This document shows positions 1 to 64,000 of a DNA stretch of 64,000 nucleotides, piece by piece. This stretch comes from Geoalkalibacter halelectricus (GTDB lineage: Bacteria > Desulfobacterota > Desulfuromonadia > Desulfuromonadales > Geoalkalibacteraceae), in contig NZ_CP092109.1 in assembly GCF_025263685.1 (NCBI RefSeq), forward strand, positions 372,001-436,000, written 5' to 3'. Numbering within the stretch: position 1 is the stretch's first letter; every line of letters begins with the position of its first letter. A program made the position numbers and the translations under genes. The notes beneath the pieces are model-generated. The model had not been told where the DNA came from. It ran no database searches and saw only the letters and a list, made by a program, of their open reading frames with translations.

Positions 1-98
1 GTCGGCAGACAAAATCCGCAGCGCATGCACTGCAGAACATCGTCGTAATGAGGCGCGTCTTCGCTTTTGAAATTGCCCAAGGGCTCAGTGTGAGACAC
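1..98 (-). CDS. glcF: Glycolate/lactate oxidase iron-sulfur subunit GlcF (5' end only)
   Basis: The first 32 codons of a minus-strand gene run off the left edge. It begins with GTG, 14 bases inside the end of glcD, with a strong GGAGGAGGGA ribosome site placed within glcD. The peptide ends in CMRCGFCLPT, the start of the first 4Fe-4S motif of the GlcF/LldE family. GlcF passes electrons from the flavin subunit GlcD towards the quinone pool. The overlap implies translational coupling with glcD. The rest of the protein, including its CCG domains, cannot be seen. Confidence 0.82.
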   Translation of the reverse strand, partial: MSHTEPLGNFKSEDAPHYDDVLQCMRCGFCLP

Positions 99-1518
99 GG
101 AATCCCTCCTCCACATGGGCCTTCGTGCAGGGGTCGCCCTCGTCGAAAATCTTGCCCGGATTAAGCAGGCCCTGCGGATCGAAGGTCTGCTTGATGCGCT
201 TCATCACCTGCACGCCGCCGGGGCCGATCTGACGCGCCAAGTATTCCTTTTTGGCCAGACCGATGCCGTGTTCTCCAGAGACCGTGCCGCCCCAGGCCAG
301 CACCTGTTCGTAGAGTTCGTTGTAAAAGGCGTGGGCGCGCGCCATCTCGTCGTGATCGCGCTCGTCGCACAGCACCGTGGGGTGCAGATTGCCGTCGCCC
401 GCATGGCCGAAGGTGCCCACCTTGAGCTGATATTTTTCCCTGAGGCGCTCGATTTCGCCGAAAGTCTCGGCCAACCGCGAACGCGGCACCGTGGCGTCTT
501 CGAGCAGCGTGGTCGGCGACACCCTGGCCAGGGCCGAAAGCGCGGTGCGTCGCGCCGCGGCAAGACCCGCGGCATGTTCGGCGTCGCGCGCCACATGGAT
601 TTCCGCGGCCTTGACTTCCTCGAGAATCTTTCGTACCCCGGCCGCCTCTTCGGCGACGGGTGCGGGATGACCGTCGACCTCGATGAGCAAAAGCGCCGCC
701 ATCTGCCGGGGCAGGCCGATTTTGACGTAATCCTCGACGCAGTTGATGACGGCGCGATCCATGATCTCCATGGTCGAAGGAATGATCTTGGCGGCGATGA
801 TGCGCGATACCGCCTCGCCCGCGGTGCGCACGTCGTCGAAATAGGCCAGAATGGTGCGCTTGTCCTGCGGCGGGGGAATGAGCTTCACCGTGATTTCGGT
901 AATGATGCCCAGGGTGCCCTCGCTACCCACCAGCAGATCCTTGAAGCCGTAGCCGGCCACGTCCTTGACGCTCTTGCCGCCGGTGGCGATCAGGCTGCGG
1001 TCGGCCAGCACGCCCTTGAGGGCCATGACGTAGTCGCGGGTCACTCCATATTTCAGACCGCGCAGGCCGCCGGCGTTCTCGGCGACGTTACCGCCCAGGG
1101 TGGAGATTTTCTGCGAACCGGGATCGGGGGGATAAAACAGCCCCTTGGCCGCCACCGCGTTGAACAGATCAAGGGTGATCACCCCCGCCTCGGCGGTGGC
1201 GGTAAGGTTCTCCTCGTCGATTTCGAGAATGCGGTTCATGCGCGTCAGGCACAGCACCATGCCGCCCTTGACCGGCACGCTGCCGCCGGAGAGTCCCGTG
1301 CCCGAGCCACGCGGCGTCAGGGGCAAGCCTTCGCGTTCGGCAATTTCCATGGCCGCGACCACCTGCTCGCTGCTGGTGGGGTAGACCACCACCTCGGGCA
1401 GATGATGGACGCCGGGGGTTGAATCATAGCCCAGGGTGAGCAGGTCTTCCTTTTCGTGAAGCACGTTGGCGTCGCCCAGCTTTTCCTTGAGATGGGCTAT
1501 TGCGGTGGAGGAAATCAT
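85..1518 (-). CDS. glcD: FAD-linked oxidase GlcD (glycolate / D-lactate dehydrogenase flavin subunit)
   Basis: A 477-residue FAD-binding oxidase of the GlcD/D-lactate dehydrogenase family (VAO fold). The N-terminal PCMH domain shows PRGSGTGLSGGS (about 69-80) and the GGNVAENAGG segment. The C-terminal cap domain shows GHAGDGNLHPT and SGEHGIGLAKK, typical of enzymes oxidising 2-hydroxyacids at the inner face of the membrane. The ATG follows AAGGAG. It is followed by glcF and preceded by the lactate permease, so lactate or glycolate is the likely substrate; sequence alone does not choose between them. Length is normal for the family. Confidence 0.9.
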   Translation of the reverse strand: MISSTAIAHLKEKLGDANVLHEKEDLLTLGYDSTPGVHHLPEVVVYPTSSEQVVAAMEIAEREGLPLTPRGSGTGLSGGSVPVKGGMVLCLTRMNRILEIDEENLTATAEAGVITLDLFNAVAAKGLFYPPDPGSQKISTLGGNVAENAGGLRGLKYGVTRDYVMALKGVLADRSLIATGGKSVKDVAGYGFKDLLVGSEGTLGIITEITVKLIPPPQDKRTILAYFDDVRTAGEAVSRIIAAKIIPSTMEIMDRAVINCVEDYVKIGLPRQMAALLLIEVDGHPAPVAEEAAGVRKILEEVKAAEIHVARDAEHAAGLAAARRTALSALARVSPTTLLEDATVPRSRLAETFGEIERLREKYQLKVGTFGHAGDGNLHPTVLCDERDHDEMARAHAFYNELYEQVLAWGGTVSGEHGIGLAKKEYLARQIGPGGVQVMKRIKQTFDPQGLLNPGKIFDEGDPCTKAHVEEGFRVSH

Positions 1519-1649
1519 CTTGGTCTCCTTGATCAGAATGCGACACTCGGCAACAAAGGTGCAGCGAATCAGCGCTAATTACTGCATGAAAATGATACCG
1601 ACCCATGCGGCAATCATAGCTTAAATGAGCATGGCGACTAGAGTGCGCT

Positions 1650-1676
1650 CAAGAAAAAACCCCACTTTGCCGGGAA
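1650..1676 (-). terminator. Weak terminator-like site after the lactate permease
   Basis: Just past the lactate permease stop, the minus strand reads a short CCC/GGG stem with a GGCAAAGT loop followed by TTTTTTCTT. The stem is only 3-4 bp, so termination may be partial and glcD may still be reached by read-through. The rest of the 163-base gap contains no clear promoter for glcD. Confidence 0.3.
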
Positions 1677-1681
1677 ACGAC

Positions 1682-3376
1682 TCACAGCCCCATCAGCGGG
1701 TCCGTCAGGCCAAGGACATACACGGCCAGCAGGCCCAGGATGCCAAGAGCAATCAGGTAGAAAACTGTCGGAATAATCGTCATGCGAATCGTCCTGCCTT
1801 CCTGCCCAAGCAGCCCGACGGTTGCCGAGGCAGCCACCACATTATGGATAGCGACCATATTTCCGGCGGCCGCGCCCATGGCCTGCAGGGCAAGCATCAC
1901 CGCTCCCGAAACACTCAGGGCGTTTGCCACTTCAAGCTGGAACTGGGAGAGCATCATGTTGCTGACGGTGTTGGAACCGGCGATAAATGCCCCAAGGCCG
2001 CCAACTGTCGGAGCAAAGAACGGATAGACGGAACCAAAGGTTACAGCCACATAATCGGCCATGGCCACGGGCATGGATACCAGATCGGCGCCGTTGACCC
2101 CTGAATTGATCAGAATCCGCACCATCGGGATGGTAAAAATCAGAACAAATCCGGCGCCGAGCAGAGTTTTTCCGGCCGACCCGGCGGCAGCGGCAAACTG
2201 GGAGAATTTCATCCGGTGCAGGAACAGCGTCAGCACGCAGACAAACAATAAAATTCCTCCGGGGAGATAGAGTGGCTCAATACTGCTGCTGACACCCGCT
2301 TCGCCGAGGATGTTTCGCCATCCGAATGACAGGCTGAGCAACGCCGACTTGAGAGCGGGAAAGACCCGGCTGGCAACCAGAATCAAGGCCACCAGAATGT
2401 ACGGGGTCCAGGCCATGGGCAGGGAGATTTTTCGCTCATCAAGACTGGGTTTTTTGGGGGTAATGGTACCAAACCACACTTTCGGCCACTCTTCTTGCGG
2501 TGCAAAGTCCCAAACGGTTTTCGGTGTCAGGAAGCCTTTCTTGGCTGCCGGCACGACAATGGCCATGCCGACCAGGGCGCCGACGAGAGAAGGGAACTCC
2601 GGGCCGAGAAAGATCCCGGTCAGGGCGTAGGGAACAGCAAAGGCCAGGCCGGTAAAAAGGGCGAATGGCGCCATGGCCAGCCCCTCTTTCCAGCTCTTGT
2701 TTTTGCCGAAAAACCGGGTCAGCATCATGACCATCAGCAGCGGCATCAGGGTTCCGACGATGGCATGGCCGACAGCTACTTCTGAAGTAATGATTTGCAC
2801 AAAGGCTTCCCAGCTTGAGCCAGTCGCGGTGAGTTGGTTACCGATGGCGACATGGTCCAGCCCATTGGTCACCCCAATGATGATTGGGGTCCCGACCGCA
2901 CCGAAGGATACCGGTGTTGACTGAATCATCATGCCGACCATGATGGCGCCCAGGGCCGGGAAACCTATAGCCACCAGCAATGGCGCAGCGATGGCTGCCG
3001 GGGTGCCGAAACCCGAGGCTCCCTCGATAAAGCAGCCGAAAAGCCACGCCAGAATAAGCACCTGAACGCGCCGATCGGGACTGATGTTGGTAAAGCCCGC
3101 CCGGATTGTTGAAATGGCGCCGGAATTCTGAAGGGTATTGAGCAGCATAATCGCACCGAAAATAATCCAGAGCACTGCAACCGTAACAATGAAGCCCTGA
3201 ATCGTCGAGGCGAGAACACGGTTAAGGCTCATCTCCCAGACGAACAGTGCGACACCTGCCGCTGTGAGATAAACGATGGGCATGGCCCGACGCGCCGGCC
3301 ATTGGAGGCCAACCAGAAGCACGGCTGCGACAATAAGTGGTGTTGCTGCGGTTAATGCCTGGATCCCTGGTGACAT
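1682..3376 (-). CDS. lctP: L-lactate permease (LctP family)
   Basis: A 564-residue polytopic inner-membrane protein with at least twelve hydrophobic stretches, ending in a membrane helix. It matches the lactate permease family in length and composition (segments such as [16 protein letters not shown] and [18 protein letters not shown]). It imports lactate or glycolate with protons. The start is the ATG at 3376, preceded by AAGGGGG; a longer in-frame extension upstream has no membrane character and crosses the leader. It supplies substrate both to GlcDF downstream and to the Lut enzymes transcribed divergently. Confidence 0.93.
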
Positions 3377-3593
3377 AAATCCCCCTTGCGAAAAAGATTT
3401 ATCGTGCTTCTGGACTATCTTGCGATGATGGAACCCTATGGGTTTATTCAGTAAGTAGTTCCGAAAACAGACAAGGAGCGAATTCCGGCGCCCCCCCCCT
3501 GAAACGACAGGGAGAAGGTCGTGGCCATGCCGTCGGAGTGCCGAATCCGCTCGCTCCATCGATGAAATCCGCAAACACCCAGGTCTGATCATT

Positions 3594-3610
3594 AACTGGT
3601 CTTACCTTTT
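3594..3610. promoter_or_regulatory. GntR/FadR-type operator in front of lctP
   Basis: AACTGGTCTTACCTTTT contains the TGGT-N3-ACC core bound by FadR/PdhR/LldR-type GntR regulators. It lies directly downstream of the predicted lctP -10 box, the position expected for a repressor. The right half-site is imperfect. No matching regulator gene is in the window. Confidence 0.5.
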
Positions 3611-3613
3611 AAG

Positions 3614-3642
3614 TTATTATCCACAATTGCCTTTCCTGTCAA
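3614..3642 (-). promoter_or_regulatory. Predicted sigma-70 promoter of lctP
   Basis: On the minus strand there is a perfect -35 TTGACA (3637-3642), a 17-bp spacer and a -10 TAATAA (3614-3619; GATAAT overlaps it one register away). It would give a leader of about 230 nt before the lctP ATG. Confidence 0.55.
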
Positions 3643-3741
3643 CATAAAATTCAAATCGCGTTTTGCCCCGCCTCGCACCCCTGAAATGTTAGCTGAAATC
3701 GCAACCTTTTCCATTTTCAATGAAAAAATGGATGTTTGCCA

Positions 3742-3770
3742 TTGACAGGGCAAACTCAGCGCGATAGCAT
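3742..3770 (+). promoter_or_regulatory. Predicted sigma-70 promoter of the lut operon
   Basis: Plus strand: -35 TTGACA (3742-3747), 17-bp spacer, -10 TAGCAT (3765-3770). It is the mirror of the lctP promoter, about 100 bp away, and leads into lutC after a short leader. Confidence 0.55.
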
Positions 3771-3781
3771 TTTCAAAATAG

Positions 3782-3792
3782 TGGTATGACCA
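3782..3792. promoter_or_regulatory. Perfect GntR-type operator TGGTATGACCA before lutC
   Basis: TGGT-ATG-ACCA is a perfect inverted repeat matching the half-sites of LldR/PdhR/FadR-type regulators. It sits a few bases after the predicted start of transcription and 20 bases before the lutC ATG, so bound repressor would block the operon. Together with the related site near lctP it suggests one lactate-responsive regulator for both directions. Confidence 0.6.
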
Positions 3793-3812
3793 TTTTCCCT
3801 TGGAGTAGGCTC

Positions 3813-4376
3813 ATGATCGACACGCCTTTGGTCCAGGTTTTCAGCGAAGCCGCCGCCCGCGTCGGCGCCCAGGTTCTTCCGATCCAGGGTGCCGCGGACG
3901 CAGCCGAGTACATCCACGCCCGCGCCGGCGGACTGATCCTGTTTCCGCCGAGCCCCTGCCTGGAACGCCTGGGGTTTGCCGGCGCCCTGCGGGCGTGCGG
4001 CGCCGAACTGGCCAGCCAGAATCTGCGTGCCCATGCGCCCCTGGCCGCGGCCGGCGTCACGGGAGCTAATTTCGCCATTGCCGATACCGGCACGGTGGTG
4101 CTACAAAGCACCGCCGAAGCGACACGGCTGGCCACCACCCTCCCCGCGCGCCATTTCGTCGTGCTCGACCCGCGCAAGATCGTCACCGACGGTTTGGCCG
4201 CGGTGCCCTCCTTGCGTCGCCTTCAGGAACAATCGCCGCGCAGCTTTCTGGCCTACATCTCCGGCCCGAGCCGCACCGCCGATATCGAGCGGGTACTGAC
4301 CATCGGCGTCCACGGCCCCTGCGAGTTGCACGTCTTGCTGCTGGAGGGGATCTCCGACGATCCCCTGGAGAATTAG
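3813..4376 (+). CDS. lutC: LutC/YkgG-type LUD-domain protein (L-lactate oxidation)
   Basis: A 187-residue LUD-domain protein (LutC, formerly YkgG). The segment GANFAIADTGTVVLQS is the conserved LUD-fold signature shared with LutB, followed by LVVLDPRKIV-like and GPSRTADIE motifs. LutC works with LutA and LutB in oxidising L-lactate to pyruvate. The start chosen is ATG 3813, behind TTGGAG; an in-frame ATG 27 bases earlier lies inside the operator and has no ribosome site. It is followed by the lutB-lutA fusion after 55 bases, as in the LldG/LldFE pair of Desulfovibrio. Confidence 0.85.
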   Translation: MIDTPLVQVFSEAAARVGAQVLPIQGAADAAEYIHARAGGLILFPPSPCLERLGFAGALRACGAELASQNLRAHAPLAAAGVTGANFAIADTGTVVLQSTAEATRLATTLPARHFVVLDPRKIVTDGLAAVPSLRRLQEQSPRSFLAYISGPSRTADIERVLTIGVHGPCELHVLLLEGISDDPLEN

Positions 4377-4431
4377 TCGGACGGATCAGACCTGTCGGAC
4401 CGGTCCGATGTCTAGAACCTGGAGAGCCCCC

Positions 4432-6591
4432 ATGAACAAACGACGCACTCAGGAATACAAACAGCGCATCGATCAGGCCCTGGCCACGCCGAAACTGCAG
4501 GATGCCCTGCACAAATTTGGCGACGCCTACCTGGTCTCCCGCGCCAATGCCTTTGCCGGCTTGGACTTCGAGGCCCTGCGCCGCGAAATCGCCGCCATGA
4601 AGGATGAGGTGCGGGAACGCCGCGAGGAATTCCTGGCCCGCTTCACGGACCAGGCCCGCGCCAAGGGCGCCATCGTCTATGTGGCCAAAAGCGCCCAGGA
4701 CGCCAATGATTACATCGCCCAACTGGCGCAAAAGCGCGGGGTGCGCACCGTGGCCAAGAGCAAGAGCATGGCCAGCGAGGAAATCCACCTCAACGACGCC
4801 CTGGAAAAGGTCGGTGCCAAGGCGGTGGAGACCGATCTCGGCGAATGGATCATCCAGTTGGCCGGACAGCGCCCCAGCCACATGGTGATGCCGGCCATCC
4901 ACATGTTCAAGGAAGAGGTGGCTGAGCTGTTCGGCAAGGTCACCGGCCGCGAGGAACCGGCTGAAATCGCCCACCTCGTGCAGGTGGCGCGCGAACAACT
5001 GCGCCAGACCTATCTCGACGCCGACATGGGCATCACCGGCGCCAACATCGCGGTGGCCGAAACCGGCACTCTCGCCCTAGTCACCAACGAGGGCAACGCC
5101 CGGCTGGTGGCGACTTTGCCGAAAATCCACGTCGCCCTGGTGGGCATCGAGAAACTGGTTCCGACCCTGGAAGACGCGGCCAGGGTCATTCGCGTGCTGC
5201 CCAAAAACGCTACCGGCCAACCCCTGACCAGCTACGTGACCTGGATCACCGGCGCGGTACCCTGCGGCGAGGCCGACAAGGAACTGCACATCGTGCTGCT
5301 CGACAACGGCCGCAGCGCCCTGGCTGGATCACCCCACTGCCGCGATGCGCTGCGCTGCATTCGCTGCGGTGCCTGCGCCAACGTGTGCCCCGTCTACCAA
5401 ACGGTCGGCGGCCATGTCTTCGGCCATATCTACATCGGCGCCATCGGCATCATCCTCACGGCCTTTTTCCACGGCCTGGATAAGGCCGCAGAAATCGTGC
5501 GTGCCTGCATCGGTTGTCGCGCCTGCGTGGCCATTTGCCCGAGCCACATTGATTTGGAAGGCATCATCCTGCACCTGCGCTCGGTCATCGGCGATGAGGA
5601 GGGCATCGGCGCGGGCAAATCCCTGGTGTTCAAAAAAGTCATGCGCAACCGCAAGCTCTTTCACGGCCTGATCCGCGCCGCGAGCCTGCTGCAAAAGCCG
5701 GTGAGCAAGGGCGAACGCACCATTCGCCACCTGCCCGCGCATTTCTCCTCTTTCACCGAATGGCGCACCTTGCCGACCATTGCCGAAAAACCCCTGCGCG
5801 ACCAGTTTGCCCATATCGTGCAGAAGGTCGACAAGCCGCGCTATCGCGTGGCCTTTTTCGGCGGCTGCGGCAACGACTTCATTTATCCGGAGATGGGCCT
5901 GGATCTGGTCAAGGTGCTCAATCACCTGGGCGTCGAGGTCTTCTATCCCGAGGAGCAGAACTGCTGCGGGATTCCCGCCCTTTACTCAGGGGATCGGGAA
6001 ACCGCGGTGGAACTGGCCGAGCAGAACGTCGCCGCCATGCTGGCCGAGAATCCCGACTTCGTGGTGACCACCTGCCCCACCTGCACCCTGGCCCTGCGGC
6101 GCGATTTCGTCGAGCACCTCAAGGACAATCCGGCGTGGGCGCAAAAGGCCGAGGCGCTGGCGGAAAAGACCCTCGACGTCTCCGCCTTCATCCACAATGT
6201 CCTCGGGGACACGTCGGCTTTGGCGGCCGCCGCTGATGGCGAAAAGCTCACTTATCACGACTCCTGCCATCTGCGCCGCGGCGGCGGGGTCTGGCAGGAA
6301 CCGCGCGCTCTGCTTAAGAGCGCCGGTTTCGAGTTGCACGAGATGGCGCATGCGGATCGCTGCTGCGGCTTCGGCGGCTCCTACTCCTTCACCAGCCACC
6401 CGCCCATCTCGCGTGAAATCACCAAGGACAAGGTCCGGGACATCGAGCAAAGCGGCGCGGCGGTGGTGGCCATGGACTGCCCGGGCTGCCTCATCATGCT
6501 GCGCGGCGCCTTGGAGAAGCGCGCCCTGCCGGTGCGTGCCGCGCATACCATCGAGCTGTTGGCCGAGAGTCTCAGCCCAAAAGTGCCCTGA
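4432..6591 (+). CDS. LutB-LutA fusion: L-lactate oxidation iron-sulfur protein
   Basis: A 719-residue fusion. Residues about 60-290 form a LutB-type LUD domain (GANIAVAETGTLALVTNEGN). Two 4Fe-4S motifs follow, CIRCGACANVCPVY (about 307) and CIGCRACVAICPSH (about 362). The C-terminal half is LutA-like with two CCG domains (EEQNCCGIPA with TTCPTC; YHDSCHLRRGG with DRCCGFGG and MDCPGC). Separate LutA and LutB are usual in Bacillus; fused forms occur in Desulfovibrio-type bacteria. The start is ATG 4432 behind GGAGAG. With LutC it would oxidise L-lactate to pyruvate and feed electrons to the quinone pool. Confidence 0.88.
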   Translation: MNKRRTQEYKQRIDQALATPKLQDALHKFGDAYLVSRANAFAGLDFEALRREIAAMKDEVRERREEFLARFTDQARAKGAIVYVAKSAQDANDYIAQLAQKRGVRTVAKSKSMASEEIHLNDALEKVGAKAVETDLGEWIIQLAGQRPSHMVMPAIHMFKEEVAELFGKVTGREEPAEIAHLVQVAREQLRQTYLDADMGITGANIAVAETGTLALVTNEGNARLVATLPKIHVALVGIEKLVPTLEDAARVIRVLPKNATGQPLTSYVTWITGAVPCGEADKELHIVLLDNGRSALAGSPHCRDALRCIRCGACANVCPVYQTVGGHVFGHIYIGAIGIILTAFFHGLDKAAEIVRACIGCRACVAICPSHIDLEGIILHLRSVIGDEEGIGAGKSLVFKKVMRNRKLFHGLIRAASLLQKPVSKGERTIRHLPAHFSSFTEWRTLPTIAEKPLRDQFAHIVQKVDKPRYRVAFFGGCGNDFIYPEMGLDLVKVLNHLGVEVFYPEEQNCCGIPALYSGDRETAVELAEQNVAAMLAENPDFVVTTCPTCTLALRRDFVEHLKDNPAWAQKAEALAEKTLDVSAFIHNVLGDTSALAAAADGEKLTYHDSCHLRRGGGVWQEPRALLKSAGFELHEMAHADRCCGFGGSYSFTSHPPISREITKDKVRDIEQSGAAVVAMDCPGCLIMLRGALEKRALPVRAAHTIELLAESLSPKVP

Positions 6592-6632
6592 TCTCGCAAC
6601 AGCATACTTGTCATTGCTAAGTCGAAACGCAG

Positions 6633-6680
6633 ACGCCCCCGCCATCCAGATAAGGACGACGGGGGCGTTGATCTTTTTTT
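6633..6680. terminator. Terminator between the lut operon and cheV
   Basis: A perfect 9-bp stem (ACGCCCCCG 6633-6641 with CGGGGGCGT 6660-6668) and an 18-nt loop are followed by TTTTTTT on the plus strand. It ends the lut operon and may also act on the converging cheV transcript, although that side has no T-run. Confidence 0.75.
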
Positions 6681-6697
6681 GAGCTATCCGCTGCGAG

Positions 6698-7651
6698 CTA
6701 TTTCAAACAATACTCGTCGAGCATCTTGACTAGGGCATGAATCTGCGGCTTGCTGATGTGGCCGTCCGCACCGACCTCCTGGCATTTGTGCGCCAGTTGC
6801 TCATTGATCAAGGAGGAAAACATTAGGACGGTGAGGTTTTTTAGCACCGAGTCACTCTTGATTTTCCTGCACAGCGTCAGCCCGTCCATGCTCGGCATCT
6901 CGATGTCGGAGATGAGCAGATCGGCGAATTCGCGAAAATCCTTGCCCTTGTGGACAGCTTCGGCCTTGAGCATGTTGAGTCCGTTGTAACATTCCTCGCC
7001 GTTTATAAAGGCGGTCACTTGCACGTATCCGGAACTCTTGAGGATACTGGTGATCTGGTTGCGAATGATGGTGGAATCCTCGGCAACCAAAATCCGCACT
7101 TCCTGGCGGCTCTCGCGTTTAAAGTCGTCGACTTCCTCGGCCCTTTCGCCGTCGCCCAAAATGGTTTGCTCGGGAAAGATTTCCGAAATCACATGTTCAA
7201 GATCAACGATCATCACTTCGCGACCGTCGACGGTGATGCAGCCGGTAAAGCGCGGCTTGTAGGGCGTGAAAAATTCGTCGAGGGGCTTGACGTCCTTCCA
7301 GGAAATGCGGTGGATCTGATTGACGCCGTCGACCAGAAAACTGTTGACCTCGCGGTTGAACTCGCACACCAGCACCACCTGGCGCCCGGCGGGTTCGCCC
7401 TGGCCACGTTTGCGCAGGTGCGAGCCGAGGTCCACCAGCGGCACGGTCTTGCCGCGCAGCAGCAGCATGCCTTTCATGGACGGGCCGCTTTCGGGAAGGG
7501 CGGTCATGGCCTCGGGCTCATAAGGCACGATTTCGCGCAACTTGTGCACGTTGATGCCGAAGGATTGGCCGCCGAGGTAGAATTCGATGATCTCAACCTC
7601 GTTGGTCCCGCTTTCGAGAAGGATTTCCTGCCTTTCCATTGCGCTGTTCAT
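6698..7651 (-). CDS. cheV: Chemotaxis coupling protein CheV
   Basis: A 317-residue protein with an N-terminal CheW domain (about 1-160; IEFYLGGQSFGINVHKLREI) and a C-terminal receiver domain (about 185-317; phosphoacceptor Asp in DLLISDIEMPSMDG, conserved Lys in GHISKPQ). This is the CheV layout: a coupling protein between receptors and CheA whose activity is tuned by phosphorylation. The ATG at 7651 follows GGAGGA; a longer frame upstream is not protein-like. No other chemotaxis gene is nearby, so it is an orphan chemotaxis component. Confidence 0.9.
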   Translation of the reverse strand: MNSAMERQEILLESGTNEVEIIEFYLGGQSFGINVHKLREIVPYEPEAMTALPESGPSMKGMLLLRGKTVPLVDLGSHLRKRGQGEPAGRQVVLVCEFNREVNSFLVDGVNQIHRISWKDVKPLDEFFTPYKPRFTGCITVDGREVMIVDLEHVISEIFPEQTILGDGERAEEVDDFKRESRQEVRILVAEDSTIIRNQITSILKSSGYVQVTAFINGEECYNGLNMLKAEAVHKGKDFREFADLLISDIEMPSMDGLTLCRKIKSDSVLKNLTVLMFSSLINEQLAHKCQEVGADGHISKPQIHALVKMLDEYCLK

Positions 7652-7771
7652 GAGGTCCTCCGGGCACCCGGCGAAAGGAATTATCATCCGGAGGGTCCGG
7701 ATGGGCAAAAAGGCAGCTGGAGCCGACGAAGACGGCGGCGCACGCAGCCATTGCCCATACTAATCTTAAAA

Positions 7772-7800
7772 ATTATAAATTTCAAATAAAAAATGGCGAA
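7772..7800 (-). promoter_or_regulatory. Predicted promoter of cheV
   Basis: In a conspicuously AT-rich stretch the minus strand carries a perfect -10 TATAAT (7772-7777). A poor -35 (TTCGCC, 7795-7800) lies 17 bp upstream. Confidence 0.4.
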
Positions 7801-7826
7801 CAGGGGACTTGGCCCGGCGAGACGGG

Positions 7827-8975
7827 TCAGACGTCGGGAAATTCCAGGTGAAAGGTGGCGCCGCCGCCAGGTGTGTCGGCGACCCAGATACGCCCGCCGT
7901 ACAGGCGCACGATCTTGTTGACGATGGTCAAACCAATGCCCGTACCCTTGGGGCCGCCTTCTTTTGGGTGACCGCGAAAGAATGGGTCGAAGATTTTTTC
8001 GGCGATGTCCTTGGGCACGCCCGGGCCATGATCGCGCACGAACAGCTCGCAGCGCGTGCCCCGGCGACGCCCGCCGATCTCAATGGGACCGCCATTCTGG
8101 CCGGCGTAGCGCAGGGCGTTCTGAATCAGGTTGGCGAAAATTTCGCTCAGCAGGGTGCGCGGCAAGCGGATCGCCGGCAACGCCGCGACCCGCACCTCCA
8201 GGCCCGCCTCGGCAATCGCGGTGCGCATCGCGCCGAGCAGCTCGCCGACCACCGCCGCACCATCCACCGGCTCCGCGGGCGGTTCCAGCCGCCCGACCCT
8301 GGCCAGGGTCAGCAAATCTTCCATCAGAGCAAGCATGCGATTGCCCTGGGTTTCGATATCGGCAAGAATTTCAAGGGCCTGGGAATCGAGACAGCGGCGA
8401 TAGTTCTCGCGCAGAAATTCGGCATAACCGATGATGGGCGTCAGCGGGGTACGCAAATCGTGCGATACGGTGTGCACAAAGGCATCGAGTTCGCGGTTGG
8501 CCGCTTGCAGCCGGATATGCTCCTGCTGCAACTCGCGCGTTCGGGCGCGCACCTCGCGCTCACGCTCAAGGGCATGACGGCGCAGGCGTCTTTCCAAACC
8601 CTTCATCGCGCTGATATCGACGAAGGATTCGACGCCGCCGACCACCTCGCCGGAAGGCGAGCGCAGCAGATCGACGCTCTTGGAGAGGGTGACGCGCTGC
8701 CCGGCGTGGTTTCTGATGGTACAGGTGACCGAGGTCACGGGCTTGGGCACCGTTGGATCATAGAGTCCGCAGCGCCGGCCGCAGGGAATGCCCTTTAGGA
8801 AGGAACAATGGCGGCCCACCGCCTCCGCGGGCGAAAAGCCGGTGATGCGCGCCGCGGCGGGATTCCAGTACACAATGTGCTGGTCGCAATCCACCAGGAA
8901 GAGTCCGAAGGGCAAGGACTCCAAAACCTCGGACAGAGACAGGGCGGAGAGAAATTCAGCGGGAGTCGCAGCCAT
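7827..8975 (-). CDS. PAS-domain sensor histidine kinase (orphan)
   Basis: A 382-residue soluble kinase. One PAS domain (about 15-125) carries a cysteine-rich insert (HCSFLKGIPCGRRCGLYDP). A coiled linker follows, then HisKA with SHDLRTPLTPIIGYAEFL and an ATPase domain with N box NLIQNALRYAG, G1 DHGPGVP and G2 GTGIGLTIV. There is no membrane segment or receiver domain and no response regulator beside it. I chose ATG 8975 behind AAGGTGAG; a TTG 24 bases earlier would overlap the stop of the upstream gene. The PAS cysteines could bind a metal or sense redox state, but this is inference. Confidence 0.85.
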   Translation of the reverse strand: MAATPAEFLSALSLSEVLESLPFGLFLVDCDQHIVYWNPAAARITGFSPAEAVGRHCSFLKGIPCGRRCGLYDPTVPKPVTSVTCTIRNHAGQRVTLSKSVDLLRSPSGEVVGGVESFVDISAMKGLERRLRRHALEREREVRARTRELQQEHIRLQAANRELDAFVHTVSHDLRTPLTPIIGYAEFLRENYRRCLDSQALEILADIETQGNRMLALMEDLLTLARVGRLEPPAEPVDGAAVVGELLGAMRTAIAEAGLEVRVAALPAIRLPRTLLSEIFANLIQNALRYAGQNGGPIEIGGRRRGTRCELFVRDHGPGVPKDIAEKIFDPFFRGHPKEGGPKGTGIGLTIVNKIVRLYGGRIWVADTPGGGATFHLEFPDV

Positions 8976-8995
8976 AAACTTCTCACCTTCAGGGG

Positions 8996-9955
8996 TCAAA
9001 GGGCATTGGGCGGCCGCAGGCCCTGCAAAGCGGCGAGGATGTTGTCCACCACCATCTCGCCCATGCGCCGCCGGGTCTCGAAAGTGGCGCTGCCGATATG
9101 GGGCAGCAGGACCACATTGTCGAGTTCGGCCAATCCCGGCGCCAAACGCGGTTCTTCCTCGTACACATCAAAGCCGGCACCGGCCAACCTTTTTCCCTGC
9201 AAAAATTCAACCAAAACCTTTTCATCCACCACCGGCCCGCGGGCGGTATTGATCAAAATCGCCTCGGGCTTGAGCCGCGCCAACTGCGCGCGGCCGAGAA
9301 GATGGTGGGTTTCCGGGGTCAGGGGACAGTGCAGACTGATGAAGTCGCTTTGGGCCAGCAAGGTGTCGAGGTCGACGTAGCTCAGCCCCAGTTCCCGCCC
9401 CAGATCGCCGTCCAGGGGCCGGCGCTGAGTGTAGAGCAGACTCATGCCGAAACCGCGGGCGCGCCGCGCCATGGCCTGACCGATACGCCCGCACCCGATG
9501 ATGCCCAGGGTCTTGCCGGCGATCTCATGTCCCAAAAGCATTTGCGGACCCCAGCCATCGAATTGTCCGGCACGCACCATGCGATCACCCTCGACCAACC
9601 GGCGCGCCGTCGCCAGCAGCAGGGCAAAGGCAATATCGGCGGTGCTCTCGGTCAACACCCCCGGCGTGTTGGTCGCCGCCACCCCTCGCCTGCGGCAGGC
9701 CTCCAGGTCAATGTTGTTATAGCCCACCGCGTAATTGGCAACGATGCGCAACTGGGGTCCGGCAGCCTCGAGCAGGGCGTCATCGATGCGGTCGGTCAAA
9801 TGACAGAACAGCGCGTCAATTCCCGCCACGCGGGCGCGCAATTCGTCGGGCCCGAGCAGCTCATCGCCCTCGTGAACCTGGACCTCGGCGACGGCGGCCA
9901 GGCGGTCCAGGGGGCCTTGAATTATGGGGCGAGTCACAAAGACTGTGGGTCTCAT
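8996..9955 (-). CDS. D-isomer-specific 2-hydroxyacid dehydrogenase (glyoxylate/hydroxypyruvate reductase-like)
   Basis: A 319-residue NAD(P)-dependent dehydrogenase. The Rossmann motif is GIIGCGRIGQAMARR. The catalytic Arg lies in NTARGPVVDE, the Glu in DVYEEEPRLAPGL and the His in LPHIGSATFETR. The family reduces glyoxylate, hydroxypyruvate or similar 2-oxoacids; which one is not decided by the motifs. It sits between comF and the kinase in the same direction. Given the glycolate/lactate genes nearby, a glyoxylate reductase role is attractive but unproven. Confidence 0.88.
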   Translation of the reverse strand: MRPTVFVTRPIIQGPLDRLAAVAEVQVHEGDELLGPDELRARVAGIDALFCHLTDRIDDALLEAAGPQLRIVANYAVGYNNIDLEACRRRGVAATNTPGVLTESTADIAFALLLATARRLVEGDRMVRAGQFDGWGPQMLLGHEIAGKTLGIIGCGRIGQAMARRARGFGMSLLYTQRRPLDGDLGRELGLSYVDLDTLLAQSDFISLHCPLTPETHHLLGRAQLARLKPEAILINTARGPVVDEKVLVEFLQGKRLAGAGFDVYEEEPRLAPGLAELDNVVLLPHIGSATFETRRRMGEMVVDNILAALQGLRPPNAL

Positions 9956-9981
9956 GAATTCATCCTATCACTGAAAGAGGC

Positions 9982-10752
9982 TCAAACATCAAGAAGACGA
10001 GCCTGACGTGAAGTGCGGGCCAGAGCCACCGCCGCCACCGCCGCGGCGCCGCCGTCCAACAGGGCCTGGGAACAAGCGCTGAGCGTGGCGCCGGTGGTCA
10101 GCACATCATCCACCAACAACACCCGCCGTCCGGCCACCGCGCCTTGGGCGTGAAAAGCCCGGCGCAGATTGCGGTGACGTTCCTGGCGCGGCAGACCCTG
10201 CTGGAGCGCGGTGGGTCGCACCCGCCTTAAGAGCCTGGCGGGGGCGGCCAGGCGCAGATCCTTGGCCAGAATCCGCGCCAGCAGCTGGGCCTGGTTGTAG
10301 CCGCGCTGGCGCAAACGCTGGGCATGCAGGGGCACCGCGACGATCAGATCCGGCGCGAAGGCGCGAATACGTTCCCCGGTTGCCGCCAGGAGCAGGGCCG
10401 CCAGCGGCCGGTCGAGATCCAAGCGCCGGCCGAATTTGAAGAGTTGCACGGCATCCCGCAGCGCGCCCTCGTAATGGGCCGCCGCGGCGGCCCAGACAAA
10501 AGGCGGCTCTTGCCGCGTACAGTTCTCGCACAGATGGTCGCTGCCGTCGGCCGCGGCATAGGGAAGGGAACAGCGGGGACAACAGGGAGAGGCCAGGAGC
10601 CGAAAGGCGTCTCGGCAGACGGCGCAGAATCCGTCCTGATCCTTCGCCCCCAGGGGTTGATCGCACAGCGGGCAGCAAGGCGGCAGAAAAAGTCGCATCA
10701 AATCGGCGAGCTGATGCCTTGTCCAAGCCGCGCAGCCTCGCCCGCCGCCCAA
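9982..10752 (-). CDS. comF: ComF-family phosphoribosyltransferase-like protein
   Basis: A 256-residue ComF protein. The N-terminal zinc-ribbon region contains CCPLC, CAVC, CCPRC and CENC pairs (about 25-85). A type-I phosphoribosyltransferase domain follows, with the PRPP loop VLLVDDVLTTGATLSA near the C-terminus. ComF is linked to DNA uptake in competent bacteria but is widespread in non-competent ones, where its role is unclear. A TTG start at 10752, nine bases after a GGAG that overlaps the gpmI stop, fits coupling to gpmI. An ATG at 10698 would cut into the conserved leader of the domain. Confidence 0.85.
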   Translation of the reverse strand: MGGGRGCAAWTRHQLADLMRLFLPPCCPLCDQPLGAKDQDGFCAVCRDAFRLLASPCCPRCSLPYAAADGSDHLCENCTRQEPPFVWAAAAAHYEGALRDAVQLFKFGRRLDLDRPLAALLLAATGERIRAFAPDLIVAVPLHAQRLRQRGYNQAQLLARILAKDLRLAAPARLLRRVRPTALQQGLPRQERHRNLRRAFHAQGAVAGRRVLLVDDVLTTGATLSACSQALLDGGAAAVAAVALARTSRQARLLDV

Positions 10753-10765
10753 GATTGCGCACTCC

Positions 10766-12304
10766 TTAACCGCACACCAGCAGCGACTTGCCGGTCATCT
10801 CGCGCGGCGCATCCAGTCCCATCAAATCCAGTACGGTCGGCGCGAGGTCGGCCAGAATGCCAGGGTTGAGCTTGCCCCCGCGGCAATCGGGATCAACCAG
10901 GACCAGCGGCACCGGGTTGGATGTATGGGCCGTGTGCGCCCCGCCGCTGCCGTCGCTCATCTGTTCGCAGTTGCCGTGGTCGGCGGTGATCAGCAGCGCG
11001 CCGCCCTGGGCAAGAACCGCATCTGCGACCCGGCCGACGCAGGCATCCACGGTTTCCATGGCGGCCACGGCGGCATCCAGAACCCCCGTGTGCCCGACCA
11101 TGTCGCAGTTGGCGTAATTGAGCACGATCAGAGCATATTCGCCCGAGGCCACCCGCTTCTCCACCTCGTCGGTCACCTCGACGGCACTCATGGCCGGCTT
11201 CTGATCGTAGGTGGCGACATCGCGCGGAGACGGAATCAGACAGCGATCCTCACCGGGAAACGGTTCTTCACTGCCGCCGTTGAAGAAAAAGGTGACGTGG
11301 GCGTATTTTTCCGTTTCGGCAATGCGCAATTGCTTGAGGTCGGCGCCCGACACCACCTCGCCGAGCAGCCCGGTGAGCGCTTCGGGGCCGAAGGCAATGG
11401 GCAGATCGAAGGTGGCGTCGTACTCGGTCATGCACACATAGGCGCACAGCTTGGGATGCTTGCGGCGGGTGAACCCGTCGAAGTCCGTTTCGGTAAAAGC
11501 GCGGGTCAATTCCCGCGCCCGATCGCTGCGGAAATTAAAGAAGATGATGCCGTCGCCGTCATCCACCGTAACGGCGGGCTCGATCACCCGCGGCGCGACG
11601 AATTCATCGCCCTGCTCGGCGGCGTAGGCGGAAAGGATCGCCGCGCGGCTGTCCGCGGCGGCCTCGCCCACCCCTTCGGTCATGGCGCGATAGGCGCGCT
11701 CGACCCGATCCCAGCGGGTATCGCGGTCCATGGCATAGTAGCGCCCGGTGATGGTGGCGACGCGGCCGCAGCCGATGCGAGCGATCTCGTCTTCAAGTTG
11801 GGCGAGATAATCGATGCCGCTACGCGGCGGGGTATCGCGTCCATCGAGAAAAGCATGCACGCACACATCCGCGAGCCCTTCCTGCTTGGCCAGCTCGAGC
11901 AGAGCGTAGAGATGGGTGTTGTGAGAATGAACCCCGCCGTCGGAGAGCAGCCCCATGAGGTGTAGCTTGCTGCCGTTTTCGCGGATTTTTCCCAAGGCTC
12001 CGGTCAGCACCGGATTGGTGAAGAAATCGCCGTCGGCGATGCTTTTGCTGATGCGGGTCAAATCCTGATAGACGATGCGCCCGGCGCCGATGTTGAGATG
12101 GCCGACTTCGGAGTTGCCCATCTGCCCGTCGGGCAGGCCCACATCCATGCCCGAGGCGCCGATGCGGGTATGGGGATAGGTGGCGAAGAGCTCATCCAGA
12201 CGCGGCGTTTGCGCCTGGCATACGGCGTTTTGCTCGCATTGGGGATTAAGGCCCCAGCCATCGAGAATCACCAGGGCCACCGGCCGCTTGCCCTTGGTCG
12301 CCAT
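10766..12304 (-). CDS. gpmI: Cofactor-independent phosphoglycerate mutase
   Basis: A 512-residue 2,3-bisphosphoglycerate-independent phosphoglycerate mutase of glycolysis/gluconeogenesis. It has the N-terminal LVILDGWG metal site, the phosphoserine loop [17 protein letters not shown] (Ser about 65), the FLDGRDTPP segment, and the C-terminal [11 protein letters not shown] metal site. Length matches the family (about 510). ATG 12304 follows GGGAGG and lies two bases after the stop of the LapAB gene, so both are in one operon. Confidence 0.96.
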
Positions 12305-12306
12305 GA

Positions 12307-13665
12307 TCAGGGACCTCCCGGGGGCAGGTCGCCGAATTCCACCGGCTTGATGGCGCTCAGATCGCTGCGCCCGCTCATCACCAGGGTGCCCCAGGTGCCG
12401 CAGCTGGTGCAGCGGCTGCGCCACTCGGGATAAGTCTCGCGACAGCTCTCGCACTCAAAGGCGACCTTGAGGCGTTTGTCCATGCCGATTGCGCGCCGAT
12501 ACTCATCCAGGGCCTCGTCGATGCGCTTGCGCCGCCGGTGTACCTCGGCGGCCAGCAGATGAATGAGGGGATGGTCGGACCCGGCGCTCTCGAGAGCGAA
12601 CACCTGCTCGCCGGCCTCCTCGACCATTTCCAGGCGCAGGCACAGCTTGGCATAGTAGAGACACAGAATCACGTCGCTCTCATTCTGCGCCATGCTGGTG
12701 CGATAAAAGGAGAGCAGGGTCGCCGGGTCCTCGGCCTCCAGAAACAGATCCTCCAGGCGCGCCAGAAAAATCCCCTTGCCCGATTTGCGGTAGCCTTCCT
12801 GCCAGACCCGCGCGGCTTCCTCCCTGCGGCCCTGGATGCGGTGGGCATCGCCCAGGGACACCCGCGCCGGAACGAATTCAGGATCCTGGCGCATCACTTC
12901 GGTGAATTCGGCCGTGGCCTTTTCGATCTCTCCGTCCTCCAAATCGCCCACCGCGACTTCGTACTTGATGTGCAGCAACCGCTTCTTTTCTTCGTCCAGG
13001 CGCGCGCTGCCCTGCATGACCTTGATCAGCCGCTTTTGCACCTCGAGGGCATCGCGCCAGCGGTTGTTCTTCATGGCCAGATCGCGCAGACCGCGCAGGG
13101 CCTTGCGGTTGTCCTTGTCGATTTTGAGTATTTCGTCGTAAATCTTTTCGGCATCGTCCTCCTGGCCCAGGCTCTCGTAGGTGGAGGCCAACTTGAAGAG
13201 CACCTCAAGGCTGCGCGGATCGGCCTCGCGCGCTTTGAGCAGACACGCCAGGGCATCGAGAGGCTGGTTTTCCTGAAGATTGAGGCTGGCCATGGCGATC
13301 AGGGTATCGCTGCGGCGCGGATCCTGGTCGAGGGCCTTTTGCAGCAAGGCGCGGGCCTTTTTCAAATCCCCCGAAAGCAGCTTGCCGACCCCTTCGCGGT
13401 AGGTGGCGTGGATGTCGCGCGATTTCTTGTCCTTGCGCTCCCGACGCCAATCGCGGCAGCGGTAAATGAAAATGCCGTAGGTGTAGACCGCCAGACCGAG
13501 AAGGAATCCGATCAGGATGGAGGCCACCACCACGACCACCGGCGAAGTGGTGAAGGATTTGCCGGCGAAATAGAAAAAGGTGATCTGATCGGGATTGATG
13601 GCGGCAAAATAAACGAAAAAGGCCAGAAAGAGGACGACGAGGACAAGGAAGCTGATCAGGGGCAT
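12307..13665 (-). CDS. lapB: LapA-LapB fusion: TPR protein controlling lipopolysaccharide assembly
   Basis: A 452-residue protein. Residues about 1-85 look like LapA (DUF1049): a first membrane helix, then [15 protein letters not shown], then a second helix ending in charged residues. Residues about 90-400 are TPR-like helices, and the C-terminus carries the LapB rubredoxin-like zinc site CESC...CTSC. In E. coli the neighbouring genes lapA and lapB regulate LpxC turnover by FtsH and hence LPS synthesis; here both appear in one polypeptide. ATG 13665 follows GGGGAG. The zinc cysteines are intact, so LapB function is expected. Confidence 0.82.
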
Positions 13666-13721
13666 GGCGCTCTCCCCGGGCATGGGCCCAGAATAGGAAT
13701 CCAGATTCTAACTGTTCAGCA

Positions 13722-13826
13722 TGGGGTCGCAGCCCCCATGACAAGGGACGCTTTTCGCCGTCCCTGACCGCTTGCCTGGCGCCATCCCTGGCGCCAGACA
13801 CCCTCGCCATGGGGGCTGCGACCCCA
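13722..13826. repeat. 105-bp inverted-repeat element with internal hairpins
   Basis: Perfect 19-bp terminal inverted repeats (TGGGGTCGCAGCCCCCATG at 13722-13740 and its complement at 13808-13826) enclose two further structures. These are an AGGGACG/CGTCCCT hairpin (13744-13765) and a direct repeat of CCTGGCGCC (13775-13783 and 13788-13796). The RNA or DNA could fold into a multi-branched cruciform. It lies between dksA and lapB, with no coding sense, and may be a REP/MITE-type element or a processing/termination site. Confidence 0.6.
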
Positions 13827-13855
13827 CACCGGATGAAGAGATAATTCAAATTAGA

Positions 13856-14209
13856 CTATTCGCCGAATTTTTCCACCTCGGTCTTGCATTCAACACAATA
13901 GCGCGAAAAGGGCCGAACTTCCATCCGCCGCGGGGCGATTTCCTCGCCGCAGCGCAGGCACTCGCCGTATTCGCCCTGCGCGATACGCTCAAGGGCCGCA
14001 TCAATGTCGCGAATCAACTGCCGCTGCGTCTCGCTGAGATTCATCAGCACGTCGCGGTTGTAGGTGTTGGCCGAGATGTCACCGATATCGCCGACCCCGT
14101 CCTGGCCGAGATCCTGGCAAGCCTGAAGAGAGTCGTTGACCTCGCGCAGCGCCTCCTGACGCAGCTTAAGCAACTGGCGACGTGCCTGTTCCACCCGTTC
14201 TGGGTCCAT
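13856..14209 (-). CDS. dksA: DksA/TraR-family transcription factor
   Basis: A 117-residue protein with an N-terminal coiled coil (about 1-70) whose tip carries acidic residues (DGVGDIGDIS), and a C-terminal four-cysteine zinc finger (CLRC about 82, CVEC about 105). DksA enters the RNA polymerase secondary channel and works with ppGpp on rRNA and amino-acid promoters. Length is shorter than E. coli DksA (151) but normal for the delta-type proteins. It is co-directional with rlmH, 30 bases upstream. Confidence 0.88.
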   Translation of the reverse strand: MDPERVEQARRQLLKLRQEALREVNDSLQACQDLGQDGVGDIGDISANTYNRDVLMNLSETQRQLIRDIDAALERIAQGEYGECLRCGEEIAPRRMEVRPFSRYCVECKTEVEKFGE

Positions 14210-14239
14210 GGATCACTCCTGCGAAGGGGCAGGGCCCCG

Positions 14240-14716
14240 TCAGCGGTTATGGTACGGTTCGTTACGCACGATGGTCAGGCCGCGATAGAGCTGCTCGAGC
14301 AAAAACAGGCGCGCCATCTGGTGCGTGAAGGTCATCTGCGAAAGGGACAAAACCAAGTTGGCGCGCCGCTTCACCTCGTCGCAAAGACCGTAGGCGCCGC
14401 CGAGGATGAACACCAATTCGGCGGTGCCGCCCAGCATGTGCTCTTCGAGAAAGCCGGCCAGCTTCTCCGAGGTCATGGCCCGCCCGCCTTCGTCCAGGAC
14501 CACCACCTGGGCGTTTTCGCCGACCTTGGCCAAAAGCCGTTCGCCTTCGCGGTCGCGAATGCGCGCGACATCGGGCCTGCGCCCCCCGGCCTTCTCCTCC
14601 TTGATCTCAAGGACTTCCAAGGGCAGATAGCGTCGCACCCGTGCGGAAAAATCCTCAACGCCGGCCCGCAGATACGCCTCGCTGACGCGCCCGACACACA
14701 ACAGCCTGAGCTTCAC
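14240..14716 (-). CDS. rlmH: 23S rRNA pseudouridine-1915 N3-methyltransferase RlmH
   Basis: A 158-residue SPOUT methyltransferase with the family signature VFILGGAYGLCDEV and the C-terminal LSLSQMTFTHQMARLFLLEQLYRG and YHNR end. It methylates pseudouridine 1915 of 23S rRNA in helix 69. It starts with GTG in a four-base overlap with the rsfS stop (GTGA), so translation is coupled. The rsfS-rlmH order is common in bacteria. Confidence 0.95.
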   Translation of the reverse strand: MKLRLLCVGRVSEAYLRAGVEDFSARVRRYLPLEVLEIKEEKAGGRRPDVARIRDREGERLLAKVGENAQVVVLDEGGRAMTSEKLAGFLEEHMLGGTAELVFILGGAYGLCDEVKRRANLVLSLSQMTFTHQMARLFLLEQLYRGLTIVRNEPYHNR

Positions 14717-15093
14717 CGCGCCGCGGCCTTGTTCTCCCAGTGATATTCATCCGGAATGGGCAACTCAGCGGCCTCGCGCCACAATCCATCCAGGTCGTAG
14801 AATTCGCGCACCGCCGGCTGAAACACGTGCACCATGACATCGCCGTAATCGAGCAGCACCCAGCGACCTTCGTTCATCCCCTCGATGGCCAGGGGCAGGG
14901 TATGGTGCTGGTTCTTGAGGCCCAAGCGCACCCCTTCGGCAATGGCCTGGACCTGCCGATCGGAGCGTCCGGTGACGAGCAGGAGAAAATCGGTCAGGGA
15001 TGAGAGCTTGCGCACATCGAGCAGGCGTACGTCGGTCGCTTTCTTTTCCAGGGCGTGGGCGGCACAAAGCAGTGCCCGCTGATCGGATTGCAA
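14713..15093 (-). CDS. rsfS: Ribosomal silencing factor RsfS
   Basis: A 126-residue RsfS/Iojap/DUF143 protein with LLDVRKLSSLTDFLLLVTGRSDRQVQAI and the conserved WVLLDYGDVMVHVFQPAVREFYDLDGLW. It binds L14 on the large subunit and blocks subunit joining in starvation. The best start is TTG 15093, eight bases after GAGGT at the end of nadD. The neighbours nadD and rlmH are its usual partners. Confidence 0.93.
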   Translation of the reverse strand: MQSDQRALLCAAHALEKKATDVRLLDVRKLSSLTDFLLLVTGRSDRQVQAIAEGVRLGLKNQHHTLPLAIEGMNEGRWVLLDYGDVMVHVFQPAVREFYDLDGLWREAAELPIPDEYHWENKAAAR

Positions 15094-15096
15094 AAT

Positions 15097-15753
15097 TCAA
15101 GACCTCGCGTGGCCCCAGTACAGGGCGTGATGATGAAGGTAATCCTCAACCGCCGCCGGAATCAGGTAGCGCACGGAGCGCCCGGCGGCGACCAACTGGC
15201 GAATTCGGGTCGAGGAAATATCGAGAAACGTTTCCTCGAGAAAAATCACGGAAAATCCAGAGTGATGGAGCAAGCGTCGGGAGGCGCCATCATAACAGAA
15301 CTCATCGGCCACCGCAACCGGCAGCAGCTCGCCCGGCGAGCCGCCGCGGCTGCCCGGACGGGCCGTCACCACGATGTGGCAGAGGCCGAACAGGCGCGGG
15401 TATTCATACCAGCTCGCTATCTCGACAAAGGAGTCCATTCCCATGATGAAGAAGAACTCATCCCCGGGATACTCGCGGTGCAGAATCTCCAGGGTGTCCA
15501 CGGAAAAGCTCTTGCCGCTGCGGCGGTTTTCCACATCGCTGGCCGCAAAGGCCGGATTGTCGGCGATGGCCGCGCGCACCATGGCCAGGCGATGATCAAA
15601 GGCCACCTCGCCTTCCAGGGGCTTGTGCGGCGGCGTGGCGGCCGGAATGAACAGCACCCGGTCGAGGGCGCAGGCCTCGCGCACTTCCTCGGCGATGCGC
15701 AGGTGCGCCAGATGGATGGGATTGAAGGTGCCGCCGAGAATGCCGGTTTTCAT
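15097..15753 (-). CDS. nadD: Nicotinate-nucleotide adenylyltransferase
   Basis: A 218-residue nucleotidyltransferase for NAD synthesis (NaMN + ATP to NaAD). It has the GGTFNPIHLAHL motif at the N-terminus, the FIPAATPPHK segment and the C-terminal ISSTRIRQLVAAGRSVRYLIP signature. The start is ATG 15753 just before GILGGTFNP; a longer open frame upstream overlaps proA and is spurious. Only a weak GGGA precedes the ATG. Confidence 0.95.
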   Translation of the reverse strand: MKTGILGGTFNPIHLAHLRIAEEVREACALDRVLFIPAATPPHKPLEGEVAFDHRLAMVRAAIADNPAFAASDVENRRSGKSFSVDTLEILHREYPGDEFFFIMGMDSFVEIASWYEYPRLFGLCHIVVTARPGSRGGSPGELLPVAVADEFCYDGASRRLLHHSGFSVIFLEETFLDISSTRIRQLVAAGRSVRYLIPAAVEDYLHHHALYWGHARS

Positions 15754-15812
15754 AGAGCGATCCCGTGGAAAATTCCCGGAAAAGGGCGGCGGGGACGCAG
15801 CATGCCGCGCCC

Positions 15813-17069
15813 TTAGGAACGAACCTGGCCGTCGCCGAGGACGATGAATTTGCGCGTGGTCAGATCCTCCAGGCCCATGGGCCCGAAGGAATGCAGCTTG
15901 GTGGTGGAGATGCCGATTTCCGCGCCGAGACCGAACTGGTTGCCGTCGGAGAAACGCGAGGAGGCATTGACCATGACCACGCTGGAATTGACCTCGCGCA
16001 GAAAGCGCTGGCTGCTGTGATAGTCGCGGGTGACGATCACCTCGGTGTGCAACGAGCCGTAACGATCGATGTGCGCCACCGCCTCGTCGAGGTTTTCCAC
16101 CACGCGCACCGCCAGAATCAGATCGAGGAACTCGGCCCCCCAATCGGCGTCCGTGGCCGCCTTGACCTCGGGAGCAAAGGAGCGGGTGATCGGGCAACCG
16201 CGCACCTCCACGCCCTGGGCTCGCATGGCCTGCGCGATGCGCGGCACGAAGGTCTCGGCGATGTCCTTGTGAATCAGCAGGGTCTCCATGGCGTTGCACA
16301 CGCCGGGGCGCTGCACCTTGGCGTTGATGCAGATCTTCTCCGCCATCTCGAAGTCGGCGCTGGCGTCGACAAAGGTATGGCAGACACCCTTGTAATGCTT
16401 AATCACCGGAATACGCGAGTTTTCCGCGACGAAACGAATCAACCCCTCGCCGCCGCGCGGGATGATGAGATCGATGTGCTCCTCGCACTTGAGCAGCTCG
16501 AGCACCGCCTGCCGATCGGTGGTGGCGACGATCTGCACCGCCGCCTCGGGCAGGCCCAGGCTTTTCAACTCGGCCTTGAGCACCGCGCCGATGGCGGTGT
16601 TGGAGGCAATCGCCTCGGACCCACCGCGCAACACCACGGCGTTGCCGCTCTTGAGACACAACCCGGCGGCGTCGGCGGTCACATTGGGGCGCGACTCATA
16701 GACGATGCCGATCACTCCTAGGGGAATGCGCACCCGGCCGACCTGAATGCCGTTGGGTCGCCGCCACATGCCGGTCACCTCGCCCACGGGATCGGGCAGA
16801 GCGGCGACCTCGCGCAGCCCCTCGGCCATGGCGGCGATGCGTTTCTCGTCAAGGATCAGACGATCGATCATGGCCGGTGCCAGGCCGCGTTCATGGGCCG
16901 CGGACACATCCTTCTCGTTGGCCGCCATCAGCGCCGGCGCCGCGGCTTCGAGGGCGGCGGCCATGCGCAGCAGCAAATCATTCTTGACCGCGGAGGACAG
17001 GTTGGCGAGAACGCGGCCGGCCTGCCGCGCCTCGGTGGCCAGGGACAGCATCTGATCGGCGATGGTCAT
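15813..17069 (-). CDS. proA: Gamma-glutamyl phosphate reductase
   Basis: A 418-residue member of the aldehyde dehydrogenase-like superfamily that reduces gamma-glutamyl phosphate to glutamate semialdehyde in proline synthesis. The catalytic cysteine lies in [17 protein letters not shown], and the C-terminal [19 protein letters not shown] is typical of ProA. ATG follows GGAG. It lies directly downstream of proB, giving a proB-proA pair. Confidence 0.96.
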
Positions 17070-17114
17070 GCCGGACTCCTTCCAGTTCAGGGGCGACCCC
17101 AGGGGCCGCCGCGA

Positions 17115-18257
17115 TCACTCTTCTTCGGTTTCAGTCGCCGAGGAAATCACCAGGTTGTCGCGATGAATCACCTCATCACCGTATTTGTACCCCAGGCTTG
17201 CCTCGATTTCCGAGGTTTTTTTGCCCATAATGCGCAACAACTCAGTGAGATTATAGCCGATGACCCCCTTGGCGAACTCGCTGCCTTGCGCGTCGCACAG
17301 CCGGACTGAATCGCCCCGCTCGAAACGGCCCTCCACGCCCGTAATCCCGGAGGGCAGCAGACTCTTGCCGCCCTCAATCAGGGCGCGGCGCGCGCCCTCG
17401 TCGACGAACACCTTGCCGCGCGGCTTTTTGGTGAAGGCGATCCAGTGCTTTTTCGCCGCCATGCGGTCGCGCGCCGGCAGAAAATAGGTTCCCACCTCCT
17501 CGCCGGCGAAGGCCCGTGCCAGGGTCTGTGGGTCACGACCGTTGATGATGAGCGTGCCAATGCCGTTGAGGGACGCGCGCCGCGCGGCCTTGACCTTGCT
17601 GGCCATGCCGCCGGTGCCCAGGGCCGAGCCTTCACCGCCGGCCATGGCCTGGATCTGGTCGGTGACCCGCTCGACCAGCGGGATCAGGCGCGCGTCGGGA
17701 CAGCTCTGGGGATTTTGGTCGTAGAGTCCGCTCACATCGGAGAGAATAACCAGCAGATCGGCTTCGAGCAGCGAGGCCACCATGGCGGAAAGATTGTCGT
17801 TGTCGCCGAAGCGAATCTCCTCGACCACCACCGTGTCGTTTTCGTTGATGATCGGCGTCACACCGAAATCGAGCAGAGTCAGCAGGGTATTGCGGGCGTT
17901 GAGATAACGGCGCCGGTTGGCCAGATCATCGCGGGTGAGCAGAACCTGGGCGGCCAGATAGCCTTGCTCCTGAAAATATTCCTTGTAGGCGCGCATCAGG
18001 CGCGGCTGGCCGATGGCGGCCGCCGCCTGCTTGAGGGGAATGGTCTGGGGCCGGCCGGAGATGCCCAGCACCCCCTTGCCGGCGGACACGGCGCCCGAGG
18101 AGACCAGAATGACCTCGAGACCCTGAGCCTTCAGCCGGCAGACCTCTTGGCAAAGAGCGGCGATGCGCGGAAGCAGCAGACCATTGCCGTCGGAAATCAC
18201 ATTGCTGCCGATTTTAACGACGACCCGCCGGACCCGCTTGAGAAAGTTTTGGCGCAT
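17115..18257 (-). CDS. proB: Glutamate 5-kinase with PUA domain
   Basis: A 380-residue glutamate 5-kinase, the first and feedback-controlled step of proline synthesis. The amino-acid-kinase domain (about 1-260) has VVKIGSNV, LVSSGAVSAG, INENDTV and GTGGMASKVKAA. A PUA domain follows (about 280-360). ATG 18257 is preferred because AGGTGG lies eight bases upstream; an in-frame GTG four codons earlier has no ribosome site. Confidence 0.95.
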   Translation of the reverse strand: MRQNFLKRVRRVVVKIGSNVISDGNGLLLPRIAALCQEVCRLKAQGLEVILVSSGAVSAGKGVLGISGRPQTIPLKQAAAAIGQPRLMRAYKEYFQEQGYLAAQVLLTRDDLANRRRYLNARNTLLTLLDFGVTPIINENDTVVVEEIRFGDNDNLSAMVASLLEADLLVILSDVSGLYDQNPQSCPDARLIPLVERVTDQIQAMAGGEGSALGTGGMASKVKAARRASLNGIGTLIINGRDPQTLARAFAGEEVGTYFLPARDRMAAKKHWIAFTKKPRGKVFVDEGARRALIEGGKSLLPSGITGVEGRFERGDSVRLCDAQGSEFAKGVIGYNLTELLRIMGKKTSEIEASLGYKYGDEVIHRDNLVISSATETEEE

Positions 18258-18309
18258 GGTGCGAGCCACCTAAAGCAGAGGAAATCTGGTGAAAAAAAGC
18301 GCCGCCATC

Positions 18310-19410
<1,101 letters not shown>

Positions 19411-19439
19411 TCAAAGGAAAAAACCGGACCTTCAGCTAA

Positions 19440-19475
19440 GAAAAAAGCCCGGCGTCCTTGACGGAACCGGGCTTT
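19440..19475 (-). terminator. Terminator after rplU-rpmA
   Basis: On the minus strand a 9-bp stem (AAAGCCCGG / CCGGGCTTT) with a 14-nt loop runs into TTTTTTC. It would end most rplU-rpmA transcripts before obgE. The remaining gap holds short CCCTGGTC-type repeats and no other recognisable feature. Confidence 0.75.
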
Positions 19476-19497
19476 CCTGGTGGATTGTGCGACTGGA

Positions 19498-19752
19498 TCA
19501 GGCGGCGTAGACGCTGATCTTCTTGCGGTCGCGGTCCTTGCGCTCGAACTTCACCACGCCGTCGATGAGGGCGAACAGGGTGTAGTCCTTGCCCACGCCG
19601 ACGTTTTCACCGGGGTGGAAGGTGGTGCCGCGCTGACGCACCAGAATCGATCCGGCGGTCACCTGCTCGCCGCCGAAACGCTTGACACCGAGGCGCTTGC
19701 CTGCACTGTCGCGGCCGTTACGGGTACTGCCGACCCCTTTCTTATGTGCCAT
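19498..19752 (-). CDS. rpmA: 50S ribosomal protein L27
   Basis: An 84-residue L27 starting [16 protein letters not shown], the canonical N-terminus that reaches the peptidyl-transferase centre, with the [20 protein letters not shown] body. There is no Firmicutes-type cleavable leader. It lies 19 bases after rplU in the usual operon. Confidence 0.98.
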
Positions 19753-19771
19753 GGATCAACCTCCTCAAACC

Positions 19772-20080
19772 TTAAGCTTCAATGCCCGTGATCTTCAGGC
19801 GGGTAATGGGTTGGCGGTGCCCGTTCAACTTGCGCTGGTTCTTGCGCCGTTTCATCTTGAAGACCAGGATTTTCTTATCCTTGTCCTGTTCGACGATTTG
19901 CGCTTTAACCTTGGCGCCCTGCAGCAGAGGTGTTCCGATCTTGACCTCTTCACCGCCGACCATGAGGACTTCGCCCAGCTCGATGGTATCACCCACCGCG
20001 CCCGCGAGCTTCTCGACCTTAACCAGATCGCCTTCGGAAACTTTGTATTGCTTCCCTCCGGTCTTAATAACCGCGTACAT
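19772..20080 (-). CDS. rplU: 50S ribosomal protein L21
   Basis: A 102-residue L21 starting [14 protein letters not shown], ending in the basic [15 protein letters not shown] region. ATG 20080 lies nine bases after GAGGTG; a GTG within that ribosome site is in frame but less likely. It is expressed from its own promoter at 20135-20163. Confidence 0.98.
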
Positions 20081-20134
20081 AGAGACTTTCACCTCGCTCT
20101 CGATTAATCTCGAATGGTCCTTCCAGAACGCCGA

Positions 20135-20163
20135 AATCTAACTCATCTCAGCGACCCTGTCAA
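20135..20163 (-). promoter_or_regulatory. Predicted promoter of rplU-rpmA
   Basis: Minus strand: perfect -35 TTGACA (20158-20163), 17-bp spacer and -10 TAGATT (20135-20140). The 50-nt leader that follows contains a small TCGAGATTAATCGA hairpin, which could serve autogenous control by L21 (inference). Confidence 0.6.
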
Positions 20164-20183
20164 GGCGGAAATTACCGACCCGC

Positions 20184-21698
<1,515 letters not shown>

Positions 21699-21753
21699 GG
21701 GATCTCCTTCCAAACACTAAAATATACGAAATTCCAGAGGAATCGATAGGTCG

Positions 21754-24282
21754 TCATGGCGCCTGCGGTCCGGGGCGGAAGATCACGCCGATCTTGCGGC
21801 CGGGCAGATCGCGCACCCGGGCTTCATCGCAGCCGAGCAGATGGGCCACCACCGGCAAGGGGCTGCCCTTGGCCAGGGTCAGCAGCAGACCGCCGTCGGA
21901 CACTTCGAGGTCGGTCACGCCGGGGCGCAGATCGACGGGCGTCGGCTGTCCCTTTTTCAGGCGCAGGCTCGGCACCTCGGCGGCCTTAAGAAAGGCGGCC
22001 ATGCGCTTCGGCAGGTCCGGCGGCGCAGCGTCCGGGAGTTCGAAACGATAAACGGTGCCTTCAATACTAGCGGATGGCGAGGCGTTGCGCCAGTCCAGAA
22101 GTGCCCCTTCGCGCACCCGAAAGCCCTCGGGCAGGCAGGTATTGAGGCGCGTGACCGCCTCGGCGACGGAAACCGGCGCGGCCAGGTCCAGGTCGATGAT
22201 TTCCGCCTCACTCTCCATGCCGTGGGGCAGAGCCTCGCTGAAGGAGATGCGCGGATGGGGATGAAAACCCTGGGAATAGCGCACCGGCAGGCCGGCGCGG
22301 CGCACCGCGCGATGAAACAGGCTCATGAACTCCAGATGCCCGATGAAGCGGCCCTTGCCGATCTTGGCCAGGCGCAGACGCAGCCGGCAGCGCTGCTCCT
22401 CGCCGGGGGCGGCGGTGCAAGCCGCGCCCCCCGGCGCCGGCACCTGCTCCTCGAGCTTGCGCGGATCGCACAAACGCAGGCGCAACTCCTCGAAATCGCA
22501 GATGCCGCAGCCCGTGCAGGCACCCTCGCGGCAGTCGGGAGTCGCCGCCCCGGCCAGGGCCTGACGGCGCTCGCGCAGGAAAAAAGTCTTGGGAATTCCG
22601 CAATCGATATGATCCCAGGGCAGGATCTCGTCCGCGCCGCGCGCCCGCAGGTACCATTCGGCATCCATGCCGCAGTCGGCAAAAGCCTGCTGCCAGCGGG
22701 CGAAATCAAAGCAGTCGTTCCAGCCGTCGAAGCGGCAGCCCAGGTCCACGGCGCGGGAGATGACCGCCCCGAGGCGCCGGTCGCCGCGCGCGAACACCCC
22801 TTCAAGAAACGACATCTCGGCGGCGTGCCATTTCATGCGCAGCTTCCTGGCGCGCAGACCCTCGCGCAGCAACTCCTGGCGGCGGCGGGTTTCGGCGATG
22901 CCGATCTGCGCCTCCCATTGAAAGGGGGTGTGGGCCTTGGGCACGAAGGTGGAGACGGAGACGTTGACGTCGGCGCCGCCCTGACTGCCCTTGCCGCTTT
23001 TCTTGACGCGCGCCGCCAGCTCGATGATGGCTTCGAGGTCAGCATCGGTTTCGGTGGGCAGGCCGAGCATGAAATACAGCTTGACCACCCGCCAGCCCAG
23101 GCCGAAGGCGATGCGCGTGGTGTCCACCAGATCCTCGGCGCTGATGCCTTTGTTGATCACCTGGCGCAGACGCTCGCTGCCTGCCTCGGGAGCCAGGGTG
23201 AAGCCGGTCTTGCGCACCTTTTTGATCTGCTCCATGAGCTCCGGAGTCAGCGAGCCCACCCGCAGGCTCGGCAGGCTCACCGCCACTCGGCTTTCGGCAA
23301 AGCGGCCCATGAGATTCTTGAGCAGCGGCTCGATGCAGGCATAGTCGCCGCTCGACAGGGACAACAACGAGACTTCCTCGTGGCCGCTGGCCGCCAGGGA
23401 TTTCTCGACGATGTCGAGAACCTGCCGGGGGCTGCGCTCGCGCACCGGGCGATAGATATAGCCCGCCTGACAAAACCGGCAGCCGCGCGTGCAGCCGCGG
23501 GCGATCTCCACCGCCACCCGGTCATGAACGGTGTTCATGGTGGGCACCACCGGCGCGGTGGGAAAGGCGGCGGCATCCAGATCGGCGAGAAAGCGCCGCC
23601 GTACGCGCGGACGATCGGCGCGCAGGGAATCGAGCGCGGCAATGCGTCCATCGGCCTGGTATGCTACGGTAAAGTGAGCGGGCACGTAGACCCCCTCGAT
23701 GCAGCAGAGACGATCGAGCAAGGCCTCGCGCCCTTCACCGGCGGCACGCGAAGCACGCACCGCTTCGCACAATTCGACCAGGGCCTCCTCGCCGTCGCCG
23801 ATCAGCGCGCAGTCGAAGAAATCCGCCAGGGGCTCGGGGTTGTAGGCGCACGGCCCGCCCACCACCACCAGGGGATGGTGCGCCCCGCGCTCCTGGCGGC
23901 GCCGGGGCACGCCGCCGAGATCAAGCATCATCAGGATATTGGTATAGGAGAGCTCGTATTGCAGGGTAAAGCCGAGGATGTCGAACTGCGCCAGGGGCCG
24001 CTCGGTTTCCAGGGAGCGCAAGGGCTCGCCCGCCCGGCGCAACTCGCTCTCGAGATCAGCCCAGGGGGCATAGACCCGCTCGGCGGCAATCCAGGAGCGT
24101 TCGTTGAGAATGCGATAGAGGATGGCAAAGCCGAGGTGGCTCATGCCCACCTCGTAAACATCGGGAAACGCCAGGGCGATGGAGAGCTCGACCGCCGCGG
24201 GATCTTTTTTCACGCTTCCCGTTTCGCCGCCCAGATAACGCGAGGGGCGCGCCAGGCGGGGCAAAATATCTTCGTAGGCCAT
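21754..24282 (-). CDS. Large B12-binding-type radical SAM protein (TIGR03960/TIGR03936 type)
   Basis: An 842-residue protein. The N-terminal third resembles a B12-binding-like domain, and the radical SAM core holds CTRGCRFCQAG (about 262-272). The C-terminal part (about 620-840; KIGKGRFIGHLEFMSLFHRA) is the radical-SAM-linked domain usually annotated as DUF2344. An intervening cysteine cluster (GACTGCGICDFEELRLRLC) could hold another iron-sulfur site. In many genomes this gene adjoins rng, hinting at RNA or ribosome modification, but the reaction is unknown. ATG 24282 is chosen because the upstream extension lacks family similarity. Confidence 0.85.
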   Translation of the reverse strand: MAYEDILPRLARPSRYLGGETGSVKKDPAAVELSIALAFPDVYEVGMSHLGFAILYRILNERSWIAAERVYAPWADLESELRRAGEPLRSLETERPLAQFDILGFTLQYELSYTNILMMLDLGGVPRRRQERGAHHPLVVVGGPCAYNPEPLADFFDCALIGDGEEALVELCEAVRASRAAGEGREALLDRLCCIEGVYVPAHFTVAYQADGRIAALDSLRADRPRVRRRFLADLDAAAFPTAPVVPTMNTVHDRVAVEIARGCTRGCRFCQAGYIYRPVRERSPRQVLDIVEKSLAASGHEEVSLLSLSSGDYACIEPLLKNLMGRFAESRVAVSLPSLRVGSLTPELMEQIKKVRKTGFTLAPEAGSERLRQVINKGISAEDLVDTTRIAFGLGWRVVKLYFMLGLPTETDADLEAIIELAARVKKSGKGSQGGADVNVSVSTFVPKAHTPFQWEAQIGIAETRRRQELLREGLRARKLRMKWHAAEMSFLEGVFARGDRRLGAVISRAVDLGCRFDGWNDCFDFARWQQAFADCGMDAEWYLRARGADEILPWDHIDCGIPKTFFLRERRQALAGAATPDCREGACTGCGICDFEELRLRLCDPRKLEEQVPAPGGAACTAAPGEEQRCRLRLRLAKIGKGRFIGHLEFMSLFHRAVRRAGLPVRYSQGFHPHPRISFSEALPHGMESEAEIIDLDLAAPVSVAEAVTRLNTCLPEGFRVREGALLDWRNASPSASIEGTVYRFELPDAAPPDLPKRMAAFLKAAEVPSLRLKKGQPTPVDLRPGVTDLEVSDGGLLLTLAKGSPLPVVAHLLGCDEARVRDLPGRKIGVIFRPGPQAP

Positions 24283-24447
24283 GAATTTTCCGGATGATAG
24301 CCGCGAGTATCGGCAGCGTTGGCACAAAAGAGAATAAGTTAGCACGAGGCGCAAGGCCCCCTCAACCCCTTTTGCGCGTAGGAACCCGCGGCGGCCTGTG
24401 CTAGAGTGAGGGTCTTGCCCTTGTCATTTCAGCACGGAGAACTGCGC

Positions 24448-24852
24448 ATGCGTTCCGACCCCTACATCGAGCTGCACCCCGACAACCACGGTTCCAACCC
24501 CAGCTACGGCCCCCCCGATCCGGCCGGAGACAACTGGGCCATGGCCGCCCACCTCAGCGCCCTGTGCGGCTACCTGCTGCCCTTCGGCCACGTGCTCGGC
24601 CCTCTGGTGGTGTGGCTGTTCAAGGGGCGCCAATATCCCCAGGTCGACCACCACGGCAAGGAGGCCCTCAACTTCCAGATCAGCATCACCCTTTACCTGC
24701 TCGTCTCCATGTTCCTGATCCTGGTGGGCATCGGCGTCGTGCTGGTCATCGCCCTGTCGCTGTTCGATCTGGTCATGATCCTGGTCGCCACCGTCAAGAC
24801 CCGCGGCAGCGAAACCTTTCGCTATCCCCTGAGCATCCGCTTCATCAAGTAA
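24448..24852 (+). CDS. DUF4870-type small membrane protein
   Basis: A 134-residue protein with a polar N-terminus (about 1-28), a DNWAMAAHLSALCGYLLPFGHVLGPLVVWL segment in two helices, the HHGKEALNFQI motif of DUF4870, and two further helices. The family is of unknown function. ATG 24448 follows GGAG by eight bases. It stands upstream of the GIDE/LemA pair in the same direction, with 85 bases between them. Confidence 0.8.
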   Translation: MRSDPYIELHPDNHGSNPSYGPPDPAGDNWAMAAHLSALCGYLLPFGHVLGPLVVWLFKGRQYPQVDHHGKEALNFQISITLYLLVSMFLILVGIGVVLVIALSLFDLVMILVATVKTRGSETFRYPLSIRFIK

Positions 24853-24937
24853 AGTCGGCGGCACAGGCACGGACCTTGCATTAAATTCGTCCAATTTTTT
24901 CAGCTGCCAAAAGCCTTCTTTCCCTGGCCGCCCGACA

Positions 24938-26842
24938 ATGGACGAAAGACACTACCTCATCGTCTCCCGCTCCCTGGCGGAGACCGCGCCGATCCAGGCT
25001 CTGCTGCCCGTGCTGGCCGCGGACTACGGCCTTGATGCGTTCACCGCGCGGCAGCGGTTGCTGGGGCGTGGGTTCGCCCTTCTGGCCCAGGGCAAGGGCG
25101 AAAAATTGACCAAGCTCCAGACCCTGGTGACGGATCACGGCATCGACGCGCGCCTCATCCGCCCCACCCCGCCGCGCTTTGCCCCCCAGCGCGTGCGCCA
25201 GCTCGAGATTCGCCAGGACTTTCTTGAATTTTCCGCGCCCGCCGCCCCCTGCCGTCTGGAACGCGGCGCGCGGGTGCTGGCCATCCTGGCGGATCTGAGC
25301 GGCCAGGCCGTCGGCCGCAATTTGCGCCGCCTCATGGTGCAAAACACCTATCAGGGTGCCGCCGCCGCAACCCCCATGAACGAAGACGAATTGCTGGAGG
25401 TGGTGCTGCGCACCCAACCGGTTCTCGATCTTTACCTGCTTGACGCCGAGCAGGGCGTAACGGCCGCCTTGCGCCTGCACAGCGGCGGTTTCAATCCCGC
25501 CGGACTCGGCGATCGCGCCTGCCTGAGCAGCGTCGGCAACATGCGCCGGCTCATCGAGGTGGTCCGGGAATACGCCGGGGACCTTACCCTGAGCTGCGAT
25601 TTCGGCCTGGCGCTTCTGCCCGGTTGCCAACTGCGCAAACCGGAGCAGGGCGAGGATGTGCGCGCGGCCAACGTCAAAAGCCTGACCCGCTTCGGCTGGC
25701 TGATGAGCGATATCCTGCTGCAAAAGCCGTCCATACCTGAGAACCCGGCTATCGGCCTGATACCCCCGCCTCTCGCCCAGGTCCTCCGCGAGGAACTGGA
25801 AGACCCGGCAGCGACCAAAGCCGACGAGGCCCCGACACCCGGCGCGACGCTGCCGCCGCCTCCGACCCCCGGCCGGGTCGCCACGCACTGGACCTGGAAG
25901 CGCGGCTTGAGCCTGGGGGCGGGAATCGCGGTCGCCGCCCTGATGTTTTCCGAGGGCGGCGGCCGTCTCGTCCACCTGCTCGTTTACGACGGCATGCGCA
26001 CCGGCGCCCTGCCCGCCGCGCTCAGCGCGGGATTTTTCTTCGGCGGGTTCTACTGCCTGCGCATCAAGCGGCTCATCGAAAACACCCCCACCAGCCGCAT
26101 CCGCTCCCTGGCCATGGGCATGGTGGAACTGCACGGCCATACCCGGCGCAAGTATGCCCTGGTATCGCCGGCGACGCAGACCGCCTGCGTCTGGTATCGC
26201 CTGCGTCGCTACCGGCGCAACGAAAAATCCGGCTGGCAGTTGACCCGCCAGAGCGACAGCGGCGCGGTGCCCTTTCTTCTCGACGACGGCACCGGCACCG
26301 TCGCCGTCGATCCGGCGGGCGCGCGCATCCGCCCCGGCGTCAAAAACGAGGGCTTTCCCGGTCAGGAGGGCCTTCTGGTACGCTCCCTGGGCGGTACCGG
26401 AACCAACGAGAAGTGGGTGGAGGAACTCATCCCCGAGGGCACCTTTCTCTACGTCCTGGGCTCGGCGCGCCCCTACAAGGAGCAGAGCCTGAGCCTGGCC
26501 GAGCGCACCCGCGAGGCCCTGCGCGAACTCAAGCTCGATCCCAAGGCCCTGGAGAAATACGACCGCAACGGCGACGGCCGCATCGACACCGAGGAGTGGG
26601 AACTGGCCCGCGCCGCCGTGGAAGAGCAGGTGCTGCGCGATCACCTCCGACAACGCGAAAGCGCCGCGCCCGGCACCACGCGGGTTCTGATCGGTCGCAG
26701 CTGCAGCCACACCCGGCCCTTCATCATCGCCCAGACCGAATCCGAGGCCCACCTGACCCGCGGCTATACCTGGTCCATGGCTGGGTTGTTCGTGGCTGCC
26801 CTGGTCACGGCCGTTTGGGCCTTGACGAACTTTTTTGGTTAA
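24938..26842 (+). CDS. GIDE-domain (MUL1 BAM-like) membrane protein with an EF-hand
   Basis: A 634-residue protein in three parts. Residues 1-300 have no family I recognise. Two membrane helices (about 323-340 and 358-378) are followed by a GIDE/BAM-like domain beginning ENTPTSRIRSLAMGMVELHG (about 386-500), known from mitochondrial MUL1. Next comes one canonical EF-hand loop, DRNGDGRIDTEEW (about 544-556), and a C-terminal helix. No RING domain follows, so it is not a ubiquitin ligase. lemA lies downstream; GIDE and LemA proteins are often neighbours. The start has no obvious ribosome site and is less certain. Confidence 0.7.
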   Translation: MDERHYLIVSRSLAETAPIQALLPVLAADYGLDAFTARQRLLGRGFALLAQGKGEKLTKLQTLVTDHGIDARLIRPTPPRFAPQRVRQLEIRQDFLEFSAPAAPCRLERGARVLAILADLSGQAVGRNLRRLMVQNTYQGAAAATPMNEDELLEVVLRTQPVLDLYLLDAEQGVTAALRLHSGGFNPAGLGDRACLSSVGNMRRLIEVVREYAGDLTLSCDFGLALLPGCQLRKPEQGEDVRAANVKSLTRFGWLMSDILLQKPSIPENPAIGLIPPPLAQVLREELEDPAATKADEAPTPGATLPPPPTPGRVATHWTWKRGLSLGAGIAVAALMFSEGGGRLVHLLVYDGMRTGALPAALSAGFFFGGFYCLRIKRLIENTPTSRIRSLAMGMVELHGHTRRKYALVSPATQTACVWYRLRRYRRNEKSGWQLTRQSDSGAVPFLLDDGTGTVAVDPAGARIRPGVKNEGFPGQEGLLVRSLGGTGTNEKWVEELIPEGTFLYVLGSARPYKEQSLSLAERTREALRELKLDPKALEKYDRNGDGRIDTEEWELARAAVEEQVLRDHLRQRESAAPGTTRVLIGRSCSHTRPFIIAQTESEAHLTRGYTWSMAGLFVAALVTAVWALTNFFG

Positions 26843-27093
26843 CAGGGATGGACAGGATATACAGGATGAAAAACCAATACTTGATTCATGTTGATTTTCA
26901 GCCCCGGCAGAAATAAAACTCCCCCTTTGCAAAAGGGGGATTGAGGGGAATTTGGTTTCCGCTGCCTGTTTAACCCCCCCCCGCCCCCCTTTGCCAAAGG
27001 GGGGGAGATTGAGCCAGCTGAAGAATTAGCGCTTATCGGTAAAAGCCAATGAGCTTTTGCATTTATCCTGCATATCCTGTCCATCCCTGTTAA
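26839..27093. repeat. 255-bp element with 29-bp inverted ends and internal C/G-tract hairpins
   Basis: The ends 26839-26867 and 27065-27093 are inverted repeats of 29 bp with a single mismatch, reading TTAACAGGGATGGACAGG inward. Inside are two hairpins of the form CCCCCTTTGCAAAAGGGGG (26921-26939) and CCCCCCTTTGCCAAAGGGGGG (26984-27004). The left end overlaps the stop codon of the GIDE gene. No open frame is present. It looks like a mobile non-coding repeat inserted between the GIDE gene and lemA. Confidence 0.7.
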
Positions 27094-27134
27094 ATAATGC
27101 TTATCAGTGAATCAACAATGAAAGGATTCAACCC

Positions 27135-27710
27135 ATGACTGTCTGGATCGTGCTCGGCGTAATCGCCCTCATTACGACGGCCCTGGTGCTGTTCGTCATC
27201 GTCGTCTACAACGGCTTCATCAGCATGAAAAACAACATCGACAAGGCCTGGAGCAACATCGACGTGCTGCTCAAGCAGCGCTTTGACGAGTTGCCCAAGC
27301 TGATCAAGGTGTGCGAGGGCTACATGCAGCACGAACAGCGCACCCTCGAAGCGGTGATCAAGGCCCGTTCGCAGGTGAACAGCGCCGGCAGCGAGGAGCA
27401 GAAAATCAAGGCGCAGAACATGCTCACCGACACCCTGCGCTCGCTGTTCATGGTGGTGGAGCGCTATCCCGAACTCAAGGCCGACAAGGCCTTTCGCGCC
27501 CTGCAGTCCCGCATCACCGAACTCGAGGACCAGATCGCCGACCGCCGCGAGTTCTTCAACGACGCGGTCAACATCTACAACATCCGCCTCGCCCAGTTCC
27601 CCGACGTGCTGGTGGCGCGCCTGTTCAGCTTCGGCCGCCGCACCCTGTGGCAGATCGACCCGGCGCATCGCCAGGACGTGCAGGTGAGCTTCCAGGCGCC
27701 CTCGGCCTGA
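27135..27710 (+). CDS. lemA: LemA family protein
   Basis: A 191-residue LemA protein with one N-terminal membrane helix (about 4-26) and then the signature FISMKNNIDKAWSNIDVLLKQRFDELPKL, followed by a long helical bundle with RITELEDQIADRREFFND. LemA proteins are membrane-anchored, helical and of unclear function; several lie next to GIDE-domain or TPM/HtpX genes. The gene ends at a strong terminator. Confidence 0.92.
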   Translation: MTVWIVLGVIALITTALVLFVIVVYNGFISMKNNIDKAWSNIDVLLKQRFDELPKLIKVCEGYMQHEQRTLEAVIKARSQVNSAGSEEQKIKAQNMLTDTLRSLFMVVERYPELKADKAFRALQSRITELEDQIADRREFFNDAVNIYNIRLAQFPDVLVARLFSFGRRTLWQIDPAHRQDVQVSFQAPSA

Positions 27711-27730
27711 GCTCTTCTCCCACCAACGCA

Positions 27731-27766
27731 GCGGGGCGGCCCATTTCTGAGCCGCCCCGCTTTTTT
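27731..27766 (+). terminator. Terminator after lemA
   Basis: A perfect 10-bp stem GCGGGGCGGC/GCCGCCCCGC with a 10-nt loop and TTTTTT. The same hairpin and T-run occur again at 29616-29651 next to kamA, so this terminator belongs to the duplicated segment. Confidence 0.9.
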
Positions 27767-27774
27767 CCTCTTTT

Positions 27775-28022
27775 TTCACCCCTGCTCGTCGGCCACCCGC
27801 CGCCGTTCCTCGGGAACCTGCGGCGACACGTTGGCGCAGCGCTAGGTGTCACCCAGTTAGTTCTTGAGCACCACCTCCTCGCCGAACCTTTGCCGATAAC
27901 GGTATTTTGCCGCCGCCGGGGGCGTCGATGACGTAGGCCGGCACGCCCATACCCGAGCTGTGACCGCGCAGGGCGCGGATGATCGCCAGGCCCTCCTCCA
28001 CCGAGGTGCGAAGTGGTTGGTG
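27775..28022 (-). pseudogene. Decayed 3' fragment of kamA
   Basis: This stretch aligns with the last 250-280 bases of the intact kamA (about 29660-29939) in the same order and strand, at roughly 88 % identity by eye. It carries an internal stop (CTA on the plus strand near 27842), a deletion of about ten bases and a one-base frameshift, so it cannot code. It begins right after the shared terminator and ends abruptly where the AbrB promoter region starts. It is a relic of a duplication or insertion event. Confidence 0.8.
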
Positions 28023-28040
28023 CTGCAATTACTATTAGGG

Positions 28041-28069
28041 TTGACATAATTCCCACCGGGGCGTACGCT
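28041..28069 (+). promoter_or_regulatory. Predicted promoter of the AbrB/PIN module
   Basis: -35 TTGACA (28041-28046), 17-bp spacer, weak -10 TACGCT (28064-28069). It sits at the border where kamA-derived sequence ends. Confidence 0.4.
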
Positions 28070-28103
28070 ATCTTACCTTCGTCTTACTTTATAGGAGTAC
28101 GGA

Positions 28104-28370
28104 ATGGGGATCACGACCAGACTTTCCAGCAAAGGACAGGTGATCATTCCCCGGCAGGTACGGGCTGCGCATAATTGGAAAAGTGGACAGGAGTTGGAAG
28201 TCGTCGATGTGGGCGACGGAGTGCTTCTGAAGCCGAAAAAACCGTTTCCTGAAACAACCCTGGCCGAGGTGGCCGGCTCTCTTGGGTACCAGGGTAAAGC
28301 CAGAACGATCGAAGAAATGGAAGAGGCGATCCGCAGGGGCGCCAGGGAGTCGGAGAGTGATCGCCGTTGA
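28104..28370 (+). CDS. AbrB/SpoVT-family antitoxin (VapB-like)
   Basis: An 88-residue protein. Residues 1-45 form a swapped-hairpin AbrB DNA-binding domain (TRLSSKGQVIIPRQVRAAHNWKSGQ). The C-terminal half is acidic and helical (EEMEEAIRRGARESE) and would wrap the toxin. ATG follows AGGAG. It overlaps the downstream PIN gene by 14 bases. It likely represses its own promoter and neutralises the PIN RNase. Confidence 0.85.
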   Translation: MGITTRLSSKGQVIIPRQVRAAHNWKSGQELEVVDVGDGVLLKPKKPFPETTLAEVAGSLGYQGKARTIEEMEEAIRRGARESESDRR

Positions 28371-28746
28371 CACAAACATCGTCGTGAGATTGCTGACCGG
28401 CGACGACCCGTCCCAGATGGCACAGGCGCGGGAGATCTTCACCGGCGCTGAGATTTTCATTGCCGAAACCGTGATGCTTGAGACCGAATGGGTGTTGCGC
28501 TATGCCTATGATATTCCTCCGGCAACGATTCACGACGGTTTGCTGAAACTTTTTGGCCTCCCGAATGTAGTCGTGCGCGATGCCCGTGCCATTTCCCAGG
28601 CGTTTGAAGGCTATCGCTCGGGAATGGACTTCGCTGACTCCCTGCATCTGGCCACGTGCGGTCACTGCGAGGAGTTTTTCACCTTCGATAAAAAGTTCGT
28701 GCGTTCAGCTACCGGCTCCTTCCCATGCAAGGTCCGTCATCCATAA
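28357..28746 (+). CDS. PIN-domain ribonuclease toxin (VapC family)
   Basis: A 129-residue PIN protein starting at GTG 28357 inside the antitoxin gene, after GGAGA. The acidic catalytic residues are present: Asp5 (AVDTN), Glu42 (LETEWVL), Asp91/Asp94 (MDFADSLHL) and Asp111 (FTFDKKF). It should be an active Mg-dependent RNase, typically cutting tRNA or rRNA. The target is not predictable. The 111 bases after its stop, up to the convergent second module, hold nothing I recognise. Confidence 0.85.
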   Translation: MIAVDTNIVVRLLTGDDPSQMAQAREIFTGAEIFIAETVMLETEWVLRYAYDIPPATIHDGLLKLFGLPNVVVRDARAISQAFEGYRSGMDFADSLHLATCGHCEEFFTFDKKFVRSATGSFPCKVRHP

Positions 28747-28857
28747 TCAGCGAGCACGGCTTGAAATGCCGCGCAATGGGCGGTTGCAGCTGAAGTCTTC
28801 ATGAATAATTCGGGTTTAGGGAGGAAGCCGTATCCGGAAAACTCAATTAAGGGCAGC

Positions 28858-29289
28858 TTACCCTTTCCCCTCTTCCTGAAACAACTCGACCCCCACCTTC
28901 GCCGCCGCCTTACGCAGTCCCTCGTCCAGGGTCGCCAGGGGTTCTCCTTCGCGCATGGCCAGATCGAGATAGGACGCATCGTAGGACGACAGCCCGGTTT
29001 CGCGGGCCAGGGCGAGAATCTCCCCGGTGATTCGCTGGGGGGATTCTTGAATGACGCGCAGGGGCAGGTCGGCGAGCAGGGCGAGAAAACGGGTGCTGTC
29101 GGTTTCCTTGAGGCGCCCTCGTCGCTCGGCCGCCACCAGCACGTTGGCCACTTCCAGCGGCCAGATGCCGGGAACCAAGGCCTCGGCGTCCACCAGACTG
29201 CTTAGCACGGCGTCGGCATAGCCGTCACCGACGTCGCGGAAACACCAGGCCATGATGACGGAATTGTCGATGACCAAGCGGTCCGTCAT
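28858..29289 (-). CDS. PIN-domain ribonuclease toxin of the second module (VapC family)
   Basis: A 143-residue PIN protein with Asp8 (VIDNS), Glu46 (PLEVANVL), Asp104 (YDASYLDLA) and Asp122 (TLDEGL), so the active site is intact. It is of a different subgroup from the first PIN toxin, with a serine after the first Asp and the SSYDASYLDLA motif. Its ATG directly abuts the antitoxin stop (TAGATG). It converges on the first module. Confidence 0.87.
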   Translation of the reverse strand: MTDRLVIDNSVIMAWCFRDVGDGYADAVLSSLVDAEALVPGIWPLEVANVLVAAERRGRLKETDSTRFLALLADLPLRVIQESPQRITGEILALARETGLSSYDASYLDLAMREGEPLATLDEGLRKAAAKVGVELFQEEGKG

Positions 29290-29529
29290 CTAGCGCCTCC
29301 CCTCCTCAATCAGTTCCCGTACCGTCAGCCCATCGAGGGCATGCTTGGTCCGAAACCGGCGCAAAGCGGCGATGGTTTTTTCCGGCGCAGCCGCTGGGGC
29401 CGTGTCCGGCGGCTGCAATATCGCCACTGGTACGCCATGTCTGGTGATGGTGATTCTCTCTCCTTTTTCCACTCGCTTGAGCAATTCCGGCAAGCGGGTC
29501 TTGGCATCGTAAGCGCCTACTACATCCAT
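29290..29529 (-). CDS. Phd/YefM-type antitoxin of the second module
   Basis: A 79-residue protein. VGAYDAKTRLPELLKRVEKG and ITITRHGVPVAILQP are the signature of Phd/YefM antitoxins (N-terminal DNA-binding fold). The C-terminal half (FRTKHALDGLTVRELIEEGRR) is the toxin-binding tail. It lies immediately upstream of the PIN toxin. An inverted repeat in its promoter region is a likely autoregulatory site. Confidence 0.87.
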   Translation of the reverse strand: MDVVGAYDAKTRLPELLKRVEKGERITITRHGVPVAILQPPDTAPAAAPEKTIAALRRFRTKHALDGLTVRELIEEGRR

Positions 29530-29551
29530 GGTGCCCTCCAGTGCAAACAGA

Positions 29552-29566
29552 CTAGTCTTAGACCAG
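29552..29566. promoter_or_regulatory. Inverted repeat, probable antitoxin operator
   Basis: CTAGTCT-T-AGACCAG is a 7-bp inverted repeat with one mismatch, 23 bases before the Phd-type antitoxin start. Its position and symmetry fit binding of an antitoxin dimer. Confidence 0.45.
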
Positions 29567-29615
29567 TTTAAGCAGCCCAGCTGATGCTGTCAATAGACCG
29601 TTCGCCCAAAACGCA

Positions 29616-29651
29616 GCGGGGCGGCCCATTTCCAGGCCGCCCCGCTTTTTT
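29616..29651. terminator. Terminator at the 3' end of kamA (second copy)
   Basis: An 11-bp stem GCGGGGCGGCC/GGCCGCCCCGC followed by TTTTTT on the plus strand and GTTTT on the minus strand, so it can serve kamA as well. It is nearly identical to the terminator after lemA, including flanking AACGCA and the following C/T-rich stretch. Confidence 0.75.
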
Positions 29652-29663
29652 ATCCCCTTTATT

Positions 29664-30749
29664 TCACCCCTGCGCGTTCACCACCCGCCGCCGTTCCTCG
29701 GGCACCTCCGGCGCCACGTTGGCGTAGCGGTAGGTGTCTCCCAGGTAGTTCTTGAGCACCACCTCTTCGCCGAGGCTTTGCAGATAGTCGGGCAACAGCG
29801 GAATCTTGCCGCCGCCGCCGGGGGCGTCGATGACGTAGGCCGGTACGCCCAGGCCCGAGCTGTGGCCGCGCAGAGCGCGGATGATCTCCAGACCCTCCTC
29901 CACCGAGGTGCGGAAGTGGTTGGTGCCGCGCACCATGTCGGCCTGGTACAGGTAGTAGGGCCGCACGCGGATGGTGAGCAGCTTCTGCATGAGGCGCTTC
30001 ATCACCGCCGGATCGTCATTGACGCCGCGCAGCAGCACCGACTGGTTGCCCAGGGGAATACCCGCGTCGGCCAGGCGCGCACAGGCCTTGACGGCCTGCT
30101 CGGTGATCTCGTCGGGATGGTTGAAGTGGGTGTTGAGATAGAGCGGATGGTACTTGCGCAGCACCCGCACCAGGGCCGGAGTGATGCGCTGCGGCAGCAC
30201 CACCGGCACGCGCGAGCCGATGCGGATGATCTCCACATGGGGGATGGCGCGCAGAGCCTTGAGGATGCCGTCGAGTTTCTCGTCGGCGAGCAGCAGCGGA
30301 TCACCGCCGGAGAGAATCACGTCGCGGATTTCCGCATGGTTGCGGATATAGTCCAATCCGCCCTCGATGGTCTCGCGGGTGATCTGCATGTTCTCCCCGC
30401 CCACCTTGCGCTTGCGCGTGCAGAAACGGCAGTACATGGCGCACTCGGAGCACACCAGAAACAGCACGCGATCCGGGTAGCGATGCACCAGGTTGGGCAC
30501 CGGACTCTGGTTTTCCTCCTCCAGGGGATCGGCCGGGCAGACGCCGTCCTGCAACTCCTCCGCCGCCGGCACCGCCTGGCGCCAGATGGAATCGTTCACT
30601 TCCTTGATCAGGGACAGGTAATAGGGGTTGATGCGCATGGGGTACTCCGCCGCCACCGCCTCCAAAGGCGCGGGGTCGATGCCGAAACGCCGGGTGACAT
30701 CGGCGGGGCGGGTCAAACTGGCCTGAAGTATTTTTTGCCAGGTTTCCAT
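29664..30749 (-). CDS. kamA: KamA-family radical SAM aminomutase (lysine 2,3-aminomutase-like)
   Basis: A 361-residue radical SAM, PLP-dependent aminomutase. The cluster is Cys103-x3-Cys107-x2-Cys110 (CAMYCRFCTRKRKVGG), and the GGDPLLL motif follows. Asp271 (YLYQADMVRGTNHFR) and Asp308 ([10 protein letters not shown]) correspond, as I recall the family, to the two aspartates that bind the substrate side-chain amine in Clostridium lysine 2,3-aminomutase. Glutamate mutases replace them. I therefore expect L-lysine to beta-lysine. It is last in the operon, five bases after the GNAT gene, behind GGAGAG. No EF-P/epmA partner is present. Confidence 0.85.
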   Translation of the reverse strand: METWQKILQASLTRPADVTRRFGIDPAPLEAVAAEYPMRINPYYLSLIKEVNDSIWRQAVPAAEELQDGVCPADPLEEENQSPVPNLVHRYPDRVLFLVCSECAMYCRFCTRKRKVGGENMQITRETIEGGLDYIRNHAEIRDVILSGGDPLLLADEKLDGILKALRAIPHVEIIRIGSRVPVVLPQRITPALVRVLRKYHPLYLNTHFNHPDEITEQAVKACARLADAGIPLGNQSVLLRGVNDDPAVMKRLMQKLLTIRVRPYYLYQADMVRGTNHFRTSVEEGLEIIRALRGHSSGLGVPAYVIDAPGGGGKIPLLPDYLQSLGEEVVLKNYLGDTYRYANVAPEVPEERRRVVNAQG

Positions 30750-30754
30750 ATCGC

Positions 30755-31237
30755 CTATCTCTCCTCGAGAGCGGTCAAGCGTTTGACATAGGTCAGCCGG
30801 TCATCCCCCGGCTTGTAGAAATCGCGGATGCGCGCTTCTTCCACGTAACCGGCCTGCTCGTAGAAGCGCCGGGTGCGCTCGTAGCTGCCCTGGGAGCTGG
30901 TTTCCAGGCACACCAGGCGCCCGCCGCGCTCGCGGGCCTGTTCCTCCACATGAGCCATCAGCTTGCGGCCGACGCCATGCCCCTGTGCCGCCGGATCGAC
31001 GGCGATCCAGTACAGGTCAAAATTGCCCTGGGTCAGGGGCACCGGCCCGAACAGCACGTAGCCGGCCACGCGCCCCTCGACCTCGGCCACCGCCACCTCG
31101 TAATCCTGCTGCGCGTGGTCGTTGAGCACGATGCCCAGCAACTCCACCGCCACGCCCACTTCCTCATCGTTGAACGCCCCGGTGGCTTCGAGAATCCGCA
31201 CCAGATCGGGCACATCGGTTGCCTTGAGGTTACGCAC
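30755..31237 (-). CDS. GNAT-family N-acetyltransferase in the kamA operon
   Basis: A 160-residue single-domain GNAT. The acetyl-CoA loop is VDPAAQGHGVGRKLMAHVEEQA, and the C-terminal RRFYEQAGYVEEARIRDFYKPGDD is typical of small-molecule acetyltransferases. It starts at GTG behind GGGAGG and overlaps the upstream ligase gene by eight bases. It is shorter than AblB, which acetylates beta-lysine in methanogens (about 270 residues), so any such role is inference from the neighbour kamA. Confidence 0.85.
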   Translation of the reverse strand: MRNLKATDVPDLVRILEATGAFNDEEVGVAVELLGIVLNDHAQQDYEVAVAEVEGRVAGYVLFGPVPLTQGNFDLYWIAVDPAAQGHGVGRKLMAHVEEQARERGGRLVCLETSSQGSYERTRRFYEQAGYVEEARIRDFYKPGDDRLTYVKRLTALEER

Positions 31238-32240
31238 GTGCAGCCTCCCTGCGTTGCGCGGCCATCTCCAGCACGCGGCGGATCAGCTGGGGATACCTGA
31301 TCCCCGCCACCCCGGCGCAGCGCGCCAGCCCCGCCTCGGGGGAGATGTCCGGATTGGCGTTGACTTCGAGAATGTAGGGCACGCCGTCGCGCAGGCGGAT
31401 GTCGACGCGGGCGTAATCACGGCATTCCATGATCTTGTAGGCGCGCAGCGCCACGTCGCGCACCAGGATGGCGTCGCGGCCCTTGAGCGGCGCGGGGCAC
31501 AGCGGCTGGGTACCCTGGTAGCCCTGGGATTGTTCCAGCCACTTGCCCTCGTAGCTGACGATGGGTCGCACCAGGTCGGAATGAAAGCGGATTTCGGAGA
31601 GGGGCAACACCTCGTGGGAGCCGTTGCCGAGAATCGCGGCGTTGATCTCGCGCCCCTCGATGAATTCCTCCACCAGCGCCCCCTGGCGGTAGGTGCGATG
31701 GACGTAGTCGATGCGGGCCTTGAGTTCGCCCTCGTTGTCCACCACGCTGTCGTTGGAAATGCCCAGGGAGGCGTCCTCGAAGCGCGGCTTGACGATGAGG
31801 GGATAGGCCAGATCGCGCACCCGGGGATACTGCTCGCCGAGCTTGACCAGCAGGTACTTGGGGGTGGGCAGTTGGTGGCGGGTGAGCAGATCCTTGGTGC
31901 GCGCCTTGTCCTGGGTCAGGCCCAGGCACAGGGGCGCGCCGCCGGTGAAGGTCAACCCGAGAAGATCGAGCAGCGCCGCGATGTGCATCTCCTTGCGACT
32001 CTGCCCCCAGAACCCCTCGCAGAGGTTGAACACCAGCTCGGGCGCCAGGGCGCGCAATTCAGCCACAAAGGGCGCAATGTCGGCGCCCAGCGCCACCAGG
32101 TGCGGGGCATGGCCGAGTTCGCGCAGGGCGGCGGCCACCGCCTGGGCCTCGGCTTCGGCACCCTCCTCGGAGATGCGATCCAGCGGTTCGCCGTGGACCA
32201 GTCGCGGTGGCACCCGGTTAAAGCAGACCGCGACTTTCAC
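31230..32240 (-). CDS. D-Ala-D-Ala-ligase-like ATP-grasp enzyme (second ligase)
   Basis: A 336-residue ATP-grasp ligase related to D-alanine-D-alanine ligase, with FTGGAPLCLGLTQDKARTKDLL, the ATP lysine in IVKPRFEDASLGIS, and the metal-binding YARVDIRLRDGVPYILEVNANPD. It starts with GTG 32240 behind GGGGGG, inside the end of the first ligase gene (23-base overlap). It is not a standard Ddl: it has a paralogue beside it and no cell-wall genes around. It probably joins an amino acid or beta-amino acid to another in ATP-dependent fashion; substrates are unknown. Confidence 0.8.
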   Translation of the reverse strand: MKVAVCFNRVPPRLVHGEPLDRISEEGAEAEAQAVAAALRELGHAPHLVALGADIAPFVAELRALAPELVFNLCEGFWGQSRKEMHIAALLDLLGLTFTGGAPLCLGLTQDKARTKDLLTRHQLPTPKYLLVKLGEQYPRVRDLAYPLIVKPRFEDASLGISNDSVVDNEGELKARIDYVHRTYRQGALVEEFIEGREINAAILGNGSHEVLPLSEIRFHSDLVRPIVSYEGKWLEQSQGYQGTQPLCPAPLKGRDAILVRDVALRAYKIMECRDYARVDIRLRDGVPYILEVNANPDISPEAGLARCAGVAGIRYPQLIRRVLEMAAQRREAARA

Positions 32241-33303
32241 GGCACCCCCCAGACTCGGCTTGCAGGTTGAGGCGCAGGGCCGCGGCATCGGCCACGGCCA
32301 GGATCAGCTGGTCATAGGACAGCCCCGCCGCGCGCGCCGCCTTGGGAAAGCAGCTGTTCTGCTCGGGCCGCGGCAGGATGCCGGGCAGGGGATTAAGCTC
32401 GATGACCTGGGGCAGGCCGCGCCCGTCGAGACGCACGTCGATGCGGCACCAGTCGCGGCAACCCAGCGCGTTGAAGGCGCGCTTGCACAGCTCCTCGATC
32501 TGACGACGCAGCAGGGGTTCGACCTGGGCCGGGCAGGTGAAGATTTGCAGGGGGTCGTGCTCCTGATCCCAGAGCCATTTGGCCTCGTAGGAATAGATGG
32601 GATTGACCCCGGCGGGCAGGCTGTCGAAATTGATCTCGACGATGGGCAGCACACGCAGCTCGGCGCCGTTGCCGAGCAGCGCCACGGTGAATTCGCGCCC
32701 GGGCAAGAATTCCTCGATGAGCGCCGGCTGGCGGTAGGTTTCCAGCACCCACTGCACCTGGCGCACCAGCTCGCGGCGGTTGCGCACCAGCGCCTTGTCC
32801 GTCACGCCCTTGCTCGAGCCTTCGAGGATCGGCTTGACCATGGCCGGATAGGTGAAACGCGTCGGAATCTCGTTGAGGGACGCCGCCACCACGAAGCGCG
32901 GCGTGGCGACGCGGTGGTGGGTGAGGATTTCCTTGGTGCGCCGCTTGTCCAGGCACAGCCCGAGGGTGAGCGGATCGCTGCCGGTGTAGGGCAGATCCAG
33001 CATGTCGAGCAGGGCGGGAATCTGCGCCTCGCGGCTTGCGCCGTGCAGCCCTTCCGCGATGTTAAACACCAGATCCGGGCGCAGGGCACGGTAGGTTTCA
33101 AAGGCGTTGAGGTCCGCCTCGACCAGGGTCACGCGATGCTGCGTGCGCAGGGCATCAGCCACGGCAGTGATGGTGTGGATGTCGTCCCACTCGGCGTAGA
33201 GGTCGTCGGGAGGGCTGTCGGGAGGCTCCGAAGGAGGTTCGCCGGCCGCGTCTTCAACGCGCGGCGACTCTCCCTTCAGACTGAAGGAAAGCGCGATATG
33301 CAT
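32218..33303 (-). CDS. D-Ala-D-Ala-ligase-like ATP-grasp enzyme (first ligase)
   Basis: A 361-residue ATP-grasp ligase, first gene of the kamA operon. It has the N-terminal MHIALSFSLKG, a proline-rich variable stretch (about 15-40), and LPYTGSDPLTLGLCLDKRRTKEIL. The ATP-binding segment is VKPILEGSSKGV, and RIDVRLDGRGLPQVIELNPLPG binds metal. It shares its plan with the next gene at low identity, so the two are old paralogues with different substrates. ATG 33303 follows AAGGGG. Family knowledge suggests peptide-bond formation between two amino acids. Confidence 0.8.
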   Translation of the reverse strand: MHIALSFSLKGESPRVEDAAGEPPSEPPDSPPDDLYAEWDDIHTITAVADALRTQHRVTLVEADLNAFETYRALRPDLVFNIAEGLHGASREAQIPALLDMLDLPYTGSDPLTLGLCLDKRRTKEILTHHRVATPRFVVAASLNEIPTRFTYPAMVKPILEGSSKGVTDKALVRNRRELVRQVQWVLETYRQPALIEEFLPGREFTVALLGNGAELRVLPIVEINFDSLPAGVNPIYSYEAKWLWDQEHDPLQIFTCPAQVEPLLRRQIEELCKRAFNALGCRDWCRIDVRLDGRGLPQVIELNPLPGILPRPEQNSCFPKAARAAGLSYDQLILAVADAAALRLNLQAESGGCRESRGLL

Positions 33304-33466
33304 GGTCAACCCCTTTAAAAAAGCCAAATGCCTATGAGAGATCCCCAGCTTGGGGATGGCGGCAGCGTCTTCGGCACCGGTTAGCCAGGGGCGGCTTGCG
33401 GCTTAAAAGGGGTCAACTTTTCAGCGGGCACGTCTTGCGGGGTCCCGGTCCTGAACACTGGCGTTG
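33304..33466 (-). other. Long leader of the ligase-kamA operon
   Basis: About 160 nt separate the predicted start of transcription from the first ATG. It contains a perfect ATCCCC/GGGGAT hairpin (33341-33357) and GC-rich segments that can pair further. I compared it with the riboswitch classes I know and found no convincing match. It could be regulatory, but nothing more can be said. Confidence 0.35.
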
Positions 33467-33472
33467 ATTCGT

Positions 33473-33501
33473 CATATACTCCCAGTGCAAACCCCTGTCA
33501 A
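33473..33501 (-). promoter_or_regulatory. Strong predicted promoter of the ligase-kamA operon
   Basis: Minus strand: perfect -35 TTGACA (33496-33501), exactly 17-bp spacer, -10 TATATG (33473-33478). It is among the best sigma-70 matches in the window and drives the four-gene operon down to kamA. Confidence 0.7.
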
Positions 33502-33551
33502 CGGGATTTTTTCAGGAGAAAATTACTATTTGTTTTCAAGGGGTTGCGCCA

Positions 33552-33577
33552 CGAGAAAAGGGGCCGTCCGGCCCCTG
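33552..33577 (-). terminator. Terminator after the DUF1848 gene
   Basis: An 8-bp stem AGGGGCCG/CGGCCCCT with a two-base loop, followed on the minus strand by TTTTCTC. It lies about 30 bases beyond the DUF1848 stop and separates that gene from the ligase-kamA promoter. Confidence 0.7.
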
Positions 33578-33603
33578 AAAAACAAAGTTCGCTTTTTTTG
33601 CGT

Positions 33604-34530
33604 TCACCCCGGATTTTCCACCTCGCGCGGCGCCGCCTTCGTCACCAGTCGCGTCGCGCGCGGATCATGGTGCAGGCCACGGGTCAGGGCGCTGTCGCCG
33701 CGTGCGTAGCAATAGAGGCAGCCATGCCGGCAGGTACCGTAGATGCCGATGTCGATGCTCTTCGAACAGCGACAGGCCAGGCGCTGGCCGCCGTCTTTAC
33801 GTCTCGGCAGGTCGACACCGAAGAGCTCGCCGAGGAGTGCGGCGTCGATGCACGCCGCTGGTCGCACGCCGAAGGGCGACAGGTCCAGAGGTTCGGCACA
33901 GGACACTACCTCCAGGTCGCGCCGCGCGCCCTCTCGCGCCAGAGCCGCGGCCAGAGGACCAAGGCGCTTCAGCGCCTCCGCCGCATCATGCCGGTCCGGA
34001 TCGAACACCTCCAGCGCCGGAGCACGCCTCAAGCGCGCCTGCACCTGGCGGTAGTAACGGGCAAAACTGATCACGCAGTGGCGCACCTTGCCTTGCAGGG
34101 CCTCGGCAAGGCTTGCAAAGGCGGAGATAATGCGTTCCTCGGGAGTCAGACTTGAAAGGACGATGGGATCGAAGCGCCAGATCAGGCGCTGGGGGCCGAT
34201 TTTATCCGCCAGTTCCTCCACGGCGGCAAGAATCTCTTCCGGGGGTGGAACACGCGGCTCCAACGGCGCCGGCAGAGCGGTGAGAGTAATATGAAAAAGA
34301 CTGGTGTAGCCGCGCCGGTCGAGGTCGGCCACATGGGGCAGCAAGGGACGCGGATCCTTGCTCCAGAACACAATTCCCGCCACCGCCTGGGGACGCAGAT
34401 CGACGCGGCGAACCTGATGCGGATTGAAGGGGTTGGGCACCTCGACATGGCCGGCACGCAGCCGCTCCAGCAGCCAGGGCGTGTAGAAGGCGGGAATGTC
34501 GGTGCGGCGACTGGCGGAGATGATGTGCAT
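33604..34530 (-). CDS. DUF1848 protein (predicted iron-sulfur protein)
   Basis: A 308-residue DUF1848 protein with the N-terminal MHIISASRRTDIPAFY signature, VFWSKDPRPLL, LIWRFDPIVLS, and the C-terminal CRCSKSIDIGIYGTCRHGCLYCYA. The last motif resembles a radical-SAM-like CxxxCxxC site placed at the C-terminus, as in spore photoproduct lyase relatives. The reaction is unknown. A strong hairpin terminator lies 24 bases before the ATG, and there is no clear ribosome site, so expression may be conditional. Confidence 0.85.
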   Translation of the reverse strand: MHIISASRRTDIPAFYTPWLLERLRAGHVEVPNPFNPHQVRRVDLRPQAVAGIVFWSKDPRPLLPHVADLDRRGYTSLFHITLTALPAPLEPRVPPPEEILAAVEELADKIGPQRLIWRFDPIVLSSLTPEERIISAFASLAEALQGKVRHCVISFARYYRQVQARLRRAPALEVFDPDRHDAAEALKRLGPLAAALAREGARRDLEVVSCAEPLDLSPFGVRPAACIDAALLGELFGVDLPRRKDGGQRLACRCSKSIDIGIYGTCRHGCLYCYARGDSALTRGLHHDPRATRLVTKAAPREVENPG

Positions 34531-34553
34531 GAAGAAACTCGGCTACGGAAAAA

Positions 34554-34587
34554 CCGAGGCCCCGTTTCACCAGAAACGGAGCCTCGG
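34554..34587 (-). terminator. Strong terminator just upstream of DUF1848
   Basis: On the minus strand CCGAGGC-T-CCGTTTC pairs with GAAACGG-G-GCCTCGG around a TGGT loop, and TTTTT follows. It ends any transcript arriving from upstream only 24 bases before the DUF1848 ATG. It is either the terminator of an upstream non-coding transcript or an attenuator for DUF1848. Confidence 0.75.
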
Positions 34588-34686
34588 CCAAATCATGAGA
34601 AGTCGGTTTGCCACGACCAGCTTTCTTCCAATCCGTCAGCCGCGACCGTACTTTGATGGCATCCACCCGGCTCCGTCCGGACCCGA

Positions 34687-34850
34687 GGGGATGTGACATC
34701 TTTCCGGTGTGGGCTTTTTTCCCAGGGTGAATACGCCTGTGGCGGATGGGATGATACGGCTTCCGTCGTGAGGTCGCTCAACCCCGGCTTCTCACTTGGA
34801 GAATGGAGAAAAAACCCGACTCAGCGCACTAGGCGGTGAGGCATCTCCCC
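34687..34850 (+). ncRNA. Candidate rod-shaped structured RNA (6S-like?)
   Basis: In a 408-base gap without a gene, the plus strand can fold end to end. GGGGATG (34687-34693) pairs with CATCTCCCC (34842-34850), CCGGTG with CACTAGG, and GGGCTTTTTTC with GAAAAAACCC (34808-34817). CCAGGGTGA then pairs with TCACTTGG, with smaller hairpins at the tip. A GU pair favours this strand. The 3' part GGCGGTGAGGCATCTCCCC recalls the end of 6S RNA. I cannot confirm a family; the minus strand could also fold. Confidence 0.35.
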
Positions 34851-34938
34851 ATTCTTTTGCGTTTTCAAGGATCACATCCCTCCCTTTGGTTTTATTTTAC
34901 CACGCTCCGCGCGCGGAACGCAAAGTGCCGCTCCGGGG

Positions 34939-36150
34939 TCACCCAAAAGGCTGCTGTTCCACCCGCACCCGGCGCCCATCGTCGATTTGCGCCCCGGGGT
35001 GAGTGATGACGAGTTCGCCTGGTTCAAGGCCCTCGAGGATCTGAGTCCACAGCCCGCTGCGCCGCCCCGGCTCCACGGAACGTAAACGCGCGCGGCCCTC
35101 CTCGACGACGAACACCTGCCAGGCGTCATCGACGCGAAACAGGGCGCCGATGGGAACCTGCACCACCTCCTCGCCTTCCCAGAGGATAAAGCGCGCCTCG
35201 ATGCGAAATCCCTCGCCCAGGGTTCGCCAGTCCTGGCGCGGCGAGGTGATCTCCACCAGCACCGGCACCCGCCATTCATCAACCCCCAAGGCCGAGACCC
35301 GCTTGAATCCGGCCGGTTCGATGCGCCGCACCCGGCCTTCCAGATCGCTCTCGCCCCCCCAGCGTGTGATGATCACCCGCGCATCGGGCGGCACGCGCAC
35401 TGCGTCCATACTCAGCAGATCGACCTGGATTTCAAGATCTTCCGCCAGATTGCCGATGGCCAGAACCTGATCCCCAGCGTGAATGATCCCCTCGCAGCAG
35501 CGCTCGCGGCTCAAAACCACCCCGGAAACCGGCGCGCGCACCCGCAGCAGGCGCTCATCCTCGGGGCTGCGCGTTCCTTCGGCAATCTCGACCACGGCGC
35601 GGGCGGTTTCCACCTCGTGGCGCGCCGCCTCGACGGCGGCCGCGGCGGCGCGCACCGCGGCGCGACTGCGTTCCCAGGTGCGCCGCACCACATCCATCTC
35701 GGCAGCCGAAACCACGGCGGCCTCATACAAGGGCTGATAGCGCCGCACCTCGCTCTCGGCCAGCTGCGCCTGGGCGGTGCGCTCGGCGTGCTCGGCGTGC
35801 GCTGCGTCCAGGCGCGCGCGGGCCGCGGCGAGGGTTTCCCGCGCCTGTTCGCGCATGCGCGCGTCCAGGGCCGGGGCGGGACTCGGCTCGATGGTGAAAA
35901 CCACATCCCCGGCGGCGACCGGATCGCCCGGTTCCAGAGCGACCCGCCGCAAATAGCCGCCGATGGGCGCCAACACCGGATAGGAATCCCGCAGCCGGGT
36001 ACGGCCTTCGTCCTCGACATAGGCGACGAAAGGTCCCCGACGCACCTCCACGGCGCTGACCTCGGCGGGCGCGGGCAGCAAGGCCGCGACCACCAGACCC
36101 GCAAATACCAAAGCGCACAGCAGCAGAATGATTTTTTTTCGACGACTCAT
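34939..36150 (-). CDS. Periplasmic adaptor of a MacAB-like efflux system (HlyD/RND type)
   Basis: A 403-residue membrane-fusion protein. It has one N-terminal membrane anchor (about 5-25), a barrel-sandwich/lipoyl half (VAPIGGYLRRVALEPGDPVAAGDVVF), a long alpha-hairpin of alanine-rich coils (about 90-200), and a second lipoyl half (RAPVSGVV). Beta-barrel domains follow. It would link the inner-membrane ABC permease to an outer-membrane channel. It is last in an operon with the His-rich protein, ATPase and permease. ATG 36150 is used rather than an adjacent TTG. Confidence 0.85.
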   Translation of the reverse strand: MSRRKKIILLLCALVFAGLVVAALLPAPAEVSAVEVRRGPFVAYVEDEGRTRLRDSYPVLAPIGGYLRRVALEPGDPVAAGDVVFTIEPSPAPALDARMREQARETLAAARARLDAAHAEHAERTAQAQLAESEVRRYQPLYEAAVVSAAEMDVVRRTWERSRAAVRAAAAAVEAARHEVETARAVVEIAEGTRSPEDERLLRVRAPVSGVVLSRERCCEGIIHAGDQVLAIGNLAEDLEIQVDLLSMDAVRVPPDARVIITRWGGESDLEGRVRRIEPAGFKRVSALGVDEWRVPVLVEITSPRQDWRTLGEGFRIEARFILWEGEEVVQVPIGALFRVDDAWQVFVVEEGRARLRSVEPGRRSGLWTQILEGLEPGELVITHPGAQIDDGRRVRVEQQPFG

Positions 36151-36155
36151 CAACC

Positions 36156-38516
36156 CTACTCGGTTTTGAGGGACGACACCATATCGATGCGAGCGAGACG
36201 CCGCGCCATCAGCCCCACGGACAGCAGCGCCGCGAGCACCACTCCCGCGGCGGAAAAGGCGTAAATGCTTGGTTCGAGCACGAAAGGCAGGCGAAACATG
36301 TCGGCGCTGATGGCCTGGTTCACCAACCAGGCCAAGCCGCTGCCCAACAACCAGCCTAACGGGATTGCCCCCAGGGTCAAGAGGATGATCTCGCCGACCA
36401 GAATCCAGGCCACCTCGCCGCGGCTAAAGCCCAGCACGCGCAGGGTGGCCAGTTCGCGCTCACGCTCGGCCAGGGTGATGCGTGCATTGTTGTAAACCAC
36501 GGCAAAGGCGATGGATGCCGCCAACAGCAGCAGAATCCCCATGAACATTAACATGGTGCTGTCCAGGTAGTCGCGCAGATGGGCTTCGGCCTGGCTGATC
36601 ATGCCGATCCCGGCGATGCGCGGCATCTCCCAGAGCCGCTCGAAGAGCGCCGCTTCCCGGTGCGCGTCGGTGAGCAGCCAGGCACCGCTCATGGCCGGCC
36701 CCTCGCCCAGCAGGCGATTGAGGGTCCGGCGCTCCATGTAGGCGCTCACCCCAACGGGTTCTTCCACGGTGGCGGCCAGGGTCAGATCCAGGGTGCGCCG
36801 CCGCCCCTCCATGATCTCCACGCGCAGGGTTTCTCCGGGATGCACGCCCAGGTACTCGGCAAGGTAGCTGGTGAGCAGCAGCCCCTCCTCGGGGACCGTC
36901 ACGGGGGCATGGCGCGCGTCGAGCACCTGGCGCAGGCGGGGCCGGCTCTCCAGGCCGTAAATGCTGGTGCGGTATTCGCGCACACCCTTGCGCAGACGCA
37001 CCGGCACACTGCGATAGGGCTCGACGTACAACACCCCCGGCAGCGCCCGCAACTCCGCCAGCGCGCCCTCGGAGGTGGGCTCGGTGAAAATCAAATGCTG
37101 GTCCATGCGCAGCACCTTGCCGTACTGGATTTCCATCAGCCGGGTTACGGAACCGAACTGATAGCTGCCCAGCAGCAGCAAAGCCACGGAGAGCGCGATA
37201 CCGAGCACCGAGAGGCCGGATTTGATCGGATGCCGGGCCAGATTGCGCAGGATGATGCGGCTGGGCTGATCGAGCAGGCGCCGCAGAAGCGCACCCTCAC
37301 ACCGGCCACGGGCAAAGCGCTCCGGGGTGGGCGGACGCATGGCCGAAGCCGGCTGTTGAGCGGCAGCGCCGCGCACCGCCTGCCAGGTTCCCGAAAGGGC
37401 CGCGCCCGCAGCGATGAGCAGCGCCAGGGCGATGACCCGCGGCGCCACCCTGAAGTGCATTTCCGGAAAGCGAAAATATTCGGCATACAACCCGGCCAGG
37501 CCCTCGGCCGCCCAGGCTCCCAGGGTCATGCCGAGCACCGCGCCCAGCACTACGATCACGGCGGTGAACAGCAGATAGTGCAGGGCGATTGCACCCTTGC
37601 CGTAACCAAAGGCCTTGAGGATGGCCACCTGCTGGCGCTGGGTGCGCACCACCCGCGCCATCAGCACGTGGAGCAAAAAGGCCGCCACCCCCAGAAAAAC
37701 CGCCGGCAACAGGGTGCCCATGACACGCAGTTGGGCGATTTCTTCCTTGATGAAAAAATGCGAGGGCTGATCCGCGCGGCCATAGGCCCCGACACTGCCG
37801 TAGGGGGCCAGGAGGTCATCGAGGGCCTCGATCACCCCCCGCTCATCGGCACCGGCCTGCAGGGTCAGAACCACGCTGTTGAAGGCCCCGTCCATGTCGA
37901 AGGCCCGTCCCAGGGCGCGGCGCCCCATCCACAGCACGCCGTAGCGCTCGTAATCGGGCAGCAGATCGGCCGGCCCGACCTGGTAGACAAATTCCGGCGA
38001 CAGCACCACCCCGCTGATGGTGAGGGTCTCAAGCCGCCCGTTGATGATGGCCCGCAGACTGTCGCCCGGGCGCAACCCATGGGCCTCGGCGAGGGGCTCG
38101 CTGATGGCCGCCTGATAGTCATGCCCTGGTTCCGGCAGGCTGCCCGCGCGCACCGCGAGGCGGTTGACCAGGGGCTGACGCCCCTCGGGGACCGACAGCA
38201 CCAGACCGCGCACCGGATCGTCGAAACCGGCAATTTCCAGACGCACCGGCGCCTGCACCCGGGTTTCCACCAGGTTGACCCCGGCAATGCCGCCCAGCAC
38301 CTCGCCCAGGCTCTCCGGGGCGCGCTTGAGTTCGCTGAAAACCTCGGCGAACTGATGGCTCTGATAAAACGCTTGCTGTGCCTGGCGCACCGCATCCAGG
38401 GTGGTCGCGCCGATGATCAGCACCATCACCCCCGCGGCGATCACCACGGCAATGGCGGCGACCTGACCCTTGAAGCCGAGCAGATCGCGCAGCAGCTTGC
38501 GGTGCAGCGCCCTCAC
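36156..38516 (-). CDS. ABC transporter permease with two FtsX domains
   Basis: A 786-residue permease with two repeats of the FtsX/MacB unit. Each has a leading helix, a large periplasmic region, and three helices (about 265-370 and 665-780), plus an extra helix pair near 430. Such proteins work mechanically with an adaptor to expel substrates from the periplasm or outer leaflet. It starts at GTG with a four-base overlap with the ATPase stop (GTGA). The substrate is unknown; the neighbouring His-rich protein and metal transporters raise the possibility of metal-related export. Confidence 0.87.
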
Positions 38517-39265
38517 CAGTGCAAATCCCGGGGCGCGGCGCGCTCCTCATTGAGGAGTTCCTCGGCCACCCGCCCATCACTGAGGCGAATTACCCGGTCG
38601 GCCATCTTACCGATGATTTCGTTGTGGGTGATCAGCACGGTGCTGGTGCCCAACTCACGGTTGATGTGCGCGATGACCTCCAAAACCTGCACGCCGGTCC
38701 TGGAATCCAAAGCTCCGGTCGGCTCGTCGCACAACAGAACCGCCGGGCGCTTGGCGATGGCCCGCGCGATGGCCACCCGCTGCTGCTCGCCCCCGGACAA
38801 CTGGGCGGGGAAATGATCCATGCGCTCCTTGAGACCCACCAATTCCAGAGCCTCCTCGGGAGCCATAGGATCGCGGGCGATCTCGGTGACGATGGCGACG
38901 TTCTCGCGCGCCGTAAGACTTGCGATCAGATTGTAGAATTGAAAGACAAACCCGACGTGATGCCGCCGGTAGCTGGTCAACTCCCGCTCATCATCCTGGG
39001 TAAGGGGTCGGTCGCGGTAGTACACCTCTCCCTCGCCCGCCGCATCCAGGCCGCCGAGGATATTGAGCAGCGTCGATTTGCCCGACCCCGAGGCCCCCAA
39101 CAACACCACCAACTCGCCCGAAAACAGCTCCAGATCCACGCCGCGCAGAGCCTGAATGGGCACATCGCCCATGACGTAGGTTTTCGTCAGTCCCCGGCAG
39201 CGCAGCACCGCGGCGTCCCGGGCGCTCGCCTCGGACCGCCGCGCCTGCTCAGTGCTTGTGGTCAT
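38513..39265 (-). CDS. ABC transporter ATPase (LolD/MacB type)
   Basis: A 250-residue ATPase with Walker [14 protein letters not shown] loop, signature [15 protein letters not shown], Walker [14 protein letters not shown] and H-loop STVLITHNE. This sequence class partners FtsX-type permeases. ATG 39265 follows AGGAG and lies within the last 17 bases of the His-rich gene, so the two are translationally coupled. Confidence 0.92.
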
Positions 39266-39515
39266 GGGGCTCCTGATCATGCCCGGGGTGATCGTGCTGA
39301 TGCTTCACCCCCACTCCCGGCGGGTGTTCATGATCGTGGTCGCCGCCCTTGGTCCCGTGGTCATGCTCATGGCTGTGCTCGAATTCATGGGGATGGCTAT
39401 GCTCATGGGTGTGTTGGTGGCTGTGCTCCTGGTCGCCGTGCTTATGCTGGTGTTCGTGCTCGTGCTTGTGCACATGGGTATGTTCATGTTTATGGGGATG
39501 TTTGCCTTCGGCCAT
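39249..39515 (-). CDS. Histidine-rich 88-residue protein (predicted metal-binding)
   Basis: An 88-residue protein of which 32 residues (36 %) are His, mostly as alternating H-x pairs with Lys, Glu, Gln, Ser or Asp. It has no signal peptide or membrane helix. ATG 39515 follows AAGGAG with ideal spacing, and the frame overlaps the ABC ATPase start, so it is a real first gene of the efflux operon. Such tracts bind Ni, Zn or Cu and serve as metal stores or chaperones. The divergent zevAB-like genes support a zinc or nickel link. Confidence 0.8.
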
Positions 39516-39600
39516 GACCGCACTCCTTTCGTTAAGCATTCGAGGTTTGTTCACCCGGCTGCCAACTCCAAGGGATGGAGCCGCACTGAAAATTACCTAA

Positions 39601-39622
39601 AGTATACCCGGATTGAGGGCAC
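39601..39622 (-). promoter_or_regulatory. Predicted promoter of the His-rich/ABC operon
   Basis: Minus strand: -10 TATACT (39601-39606) with a -35-like CTGACG 16 bp further upstream (extending to about 39628). The leader to the His-rich ATG is about 80 nt. Confidence 0.4.
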
Positions 39623-39654
39623 CGTCAGGAGCGGTGCGCCTCGGGTGCTTCGAG

Positions 39655-39684
39655 TTGCGAAACGACGAGTAGTTTCGTTATACT
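39655..39684 (+). promoter_or_regulatory. Predicted promoter/operator of the zevAB-like genes
   Basis: -35 TTGCGA (39655-39660), 18-bp spacer, -10 TATACT (39679-39684). An inverted repeat CGAAAC-N8-GTTTCG (39658-39677) fills the spacer, the place expected for a repressor. It does not match the Zur or NikR consensus I know. Confidence 0.45.
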
Positions 39685-39737
39685 GCCTCCCCGAAATCGA
39701 TGCACATCACCTCAGGCCCCGTTACCGGTTGGAGTCC

Positions 39738-40343
39738 ATGCCGAAAGTGAAACTTTTTCTTTTCTGGCCTCTGCTGCTGGCGCTATTGGCCATGCCGCGC
39801 CCCGCCGCCGCCCATCCCCATGTGTGGGTGGATTATGCCGTCACCGTGGTTTTCCATGACCAGGGGCTGGCGGGCTTCCATCTGCAATGGACCTTTGATG
39901 AGATGTTCAGCGAGCAGATCCGCGACCTGGCCGGACTGCAGGGCCGCCAGCCCACCCCCGAGCAGACGCGCCTCATCCAGACCGAACTTTTCGACAACCT
40001 GCGCAACTATCGCTACTTTACCCGCATCTGGATCGACGGGCAGGAATTCCGCGTGCAATTCGTCAGGGACTTCCAGGTTCGCTTCACCGACAACCGGGCG
40101 GTGTACGAATTCTTCGTCCCCTGCACGGTAGCGGCCATCACCACCCCGAAACAAATTCGCTTCCTGGCCATGGATCCGGAAATTTTCGTCGACTTCACCT
40201 GGGATGCGCGCCGCCCGGTCGGCATCGAACATCCCCCAAGCCTGCGCGTGACCCACGAACTGCGCGAGGAACCCTCGCTGAGCCTTTTTGGCGGCTTGTT
40301 CGCGCCGCGCGCCCTGCATTTTCAGTTTCAGCGAGCATCATGA
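39738..40343 (+). CDS. DUF1007 periplasmic metal-transport protein (ZevA-like)
   Basis: A 201-residue exported protein with a signal peptide (about 1-24, ending AAA) and then HPHVWVDYAVTVVF, the DUF1007 hallmark with its metal-binding His pair. The FTWDARRPVG end is also conserved. In Haemophilus the DUF1007 protein ZevA and the RcnA-like ZevB together import zinc. Here the stop overlaps the next start (ATGA). It is divergent from the His-rich/ABC operon. Confidence 0.87.
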   Translation: MPKVKLFLFWPLLLALLAMPRPAAAHPHVWVDYAVTVVFHDQGLAGFHLQWTFDEMFSEQIRDLAGLQGRQPTPEQTRLIQTELFDNLRNYRYFTRIWIDGQEFRVQFVRDFQVRFTDNRAVYEFFVPCTVAAITTPKQIRFLAMDPEIFVDFTWDARRPVGIEHPPSLRVTHELREEPSLSLFGGLFAPRALHFQFQRAS

Positions 40344-41281
40344 CCCACAAAACTTTGTTTTTGCTGTTGTTGCTGTGTCTCTGCGCCACCCTGGTTCCCG
40401 GATCGGGCTGGGCGCAAAATCCCTTCCTCGCCCCGGGGAAAACCGCCGCCGAGGAACAGGTTGATGCACGGCCCCAGGCTGCCGCGCCCAACCCGCTGCT
40501 GCTCAGGATCAATGCCGTGCAGCGCGATTTCCGCGAAAGGATGACCGGCTACGCCCGCCAGATCCAGCAAACTCCCGCCGGCGAAACCACCCTGAAGTTT
40601 CTCGCCCTGACCTTCGCCTTCGGCGTGGTTCATGCCCTGGGGCCGGGGCACGGAAAATCCATCATCGGCAGCTACTTTCTCGCGCGCCGGGGGACCCTGG
40701 GCCAGGTTCTGCTGTTCAGCAACCTGATCACCGCTCTGCACGTGCTCTCGGCAACCGTCGTGGTGTTCTCCCTCGCCTGGCTGGGGCGCAACACCAACAT
40801 CTTCGCCTTTCAGGAGATCGAGGGCGGAATGCAAAATCTAAGCTATCTGCTCATCAGCCTCATCGGCATTTTCCTGCTGTTCAAGGCAATCCGCGACCTA
40901 TGGGCTCGGCGTCAGACCGAATCTCCGGCCCTGAACGCCAGCAGCGATCGCGGCAGCATAGCCGCCCTGTCCCTTTCCGCGGGGCTGATTCCCTGTCCAG
41001 GGGCGGCCCTCATCCTGCTGTTCACCCTGAGTCTCGACATCCTCTGGGCCGGGCTGGCAGCCATGCTGGTGCTGGCGATCGGCATGGGGCTGACCAATTC
41101 GCTGGTCGGCCTTCTCACCCTGGGCACGCGCGGCGCGGTGCTGCGCCTGAGCGCCGCCTCACCCAAGGCCTATCGCCTCACCTATTCTCTGTTCGCCTTG
41201 GGCGGTGCGCTGTTCATCGTCTTTCTCGGCACCTCCCTGTTGCTGGGCAATCTGGCCGCCACGGGGGCACGCCCATTCTAG
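40340..41281 (+). CDS. NicO/RcnA-family metal transporter (ZevB-like)
   Basis: A 313-residue protein with a signal-like N-terminal helix, a periplasmic stretch (about 26-85) and six membrane helices. The metal motif HALGPGHGKS (about 98-107) is characteristic of the NiCoT/RcnA/NicO superfamily, followed by ITALHVLSA and GLIPCPGAALIL. With the DUF1007 partner it most resembles ZevAB zinc uptake; Ni or Co is possible. The cytoplasmic loop lacks the His tract seen in RcnA; a His-rich protein is encoded separately next door. Confidence 0.86.
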   Translation: MTHKTLFLLLLLCLCATLVPGSGWAQNPFLAPGKTAAEEQVDARPQAAAPNPLLLRINAVQRDFRERMTGYARQIQQTPAGETTLKFLALTFAFGVVHALGPGHGKSIIGSYFLARRGTLGQVLLFSNLITALHVLSATVVVFSLAWLGRNTNIFAFQEIEGGMQNLSYLLISLIGIFLLFKAIRDLWARRQTESPALNASSDRGSIAALSLSAGLIPCPGAALILLFTLSLDILWAGLAAMLVLAIGMGLTNSLVGLLTLGTRGAVLRLSAASPKAYRLTYSLFALGGALFIVFLGTSLLLGNLAATGARPF

Positions 41282-41444
41282 GAGGCTGTCGGACTATCCG
41301 AGCCGCAGCGAAAATTTGGATGTTTGAGTCCGGATTTTGGCTCCTTTGAGAGTGCATAGCCGTAGCTACGTGCCGAAAAGGAGCAGGAATCCGGGCCAAA
41401 CAGCCGGATTTGCAGCCGGCTCATGGATAGTCCGACAGCCTCCT
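41280..41444. mobile_element. 165-bp miniature inverted-repeat element, copy 1
   Basis: The ends are the 20-bp inverted repeats AGGAGGCTGTCGGACTATCC (41280-41299) and its complement (41425-41444). The interior is also largely self-complementary, so the whole unit folds as one hairpin. It has no open frame. A copy about 96 % identical (six differences, no gaps by eye) lies at 51407-51571. The left end overlaps the stop codon of the RcnA-like gene. A TA at the left border fits insertion by an IS630/mariner-type transposase. Confidence 0.85.
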
Positions 41445-41578
41445 GGGATGGCTGTCGAAATCGGCTCTCCTTAACCCCCGGGATCTGTTAAACTGCATGA
41501 CGACAAGCCCCGAAAAGCCCTACAGGCGCCGCCGGGACTGCGATTGAGCCGCTGATTTTTCCTCCTTGAAAGGCAAAC

Positions 41579-43624
41579 ATGCAAGACGCCGAGATGTCCA
41601 GGGAACAGCTTCAAGCCGCGCTGGCCGAAGCCCGCCGCGAAATCGCCCGCCTCAAGAACGAGCTGGCCGGGCACCTTCAGGCCGCGGAGAACTTACGCAC
41701 CAGCGAGGAAACCTTCCGGCTGCTGGTGGAAAACACCAACGATCTGGTGGTCAAGGTCGACCCGGAGGGACGATTTCAGTTCGTCAGCCCATCCTACTGC
41801 GCTCTGTTCGGCAAAACCGAAGAGCAACTGCTCAACGAGCGCTTCATGCCCCTGGTTCATGAGGAGGATCGCGAATCCACGCGCAAGGCCATGGAGGATC
41901 TGTATCAGCCTCCCTATTCGGTGTATCTGGAACAGCGTGCCTTGACCAAGAACGGCTGGCGCTGGCTGGCCTGGTCGGACAAGGCGATCGTCGACGAACA
42001 GGGCGAGGTTCGCGCCATCGTCGGGGTCGGTCGCGACATCACCGAACGCAAACTCCTGGAGGAATCGGAATGGCAAACCCGCCGCCTGTTGCGCAATGTT
42101 TTGGATACGGTGCCGGTGCGGGTTTTCTGGAAGGATCTGGAGGGACGCTACCTGGGCTGCAACCTGCCCTTCGCCCAGGATGCCGGACTCGAATCACCCG
42201 AGCAGATCATCGGCAAGTGTGATTACGACCTCTCCTGGATCGATCAGGCCGAACTCTATCGCACCGACGACCGCCAGGTCATGGAGAGCGGCATCGCCAA
42301 ACTGGCCTACGAAGAACCGCAAACCACCCCTGCGGGCAACCGGATTTGGCTGCGCACCAGCAAAGTCCCCCTGCGCGATGCGGCGGGGAAAATTTTCGGC
42401 GTTCTCGGCACCTACGAAGACATCACCGACCACAAGCGCGACCAGCAACGACTTATCGCGGCCAAGGAGCAGGCCGATGCCGCCAACCGCGCCAAGTCCG
42501 AATTTCTCGCCAACATGAGCCATGAGATCCGCACGCCCCTCAACGGCATCATGGGCACCTTGTATTATCTGCAAACCACCTCCCTGAATTCCGACCAGAA
42601 ACAATTCATCGACATGGCCATGACTTCGGCCGGCCGCCTGACCCGGCTACTCGCCGATATCCTGGACATCTCGCGCATTGAAGCGGGCAAGCTGGAAATC
42701 ATCGACGGCGAGTTCGACCTTCAAGGCCTAAGCGACGGCGTCGCCGAACTCTTCGCCGTCACCGCGCGGGCCAAGGGCATCGCCCTGAACTGCGCCTTGC
42801 ATCCCGGAACCCCCCAGTTTCTGCGCGGCGACGAGGCGCGTCTGCGGCAAATCCTCTTCAACCTGGTCGGCAATGCGCTTAAATTCACCGACCGCGGCCG
42901 GGTCGACCTGGAGATCAGCCCCCTGGAGCCGTGTCGGCGCGGCCAATGGCGCCTGCTGTTCGAGGTTTCGGATACCGGGATCGGCATCCCCGAGGAGCGC
43001 CTGCACACCCTCTTCGAACCCTTTTCCCAAGGCGGATTCGACCCGCTGCGCAATGATCAGGGCGTGGGCCTGGGCCTCTCCATCGTCCGGCGCATCGTCG
43101 ATCTGATGGGGGGCACCCTGGCCCTGGAAAGCCGGCTCGGCCAGGGTACCCGGGTGGGGGTGGAGCTGCCCTTCAAGGCCATCCCCGCTCTGGAGCCGCT
43201 GCACGAATCCCGGCAGGCCGTCGACTCTGGCGACGACGGCCAGAGCCTCAACCTGTTGCTGGCCGAGGACAATCCCGTCAACCGGCTGGCTCTGCAAAGG
43301 CTCCTGGAGGGCGCCGGGCACAACGTGGTGCCGGCTGAAAACGGTCGGCGCGTCCTGGAACTGCTAGCCACGCAGGATTTCGACTGCATCCTCATGGATG
43401 TCCAGATGCCGATCATGAACGGCGTGGAAGCCACCCATGCCATTCGCGCCGCCACGCACCTGGGCGAAAAACGCGCGGTGCCCATTATTGCCCTGACCGC
43501 CTACGCCATGGTCGGGGACCGCGAGCGTCTTTTGTCGGCCGGCATGAATGCCTATCTGGCCAAGCCGGTGGATTTTCAGGAGCTCAAAAACGTCTTGGCC
43601 GCCGTGGTCACGGGCACCCGGTGA
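41579..43624 (+). CDS. Hybrid sensor histidine kinase with two PAS domains and a receiver
   Basis: A 681-residue soluble hybrid kinase. A short coiled coil (1-40) is followed by PAS 1 (about 45-165), PAS 2 (about 170-290), and HisKA with [20 protein letters not shown] (about 309-328). The ATPase domain has [18 protein letters not shown] and [11 protein letters not shown]-terminal receiver has its acceptor Asp in [13 protein letters not shown] and Lys in AYLAKPVD. No transmitter target is adjacent. The 130 bases before it hold the end of the MITE and no clear promoter. Confidence 0.92.
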
Positions 43625-43690
43625 TGCGCTGCCCGCGCGCCGCGATTTCGGCCGTTCTTCCATCTCAACGCAGCGGGAGAAGCCTACGCC

Positions 43691-44158
43691 ATGGTTGCCT
43701 TCAAATCTGAAACGAAAATTTCCGAACTGATCCTGCAAATCCGCTATTTCGGCACCCTGCGCTTTGCCATGATCACCGTGTTCATGGTCGCCACCGGCGG
43801 ACTCATGGCCGCCTTCATCGGTCTGCAGGCCGGCGGCGGGCGCTTGGTGGTGGTCCTGTGCGGATTCCTTCTGGCCGTGGGGTTCGGGATGTTGCAGAGC
43901 AATCTCGGCGCCGTTCACCAAGACTGCATCGATCACCTCAAGACCCTGGTCGGGGCAAACGAGGCCGGGGACGATGGGGGTGGGCAGAGGCACGACGAGG
44001 CCTTCGTCGATCTGTTGTTCGGCGGAAAATATTTCAGATCCTGGGAAGCTTTCAGAAAACTGAAATTCTCCGGGCCGGTCAGCACCCTGGTTCTGGCCCT
44101 GCACCTTCTGGTCATGGTGCTCTGGTTCGGCTTCGCCCTGACGGCCGCGTGCCGCTGA
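43691..44158 (+). CDS. Uncharacterised small membrane protein
   Basis: A 155-residue protein with two adjacent membrane helices (about 25-46 and 50-72), a soluble region with Asp/Gly-rich stretch (about 75-125), and a C-terminal helix (about 130-153). I do not recognise a family. It starts 66 bases after the hybrid kinase in the same direction and converges on the RimK-like ligase gene. Codon use looks like its neighbours. Confidence 0.7.
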   Translation: MVAFKSETKISELILQIRYFGTLRFAMITVFMVATGGLMAAFIGLQAGGGRLVVVLCGFLLAVGFGMLQSNLGAVHQDCIDHLKTLVGANEAGDDGGGQRHDEAFVDLLFGGKYFRSWEAFRKLKFSGPVSTLVLALHLLVMVLWFGFALTAACR

Positions 44159-44179
44159 GGAGGGGGATTGCGGTCGGCG

Positions 44180-45124
44180 TCAGCCGCTAAAGGTTTCCAT
44201 GGCGTAGCGCACCCGCGCCTCGGGCTCGGGCCGCAGCCCCGCGAGGGACTCGATGTGCTCCAGGCGCGGCAGGATGCCCTGGTTGTTGGCGATCTGGATG
44301 GCAAGCCCGGGGCGGGCGTTGAGTTCGAGGAGAAGAGGGCCGCGGGAGCGGTCGATGACGATGTCGGTGCCCATGTAGCCAAGTCCCGTCATTTCGTAGC
44401 AGCGCGCCGCCAGCACCAAGATGCTCGGCCAGTCGGGCACGTGGATGTCCTTGAGTTTTTGTCCCGTGTCGGGATGCACCTGAACCGGCCGGTGGAACTG
44501 CACGGCGTTCAGGCAGCGCCCGGTGGCGATATCCAGGCCCACGCCGACCGCGCCCTGGTGCAAATTGGCCTTGCCGTCCGAGGCGTGGGTGGCCAGGCGC
44601 AGCATGGCCATCACCGGGTAGCCCCGAAAGACAATGACGCGCAGGTCCGGAATGCCCTCGTGGGAATAGCCCTGGAAGCAGTCGTCGAGCTCGATGAGAT
44701 CCTCGACGATGGCCACGTCGGGAACGCCGGAGAGAGAGTAGAGCCCGGCCAGGATGTTGGAGAGGTGGCGGCGCAGGTCGTCGAGACCCAGGCAGTTGCC
44801 CGAAGGCTTGACGAAGGTGTCCCCCGAGCGCTCGCTGACAATGAGAATTCCCTTGCCCCCCGAGCCCTTGGCGGGCTTGACCGCGAACCCCTGTAATCCC
44901 TCCAGGCGCCCTTCGATGTGGCGCACCTCGTGCTGGTGGCGAACGACGAAGTGTAATTGGGCCACCGGCACGGCATACTGATTCGCCAGGATTTTGGTCT
45001 TGAGCTTGTCGTCGACCAGTGGATAGAGCCGACGCTCATTGTAGCGCCCGATAAAATCAAGGTTGCGGCGATTCATCCCTTGAATGCCGAGGTTTTGAAG
45101 CCTCGCCGGGCTGATCCATTTCAT
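44180..45124 (-). CDS. RimK-related ATP-grasp ligase (alpha-L-glutamate ligase-like)
   Basis: A 314-residue ATP-grasp protein of the RimK-related type found with the two genes upstream. The ATP lysine is in FAVKPAKGSGGKGILIV, and the metal site is GPLLLELNARPGLAIQIAN. It would ligate an amino acid, probably glutamate, to a protein or peptide. Its ATGA start overlaps the stop of the 7TM gene. This trio (ligase, 7TM transglutaminase-like protein, pepsin-like protease) is a recognised conserved neighbourhood of unknown biological role. Confidence 0.87.
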   Translation of the reverse strand: MKWISPARLQNLGIQGMNRRNLDFIGRYNERRLYPLVDDKLKTKILANQYAVPVAQLHFVVRHQHEVRHIEGRLEGLQGFAVKPAKGSGGKGILIVSERSGDTFVKPSGNCLGLDDLRRHLSNILAGLYSLSGVPDVAIVEDLIELDDCFQGYSHEGIPDLRVIVFRGYPVMAMLRLATHASDGKANLHQGAVGVGLDIATGRCLNAVQFHRPVQVHPDTGQKLKDIHVPDWPSILVLAARCYEMTGLGYMGTDIVIDRSRGPLLLELNARPGLAIQIANNQGILPRLEHIESLAGLRPEPEARVRYAMETFSG

Positions 45125-46638
45125 GGCGCATGGTCCTCGAAGGCGCGAAAGCGCCAGAGTTCGGTCAAGCGATAGCCGCCATACTGGCCGACCAGCAGAA
45201 TCAAGGCCAGGGGAATCAGGTTCAACTCGGGGAAATTAAAACTGAGGTGGTTGATCAGGGGCCATTTCATGAGGGCATAAGCGAACACCGCCACGATCAG
45301 GCTGCCGCCCCCCTGGATCAAGACCTCGCGATAGCCCTCTTCCTCCCACAGAATCGACATCCGCTCAATGGTCCAGGCAATGATGATCATGGGAAAGAAG
45401 GTAATGGTCATGCCGGTGTTGAGGCCGATACGGTAGCCCAGGACGCTGAAAAAACAGATGATGAAAACGACCACCACCACCAAAACGGCAATCCGCGCCA
45501 CCAGCAGCAGGTTGAGACGCGAGAGATAGGCGCGGATCAACAGACCCAGGGCGACGATCGCGACGAAACTCACCAGCCCCGGCAGCAGGGAAGTCTGGAT
45601 AAAAGCCAGCGCGATGAGGATGGGCATGAACGTGCCCGAAGTGCGCAAGCCGACAAGGATGCGCATGAACACCACGACCAGGGCTGCCACGGGCAACAGC
45701 AGCAGCATCTTGAACATGCTCTGCTCTTCAATGGGCAGATGCTGAATGTCGAAAAAGGCAAAACCGGTAGGGCTCATCTGGGCCCTGGCCAGCTCCAGGG
45801 CGGGAACCGTCTGCTCAATCATGGAAAAGCTCACCCCTGAGCGGCTCCCGCCTTCTACATCAAGCAACCCCCTGCCGCCCTGATACCAGAGCAGCAAATT
45901 TCTCGGAAGTTCCTGGCTGCCGGTCGCCGGATCGAACAACACCCAGCGCTCCCGGCTGTAGACCTCGATCAGGGGCACCAGTTGCTGGCGCCGGCGCGCA
46001 TCCTCCAGAACCAATCCCCGCGACAACCGGGTGGGAACTCCCGCCTGGCGCAGCAGCATGTCCAGCGCCTCGACCAAGGAATGCGTGGAGAGCAGCAAAG
46101 CGGCATTCTGTCCCGGATCGGCGGCGGTCAGAAGCTTGATCAACTCGCGCGCAAGGCTCTCCGGGGTGCTCGAAGTCGCCAGAGCCCTGGCCAGCAGATG
46201 GTCGGCGGCCGTGGCTTGCGGCTCGTCCCAGAACACCCCGGCGGGCGGCGGAGGTGGATCGGCGGAATCCTCTCCCGAACGCTCAACGGCGACGACCTGG
46301 GCCTTGTAATAAAGAGTCTGGGGCCCTGAGGCCGAGCGGATGGTCCATTCACCCCGCCGATCGCCGTTGCTCTCGATGATGGAAAACCCATAACCGGGCG
46401 AAGCGGCCTGCTCCATGATCACCCGAAAACCCGGGGGCGAATCGGGGATATCGAGGCTGACGGTGACTTCACCGCCCTCGGCATGAAAATCGACCCTGGC
46501 CTCCACCAGCCACAGGCTACGCTGCTGTCCGGGGAAAAAGGGGATATCCAACCGCGCATGGCGCAGTACCGCCAGACTGCAGGCGATGATCACCAACACC
46601 AGGGCGATCAGGTAGACAGGCGTGCGCGACATTTTCAT
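45121..46638 (-). CDS. Inactive transglutaminase-like protein fused to seven membrane helices
   Basis: A 505-residue inner-membrane protein. It has an N-terminal anchor (about 7-25), a periplasmic transglutaminase-like region (about 40-270) without an evident Cys-His-Asp triad, and about seven helices (about 300-495) rich in VVVFIICFF-type segments. In this family the periplasmic domain is thought to bind peptides rather than cleave or crosslink them. It overlaps both neighbours by four bases (ATGA), showing a tight operon. Confidence 0.85.
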   Translation of the reverse strand: MKMSRTPVYLIALVLVIIACSLAVLRHARLDIPFFPGQQRSLWLVEARVDFHAEGGEVTVSLDIPDSPPGFRVIMEQAASPGYGFSIIESNGDRRGEWTIRSASGPQTLYYKAQVVAVERSGEDSADPPPPPAGVFWDEPQATAADHLLARALATSSTPESLARELIKLLTAADPGQNAALLLSTHSLVEALDMLLRQAGVPTRLSRGLVLEDARRRQQLVPLIEVYSRERWVLFDPATGSQELPRNLLLWYQGGRGLLDVEGGSRSGVSFSMIEQTVPALELARAQMSPTGFAFFDIQHLPIEEQSMFKMLLLLPVAALVVVFMRILVGLRTSGTFMPILIALAFIQTSLLPGLVSFVAIVALGLLIRAYLSRLNLLLVARIAVLVVVVVFIICFFSVLGYRIGLNTGMTITFFPMIIIAWTIERMSILWEEEGYREVLIQGGGSLIVAVFAYALMKWPLINHLSFNFPELNLIPLALILLVGQYGGYRLTELWRFRAFEDHAP

Positions 46639-47423
46639 GGGGATTTAGAGTCGGGAACTTGCGGGGGCGCGATATATTCCCGACCGACATCGACCAGGAT
46701 AAGATCTTGGAGAATATTGCGCCCGATGAGCAGCGGAAACTCCAGACTGCTGCGATCGGAGAGGGTGAATTGGGCGGTGCGCGAGATACCGCCGAGAATA
46801 ACGTGCAGTTCGATCACCGGGCGGCGCTCGGATTCCTCCGCCGCCGCGGAAATAATGCGGACATGGCGCACGACCTTGCGTTCCACCTCCACTTCATCTC
46901 CGGTTTCGGGATCAACGATATGAAAACGCACCCAGGGCGCGCCGTCGCGTTCGAAGTCACGCAAATCCCGGGCATCCAGCGATGAGGTGGCCGCACCCGT
47001 ATCGATCCTGGCCGGCAGCAGAATATTGGGCGGCGCAAGGTAAACCTTCTCCACGGCTCCCACCACCTTTTTCCCCTCAAAAACCACTTCCGGGGAGCGA
47101 CTCCGTAGAGGTTCCTGCGCAGGAGGCGAGGGAGTTGGTGCGGCCGCGGGCGGCGCTACGGGCGGCGGCGGACGATCGGCCAGTTCGCGCACCTCAAGGC
47201 GCAGGAGACCGATTTCCTCCTGAACCCCGTGCATAGCCTGAACCGAATTGCTGGCCTCGAGCATGAGCGCCGCAAGATAGCGGCTTTGCGCCTGAACCTG
47301 GCGGTCCAAGGCCTCTAGCTGGTCCTTTTGCACCAGGTGGTGCGGCGGCACGCACCCCGCAAGCAAGAGGCCGAGGGATGATACAAGGATCAATTTCGAA
47401 GCGAGATGGCGCAAATTTACCAA
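46635..47423 (-). CDS. RimB-like aspartic-type protease lipoprotein ("ATP-dependent zinc protease" family)
   Basis: A 262-residue predicted lipoprotein with lipobox LLAGC (about 20-24), a coiled segment, a proline-rich linker (about 80-105) and a C-terminal pepsin-like domain. That domain has the active-site motif ARIDTGAATSSLDA and the LIGRNILQDLILVDV end. The name zinc protease is historical; the fold is aspartic-protease-like. I chose TTG 47423 after AAAGGGA, as the upstream extension is not signal-like. It is first in the trio and may trim what the RimK-like ligase adds. Confidence 0.78.
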   Translation of the reverse strand: MVNLRHLASKLILVSSLGLLLAGCVPPHHLVQKDQLEALDRQVQAQSRYLAALMLEASNSVQAMHGVQEEIGLLRLEVRELADRPPPPVAPPAAAPTPSPPAQEPLRSRSPEVVFEGKKVVGAVEKVYLAPPNILLPARIDTGAATSSLDARDLRDFERDGAPWVRFHIVDPETGDEVEVERKVVRHVRIISAAAEESERRPVIELHVILGGISRTAQFTLSDRSSLEFPLLIGRNILQDLILVDVGREYIAPPQVPDSKSP

Positions 47424-47625
47424 CGTTTCCCTTTCAGTCGCTCCGGGCCGGGCGCAAGCGGAGCACACTGGGATCAAAGAATACCACTTAACCCGGCCAT
47501 TTCCCGTACTGAAACGACCCAGCCTCCATCTCATACCCCCAAAGGGGTGAACCTGTCAACTCCGGGCAGGGCTGGCACAGACCCCGCGCAGACATTAAAA
47601 CAGCGACCAGCGGCAAGGTCTGAAT

Positions 47626-49593
<1,968 letters not shown>

Positions 49594-49699
49594 GGGGCCC
49601 CGCGCAAGAAAATAAGAGCTAGCTAATCATTCAATAAAACACTATTATACTTGCCTCAGCTTGTCAACCGTCCGGTTTCCGCGCCGCTCAAACTCGACC

Positions 49700-50791
49700 T
49701 CACCACCTGCCCCGCGCCACGGGCGGCAAATCGGCGGAGAGAAGGGGACGCGGGGTGAGGCGCTCGGGCAATTCCAGGATGGTCGTGCCGGGGGGCGGCT
49801 TTAATTCGTCGAAGAGCTTTTCGCTCTGCCCCAGGTAACTTTTCGACAGGTGCATGGGAAGAAAATAGGCGGGGCGCAGGTCGTGGAGCAGCGTATTGAT
49901 GTCGGTGGTGCACAGATGGCTCGAAGCACGAGCGCGCGCGACATCCTGGGCCAGAAAGGTACACTCGCCGATGAGCAGGGTCAGATCCGAAAACAGCCCC
50001 TTGAGCTTGCGTCGGTTGTCCGGGGTCCATCCGATATCACTGAAATAACCGATGGCGGCGGGCGGATTCTGTACCCGAACATCCTCATAAAGAGCGGCCG
50101 CGTCGGCGACCCACTCCTCCCGAGGCTCGGCGCCGGATGAACGCCGCACCCGCAGGGGCATGCCGGAGAGGGTGCCTGAAAAATAGCGGCTTTTGAGTTC
50201 GCCGAGCCAGGGCCCGGGCACCAAACCCAAAGCGGCCAAACGTTCTTCATCCACGGAAAATCCGGGGATTTCACTGATGCGGTAGATGAGCACGGGGATT
50301 TTATGATCGGCGCTTTGCGCCTCTACGCGAACGAAGCGATTGGCATAAACGAGCCGCCCGGCGGACGCCGCCACCCCCTCCGGGCGACAGGCAAAGCCTT
50401 CCGGTCCGGCCAGAACAAAGGCATACAACCGCTCGGCATGCACCTCCGTCACCCGAAACGAGCACCAGAAATCCTCCGCCAGATTCCAATCGTAGCTGCG
50501 CAGCTTGTGCTCCAGCCGCGCGGCGATCCCCGGCGGGCCGTAAATCTCAATGGTGCGCGGCGCCACCAGCACATGGCGGATCAGGGTATCCATCCCCATG
50601 AAGTGATCCATATGGGCGTGGCTGATGAACACCGCGTCGATGGAGCGCAGCACCCGCTTGGCCAGGTGATGGATCTGCCCGCAGTCGAACAGCAGACTGC
50701 GCCCCAGGGGCCGCACCCGCACCTGCAACACCGGATCGTCGCAGAGCCCGGAGAAAAAGGCTGGTTCGCAATATTTGAAGGGCAGGTGCAT
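49700..50791 (-). CDS. RNase Z-like metallo-beta-lactamase-fold hydrolase
   Basis: A 363-residue MBL-fold protein with the zinc motif SHAHMDHFMG (about 58-67), further ligand candidates at GECTF and PMHLSKSY, and an insertion (about 120-230) longer than in bacterial RNase Z (about 310 residues). It may process tRNA 3' ends or be a diverged hydrolase. The ATG at 50791 is used; its ribosome site is weak. Downstream kinase and upstream cupin are in the same direction. Confidence 0.75.
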   Translation of the reverse strand: MHLPFKYCEPAFFSGLCDDPVLQVRVRPLGRSLLFDCGQIHHLAKRVLRSIDAVFISHAHMDHFMGMDTLIRHVLVAPRTIEIYGPPGIAARLEHKLRSYDWNLAEDFWCSFRVTEVHAERLYAFVLAGPEGFACRPEGVAASAGRLVYANRFVRVEAQSADHKIPVLIYRISEIPGFSVDEERLAALGLVPGPWLGELKSRYFSGTLSGMPLRVRRSSGAEPREEWVADAAALYEDVRVQNPPAAIGYFSDIGWTPDNRRKLKGLFSDLTLLIGECTFLAQDVARARASSHLCTTDINTLLHDLRPAYFLPMHLSKSYLGQSEKLFDELKPPPGTTILELPERLTPRPLLSADLPPVARGRW

Positions 50792-50837
50792 CAACCACGA
50801 CTCAAGAGTTTGCAGGGAGATTCAAATCCCGTGCTTT

Positions 50838-50875
50838 ACTTGGCGCACGATCCCCCGGGGGATCGCGCGCCAAGT
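50838..50875. terminator. Large palindrome after the cupin gene
   Basis: ACTTGGCGC-CGATCCCCC and its complement form an 18-bp stem with one mismatch, two bases past the cupin stop. No T-run follows on either strand, so it may protect mRNA ends or terminate weakly rather than act as a classic terminator. Confidence 0.5.
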
Positions 50876-50876
50876 C

Positions 50877-51359
50877 TTAGTTGCGGGGATCATCGGCAGG
50901 GTTGAGATAGACGATGCCCCAGGGTCCGGTCCCGTGCAACTGGACGATGGTTTCTTCTTCCGTGTAGGCATACATGGGCGCCCCCGGCGGCATGACGACG
51001 AAACCACCCGGTTCAAGGGCCAGGGTCGCGGTCCGGTCGAAAACTTCGCCATGGGCAAAATGGAAGGTGCCCGAGAGCACGGTCACACGCTCATACGCGG
51101 GATGGGTGTGGGGGGCGATCGTATAGTCGGCCGGCAGCTTCAGGCGAAAGGTGAAAGGCTCTTTCTTGCTTAAATCACCTTCGATGACGGCGATTTTCGC
51201 ACCGGGCGCCATAGAAGCGATGGCGCCCCACTCCAGGTCGGCGGCGTTGAGCATTATGTGCCCTTCGCCCCGATAGGGAAGCTCGGTCGGGTTCTCCGCC
51301 GCCCAACCCAGGAGGGGTAATAAGACCAAAAGAATTAGGACCAGGATGCGCTTGATCAT
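50877..51359 (-). CDS. Exported cupin-domain protein
   Basis: A 160-residue protein with a signal peptide (about 1-21, cleavage near GWAAE) and a single cupin barrel. The metal ligands are in APHTHPAYERVTVLSG (His-x-His, then Glu) and HFAHGE. The periplasmic location and lone cupin suggest a metal-dependent small-molecule enzyme or binding protein; the substrate is not evident. ATG follows AAAGGAGG. The second MITE copy lies just upstream. Confidence 0.82.
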   Translation of the reverse strand: MIKRILVLILLVLLPLLGWAAENPTELPYRGEGHIMLNAADLEWGAIASMAPGAKIAVIEGDLSKKEPFTFRLKLPADYTIAPHTHPAYERVTVLSGTFHFAHGEVFDRTATLALEPGGFVVMPPGAPMYAYTEEETIVQLHGTGPWGIVYLNPADDPRN

Positions 51360-51406
51360 GGCGAACCTCCTTTCTCGGGTCTGTCATCCCGATTTTCTTT
51401 GTTCCT

Positions 51407-51571
51407 AGGAGGCTGTCGGACTATCCGGGCCGAAGCGAAAATTTGGATGTTTGAGTCCGGATTTTGGCTCCTTTGAGAGTGCCTAGCCGGAGCTACGTGC
51501 CGAAAAGGAGCCGGAATCCGGGCCAAACAGCCGGATTTGCAGCCGGCTCATGGATAGTCCGACAGCCTCCT
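51407..51571. mobile_element. 165-bp miniature inverted-repeat element, copy 2
   Basis: Same element and orientation as copy 1 at 41280-41444, with the same 20-bp terminal inverted repeats. Both borders read CCTAGG, so the symmetry extends outward and a TA duplication flanks the GGAGG...CCTCC core. It stands between the cupin start and the GNAT gene, and may carry or interrupt the cupin promoter. Confidence 0.85.
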
Positions 51572-51633
51572 AGGTATCCGTTTCTATTTTATACCCATCC
51601 GGCGAAGTCGCAAATTCGTGGAGTTTCAAGTAC

Positions 51634-52080
51634 TTACCCAAGCTTTAAGCGCATCGGCACCATGGTGGACAATTCAAACCCATGGCGCCGGTAAAAGCGC
51701 TGCGCCGCCTGATTATCGGCATCGGTGAGCAGGGTGATGCGCAGGCAGCCCTGCTGCCGCGCCACCGCGACGGCCTGCTCGAGCAGCGCCGCGCCCAGGC
51801 CCCGGCCGCGCGCCTCGGGATGCACCACCATGTCCTCCAAAAGCGCCACCCGCCCGCCCAGGGCGGTGGACAGCGTGTAGAGCAGATTGACCATGCCCAG
51901 CACACGGTCCGCCTCGCGCGCCACCAGAATCTGTCCCTGCTCGGGATGGGCGAGGATCAGGGCCAGTCCGCGCCGCTGCGCCGCTTCGTCGGGGGTGAAG
52001 TCGGCCTCCTGGGTGAACAGCAGATTCAGCAGCTCACCAAGCTGGGAAAGATCCTCTTCACTCGCGGGCAGAATTTTCAT
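51634..52080 (-). CDS. GNAT-family N-acetyltransferase
   Basis: A 148-residue single-domain GNAT with the acetyl-CoA site VHPEARGRGLGAALLEQAVAVARQQG and C-terminal AAQRFYRRHGFELSTMVPM. It resembles aminoglycoside/polyamine-type or general small-molecule acetyltransferases; the substrate is unknown. ATG 52080 overlaps the stop of the GNAT-deacetylase fusion by four bases, so the two are coupled. Confidence 0.85.
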   Translation of the reverse strand: MKILPASEEDLSQLGELLNLLFTQEADFTPDEAAQRRGLALILAHPEQGQILVAREADRVLGMVNLLYTLSTALGGRVALLEDMVVHPEARGRGLGAALLEQAVAVARQQGCLRITLLTDADNQAAQRFYRRHGFELSTMVPMRLKLG

Positions 52081-53861
52081 GGTCGAACCTTTCGCGCCTG
52101 GCTGTTGGACGGCGCAACCTCCGCCTCGCTCAGCGCCCCCTGCCACAGCCCGACGAAGAAATTGCGCGCGTTGATCCCGATCACGCGGTTGCGGTAGCCG
52201 CCTTCCTGCACCACCAGGGTCGGCAGCCGCAGGGCGCCGACGGCGCGGCCGACGCGCTCGAAGTCGCGTGCCGCCAAGCTCCAGGTGCCGGTGGGGTCGC
52301 CCTTGGCGGTATCCAGACCGAGGCTCACCACCAGATATGTCGGTCGAAAACGCCCGATGCGCTTGAGTGCCTTGTGCAGCGCTTCCAGGTATTGGACGCC
52401 GTCAAGCTGTTCGGGCAGCGGCAGGTTGAGGTTGAAGCCCTTGCCGACGCCCTCCCCCGTCTCATCCTCGAAGCCGCTGAAATAGGGATAGGCAAAGCGC
52501 GGATGGCCGTGGAGGGAAACGGTGAGCACATCGGCGCGTTCGTAGAAGATCACCTGCTGACCGTTGCCATGGTGATAGTCGATGTCGAGGATGGCCACGG
52601 AACCGTGGGCGCTGAGCAACTGCGCGGCGATGGCGGCATTGTTGAAATAGCAAAACCCGCCGAAGACGCGCCGCTCGGCGTGATGACCGGGAGGCCGCAC
52701 CAGGGCGTAGGCCAGGCGATAGCCTTCCAGAAGCGCATCGGCGGCGGTGAGGGCGCAGTCGACGGAACGTTTGGCCGCATCCCAGGCGTTGCGGTTAAGC
52801 GGCGTGAAGGTGTCGATGCAGTAATAACCGGCGCGCACCGCGAGCTCCACGGGAGGCCGCGCGGCGTTGCGCAGGGGGAATACATAAGGATAGACGGACT
52901 TGCCCGCGGGCAGGTTGCGGCACACCCGCTTGAAATATTCGACGTAATCGCGGGCGTGCACGCTGGTGAGAAATCGCTCGGGATAGTCGCGCGGCGCCAG
53001 ATTCTCGAACAGGCTGGTGGCCTCGAGTTCGCGCAGGATGCTGCGGATGCGGACCGGCGATTCGACATAGCCGCGCTCGCGCACGTGATGAATGGCGTGG
53101 CGGTCGTTGACCACCAGGGCGATTTTGCGCGTACGCCCGAGACGCGGTACCGCCGCCGCGCGCGGCTGCTTGCCGTAACGCGGCGGACGCAGGCGCACCG
53201 GGTCGTCGCCGAAGGAATCCACCACCATCTGAATGTAGCCCGGGGAGCAGAGATGGCCGTAGCGGCGCTCAAGAATGGCGCGCACGATGGGTCGCGCGCG
53301 TTCGCGGCACAACAGACCCGGCTGCCCGAGGGGGTCCAACACCAGATAGGGCGGATTGTCGTCGCCGGGTTTGAGGGGCGTCTCATAGGACGTGCCGATG
53401 ATGGGCAAGGCGCCGTATTTTTCGTAGAACTTGAGCCGCGCCTGGTTCTGCTTGAGGATCGTCGCGTCGCGGCACAGGGCCGGATCGTCGGGCAGACACT
53501 CAAAAAAGATCCCCACCGCGCCCAGGGCCAGAGCCTCTTCGCGCACATGCTCGTAAAGAGCGCCGCCGATGCCGCCGCCGGTGGTCGCCTTGGCGGCGGA
53601 AATGTAATCGAGATAAGCGAATCCGAGCTCGGGATCATAGGAGAGCAGGGCAAAGCCGCGCACCTGCCCGCGCTGATTTTCGGCCACGTAGAGAATGGCG
53701 CGAAAGCCGTGCTTGAGGGGATTGCGCAGCAGTTCGGGAATCTTGTCGATATCGGCGGGATTGAGGGCGGGAAACTGCTCGCGCAGAATCTGTTGCACCT
53801 GTACAAGGGCGTCGCGATTAACGGGGCGCAGATCATCGTAGATACGGCGGATGCGAAACAT
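52077..53861 (-). CDS. Fusion of a GNAT acetyltransferase and a histone-deacetylase-like amidohydrolase
   Basis: A 594-residue two-domain protein. Residues about 1-180 are GNAT-like (ATTGGGIGGALYEHVREEALALG). After a linker, residues about 245-585 are an arginase-fold deacetylase with PPGHHAERRVFGGFCYFNNAAIAA, ILDIDYHHGNGQQ (metal Asp and His), GVGKGFNLNLPLP, SLGLDTAKGDPTG and VQEGGY. The second half resembles acetylpolyamine amidohydrolases. The pairing puts acetylation and deacetylation in one chain, followed by another GNAT. ATG 53861 follows GGGAG. Confidence 0.85.
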   Translation of the reverse strand: MFRIRRIYDDLRPVNRDALVQVQQILREQFPALNPADIDKIPELLRNPLKHGFRAILYVAENQRGQVRGFALLSYDPELGFAYLDYISAAKATTGGGIGGALYEHVREEALALGAVGIFFECLPDDPALCRDATILKQNQARLKFYEKYGALPIIGTSYETPLKPGDDNPPYLVLDPLGQPGLLCRERARPIVRAILERRYGHLCSPGYIQMVVDSFGDDPVRLRPPRYGKQPRAAAVPRLGRTRKIALVVNDRHAIHHVRERGYVESPVRIRSILRELEATSLFENLAPRDYPERFLTSVHARDYVEYFKRVCRNLPAGKSVYPYVFPLRNAARPPVELAVRAGYYCIDTFTPLNRNAWDAAKRSVDCALTAADALLEGYRLAYALVRPPGHHAERRVFGGFCYFNNAAIAAQLLSAHGSVAILDIDYHHGNGQQVIFYERADVLTVSLHGHPRFAYPYFSGFEDETGEGVGKGFNLNLPLPEQLDGVQYLEALHKALKRIGRFRPTYLVVSLGLDTAKGDPTGTWSLAARDFERVGRAVGALRLPTLVVQEGGYRNRVIGINARNFFVGLWQGALSEAEVAPSNSQARKVRP

Positions 53862-53922
53862 TATTGCGGTCTCCCGGAGCCAGGGACAGGGGTGAAACGA
53901 CAATCAGGCGCGAAGTTCGGCA

Positions 53923-55644
53923 TCACTCCGGACCCGGCAGCTCCAGCGCCAGGCTGTCGTCCATCTCCACCACAAAGGTGCAGCCGCCGCCCGGGGTATC
54001 CTCGACCCAGGCCGTTCCACCGTAACGCCGGGCGATCTTCAGGACGATGGCCAGTCCGATGCCGCTGCCCTTGGCTTCCTTGGCCTGCGTCCCGCGATAA
54101 AAGGCGCTGAACACCCGCCCCTGCTCTTCACGGGGAATCCCCGGGCCGTGATCACGCACGCAAAAACGCACCCAGCGACCGCGCCGCTCGCCCTCCATCT
54201 CGATGGGCGCGCCTGTAGCGCCGGCGTAGCGCAGGGCATTGCCGAGCAGATTGACGAACACCTGGTGCAGCAGGGCGCGGTGGATGCGTGCGCTGGGCCA
54301 GCTCGGGGGTCGCCGCACCCGGTCGCGCACCTCGGGAAACTCGCCGGCCAGGGTGTCGAGCGCCTCGTCGAGCACCTCATCGACCCGGGCGAATTCCTCC
54401 GGCGCCTGATCATGGCCGACCCGCGCCAGGCTCAGGAGATCCTCGATGAGGCGGTTCATTTTCTCCCCCTGCTTGACGATATCGGTCAGCATCCCCCGGG
54501 CACGCTCATCGAGCCGCTCGCCGTAGCGAATGGCAAGGATCTCGGCGAAACCGATGATGGGGGCCAGGGGGGTGCGCAAATCGTGGGAGACGCTGTAGGA
54601 AAAGGCTTCGAGTTCCTTGTTGGCCGCTTCAAGCTCGGCGTTGATGCGTTTGAGTTTGGCGGTGCGCGCCGTGACCAGATCCTCCAACTGCTCGCGATAA
54701 AGCCGTAACTGCTCCTCGGCACGCTTTTGTTCGGTAATATCCTGCAAGGATCCGGACATGCGCCGCACCCGCCCCGCGGCGTCGCGAACCGCCATGGAAC
54801 GCGCCCACAACCAGCGCACCTCACCGCTCTTGGTGAGGATGCGGCCGTCCACGTCGAAAGGCCCCTGGCCGTTTTTGAGATAAGCGTCCAGATAGGCCTG
54901 CACGCGCTCGCGATCCTCCGGATGGATGTGAGTCATGAGCAAAGAGAGGCCAGCCGGCACTTCCTCCGGGACATAGCCCAAAAGCTCGAAGGTGCGCGGC
55001 GACCACCACATGGCGTCGCGCTTGGTGTCGGGCCAGTCCATGAGGCCATCGCGTGAGCCCTGCACGGCCAAATCGAAGCGTTCCTGACTCTCGCGCAGGT
55101 CGCGCAACAGCAGCAGGGTGCTGAGGCCGTCGCCGATGCGGCGGGCCAGGCCTTCAAACAAGGCCTGTTCGTCGCGATTCCAATCCCGGCGGTGGGAACA
55201 CTGGTGCATGCCGAGCATCCAAGGCCTGCCGACCCGGGGATAAAGGGCGACGACCATTTGCGATTGCACGCCGAACTGTTCGGACAATTCGGGAAAAACC
55301 GGCGGATCGCTGTCAGCATCAAAAATAACCGGCCCCTGCGCGGCAAGCGCCTTGGCGCAGATGAGGTCGCCGCCCGGCTTCATCGGCACGTCCAAATTCA
55401 GGGCATGGGCACCCGGGTACTCGGGCCGGGTCACTTCCACGGGTATGCGATAGATCGGCGCCTGAGGATCGCAGGGATAAAACAGCCAGATGCGGTCGCA
55501 ATCGAACATGTCCCGCACCACCGCCAGCACATCCCAGAGCATTTGTTCCACGTCATCGGATTGTTGGATGATGCGGTTGACCTCATCCATGCAGGCGAGA
55601 AAACGTACCTGACTTTCACATCCCTGGTCGCTGGGACGACTCAT
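53923..55644 (-). CDS. GAF-PAS sensor histidine kinase (orphan)
   Basis: A 573-residue soluble kinase with a GAF domain (about 12-180; FDCDRIWLFYPC), a PAS/PAC domain (about 185-300; WWSPRTFELLGYVPEEV) and a coiled linker. HisKA has YSVSHDLRTPLAPIIGFAEIL (about 342-362), and the ATPase has NLLGNALRYAG, DHGPGIP and GSGIGLAIV. The kinase half is closely similar in plan to the one at 7827-8975. No receiver gene is adjacent. ATG 55644 follows GGAGGG. Confidence 0.9.
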   Translation of the reverse strand: MSRPSDQGCESQVRFLACMDEVNRIIQQSDDVEQMLWDVLAVVRDMFDCDRIWLFYPCDPQAPIYRIPVEVTRPEYPGAHALNLDVPMKPGGDLICAKALAAQGPVIFDADSDPPVFPELSEQFGVQSQMVVALYPRVGRPWMLGMHQCSHRRDWNRDEQALFEGLARRIGDGLSTLLLLRDLRESQERFDLAVQGSRDGLMDWPDTKRDAMWWSPRTFELLGYVPEEVPAGLSLLMTHIHPEDRERVQAYLDAYLKNGQGPFDVDGRILTKSGEVRWLWARSMAVRDAAGRVRRMSGSLQDITEQKRAEEQLRLYREQLEDLVTARTAKLKRINAELEAANKELEAFSYSVSHDLRTPLAPIIGFAEILAIRYGERLDERARGMLTDIVKQGEKMNRLIEDLLSLARVGHDQAPEEFARVDEVLDEALDTLAGEFPEVRDRVRRPPSWPSARIHRALLHQVFVNLLGNALRYAGATGAPIEMEGERRGRWVRFCVRDHGPGIPREEQGRVFSAFYRGTQAKEAKGSGIGLAIVLKIARRYGGTAWVEDTPGGGCTFVVEMDDSLALELPGPE

Positions 55645-55845
55645 GCCGGCTCCCTCCATGGAATCCTCTCCCCCGGAACTCCCTGCCCATCGGCAAAAAA
55701 TGAACTCTTGTTTCTATTCTAATTTGAAATCGGGAAAAAACAAAGCAACCCATTCGGCAATCTGCAATCTTGCCGGTGGCGGCAAACTGTGTTAAATTCC
55801 CCCCTTAGCGCCGCCCGCCACCCTCATGCCGGAGGAAATGCTGCA

Positions 55846-56910
55846 ATGGAATTGTCGATTCTACCCCTTACCCAGCCGAAACCGCGCCCTCGGGACGAAA
55901 ACGCCCTGGCCTTTGGCAAGACCTTCAGCGACCGCATGTTCGTCATGGAATACGCGGCGCAGCGCGGCTGGCATTCGGCGCGCATCGAACCCTACGGGCC
56001 CTTCTCCCTGGATCCGGCCGCGGCGGTGCTGCACTATGCCCAGGAAATCTTCGAGGGGTTAAAGGCTTTTCGCCGCCAGGACAACAGCATCGCCCTGTTT
56101 CGTCCGGCCGACAACGTCAAGCGCTTCAACCGCAGCGCCGAGCGCATGTGCATGCCGCAGGTCGACGAGGCGTTCTTTCTCCACGCCATCAAGGAACTGG
56201 TGCGCCTGGAGGCCGACTGGGTGCCGCGCAGCGAAGGCACCAGCCTCTACATCCGCCCGACCATGATCGCCACCGACCCCTATCTGGGCGTGCGGCCCTC
56301 GGACACCTACCTGTGCTACGTCATCCTCTCGCCGGTGGCCGCCTACTACAAGGGCGGCTTCAGCCCGGTGAAGATCTGGATTTCCGATGAGTTCGTGCGC
56401 TCCGCCCCCGGCGGCACCGGCGAGGCGAAAACCGGCGGCAACTACGCCGCCAGCCTGCGCGCCTCCATGGAGGCGGCCAAGCTGGGTTTCGATCAGGTGC
56501 TGTGGCTCGATGCCGTGGAGCGCAAATACGTCGAGGAAGTCGGCAGCATGAACATTTGCTTCGTGCTCGACGGCAAGGTAATCACCTCGCCCCTGAAGGG
56601 TACGATTCTCGACGGCATCACGCGCCGCTCGGTGCTGACCCTGATCCGCGACCTGGGCATCGAGGTCGAGGAGCGCGCCCTGTCGGTGGATGAAATCATC
56701 CAAGGGGCTGAATCCGGGCGCCTGGAAGAGGCTTTCGGCACCGGTACCGCGGCGGTCGTTTCACCGGTGGGACAATTCACCTACCGCGACCGCACCCTGA
56801 CCATCGGCGACAATCAGGTGGGCAAGCTGACCCTGAAGCTCTACGAAACCCTCACCGGCATCCAGTATGGACGACTGCCTGACCCCCACGGCTGGGTGGA
56901 AAAGATATAA
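55846..56910 (+). CDS. ilvE: Branched-chain amino acid aminotransferase
   Basis: A 354-residue class-IV PLP aminotransferase of the longer (about 355) BCAT subgroup, with FGKTFSDRMFVMEY, ALHYAQEIFEGLKAFR-like and YIRPTMIATDPYLGV. The PLP-lysine region is GGNYAASLRASMEAAK, and GTAAVVSPVG binds phosphate. It makes or degrades leucine, isoleucine and valine. ATG 55846 is the family start, ten bases after GGAGG. It is divergent from the kinase gene across 200 bases. Confidence 0.94.
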   Translation: MELSILPLTQPKPRPRDENALAFGKTFSDRMFVMEYAAQRGWHSARIEPYGPFSLDPAAAVLHYAQEIFEGLKAFRRQDNSIALFRPADNVKRFNRSAERMCMPQVDEAFFLHAIKELVRLEADWVPRSEGTSLYIRPTMIATDPYLGVRPSDTYLCYVILSPVAAYYKGGFSPVKIWISDEFVRSAPGGTGEAKTGGNYAASLRASMEAAKLGFDQVLWLDAVERKYVEEVGSMNICFVLDGKVITSPLKGTILDGITRRSVLTLIRDLGIEVEERALSVDEIIQGAESGRLEEAFGTGTAAVVSPVGQFTYRDRTLTIGDNQVGKLTLKLYETLTGIQYGRLPDPHGWVEKI

Positions 56911-56949
56911 CCGATTCGACATTGCTTGTCTCGCCGAGGTTGGCTGCGA

Positions 56950-56955
56950 TAAGAT
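56950..56955 (+). promoter_or_regulatory. Possible -10 box of the tRNA-Trp gene
   Basis: TAAGAT lies 14 bases before the tRNA, with a weak TTGTCT -35 18 bp upstream (56926-56931). The position is right; the match is modest. Confidence 0.35.
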
Positions 56956-56969
56956 GATCCAAGTTTTCT

Positions 56970-57045
56970 AGGCCAGTAGTTCAATTGGTAGAGCACCGGT
57001 CTCCAAAACCGGCTGTTGGGGGTTCGAGTCCCTCCTGGCCTGCCA
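56970..57045 (+). tRNA. trnW: tRNA-Trp (anticodon CCA)
   Basis: A 76-nt tRNA. The 7-bp acceptor stem is AGGCCAG/CTGGCCT, the D-loop is TTCAATTGGTAGAGC, and the anticodon stem CCGGT encloses CTCCAAA with anticodon CCA. The T-arm has GGTTCGAGTCC, and GCCA at the 3' end is encoded. It closely resembles E. coli trpT. It stands alone with its own terminator, not beside tuf-secE. Confidence 0.97.
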
Positions 57046-57050
57046 CCTGC

Positions 57051-57082
57051 AACCCCCCGCGCACGCTGCGCGGGGGGTTTTC
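57051..57082 (+). terminator. Terminator of the tRNA-Trp transcript
   Basis: A perfect 12-bp stem AACCCCCCGCGC/GCGCGGGGGGTT with a five-base loop and TTTT, six bases after the tRNA CCA end. Confidence 0.9.
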
Positions 57083-57341
57083 TGTTGAATTTCCGGGCAG
57101 CGCTGCTCATTTTCGCGCCACCCGCGCAATTATTGCCGCCTCCCGGCCGCAAGCGCCAACCAGCCCTCCTCCTGCTCTCCTTATTCCTCGCACGCCGTCA
57201 AGGCCCCTTCCCAACCGGGCTCGCCAGAAGTGTACTCAAAACACACTGGGTGAGCATGTGCGCTTTCCGTTATATTTCCCCAAATCCCTTTCAAGAAATC
57301 CCAGCGCCTTTCACAAGCAGCGCCAACCGGCCTATTTTCAT

Positions 57342-57365
57342 AATGTTTTAAGCAACTTAAACATT
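57342..57365. promoter_or_regulatory. Inverted repeat upstream of the glutamate synthase promoter
   Basis: AATGTTTTAAG-CAA-CTTAAACATT is an almost perfect inverted repeat centred about 70 bases before the predicted sigma-54 transcription start. Its place fits an enhancer-binding activator site. The remaining 260 bases back to the tRNA terminator hold no gene that I can support. Confidence 0.45.
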
Positions 57366-57398
57366 GCAGAAGAAGACACATCGAAGCCCGCATGATAT

Positions 57399-57415
57399 TT
57401 GGCCCCTTAATTGCA
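57399..57415 (+). promoter_or_regulatory. Predicted sigma-54 promoter of the glutamate synthase genes
   Basis: TTGGCCCCTTAATTGCA has the -24 GG (57401-57402) and -12 GC (57413-57414) at the required 12-bp phase and matches TTGGC...TTGCA. It points at gltB1, 66 bases upstream of its ATG. RpoN control of glutamate synthase would fit regulation by nitrogen supply. Confidence 0.65.
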
Positions 57416-57480
57416 TATATGCCACAGGTTTTGCCGGATTTCGCTCCGCACACATTCTGTTACACAAGGGAGGTCTCGCC

Positions 57481-58587
57481 ATGTGTCGCATCGGCGCCAT
57501 CAAAAGCAGCGAATATATCCATCCCAGCCAGGCCCTGCTGCTCATGCAGTCGCAGCAGAAGGGACATGACAACTCGGGGTTTGCCATGGTCATGCACGAC
57601 CTGGGCGGCATTTTCAAAAACTACAAACATCTGCCCACCCTGTCCCTGGCCTGCACCGACGAGGGCCTGAAACTGGCCGAGGACATCCTTCACGAAGCCG
57701 GCTTCAGCCGCGTGCTGCAATGGGTGCCGGAGACTTTTCACCGCCCGGGTCTGGACATCAACGCCATGCCCAATTACGTCTTTGAAACCTTCAACTACCC
57801 CAAGCACCTGCGCAATGCCTCGGCCAAGGAAAAAGAAGAACTGCTGCTCGACATGCGCCTGCGGCTGCGCTTCGCCCTGGAGGAAGGCGATCAGGGCTAT
57901 GTCTACTCCTTCTGGCCCGACGTGGTGACCCTCAAGGAAATCGGTGATCCGCGCGACATCGGCACCTACTTCAACCTCTGGGAGCCCGACGACCAGTTCA
58001 CCGCCAAGGTGATCACCGCCCAGTGCCGCCAGAACACCAACTACGACATCGTGCGCTACGCCGCGCATCCCTTTTTCCTGCAGGGCTACACGGCGCTGGC
58101 CAACGGCGAAAACACCTTCTACCTCAAAAACAAGGAATTTCAGCGCAAGCTGCATCGCGGCTACATCGGTTTTGAGTCGGACAGCCAGTGCTTTCTCTAC
58201 AGCCTGCACTACGTTCATCGCGAACTCGGCTGGCCGCTGCCCTATTTCAAGCATGTGATCACGCCCCTGCCCTTCGACGAGGTCGAGCGTCGTGAAGATC
58301 GCGACACGCTCCTGGCAATCCGCCAATCCCTGGCCCACCTGGAGATCAACGGCCCCAACACCATCATCGGCGTGCTGCCCGACAACACCCTGTTCACCTG
58401 CTGCGACGCCAAGAAACTGCGCCCGGTGGTGGTCGGCCGCACCCCCAACATGGTGGCCATCTCCTCGGAGGTGTGCGGCATCAACGAGATCATGCCCGAG
58501 CGCGACTGGCAGCAGGACATCTACCCCAACGAACGCGAGGTGGTGGTGGTCGGCCAGGATCTGGAGGTGCAAAGATGGAAACAATGA
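57481..58587 (+). CDS. Glutamate synthase glutaminase subunit (GltB1-type, split GOGAT)
   Basis: A 368-residue class-II glutamine amidotransferase. The N-terminus MCRIGAI exposes Cys2 as nucleophile after Met removal. QSQQKGHDNSGFAMVMHDLGG is the amidotransferase region, and PNMVAISSEVCGINE is typical of the GltB N-terminal domain. It releases ammonia from glutamine for the synthase subunit encoded next. It starts at ATG 57481 behind GGGAGG and overlaps the next gene by 13 bases. Confidence 0.88.
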   Translation: MCRIGAIKSSEYIHPSQALLLMQSQQKGHDNSGFAMVMHDLGGIFKNYKHLPTLSLACTDEGLKLAEDILHEAGFSRVLQWVPETFHRPGLDINAMPNYVFETFNYPKHLRNASAKEKEELLLDMRLRLRFALEEGDQGYVYSFWPDVVTLKEIGDPRDIGTYFNLWEPDDQFTAKVITAQCRQNTNYDIVRYAAHPFFLQGYTALANGENTFYLKNKEFQRKLHRGYIGFESDSQCFLYSLHYVHRELGWPLPYFKHVITPLPFDEVERREDRDTLLAIRQSLAHLEINGPNTIIGVLPDNTLFTCCDAKKLRPVVVGRTPNMVAISSEVCGINEIMPERDWQQDIYPNEREVVVVGQDLEVQRWKQ

Positions 58588-60218
58588 AAATTCATGACGT
58601 AACCGCCAACGATCTGCCCTGGAAAATCCGCTACGATGCGAGCCGCTGCACCCTGTGCGGCTCATGCACCGCGGCCTGCTCCTTTCGCGCCATCGCGCCC
58701 AAGGTCGAGCGGCGCCGCCTGGTGTGGTCGGAAAGCGAGTATCCCGAGCCGAAAAGCCGCTACTCGGCGGTCCCGGTGATCCGCCAGGTCAAGTCGATCA
58801 GAAACTACTGCCGCGGCTGCGGCATCTGCGAGAAGGTCTGCCCCAACGACGCCATCGGCCCGGAGCGCAACGTCGACACCCGCCACCCCATCGTCACCCG
58901 CTGCCTGGCGGGCGACTCGGTCAAGCGCGGCGGACGCAAGAACCTCGAGGGCACCACCCGCACCCTGGATAAGATGCGCATCGGGCGCATCTCGCAAATG
59001 ACCGACCCGTCCCTCGATGCCCAGCGTCACACCTTTGACATGCTCGCGCCTTTCGGCCGCATCCTGCCGCCGGGCCAACTGCCTTTTCAGGTCGGTGCCG
59101 ACGGTCGCCTGGAGAAAAGCGGGCAGGCCCCGCCGGTGCAATGGATCTATCCGGTCATCATCGGCGACATGTCCATCGGTGCGCTCTCCTGGCGCATGTG
59201 GGAAGGGGTGGCCATGGCCACCGCCTACCTCAACGAGCAATGCGGCCTGCCGGTGCGCATGTGTTCGGGCGAGGGCGGCGTGCCGGTGCGCCTGCTCAAG
59301 AGCCGCTTTCTCAAATACATGATCCTGCAGATCGCCTCGGGACACTTCGGCTGGAACCGCATCGTCAAGGCCATGCCCGAAATGATCGAGGATCCGGCCG
59401 GCATCCTGATCAAGATCGGTCAGGGCGCCAAACCCGGCGACGGCGGGCTGTTGCAGTCGCAGAAGGTCGCCGCGCACATTCAGGCCATCCGCGGCGTGCC
59501 CAAGGCCGATCTGCTCTCGCCGCCCAACCACCAGGGCCTCTACTCCATCGAGGAGAGCGTGCAGAAGATGTTTCTCTCCTTCAATGCCGCCTTCAAATTC
59601 CGCGTGCCGGTGGCCATCAAGGTGGCGGCCTCGGCGACCAGCGTCTCGGTGTTCAACAACCTGGTGCGCGACCCCTACAACATCGTCGGCGGCTTCTTCC
59701 TCGACGGCATCGACGGCGGCACCGGCGCGGCCCATGAGGTGAGCCTCGACCACACCGGGCATCCCATCGTCAGCAAGCTGCGCGATTGCTACCTGGCCGC
59801 CACCACCCAGGGCCGCCAGGGGCAGATTCCTTTGTGGGCGGCGGGCGGCCTGGGCAAGACCGGTGATCTGGCCGCCGATGCCTTCAAGATGATGTGCCTG
59901 GGCGCCAACGGCGTGTTCACCGGCAAGCTGATCCTGCAGATGGCCGGCTGCGTGGGCAACGACATGGGCCGCTGCAACGCCTGCAACACCGGACTGTGCC
60001 CGGCGGGCATCACCACTCAGGAGTCGGCCCTGGCCCATCGCCTCGACCCGGAAAAAGTGGCGCAGAACATCGTCAACTACTTTCTCGCCATGGACCAGGA
60101 ATTCAAGAAGCTCATGGCCCCCATCGGCAACTCGTCGCTGCCCGTGGGGCGCGCCGACGCCCTGGTTTCCACCGACAAGGCCGTCGCCGACCGCCTGCAG
60201 ATTCAGTACGTGTGTTGA
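58575..60218 (+). CDS. Glutamate synthase FMN/iron-sulfur subunit (GltB2-type)
   Basis: A 547-residue protein. Two 4Fe-4S motifs open it (CTLCGSCTAACS about 23, CRGCGICEKVCP about 78). The FMN-binding glutamate synthase domain follows (about 150-500; SGEGGVPVRLL, DGIDGGTGAAHE, GAGGLGKTGDLAADA-like). A 3Fe-4S motif is in GNDMGRCNACNTGLCPAG. It combines ammonia with 2-oxoglutarate to form glutamate. ATG 58575, seven bases after GGAGG, is preferred to a later ATG overlapping the stop. The added ferredoxin module is the archaeal-type arrangement. Confidence 0.9.
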   Translation: METMKIHDVTANDLPWKIRYDASRCTLCGSCTAACSFRAIAPKVERRRLVWSESEYPEPKSRYSAVPVIRQVKSIRNYCRGCGICEKVCPNDAIGPERNVDTRHPIVTRCLAGDSVKRGGRKNLEGTTRTLDKMRIGRISQMTDPSLDAQRHTFDMLAPFGRILPPGQLPFQVGADGRLEKSGQAPPVQWIYPVIIGDMSIGALSWRMWEGVAMATAYLNEQCGLPVRMCSGEGGVPVRLLKSRFLKYMILQIASGHFGWNRIVKAMPEMIEDPAGILIKIGQGAKPGDGGLLQSQKVAAHIQAIRGVPKADLLSPPNHQGLYSIEESVQKMFLSFNAAFKFRVPVAIKVAASATSVSVFNNLVRDPYNIVGGFFLDGIDGGTGAAHEVSLDHTGHPIVSKLRDCYLAATTQGRQGQIPLWAAGGLGKTGDLAADAFKMMCLGANGVFTGKLILQMAGCVGNDMGRCNACNTGLCPAGITTQESALAHRLDPEKVAQNIVNYFLAMDQEFKKLMAPIGNSSLPVGRADALVSTDKAVADRLQIQYVC

Positions 60219-60317
60219 AAGTCCGGGACGCGGGACGCGGAATGCGGGACGAGAAGAGCAAGACAAGCCTTTCGCGTTCCACGCCGCGCCCCTTGAACCT
60301 TTAGGAAAGGTGAAGCC

Positions 60318-62630
60318 ATGCCTGCTCAGATATCCGCCTTCAACGACAGAAATCAGCGCATCTCGACCCAGCAGCTGCTCCAGCAGATCTACGCGGCCCT
60401 GGAAACGGGCGAAACGGAATTCGAGGTGCTGGCCTCGGGCCACCACAACATCGGCGGCCCCCTGTGGACCCAAAACGGACAGCCCCTGCGCTTTCGTGTG
60501 AAAAACCCCGGTCAGCGCGTCGGCTCCTTCGGACTCGACGGCACGGAAATCCTCGTCGAGGGCTCGACCCCCGCCGATGCCGGCTGGCTCAACTCGGGCG
60601 CCACCCTGACCATCCTCGGCGACGGCGGCGACACCACCGCTCATTGCGCCGCCGCCGGGCGCATCTACGTCGCCGGGCGGGTGGGCACCCGTTCGGGCTC
60701 GCTGATGAAGCACGACCCGGCTTACGAGCCCCCCGAATTCTGGGTGCTTAAGAGCGCCGGCTCCTTTTCCTTCGAATTCATGGGCGGCGGCATCGCCGTG
60801 GTGTGCGGCATTGACTGCGACGGCTATGACTCGGTGCTCGGCGACCGCAGCTGCGTGGGCATGGTGGGCGGCACCATCTACGTGCGCGGTCCGGTGCGCG
60901 GCCTCTCCGACGAGGTCTGGCTGCTCGACCTCGATGAGGCGGATCGTGAATTTCTCGCAGCGGGCATCCCCGGCTTCCTGGAAAAAATCCGCCGCCCCGA
61001 GCTGCAAAAGCCCCTCGAAGACTTCGGTCAGTGGAAGAAAATCCTCGCCAAGACCTACGAGGAACGCACCCGCGTCCAGCGCCTGACCATGCGCGAATAC
61101 CGCCTGCAGCGCTGGGTGGAAGGCGGCATCTTCGGCGACGTGGTCAGCGACGACTACACCCATGTGGCCGGACTGGTCAACAGCGGCGCCGACCGCCTCA
61201 AGATCCCCCACTGGCAGGACAAGCGCTATGCCGCGCCCTGCGAGTCGAGCTGCCCGACGGCCATCCCCACCCAGGAGCGCATCAAGCTGCTGCGCCTGGG
61301 CAAGGTGCGCGAGGCCCTGGAATTGGTGCTGCGCTATTCGCCCTTTCCCGCCTCGGTGTGCGGCGAGGTCTGCCCCAATTTGTGCATGGACGCCTGCACC
61401 CGCCAATTCATCGACAAACCGGTGGCCATGAAGGAGCTCGGGCGTCTCTCGCGGGATGCCGAAGCGCCCCGGCCCGCCCCGGACAGCGGCAAGAAGGTCG
61501 CGGTCATCGGCGGCGGTCCCGGCGGCCTCTCCACCGCCTGGCAGTTGCGTCTGCGCGGCCATGCGGTCAGCGTTTACGAGGCCGACCAGGAAGTCGGCGG
61601 CAAACTGCGTCAGGTGATTCCCACCGAGCGTCTGCCCGCCGAGGTCCTCGGCAACGAAATCGCGCGCATCAAGAACCTGGGGGTGAGCCTGCACACCAAT
61701 ACCCCCGTCGATCAAGCCCTGTTCGAGAAGCTGCGCGCCGAGCACGACGCGGTGGTCATCGCCAGCGGGGCGCACAGCCCGGTGGTGATTCCCTTCCCCG
61801 GTCATGAGCGCCTGGTCAAGGGGATTGAATTTCTCAAGGCCATCAATGCAGGTGAACGCCCCGCCGTCGGCGAGCGCGTGGTGGTGCTGGGCGCCGGCAA
61901 CGCCGGCATGGACACCTGCCTGGGCGCCTACGCCATGGGCGCCAGGAAGGTCACGGCCATCGACATTCAGCGCCCCGCCGCCTATCAGAAGGAAATCGCG
62001 CACGTCAAGGCCCTGGGCGGCGAGATCCTCTGGCCGTTTTTCACCGAGCGCATCGACGAAAAAGGCGTTCACGGCAAGGACGGCACGCTGCTGGAAGCCG
62101 ACACCGTGATCATCGCCATCGGCGAGCGTCCCGACCTCTCCTACGTGCCGCGCGACTGGCTGAGCATCAAGGGCATGATGGAGGTGGACGACTGCCGGCA
62201 GGTGACTCGCGCTCCGGGTGTTTTCGCCATCGGCGACACCATCCGTCCGGGCCTGCTCACCCACGCCATCGGCGACGGCCTTGAGGCCGCCGAATACATC
62301 GACGCCTATCTGAGCGGACAACCTCTGGTCGCCAAGAAAAAGCCCGAGATGGTGCCCCAGGAGTGCCTGAGCAAGGAACTCTTTCGTCCGCAGAACCGCG
62401 GCCGCTTCTGCGTCATCGACGCCAAGAGCGAAACCAACCGCTGCCTGTCCTGCGGCACCTGCCGCGACTGCTCCATGTGCCTGGAAGCCTGCCCGGAAGG
62501 CGCCATCCGCCGGGTCGAAAAGGACGACGGCCGCTTTGAATATGTCTCCGACGATCACGTCTGCATCGGCTGCGGCATCTGCGCCGGCATCTGCCCCTGC
62601 GGAGTCTGGCATATGGAGCAGGCGGTGTAG
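60318..62630 (+). CDS. GltB3-GltD fusion with terminal ferredoxin domain
   Basis: A 770-residue fusion. The GXGXG (GltB C-terminal) domain spans about 1-240 (GEILVEG-like, MVGGTIYVRGPVRGLSD). A GltD-type part follows: the CESSCPTAIPTQERI and CGEVCPNLCMDACTRQ iron-sulfur region (about 303-370), the FAD Rossmann motif VIGGGPGGLSTAW (about 394) and the NAD(P) motif VVLGAGNAGMDTC (about 523). A C-terminal 2[4Fe-4S] ferredoxin has CLSCGTCRDCSMCLEACP and CIGCGICAGICP. It supplies electrons from NAD(P)H. Only a short spacer with GGGACGC repeats separates it from gltB2. Confidence 0.9.
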   Translation: MPAQISAFNDRNQRISTQQLLQQIYAALETGETEFEVLASGHHNIGGPLWTQNGQPLRFRVKNPGQRVGSFGLDGTEILVEGSTPADAGWLNSGATLTILGDGGDTTAHCAAAGRIYVAGRVGTRSGSLMKHDPAYEPPEFWVLKSAGSFSFEFMGGGIAVVCGIDCDGYDSVLGDRSCVGMVGGTIYVRGPVRGLSDEVWLLDLDEADREFLAAGIPGFLEKIRRPELQKPLEDFGQWKKILAKTYEERTRVQRLTMREYRLQRWVEGGIFGDVVSDDYTHVAGLVNSGADRLKIPHWQDKRYAAPCESSCPTAIPTQERIKLLRLGKVREALELVLRYSPFPASVCGEVCPNLCMDACTRQFIDKPVAMKELGRLSRDAEAPRPAPDSGKKVAVIGGGPGGLSTAWQLRLRGHAVSVYEADQEVGGKLRQVIPTERLPAEVLGNEIARIKNLGVSLHTNTPVDQALFEKLRAEHDAVVIASGAHSPVVIPFPGHERLVKGIEFLKAINAGERPAVGERVVVLGAGNAGMDTCLGAYAMGARKVTAIDIQRPAAYQKEIAHVKALGGEILWPFFTERIDEKGVHGKDGTLLEADTVIIAIGERPDLSYVPRDWLSIKGMMEVDDCRQVTRAPGVFAIGDTIRPGLLTHAIGDGLEAAEYIDAYLSGQPLVAKKKPEMVPQECLSKELFRPQNRGRFCVIDAKSETNRCLSCGTCRDCSMCLEACPEGAIRRVEKDDGRFEYVSDDHVCIGCGICAGICPCGVWHMEQAV

Positions 62631-62650
62631 GAACCTTGCGGAAGGAAAAC

Positions 62651-62693
62651 AAAAAAGGCGGAGCACCTGGAATCGGGGTTCCGCCTTTTTTCG
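62651..62693 (+). terminator. Terminator of the glutamate synthase operon
   Basis: A 12-bp stem AAAAAAGGCGGA/TCCGCCTTTTTT with a 17-nt loop. The A- and T-runs make it work in both directions, so it can also end the converging three-gene operon. Confidence 0.85.
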
Positions 62694-62720
62694 TGGAAGT
62701 ATCACAGAATTCAAAATCGA

Positions 62721-63119
62721 TTAAGTTCGCTCAACATAGCTGGATTCCGCGGCTATTTCCATCGCGATGATTTTCTGTGAGGGCTTGTCCGCGGGCCAAC
62801 GCGTGACATTCGCATGATTGGGATTGCCCTCCACAGGTGCGGAAACCACGGCAAGGTGATGCCGCTCAAAAGTCTTGACTTGATTCTCGGCGCGCCCGTA
62901 AAGGGATTTTCCGATCTGTCCGGCCACGTCCTCGCCGATGCCCCAGAGCTCCTTGTCGCCCAATCCCAGATGCCGGGTAACGGAAAGGTCGGCATAAGGA
63001 TGTGGAATGAAAGGATCGGGACGCAGCGTCTTATCGTGCCGCACATGAGATTTTTGCAGAATGTAGCGCGACAGCCACTCCTCATCACCAACAGGGGTCA
63101 GGGACTCGTCAACACTCAT
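62721..63119 (-). CDS. Uncharacterised protein, third gene of the TIGR04255-type operon
   Basis: A 132-residue soluble protein. Notable segments are DEEWLSRYILQKSHVR at the N-terminus, RPDPFIPHPYADLSVTRHLGL, and the C-terminal NPNHANVTRWPADKPSQKIIAMEIA. I remember this last pattern from a recurrent family of unknown function but cannot name it. Its ATG overlaps the previous stop (ATGA). It has no membrane helix or catalytic motif that I recognise. Confidence 0.75.
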   Translation of the reverse strand: MSVDESLTPVGDEEWLSRYILQKSHVRHDKTLRPDPFIPHPYADLSVTRHLGLGDKELWGIGEDVAGQIGKSLYGRAENQVKTFERHHLAVVSAPVEGNPNHANVTRWPADKPSQKIIAMEIAAESSYVERT

Positions 63120-63619
63120 GCCGCCATAATCCGGACGATCAGATTCATGATGACCTCGGGTATTTCGCCGAAAAAAGGTTCCGTGCCGTAAGCTTTGCTC
63201 GCGCCGATCAAAGCGGCATAGTGCAGTTCTCCGTCGGCACTCACGCTCACGGAGAGGGTTCGACGGGGCGAACGATACCATTCCAGGGTAAGCTGGCCAT
63301 CTGCTTCCGCACCGATGGTCGGCACCGGCATACCCAAGGGCAGTGCCCTGAGAAACTGTGCCGTCGAGTGAAACGCGGCCTCACTCACCGGCTCGGCGTG
63401 ATAACCGTCCCAGCCCGGTTCCTTGCATTCCGTGAATATCAGGCACAAGTCTTCAAAGACTTTTTGGCCGAAAAGTCCGAAAGCCATGGCACTTTGCAGA
63501 TGCTCGCGCCCCTTTTCCGCCTCAGCGGCCACATAACGCGCCGCTCTGCTCGCCCCTCGGGTCGGTGGCGCCACGCCGCCGGAGTACCTGCCGGTCGCAA
63601 CCGTCATTTCAAATGTCAT
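63116..63619 (-). CDS. Uncharacterised protein, second gene of the TIGR04255-type operon
   Basis: A 167-residue soluble protein. The first 60 residues are Ala/Arg-rich; then come CKEPGWDGYHAEPVSEAAF, LEWYRSPRRTLSVSVSADGELHYAAL and AYGTEPFFGEIPEVIMNLI. The pattern of short beta strands around SVSVSADGELHY suggests a small beta-sandwich-like domain. Function is unknown. ATG follows AAGGAG and overlaps the upstream stop by four bases. Confidence 0.75.
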   Translation of the reverse strand: MTFEMTVATGRYSGGVAPPTRGASRAARYVAAEAEKGREHLQSAMAFGLFGQKVFEDLCLIFTECKEPGWDGYHAEPVSEAAFHSTAQFLRALPLGMPVPTIGAEADGQLTLEWYRSPRRTLSVSVSADGELHYAALIGASKAYGTEPFFGEIPEVIMNLIVRIMAA

Positions 63620-64000
63620 TGAAAACTCCTTATAGCGTTTTCGGTGACACTACCGAAGAACACCTTGTTTTTCAGCCAGCGCATTTCATCAAGGGTGCGC
63701 ATCGGCAATCCCTGGTCGAGGGTTGGGACACGGGTCGAAAAAACATCGATGTCCAGAATCAGGCCGGGCCCCTTATCACTCCCGGCCTGCGGCGGCTGAA
63801 CGGTACGCACCACATTAACAAAGTAAGAGTGCCCGGGCACTGCAAAGGTTTCCTGATGCATGAACCCGATAAAAGGCAGATCGAAATTTCGCGGCGGCTC
63901 TGGTGCGGGCTTGATGTAATCACCCAGGTCGAAACTTCCGGACGGCAACTCAATCCGATTAATGAAACGAAGACCGATCCGGTTAATCTCGACGGGTCGC
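63616..64000 (-). CDS. TIGR04255-like protein, C-terminal part (cut by window edge)
   Basis: The last 127 codons of a gene whose start lies beyond the right edge. The frame reads VEINRIGLRFINRIELP, then PRNFDLPFIGFMHQET, and a C-terminal DEMRWLKNKVFFGSVTENAIRSF. The RIGLRFINRI segment and the ending are, as I recall, typical of the sporadically distributed TIGR04255 family of unknown function. In this window the frame is open to the edge, so internal starts near 63948 are not the real start. Confidence 0.65.
   Translation of the reverse strand, partial: RPVEINRIGLRFINRIELPSGSFDLGDYIKPAPEPPRNFDLPFIGFMHQETFAVPGHSYFVNVVRTVQPPQAGSDKGPGLILDIDVFSTRVPTLDQGLPMRTLDEMRWLKNKVFFGSVTENAIRSFQ

Follow-up and report, generated by a model that had tools for sequence, protein, structure and literature searches.

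A Predicted Structured RNA Gene of Geoalkalibacter halelectricus and Its Relatives, Often Located Directly Downstream of 6S RNA

A gap between two protein genes of Geoalkalibacter halelectricus very probably contains, on the minus strand, a complete gene for a small RNA that belongs to a family of structured RNAs. The gene is composed of a promoter-like sequence, a boxA-like leader, a 5' hairpin, a conserved core and a terminator. This judgement is drawn from sequence comparison and predicted folds. The gap lies in the window analyzed here, that is, the whole stretch of 64,000 nt at positions 372,001 to 436,000 of the forward strand of contig NZ_CP092109.1 (assembly GCF_025263685.1); positions below are those of the window. 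It extends from the start of a DUF1848 gene at 34530 (Pfam PF08902, 300 bits) to the end of a HlyD-type gene at 34939, and is a gene-free gap of 408 bases, just as an earlier sequence-only reading of the window had described it. We coined the name X for the 205-nt core of the RNA (34797-34593, minus strand). The joint claim that this gene exists, lies on the minus strand, yields a trans-acting RNA and belongs to the X family is still highly probable.

Organization and Strand of the Gene

All features of the gene are on the minus strand. A -10-like TAAAAT (34894-34899, in the context GTGGTAAAAT) is separated by an 18-nt spacer from a -35-like TTGCGT of weak consensus (34918-34923). A consensus promoter scan of the gap gave no match, the window promoter being imperfect; many homologs have a comparable TGTGNTAWAAT context ahead of X or boxA. 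The leader contains a boxA-like GATCCTTGAAAAC (34861-34873), recognized by position and sequence, which departs from the consensus and misses the strict core pattern; the boxA of the homologs is clearer. It is followed by a predicted 5' hairpin (34800-34855), which takes the place, relative to boxA and X, that 6S RNA has in other genomes and may be a shrunken 6S.

The X core (34593-34797) was identified by a match of 146.4 bits to the covariance model R3, by covariation and by its fold (z = -3.14). It contains a small hairpin, ACGG-AAG-CCGT, on the 5' side of an internal bubble (34756-34766), which folds in the window and shows compensatory changes in homologs. A near-invariant internal helix was recognized in the alignments, with its 5' strand CCCATCCG at 34743-34750 and its 3' strand CGGATTGG at 34628-34635. 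The fold also has a hairpin CAGG-C-GU(AUUC)AC-CCUG (34723-34739), recovered de novo in a second class of bacteria, and an apical hairpin CGGGUCC-GGAC-GGAGCCG (34668-34685), whose helix pairs in the alignments A3 and A4. The gene ends with an intrinsic terminator, consisting of a 15-bp stem-loop (34554-34587), for which homologs have a terminator-like stem, and a T-run (34549-34553).

The sequence-only reading had proposed an unannotated rod-shaped RNA of 164 nt on the plus strand (34687-34850), or else a structured minus-strand leader preceding the terminator at 34554. The complementary strings that it quoted do lie where it placed them, namely GGGGATG (34687-34693) with CATCTCCCC (34842-34850), CCGGTG (34704-34709) with CACTAGG (34827-34833), GGGCTTTTTTC (34711-34721) with GAAAAAACCC (34808-34817), and CCAGGGTGA (34722-34730) with TCACTTGG (34792-34799). 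As a plus-strand RNA, the rod folds weakly (z = -1.67, equalled by 9 of 200 shuffles); on the minus strand, these 164 nt (34687-34850) give z = -0.23. The stretch folds poorly on both strands because its ends cut the true RNA midway.

The full unit (34549-34887) reaches -141.8 kcal/mol with z = -4.42 on the minus strand and z = -4.10 on the plus strand, both folds being aided by the symmetric terminator stem and the closing helices. Both strands fold much more stably than their shuffles, so that folding energy cannot choose the strand. We searched both strands with R3, and only the minus strand matched; the strand is therefore decided as minus. The 146.4-bit match arises by construction, as the training set of R3 includes the window sequence. 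Independent of this training are a blastn match to the genome G014 (71%) and the homologs of the second class. Thus the window has an R3 match on the right strand, the conserved helices and a terminator behind them, which are the marks of the X family. A structured RNA in the gap is supported by the covariance model and by covariation, and of the two alternatives offered earlier it is the minus strand that stands, while the plus-strand RNA falls away.

Conserved Structure and Covariation

In the minus-strand sense, the homologs share a common layout, in which a core of some 205 nt precedes a strong intrinsic terminator. The shared core (about 160 to 240 nt) is closed by a long helix and contains an asymmetric internal bubble, on whose 5' side sits a small hairpin. 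It further comprises the near-invariant CC(n)AUCCG/CGGAU(n)GG helix, a GU(nnnn)AC hairpin and a capped arm. For eight cores aligned with MAFFT and folded with RNAalifold, the consensus contained 52 pairs, 26 of which were changed on both sides.

The alignment across relatives that had been proposed as a check for compensatory changes was carried out three times, and in each alignment covariation exceeded that of all the shuffles. In A3 (32 sequences aligned to R1), 85.3% of the cells were paired, compared with 70.0% in shuffled alignments and 33 to 45% when the structure was slid, and 43 of the 52 pairs showed double changes. In A4 (51 sequences), 84.6% of the cells were paired (63.1% shuffled) and the covariation score was 0.503 (0.177 shuffled). 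Both alignments were fitted to the model and are hence biased towards it. A5 is a control free of this bias, in which 30 homologs of the second class were aligned with MAFFT alone and folded de novo. Here, 94.3% of the cells were paired against 86.4% in shuffled alignments, and 18 of 33 pairs were double-changed against 9.3; the test used 33 of the 34 predicted pairs, one isolated two-sided pair being omitted. None of 500 shuffles reached any of the measures in A3, A4 or A5.

The de novo fold of A5 recovers the closing helices, the bubble hairpin and the invariant helix. It adds the hairpin with the GU(nnnn)AC loop, which was absent from the first model and which the window also forms. The CC(n)AUCCG/CGGAU(n)GG helix barely varies; it thus gives little evidence of pairing, yet it marks a strong constraint on the sequence. 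On this comparative evidence, X is a real structured RNA.

Distribution of X

Using the gap as a blastn query among relatives, we found matches in 9 of 58 genomes, the own genome included. The R1 search of the order placed X in 30 of 136 genomes, after two terminator stems matched by R1 had been removed from the count. For the class as a whole, X was found in 89 of 277 genomes with R2 and in 107 of 277 with R3; the latter correspond to 79 of 187 good-quality genomes and 40 of 82 genera. These R3 counts include 51 loci on which the model was trained and which match by construction. At the sensitivity of R3, X is missing from 170 of the 277 class genomes. A deeper search of 16 genomes detected X in 4 and not in the other 12, so the absence looks real in several families. 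Because many class genomes lack X, it is not required by all of them.

A phylum-wide sample of 395 genomes gave 16 matches, and 12 of these came from outside the class. One of these 12 belongs to what is referred to here as the second class, in which 40 of 63 genomes carry X; they cover 27 of its 38 genera. Among the named contigs with X are Desulfuromonas sp. CSMB_57, Pelobacter sp. UBA6812 and UBA5610, as well as several Desulfuromonadales MAGs. A pattern scan of named genomes returned 28 contigs, of which 10 carry X; the other 18 have no R3 match and were treated as chance. We also considered a viral origin and rejected it: two motif scans of viral contigs returned 0 and 1 stretch, and the single stretch has no R3 match.

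Linkage with 6S RNA, boxA and tRNA-Sec

The neighbourhood of X was analyzed in 109 class loci, comprising the best R3 match in every one of the 107 genomes, together with the second copy present in the own genome and a copy in G002 from the deeper search. With an nhmmer profile of 6S RNA built from 18 sequences of this class, 16 of them from the 109 loci, 6S was detected upstream on the same strand in 78 of the 109 loci; it lies at most 60 nt from X in 73 and is a separate upstream gene in 5. When the 16 training loci are excluded, 6S is found upstream within 600 nt in 62 of 93 loci. The Rfam 6S model exceeds its threshold directly upstream of X in L034, L037 and L042, and among 20 further loci it does so upstream in 12 and remains below threshold in 3 more. 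Among 13 weaker class loci it matches in 2 only, one of them below threshold.

A strict boxA core stands just before 6S in 46 of the 70 boxA-6S-X leaders with enough flank, compared with 49 of 2180 random windows. In one genus-sized group (g65), another hairpin mostly takes the place of boxA before 6S. A terminator-like stem comes right after X in 104 of the 109 class loci.

In the second class, 15 of 30 loci have tRNA-Sec behind X in the same orientation (L191-L195, L198, L201, L203, L205, L206, L208, L210, L213, L217 and L218), in 14 of them within about 110 nt. Partial nhmmer 6S matches occur upstream in 9 of these 30 loci, and Rfam saw none in the 7 loci submitted. The linkage with 6S and tRNA-Sec groups X with stable RNA genes.

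A small gene whose product ends in ...ETDIDTFVRE, presumably ferritin-like or rubrerythrin-like, precedes X in the families f4 and f7 (L023-L033, L035, L040 and L043). In L005, it is located upstream of 6S and X.

Copies in the Host Genome and History

The only 6S (RF00013) matches of the host genome are at C1:1679030, 364932 and 2977684. Four arrangements are found in this genome. L002 is the canonical 6S, which has neither boxA nor X. L003 is a boxA-6S without X, with its own terminator; this second 6S (L003:1480-1725) lies about 7 kb before the window. L004 is a boxA-6S-X with a divergent X (35.4 bits with R2, 73.2 bits with R3). The fourth, the window locus, has X behind a boxA-like leader and is free of 6S. 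Class genomes often have two 6S matches.

G024 and G049 each carry one 6S-linked X and one 6S-free X. In a tree of 51 cores, the two copies of the host, of G024 and of G049 fall across one split (local support 0.92). The 6S-linked L034, L037 and L042 are also on the 6S-free side, together with L124. The position of the copies across one split suggests an old duplication, from which the X copies may tentatively be derived, the tree being built on some 200 alignment columns.

The genome G003, of the same genus, keeps only the 3' end of X and the terminator (L011:1483-1600, compared with window 34549-34640). This remnant is joined directly to the first codons (MAEGKH) of a His-rich gene, which in the window (39515) lies about 4.9 kb upstream of X. 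It looks as if the efflux operon and most of X were lost from G003 in one deletion. In the window, the minus-strand gene at 39249-39554 encodes a small, very histidine-rich protein, which is possibly metal-related; it lies between what we take to be a DUF1007-like gene and an ABC efflux operon. In L003 (1731-1897), an inverted repeat, AGGAGACTGTCGGAC...GTCCGACAGCCTCCT, comes right after the boxA-6S terminator and appears MITE-like by eye.

Comparison with Known RNA Families

The Rfam covariance-model search proposed earlier found no family at gathering thresholds in the gap, and up to E 10 it gave only two chance-level matches there. No family matched X in the window or in the other loci submitted to Rfam. 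Matches below threshold to sX6 (21 bits), Thr_leader, 23S-methyl and Trans44 were regarded as chance, several of them being on terminator hairpins. RNase P RNA (RF00010) has its sole genome match at C1:1936897-1937284 (297.6 bits) and small SRP RNA (RF00169) at C1:2577518-2577616 (78.6 bits), neither of them at X. A tmRNA or tRNA-like identity was rejected as well: in 46 class loci ARAGORN called no tRNA or tmRNA gene at or near X, and Rfam has no such match at X. A conserved protein in place of an RNA is made unlikely by the lengths of the core (162 to 206 nt), which differ by non-multiples of three.

The sequence-only reading was also reminded of 6S RNA by the fold and the 3' sequence. This resemblance was not upheld, as RF00013 has no match at 34520-34960 up to E 10 and the 6S genes of the genome are elsewhere. 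By chance the idea touches something real: judging from the loci analyzed, the RNA is directly behind 6S in most relatives having X.

A riboswitch or cis leader was rejected because there is no constant family of downstream genes on the same strand. A downstream flank of 900 nt or more was available in 58 loci. By a crude rule that takes the longest ORF of this flank, 39 loci have it on the strand opposite to X, 18 have it on the strand of X, and 1 has none. The encoded proteins cluster into numerous unrelated groups, of which the largest comprises nine, and the DUF1848 protein of the window is in none of them. Since the genes behind X vary among genomes and more often have the opposite orientation, X is no leader, and this part of the earlier minus-strand proposal fails.

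Possible Role of X and Alternative Explanations

We tentatively suggest that X is a housekeeping-type RNA of this phylum, a partner of 6S from a boxA-antiterminated precursor, which could tune RNA polymerase or the ribosome in slow growth, and that the unit was later split in some lineages. The host would be an example, with its boxA-6S, boxA-6S-X and boxA-X loci on a single chromosome. On rRNA leaders, boxA recruits Nus factors and shields untranslated transcripts from Rho. By analogy, the boxA before X may load Nus factors, and the untranslated transcript would then escape Rho and fold properly. In most relatives, boxA, 6S and X would form one precursor, which would be cut into 6S and X. The X of the window would be transcribed from its own promoter, and this copy may derive from a boxA-6S-X unit whose 6S part shrank to a hairpin. 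The invariant helix, the bubble and the hairpin of X form a putative protein-binding face. The likeliest mode of action, proposed with some reserve, is that the trans-acting X serves as a structural RNA that binds protein and influences the machinery of transcription or translation under conditions of 6S production. A protein-binding role is favoured by the location of the conservation, which is found in small loops and helices, and by the association of X with stable RNAs.

X could instead be a second rod that binds RNA polymerase, serving as a 6S-like decoy in which the asymmetric bubble would imitate another open promoter. The closing helix, the bubble with its small hairpin and the apical arm recall the layout of 6S, and the two RNAs are apparently co-transcribed. 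However, X has neither the sequence features of 6S nor an RF00013 match, its hairpin is on the 5' side of the bubble and a branched junction lies beyond the bubble, which makes such a decoy unlikely. The abutment of 6S and X in 73 of 109 loci, together with the short 5' hairpin at the place of 6S in the 6S-free copy of the window, would also fit a 3' tail that serves the maturation or stability of the second 6S and lacks a function of its own, the 6S-free copies then being relics. We think this quite unlikely. Entire families (L023-L033, L035, L040 and L043) conserve an X that lacks 6S and has its own promoter-like sequence and terminator, many 6S-free copies score above 120 bits and retain covariation, and the canonical 6S (L002) and the boxA-6S (L003) of the host do without X.

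An antisense-type small RNA that base-pairs with mRNAs is no more probable than such a tail. The conserved, unpaired, purine-rich GAAGCC, AAAGC and GAAAGG could serve this purpose, but conservation is mostly in helices and small loops and not in one single-stranded seed. The variable downstream genes described above bear on a cis-acting leader or attenuator of DUF1848, to which the arrangement in the window, with X and its terminator directly before the DUF1848 gene on the same strand, would point. Given that 39 of the 58 loci have their downstream ORF on the other strand and that the downstream proteins are unrelated, with DUF1848 ungrouped, this is most improbable. Least credible of all is a 6S-like or other rod-shaped RNA on the plus strand: the complementary strings are present and fold with z = -1.67, but neither strand has a 6S match, the 6S genes lie elsewhere and R3 matches the minus strand only.

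As a conserved, covarying RNA of about 200 nt that occurs in two classes of one phylum and has no Rfam family, X would join the small set of structure-driven bacterial RNAs. Its junction with a second, boxA-led 6S would suggest an rRNA-like antiterminated 6S unit in these bacteria, as far as the sequences indicate. The linkage poses the question of why 6S needs a partner, and species with X alone, 6S alone or both provide a natural test set.

Relation to Known Systems

Our survey of the literature, mostly open-access, returned nothing on 6S RNA with boxA and antitermination and nothing on X. For Geobacter sulfurreducens, the parts of PMC10599522 that were covered merely list the annotated 6S gene. 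PMC11109978 scanned a Geobacter genome, and the main-text parts covered do not describe X. By term search, these genera are absent from the main text of PMC2864571 and PMC8632094.

6S RNA (RF00013) has several traits in common with X: both are stable, structured and about 200 nt long, and both have a long closing helix and an internal bubble. 6S is also usually the direct upstream neighbour of X, often behind one boxA and promoter. X differs from it in having no sequence or covariance match, in being branched beyond the bubble, in the CC(n)AUCCG/CGGAU(n)GG helix and in its occurrence without 6S. Leaders of rRNA and CRISPR transcripts can also be led by boxA. The X unit shares with them a boxA-like element shortly after the promoter and an untranslated transcript; this likeness is one of sequence, and the RNA behind boxA is here 6S and/or X. 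The tip of helix 8 of SRP RNA carries a characteristic motif. In some homologs of X, the apical CAGGUCC-nnAA-GGAGCUG resembles this tip of the small SRP RNA (RF00169); however, CAG pairs with CUG in X, so that there is no symmetric loop, and a proper SRP RNA is located elsewhere in the genome.

OLE, GOLLD and ROOL are orphan large structured RNAs of bacteria. X resembles them in its complex, covarying structure with no assigned function; it differs from them in having no Rfam match, in its occurrence in two classes of one phylum and in its links with 6S and tRNA-Sec. The smtA motif, in the parts of PMC11109978 covered here, is another orphan structured RNA to which X can be likened. X represents a family of structured RNAs that matches none of the families tested, and orphan structured RNAs are themselves a known kind of discovery.
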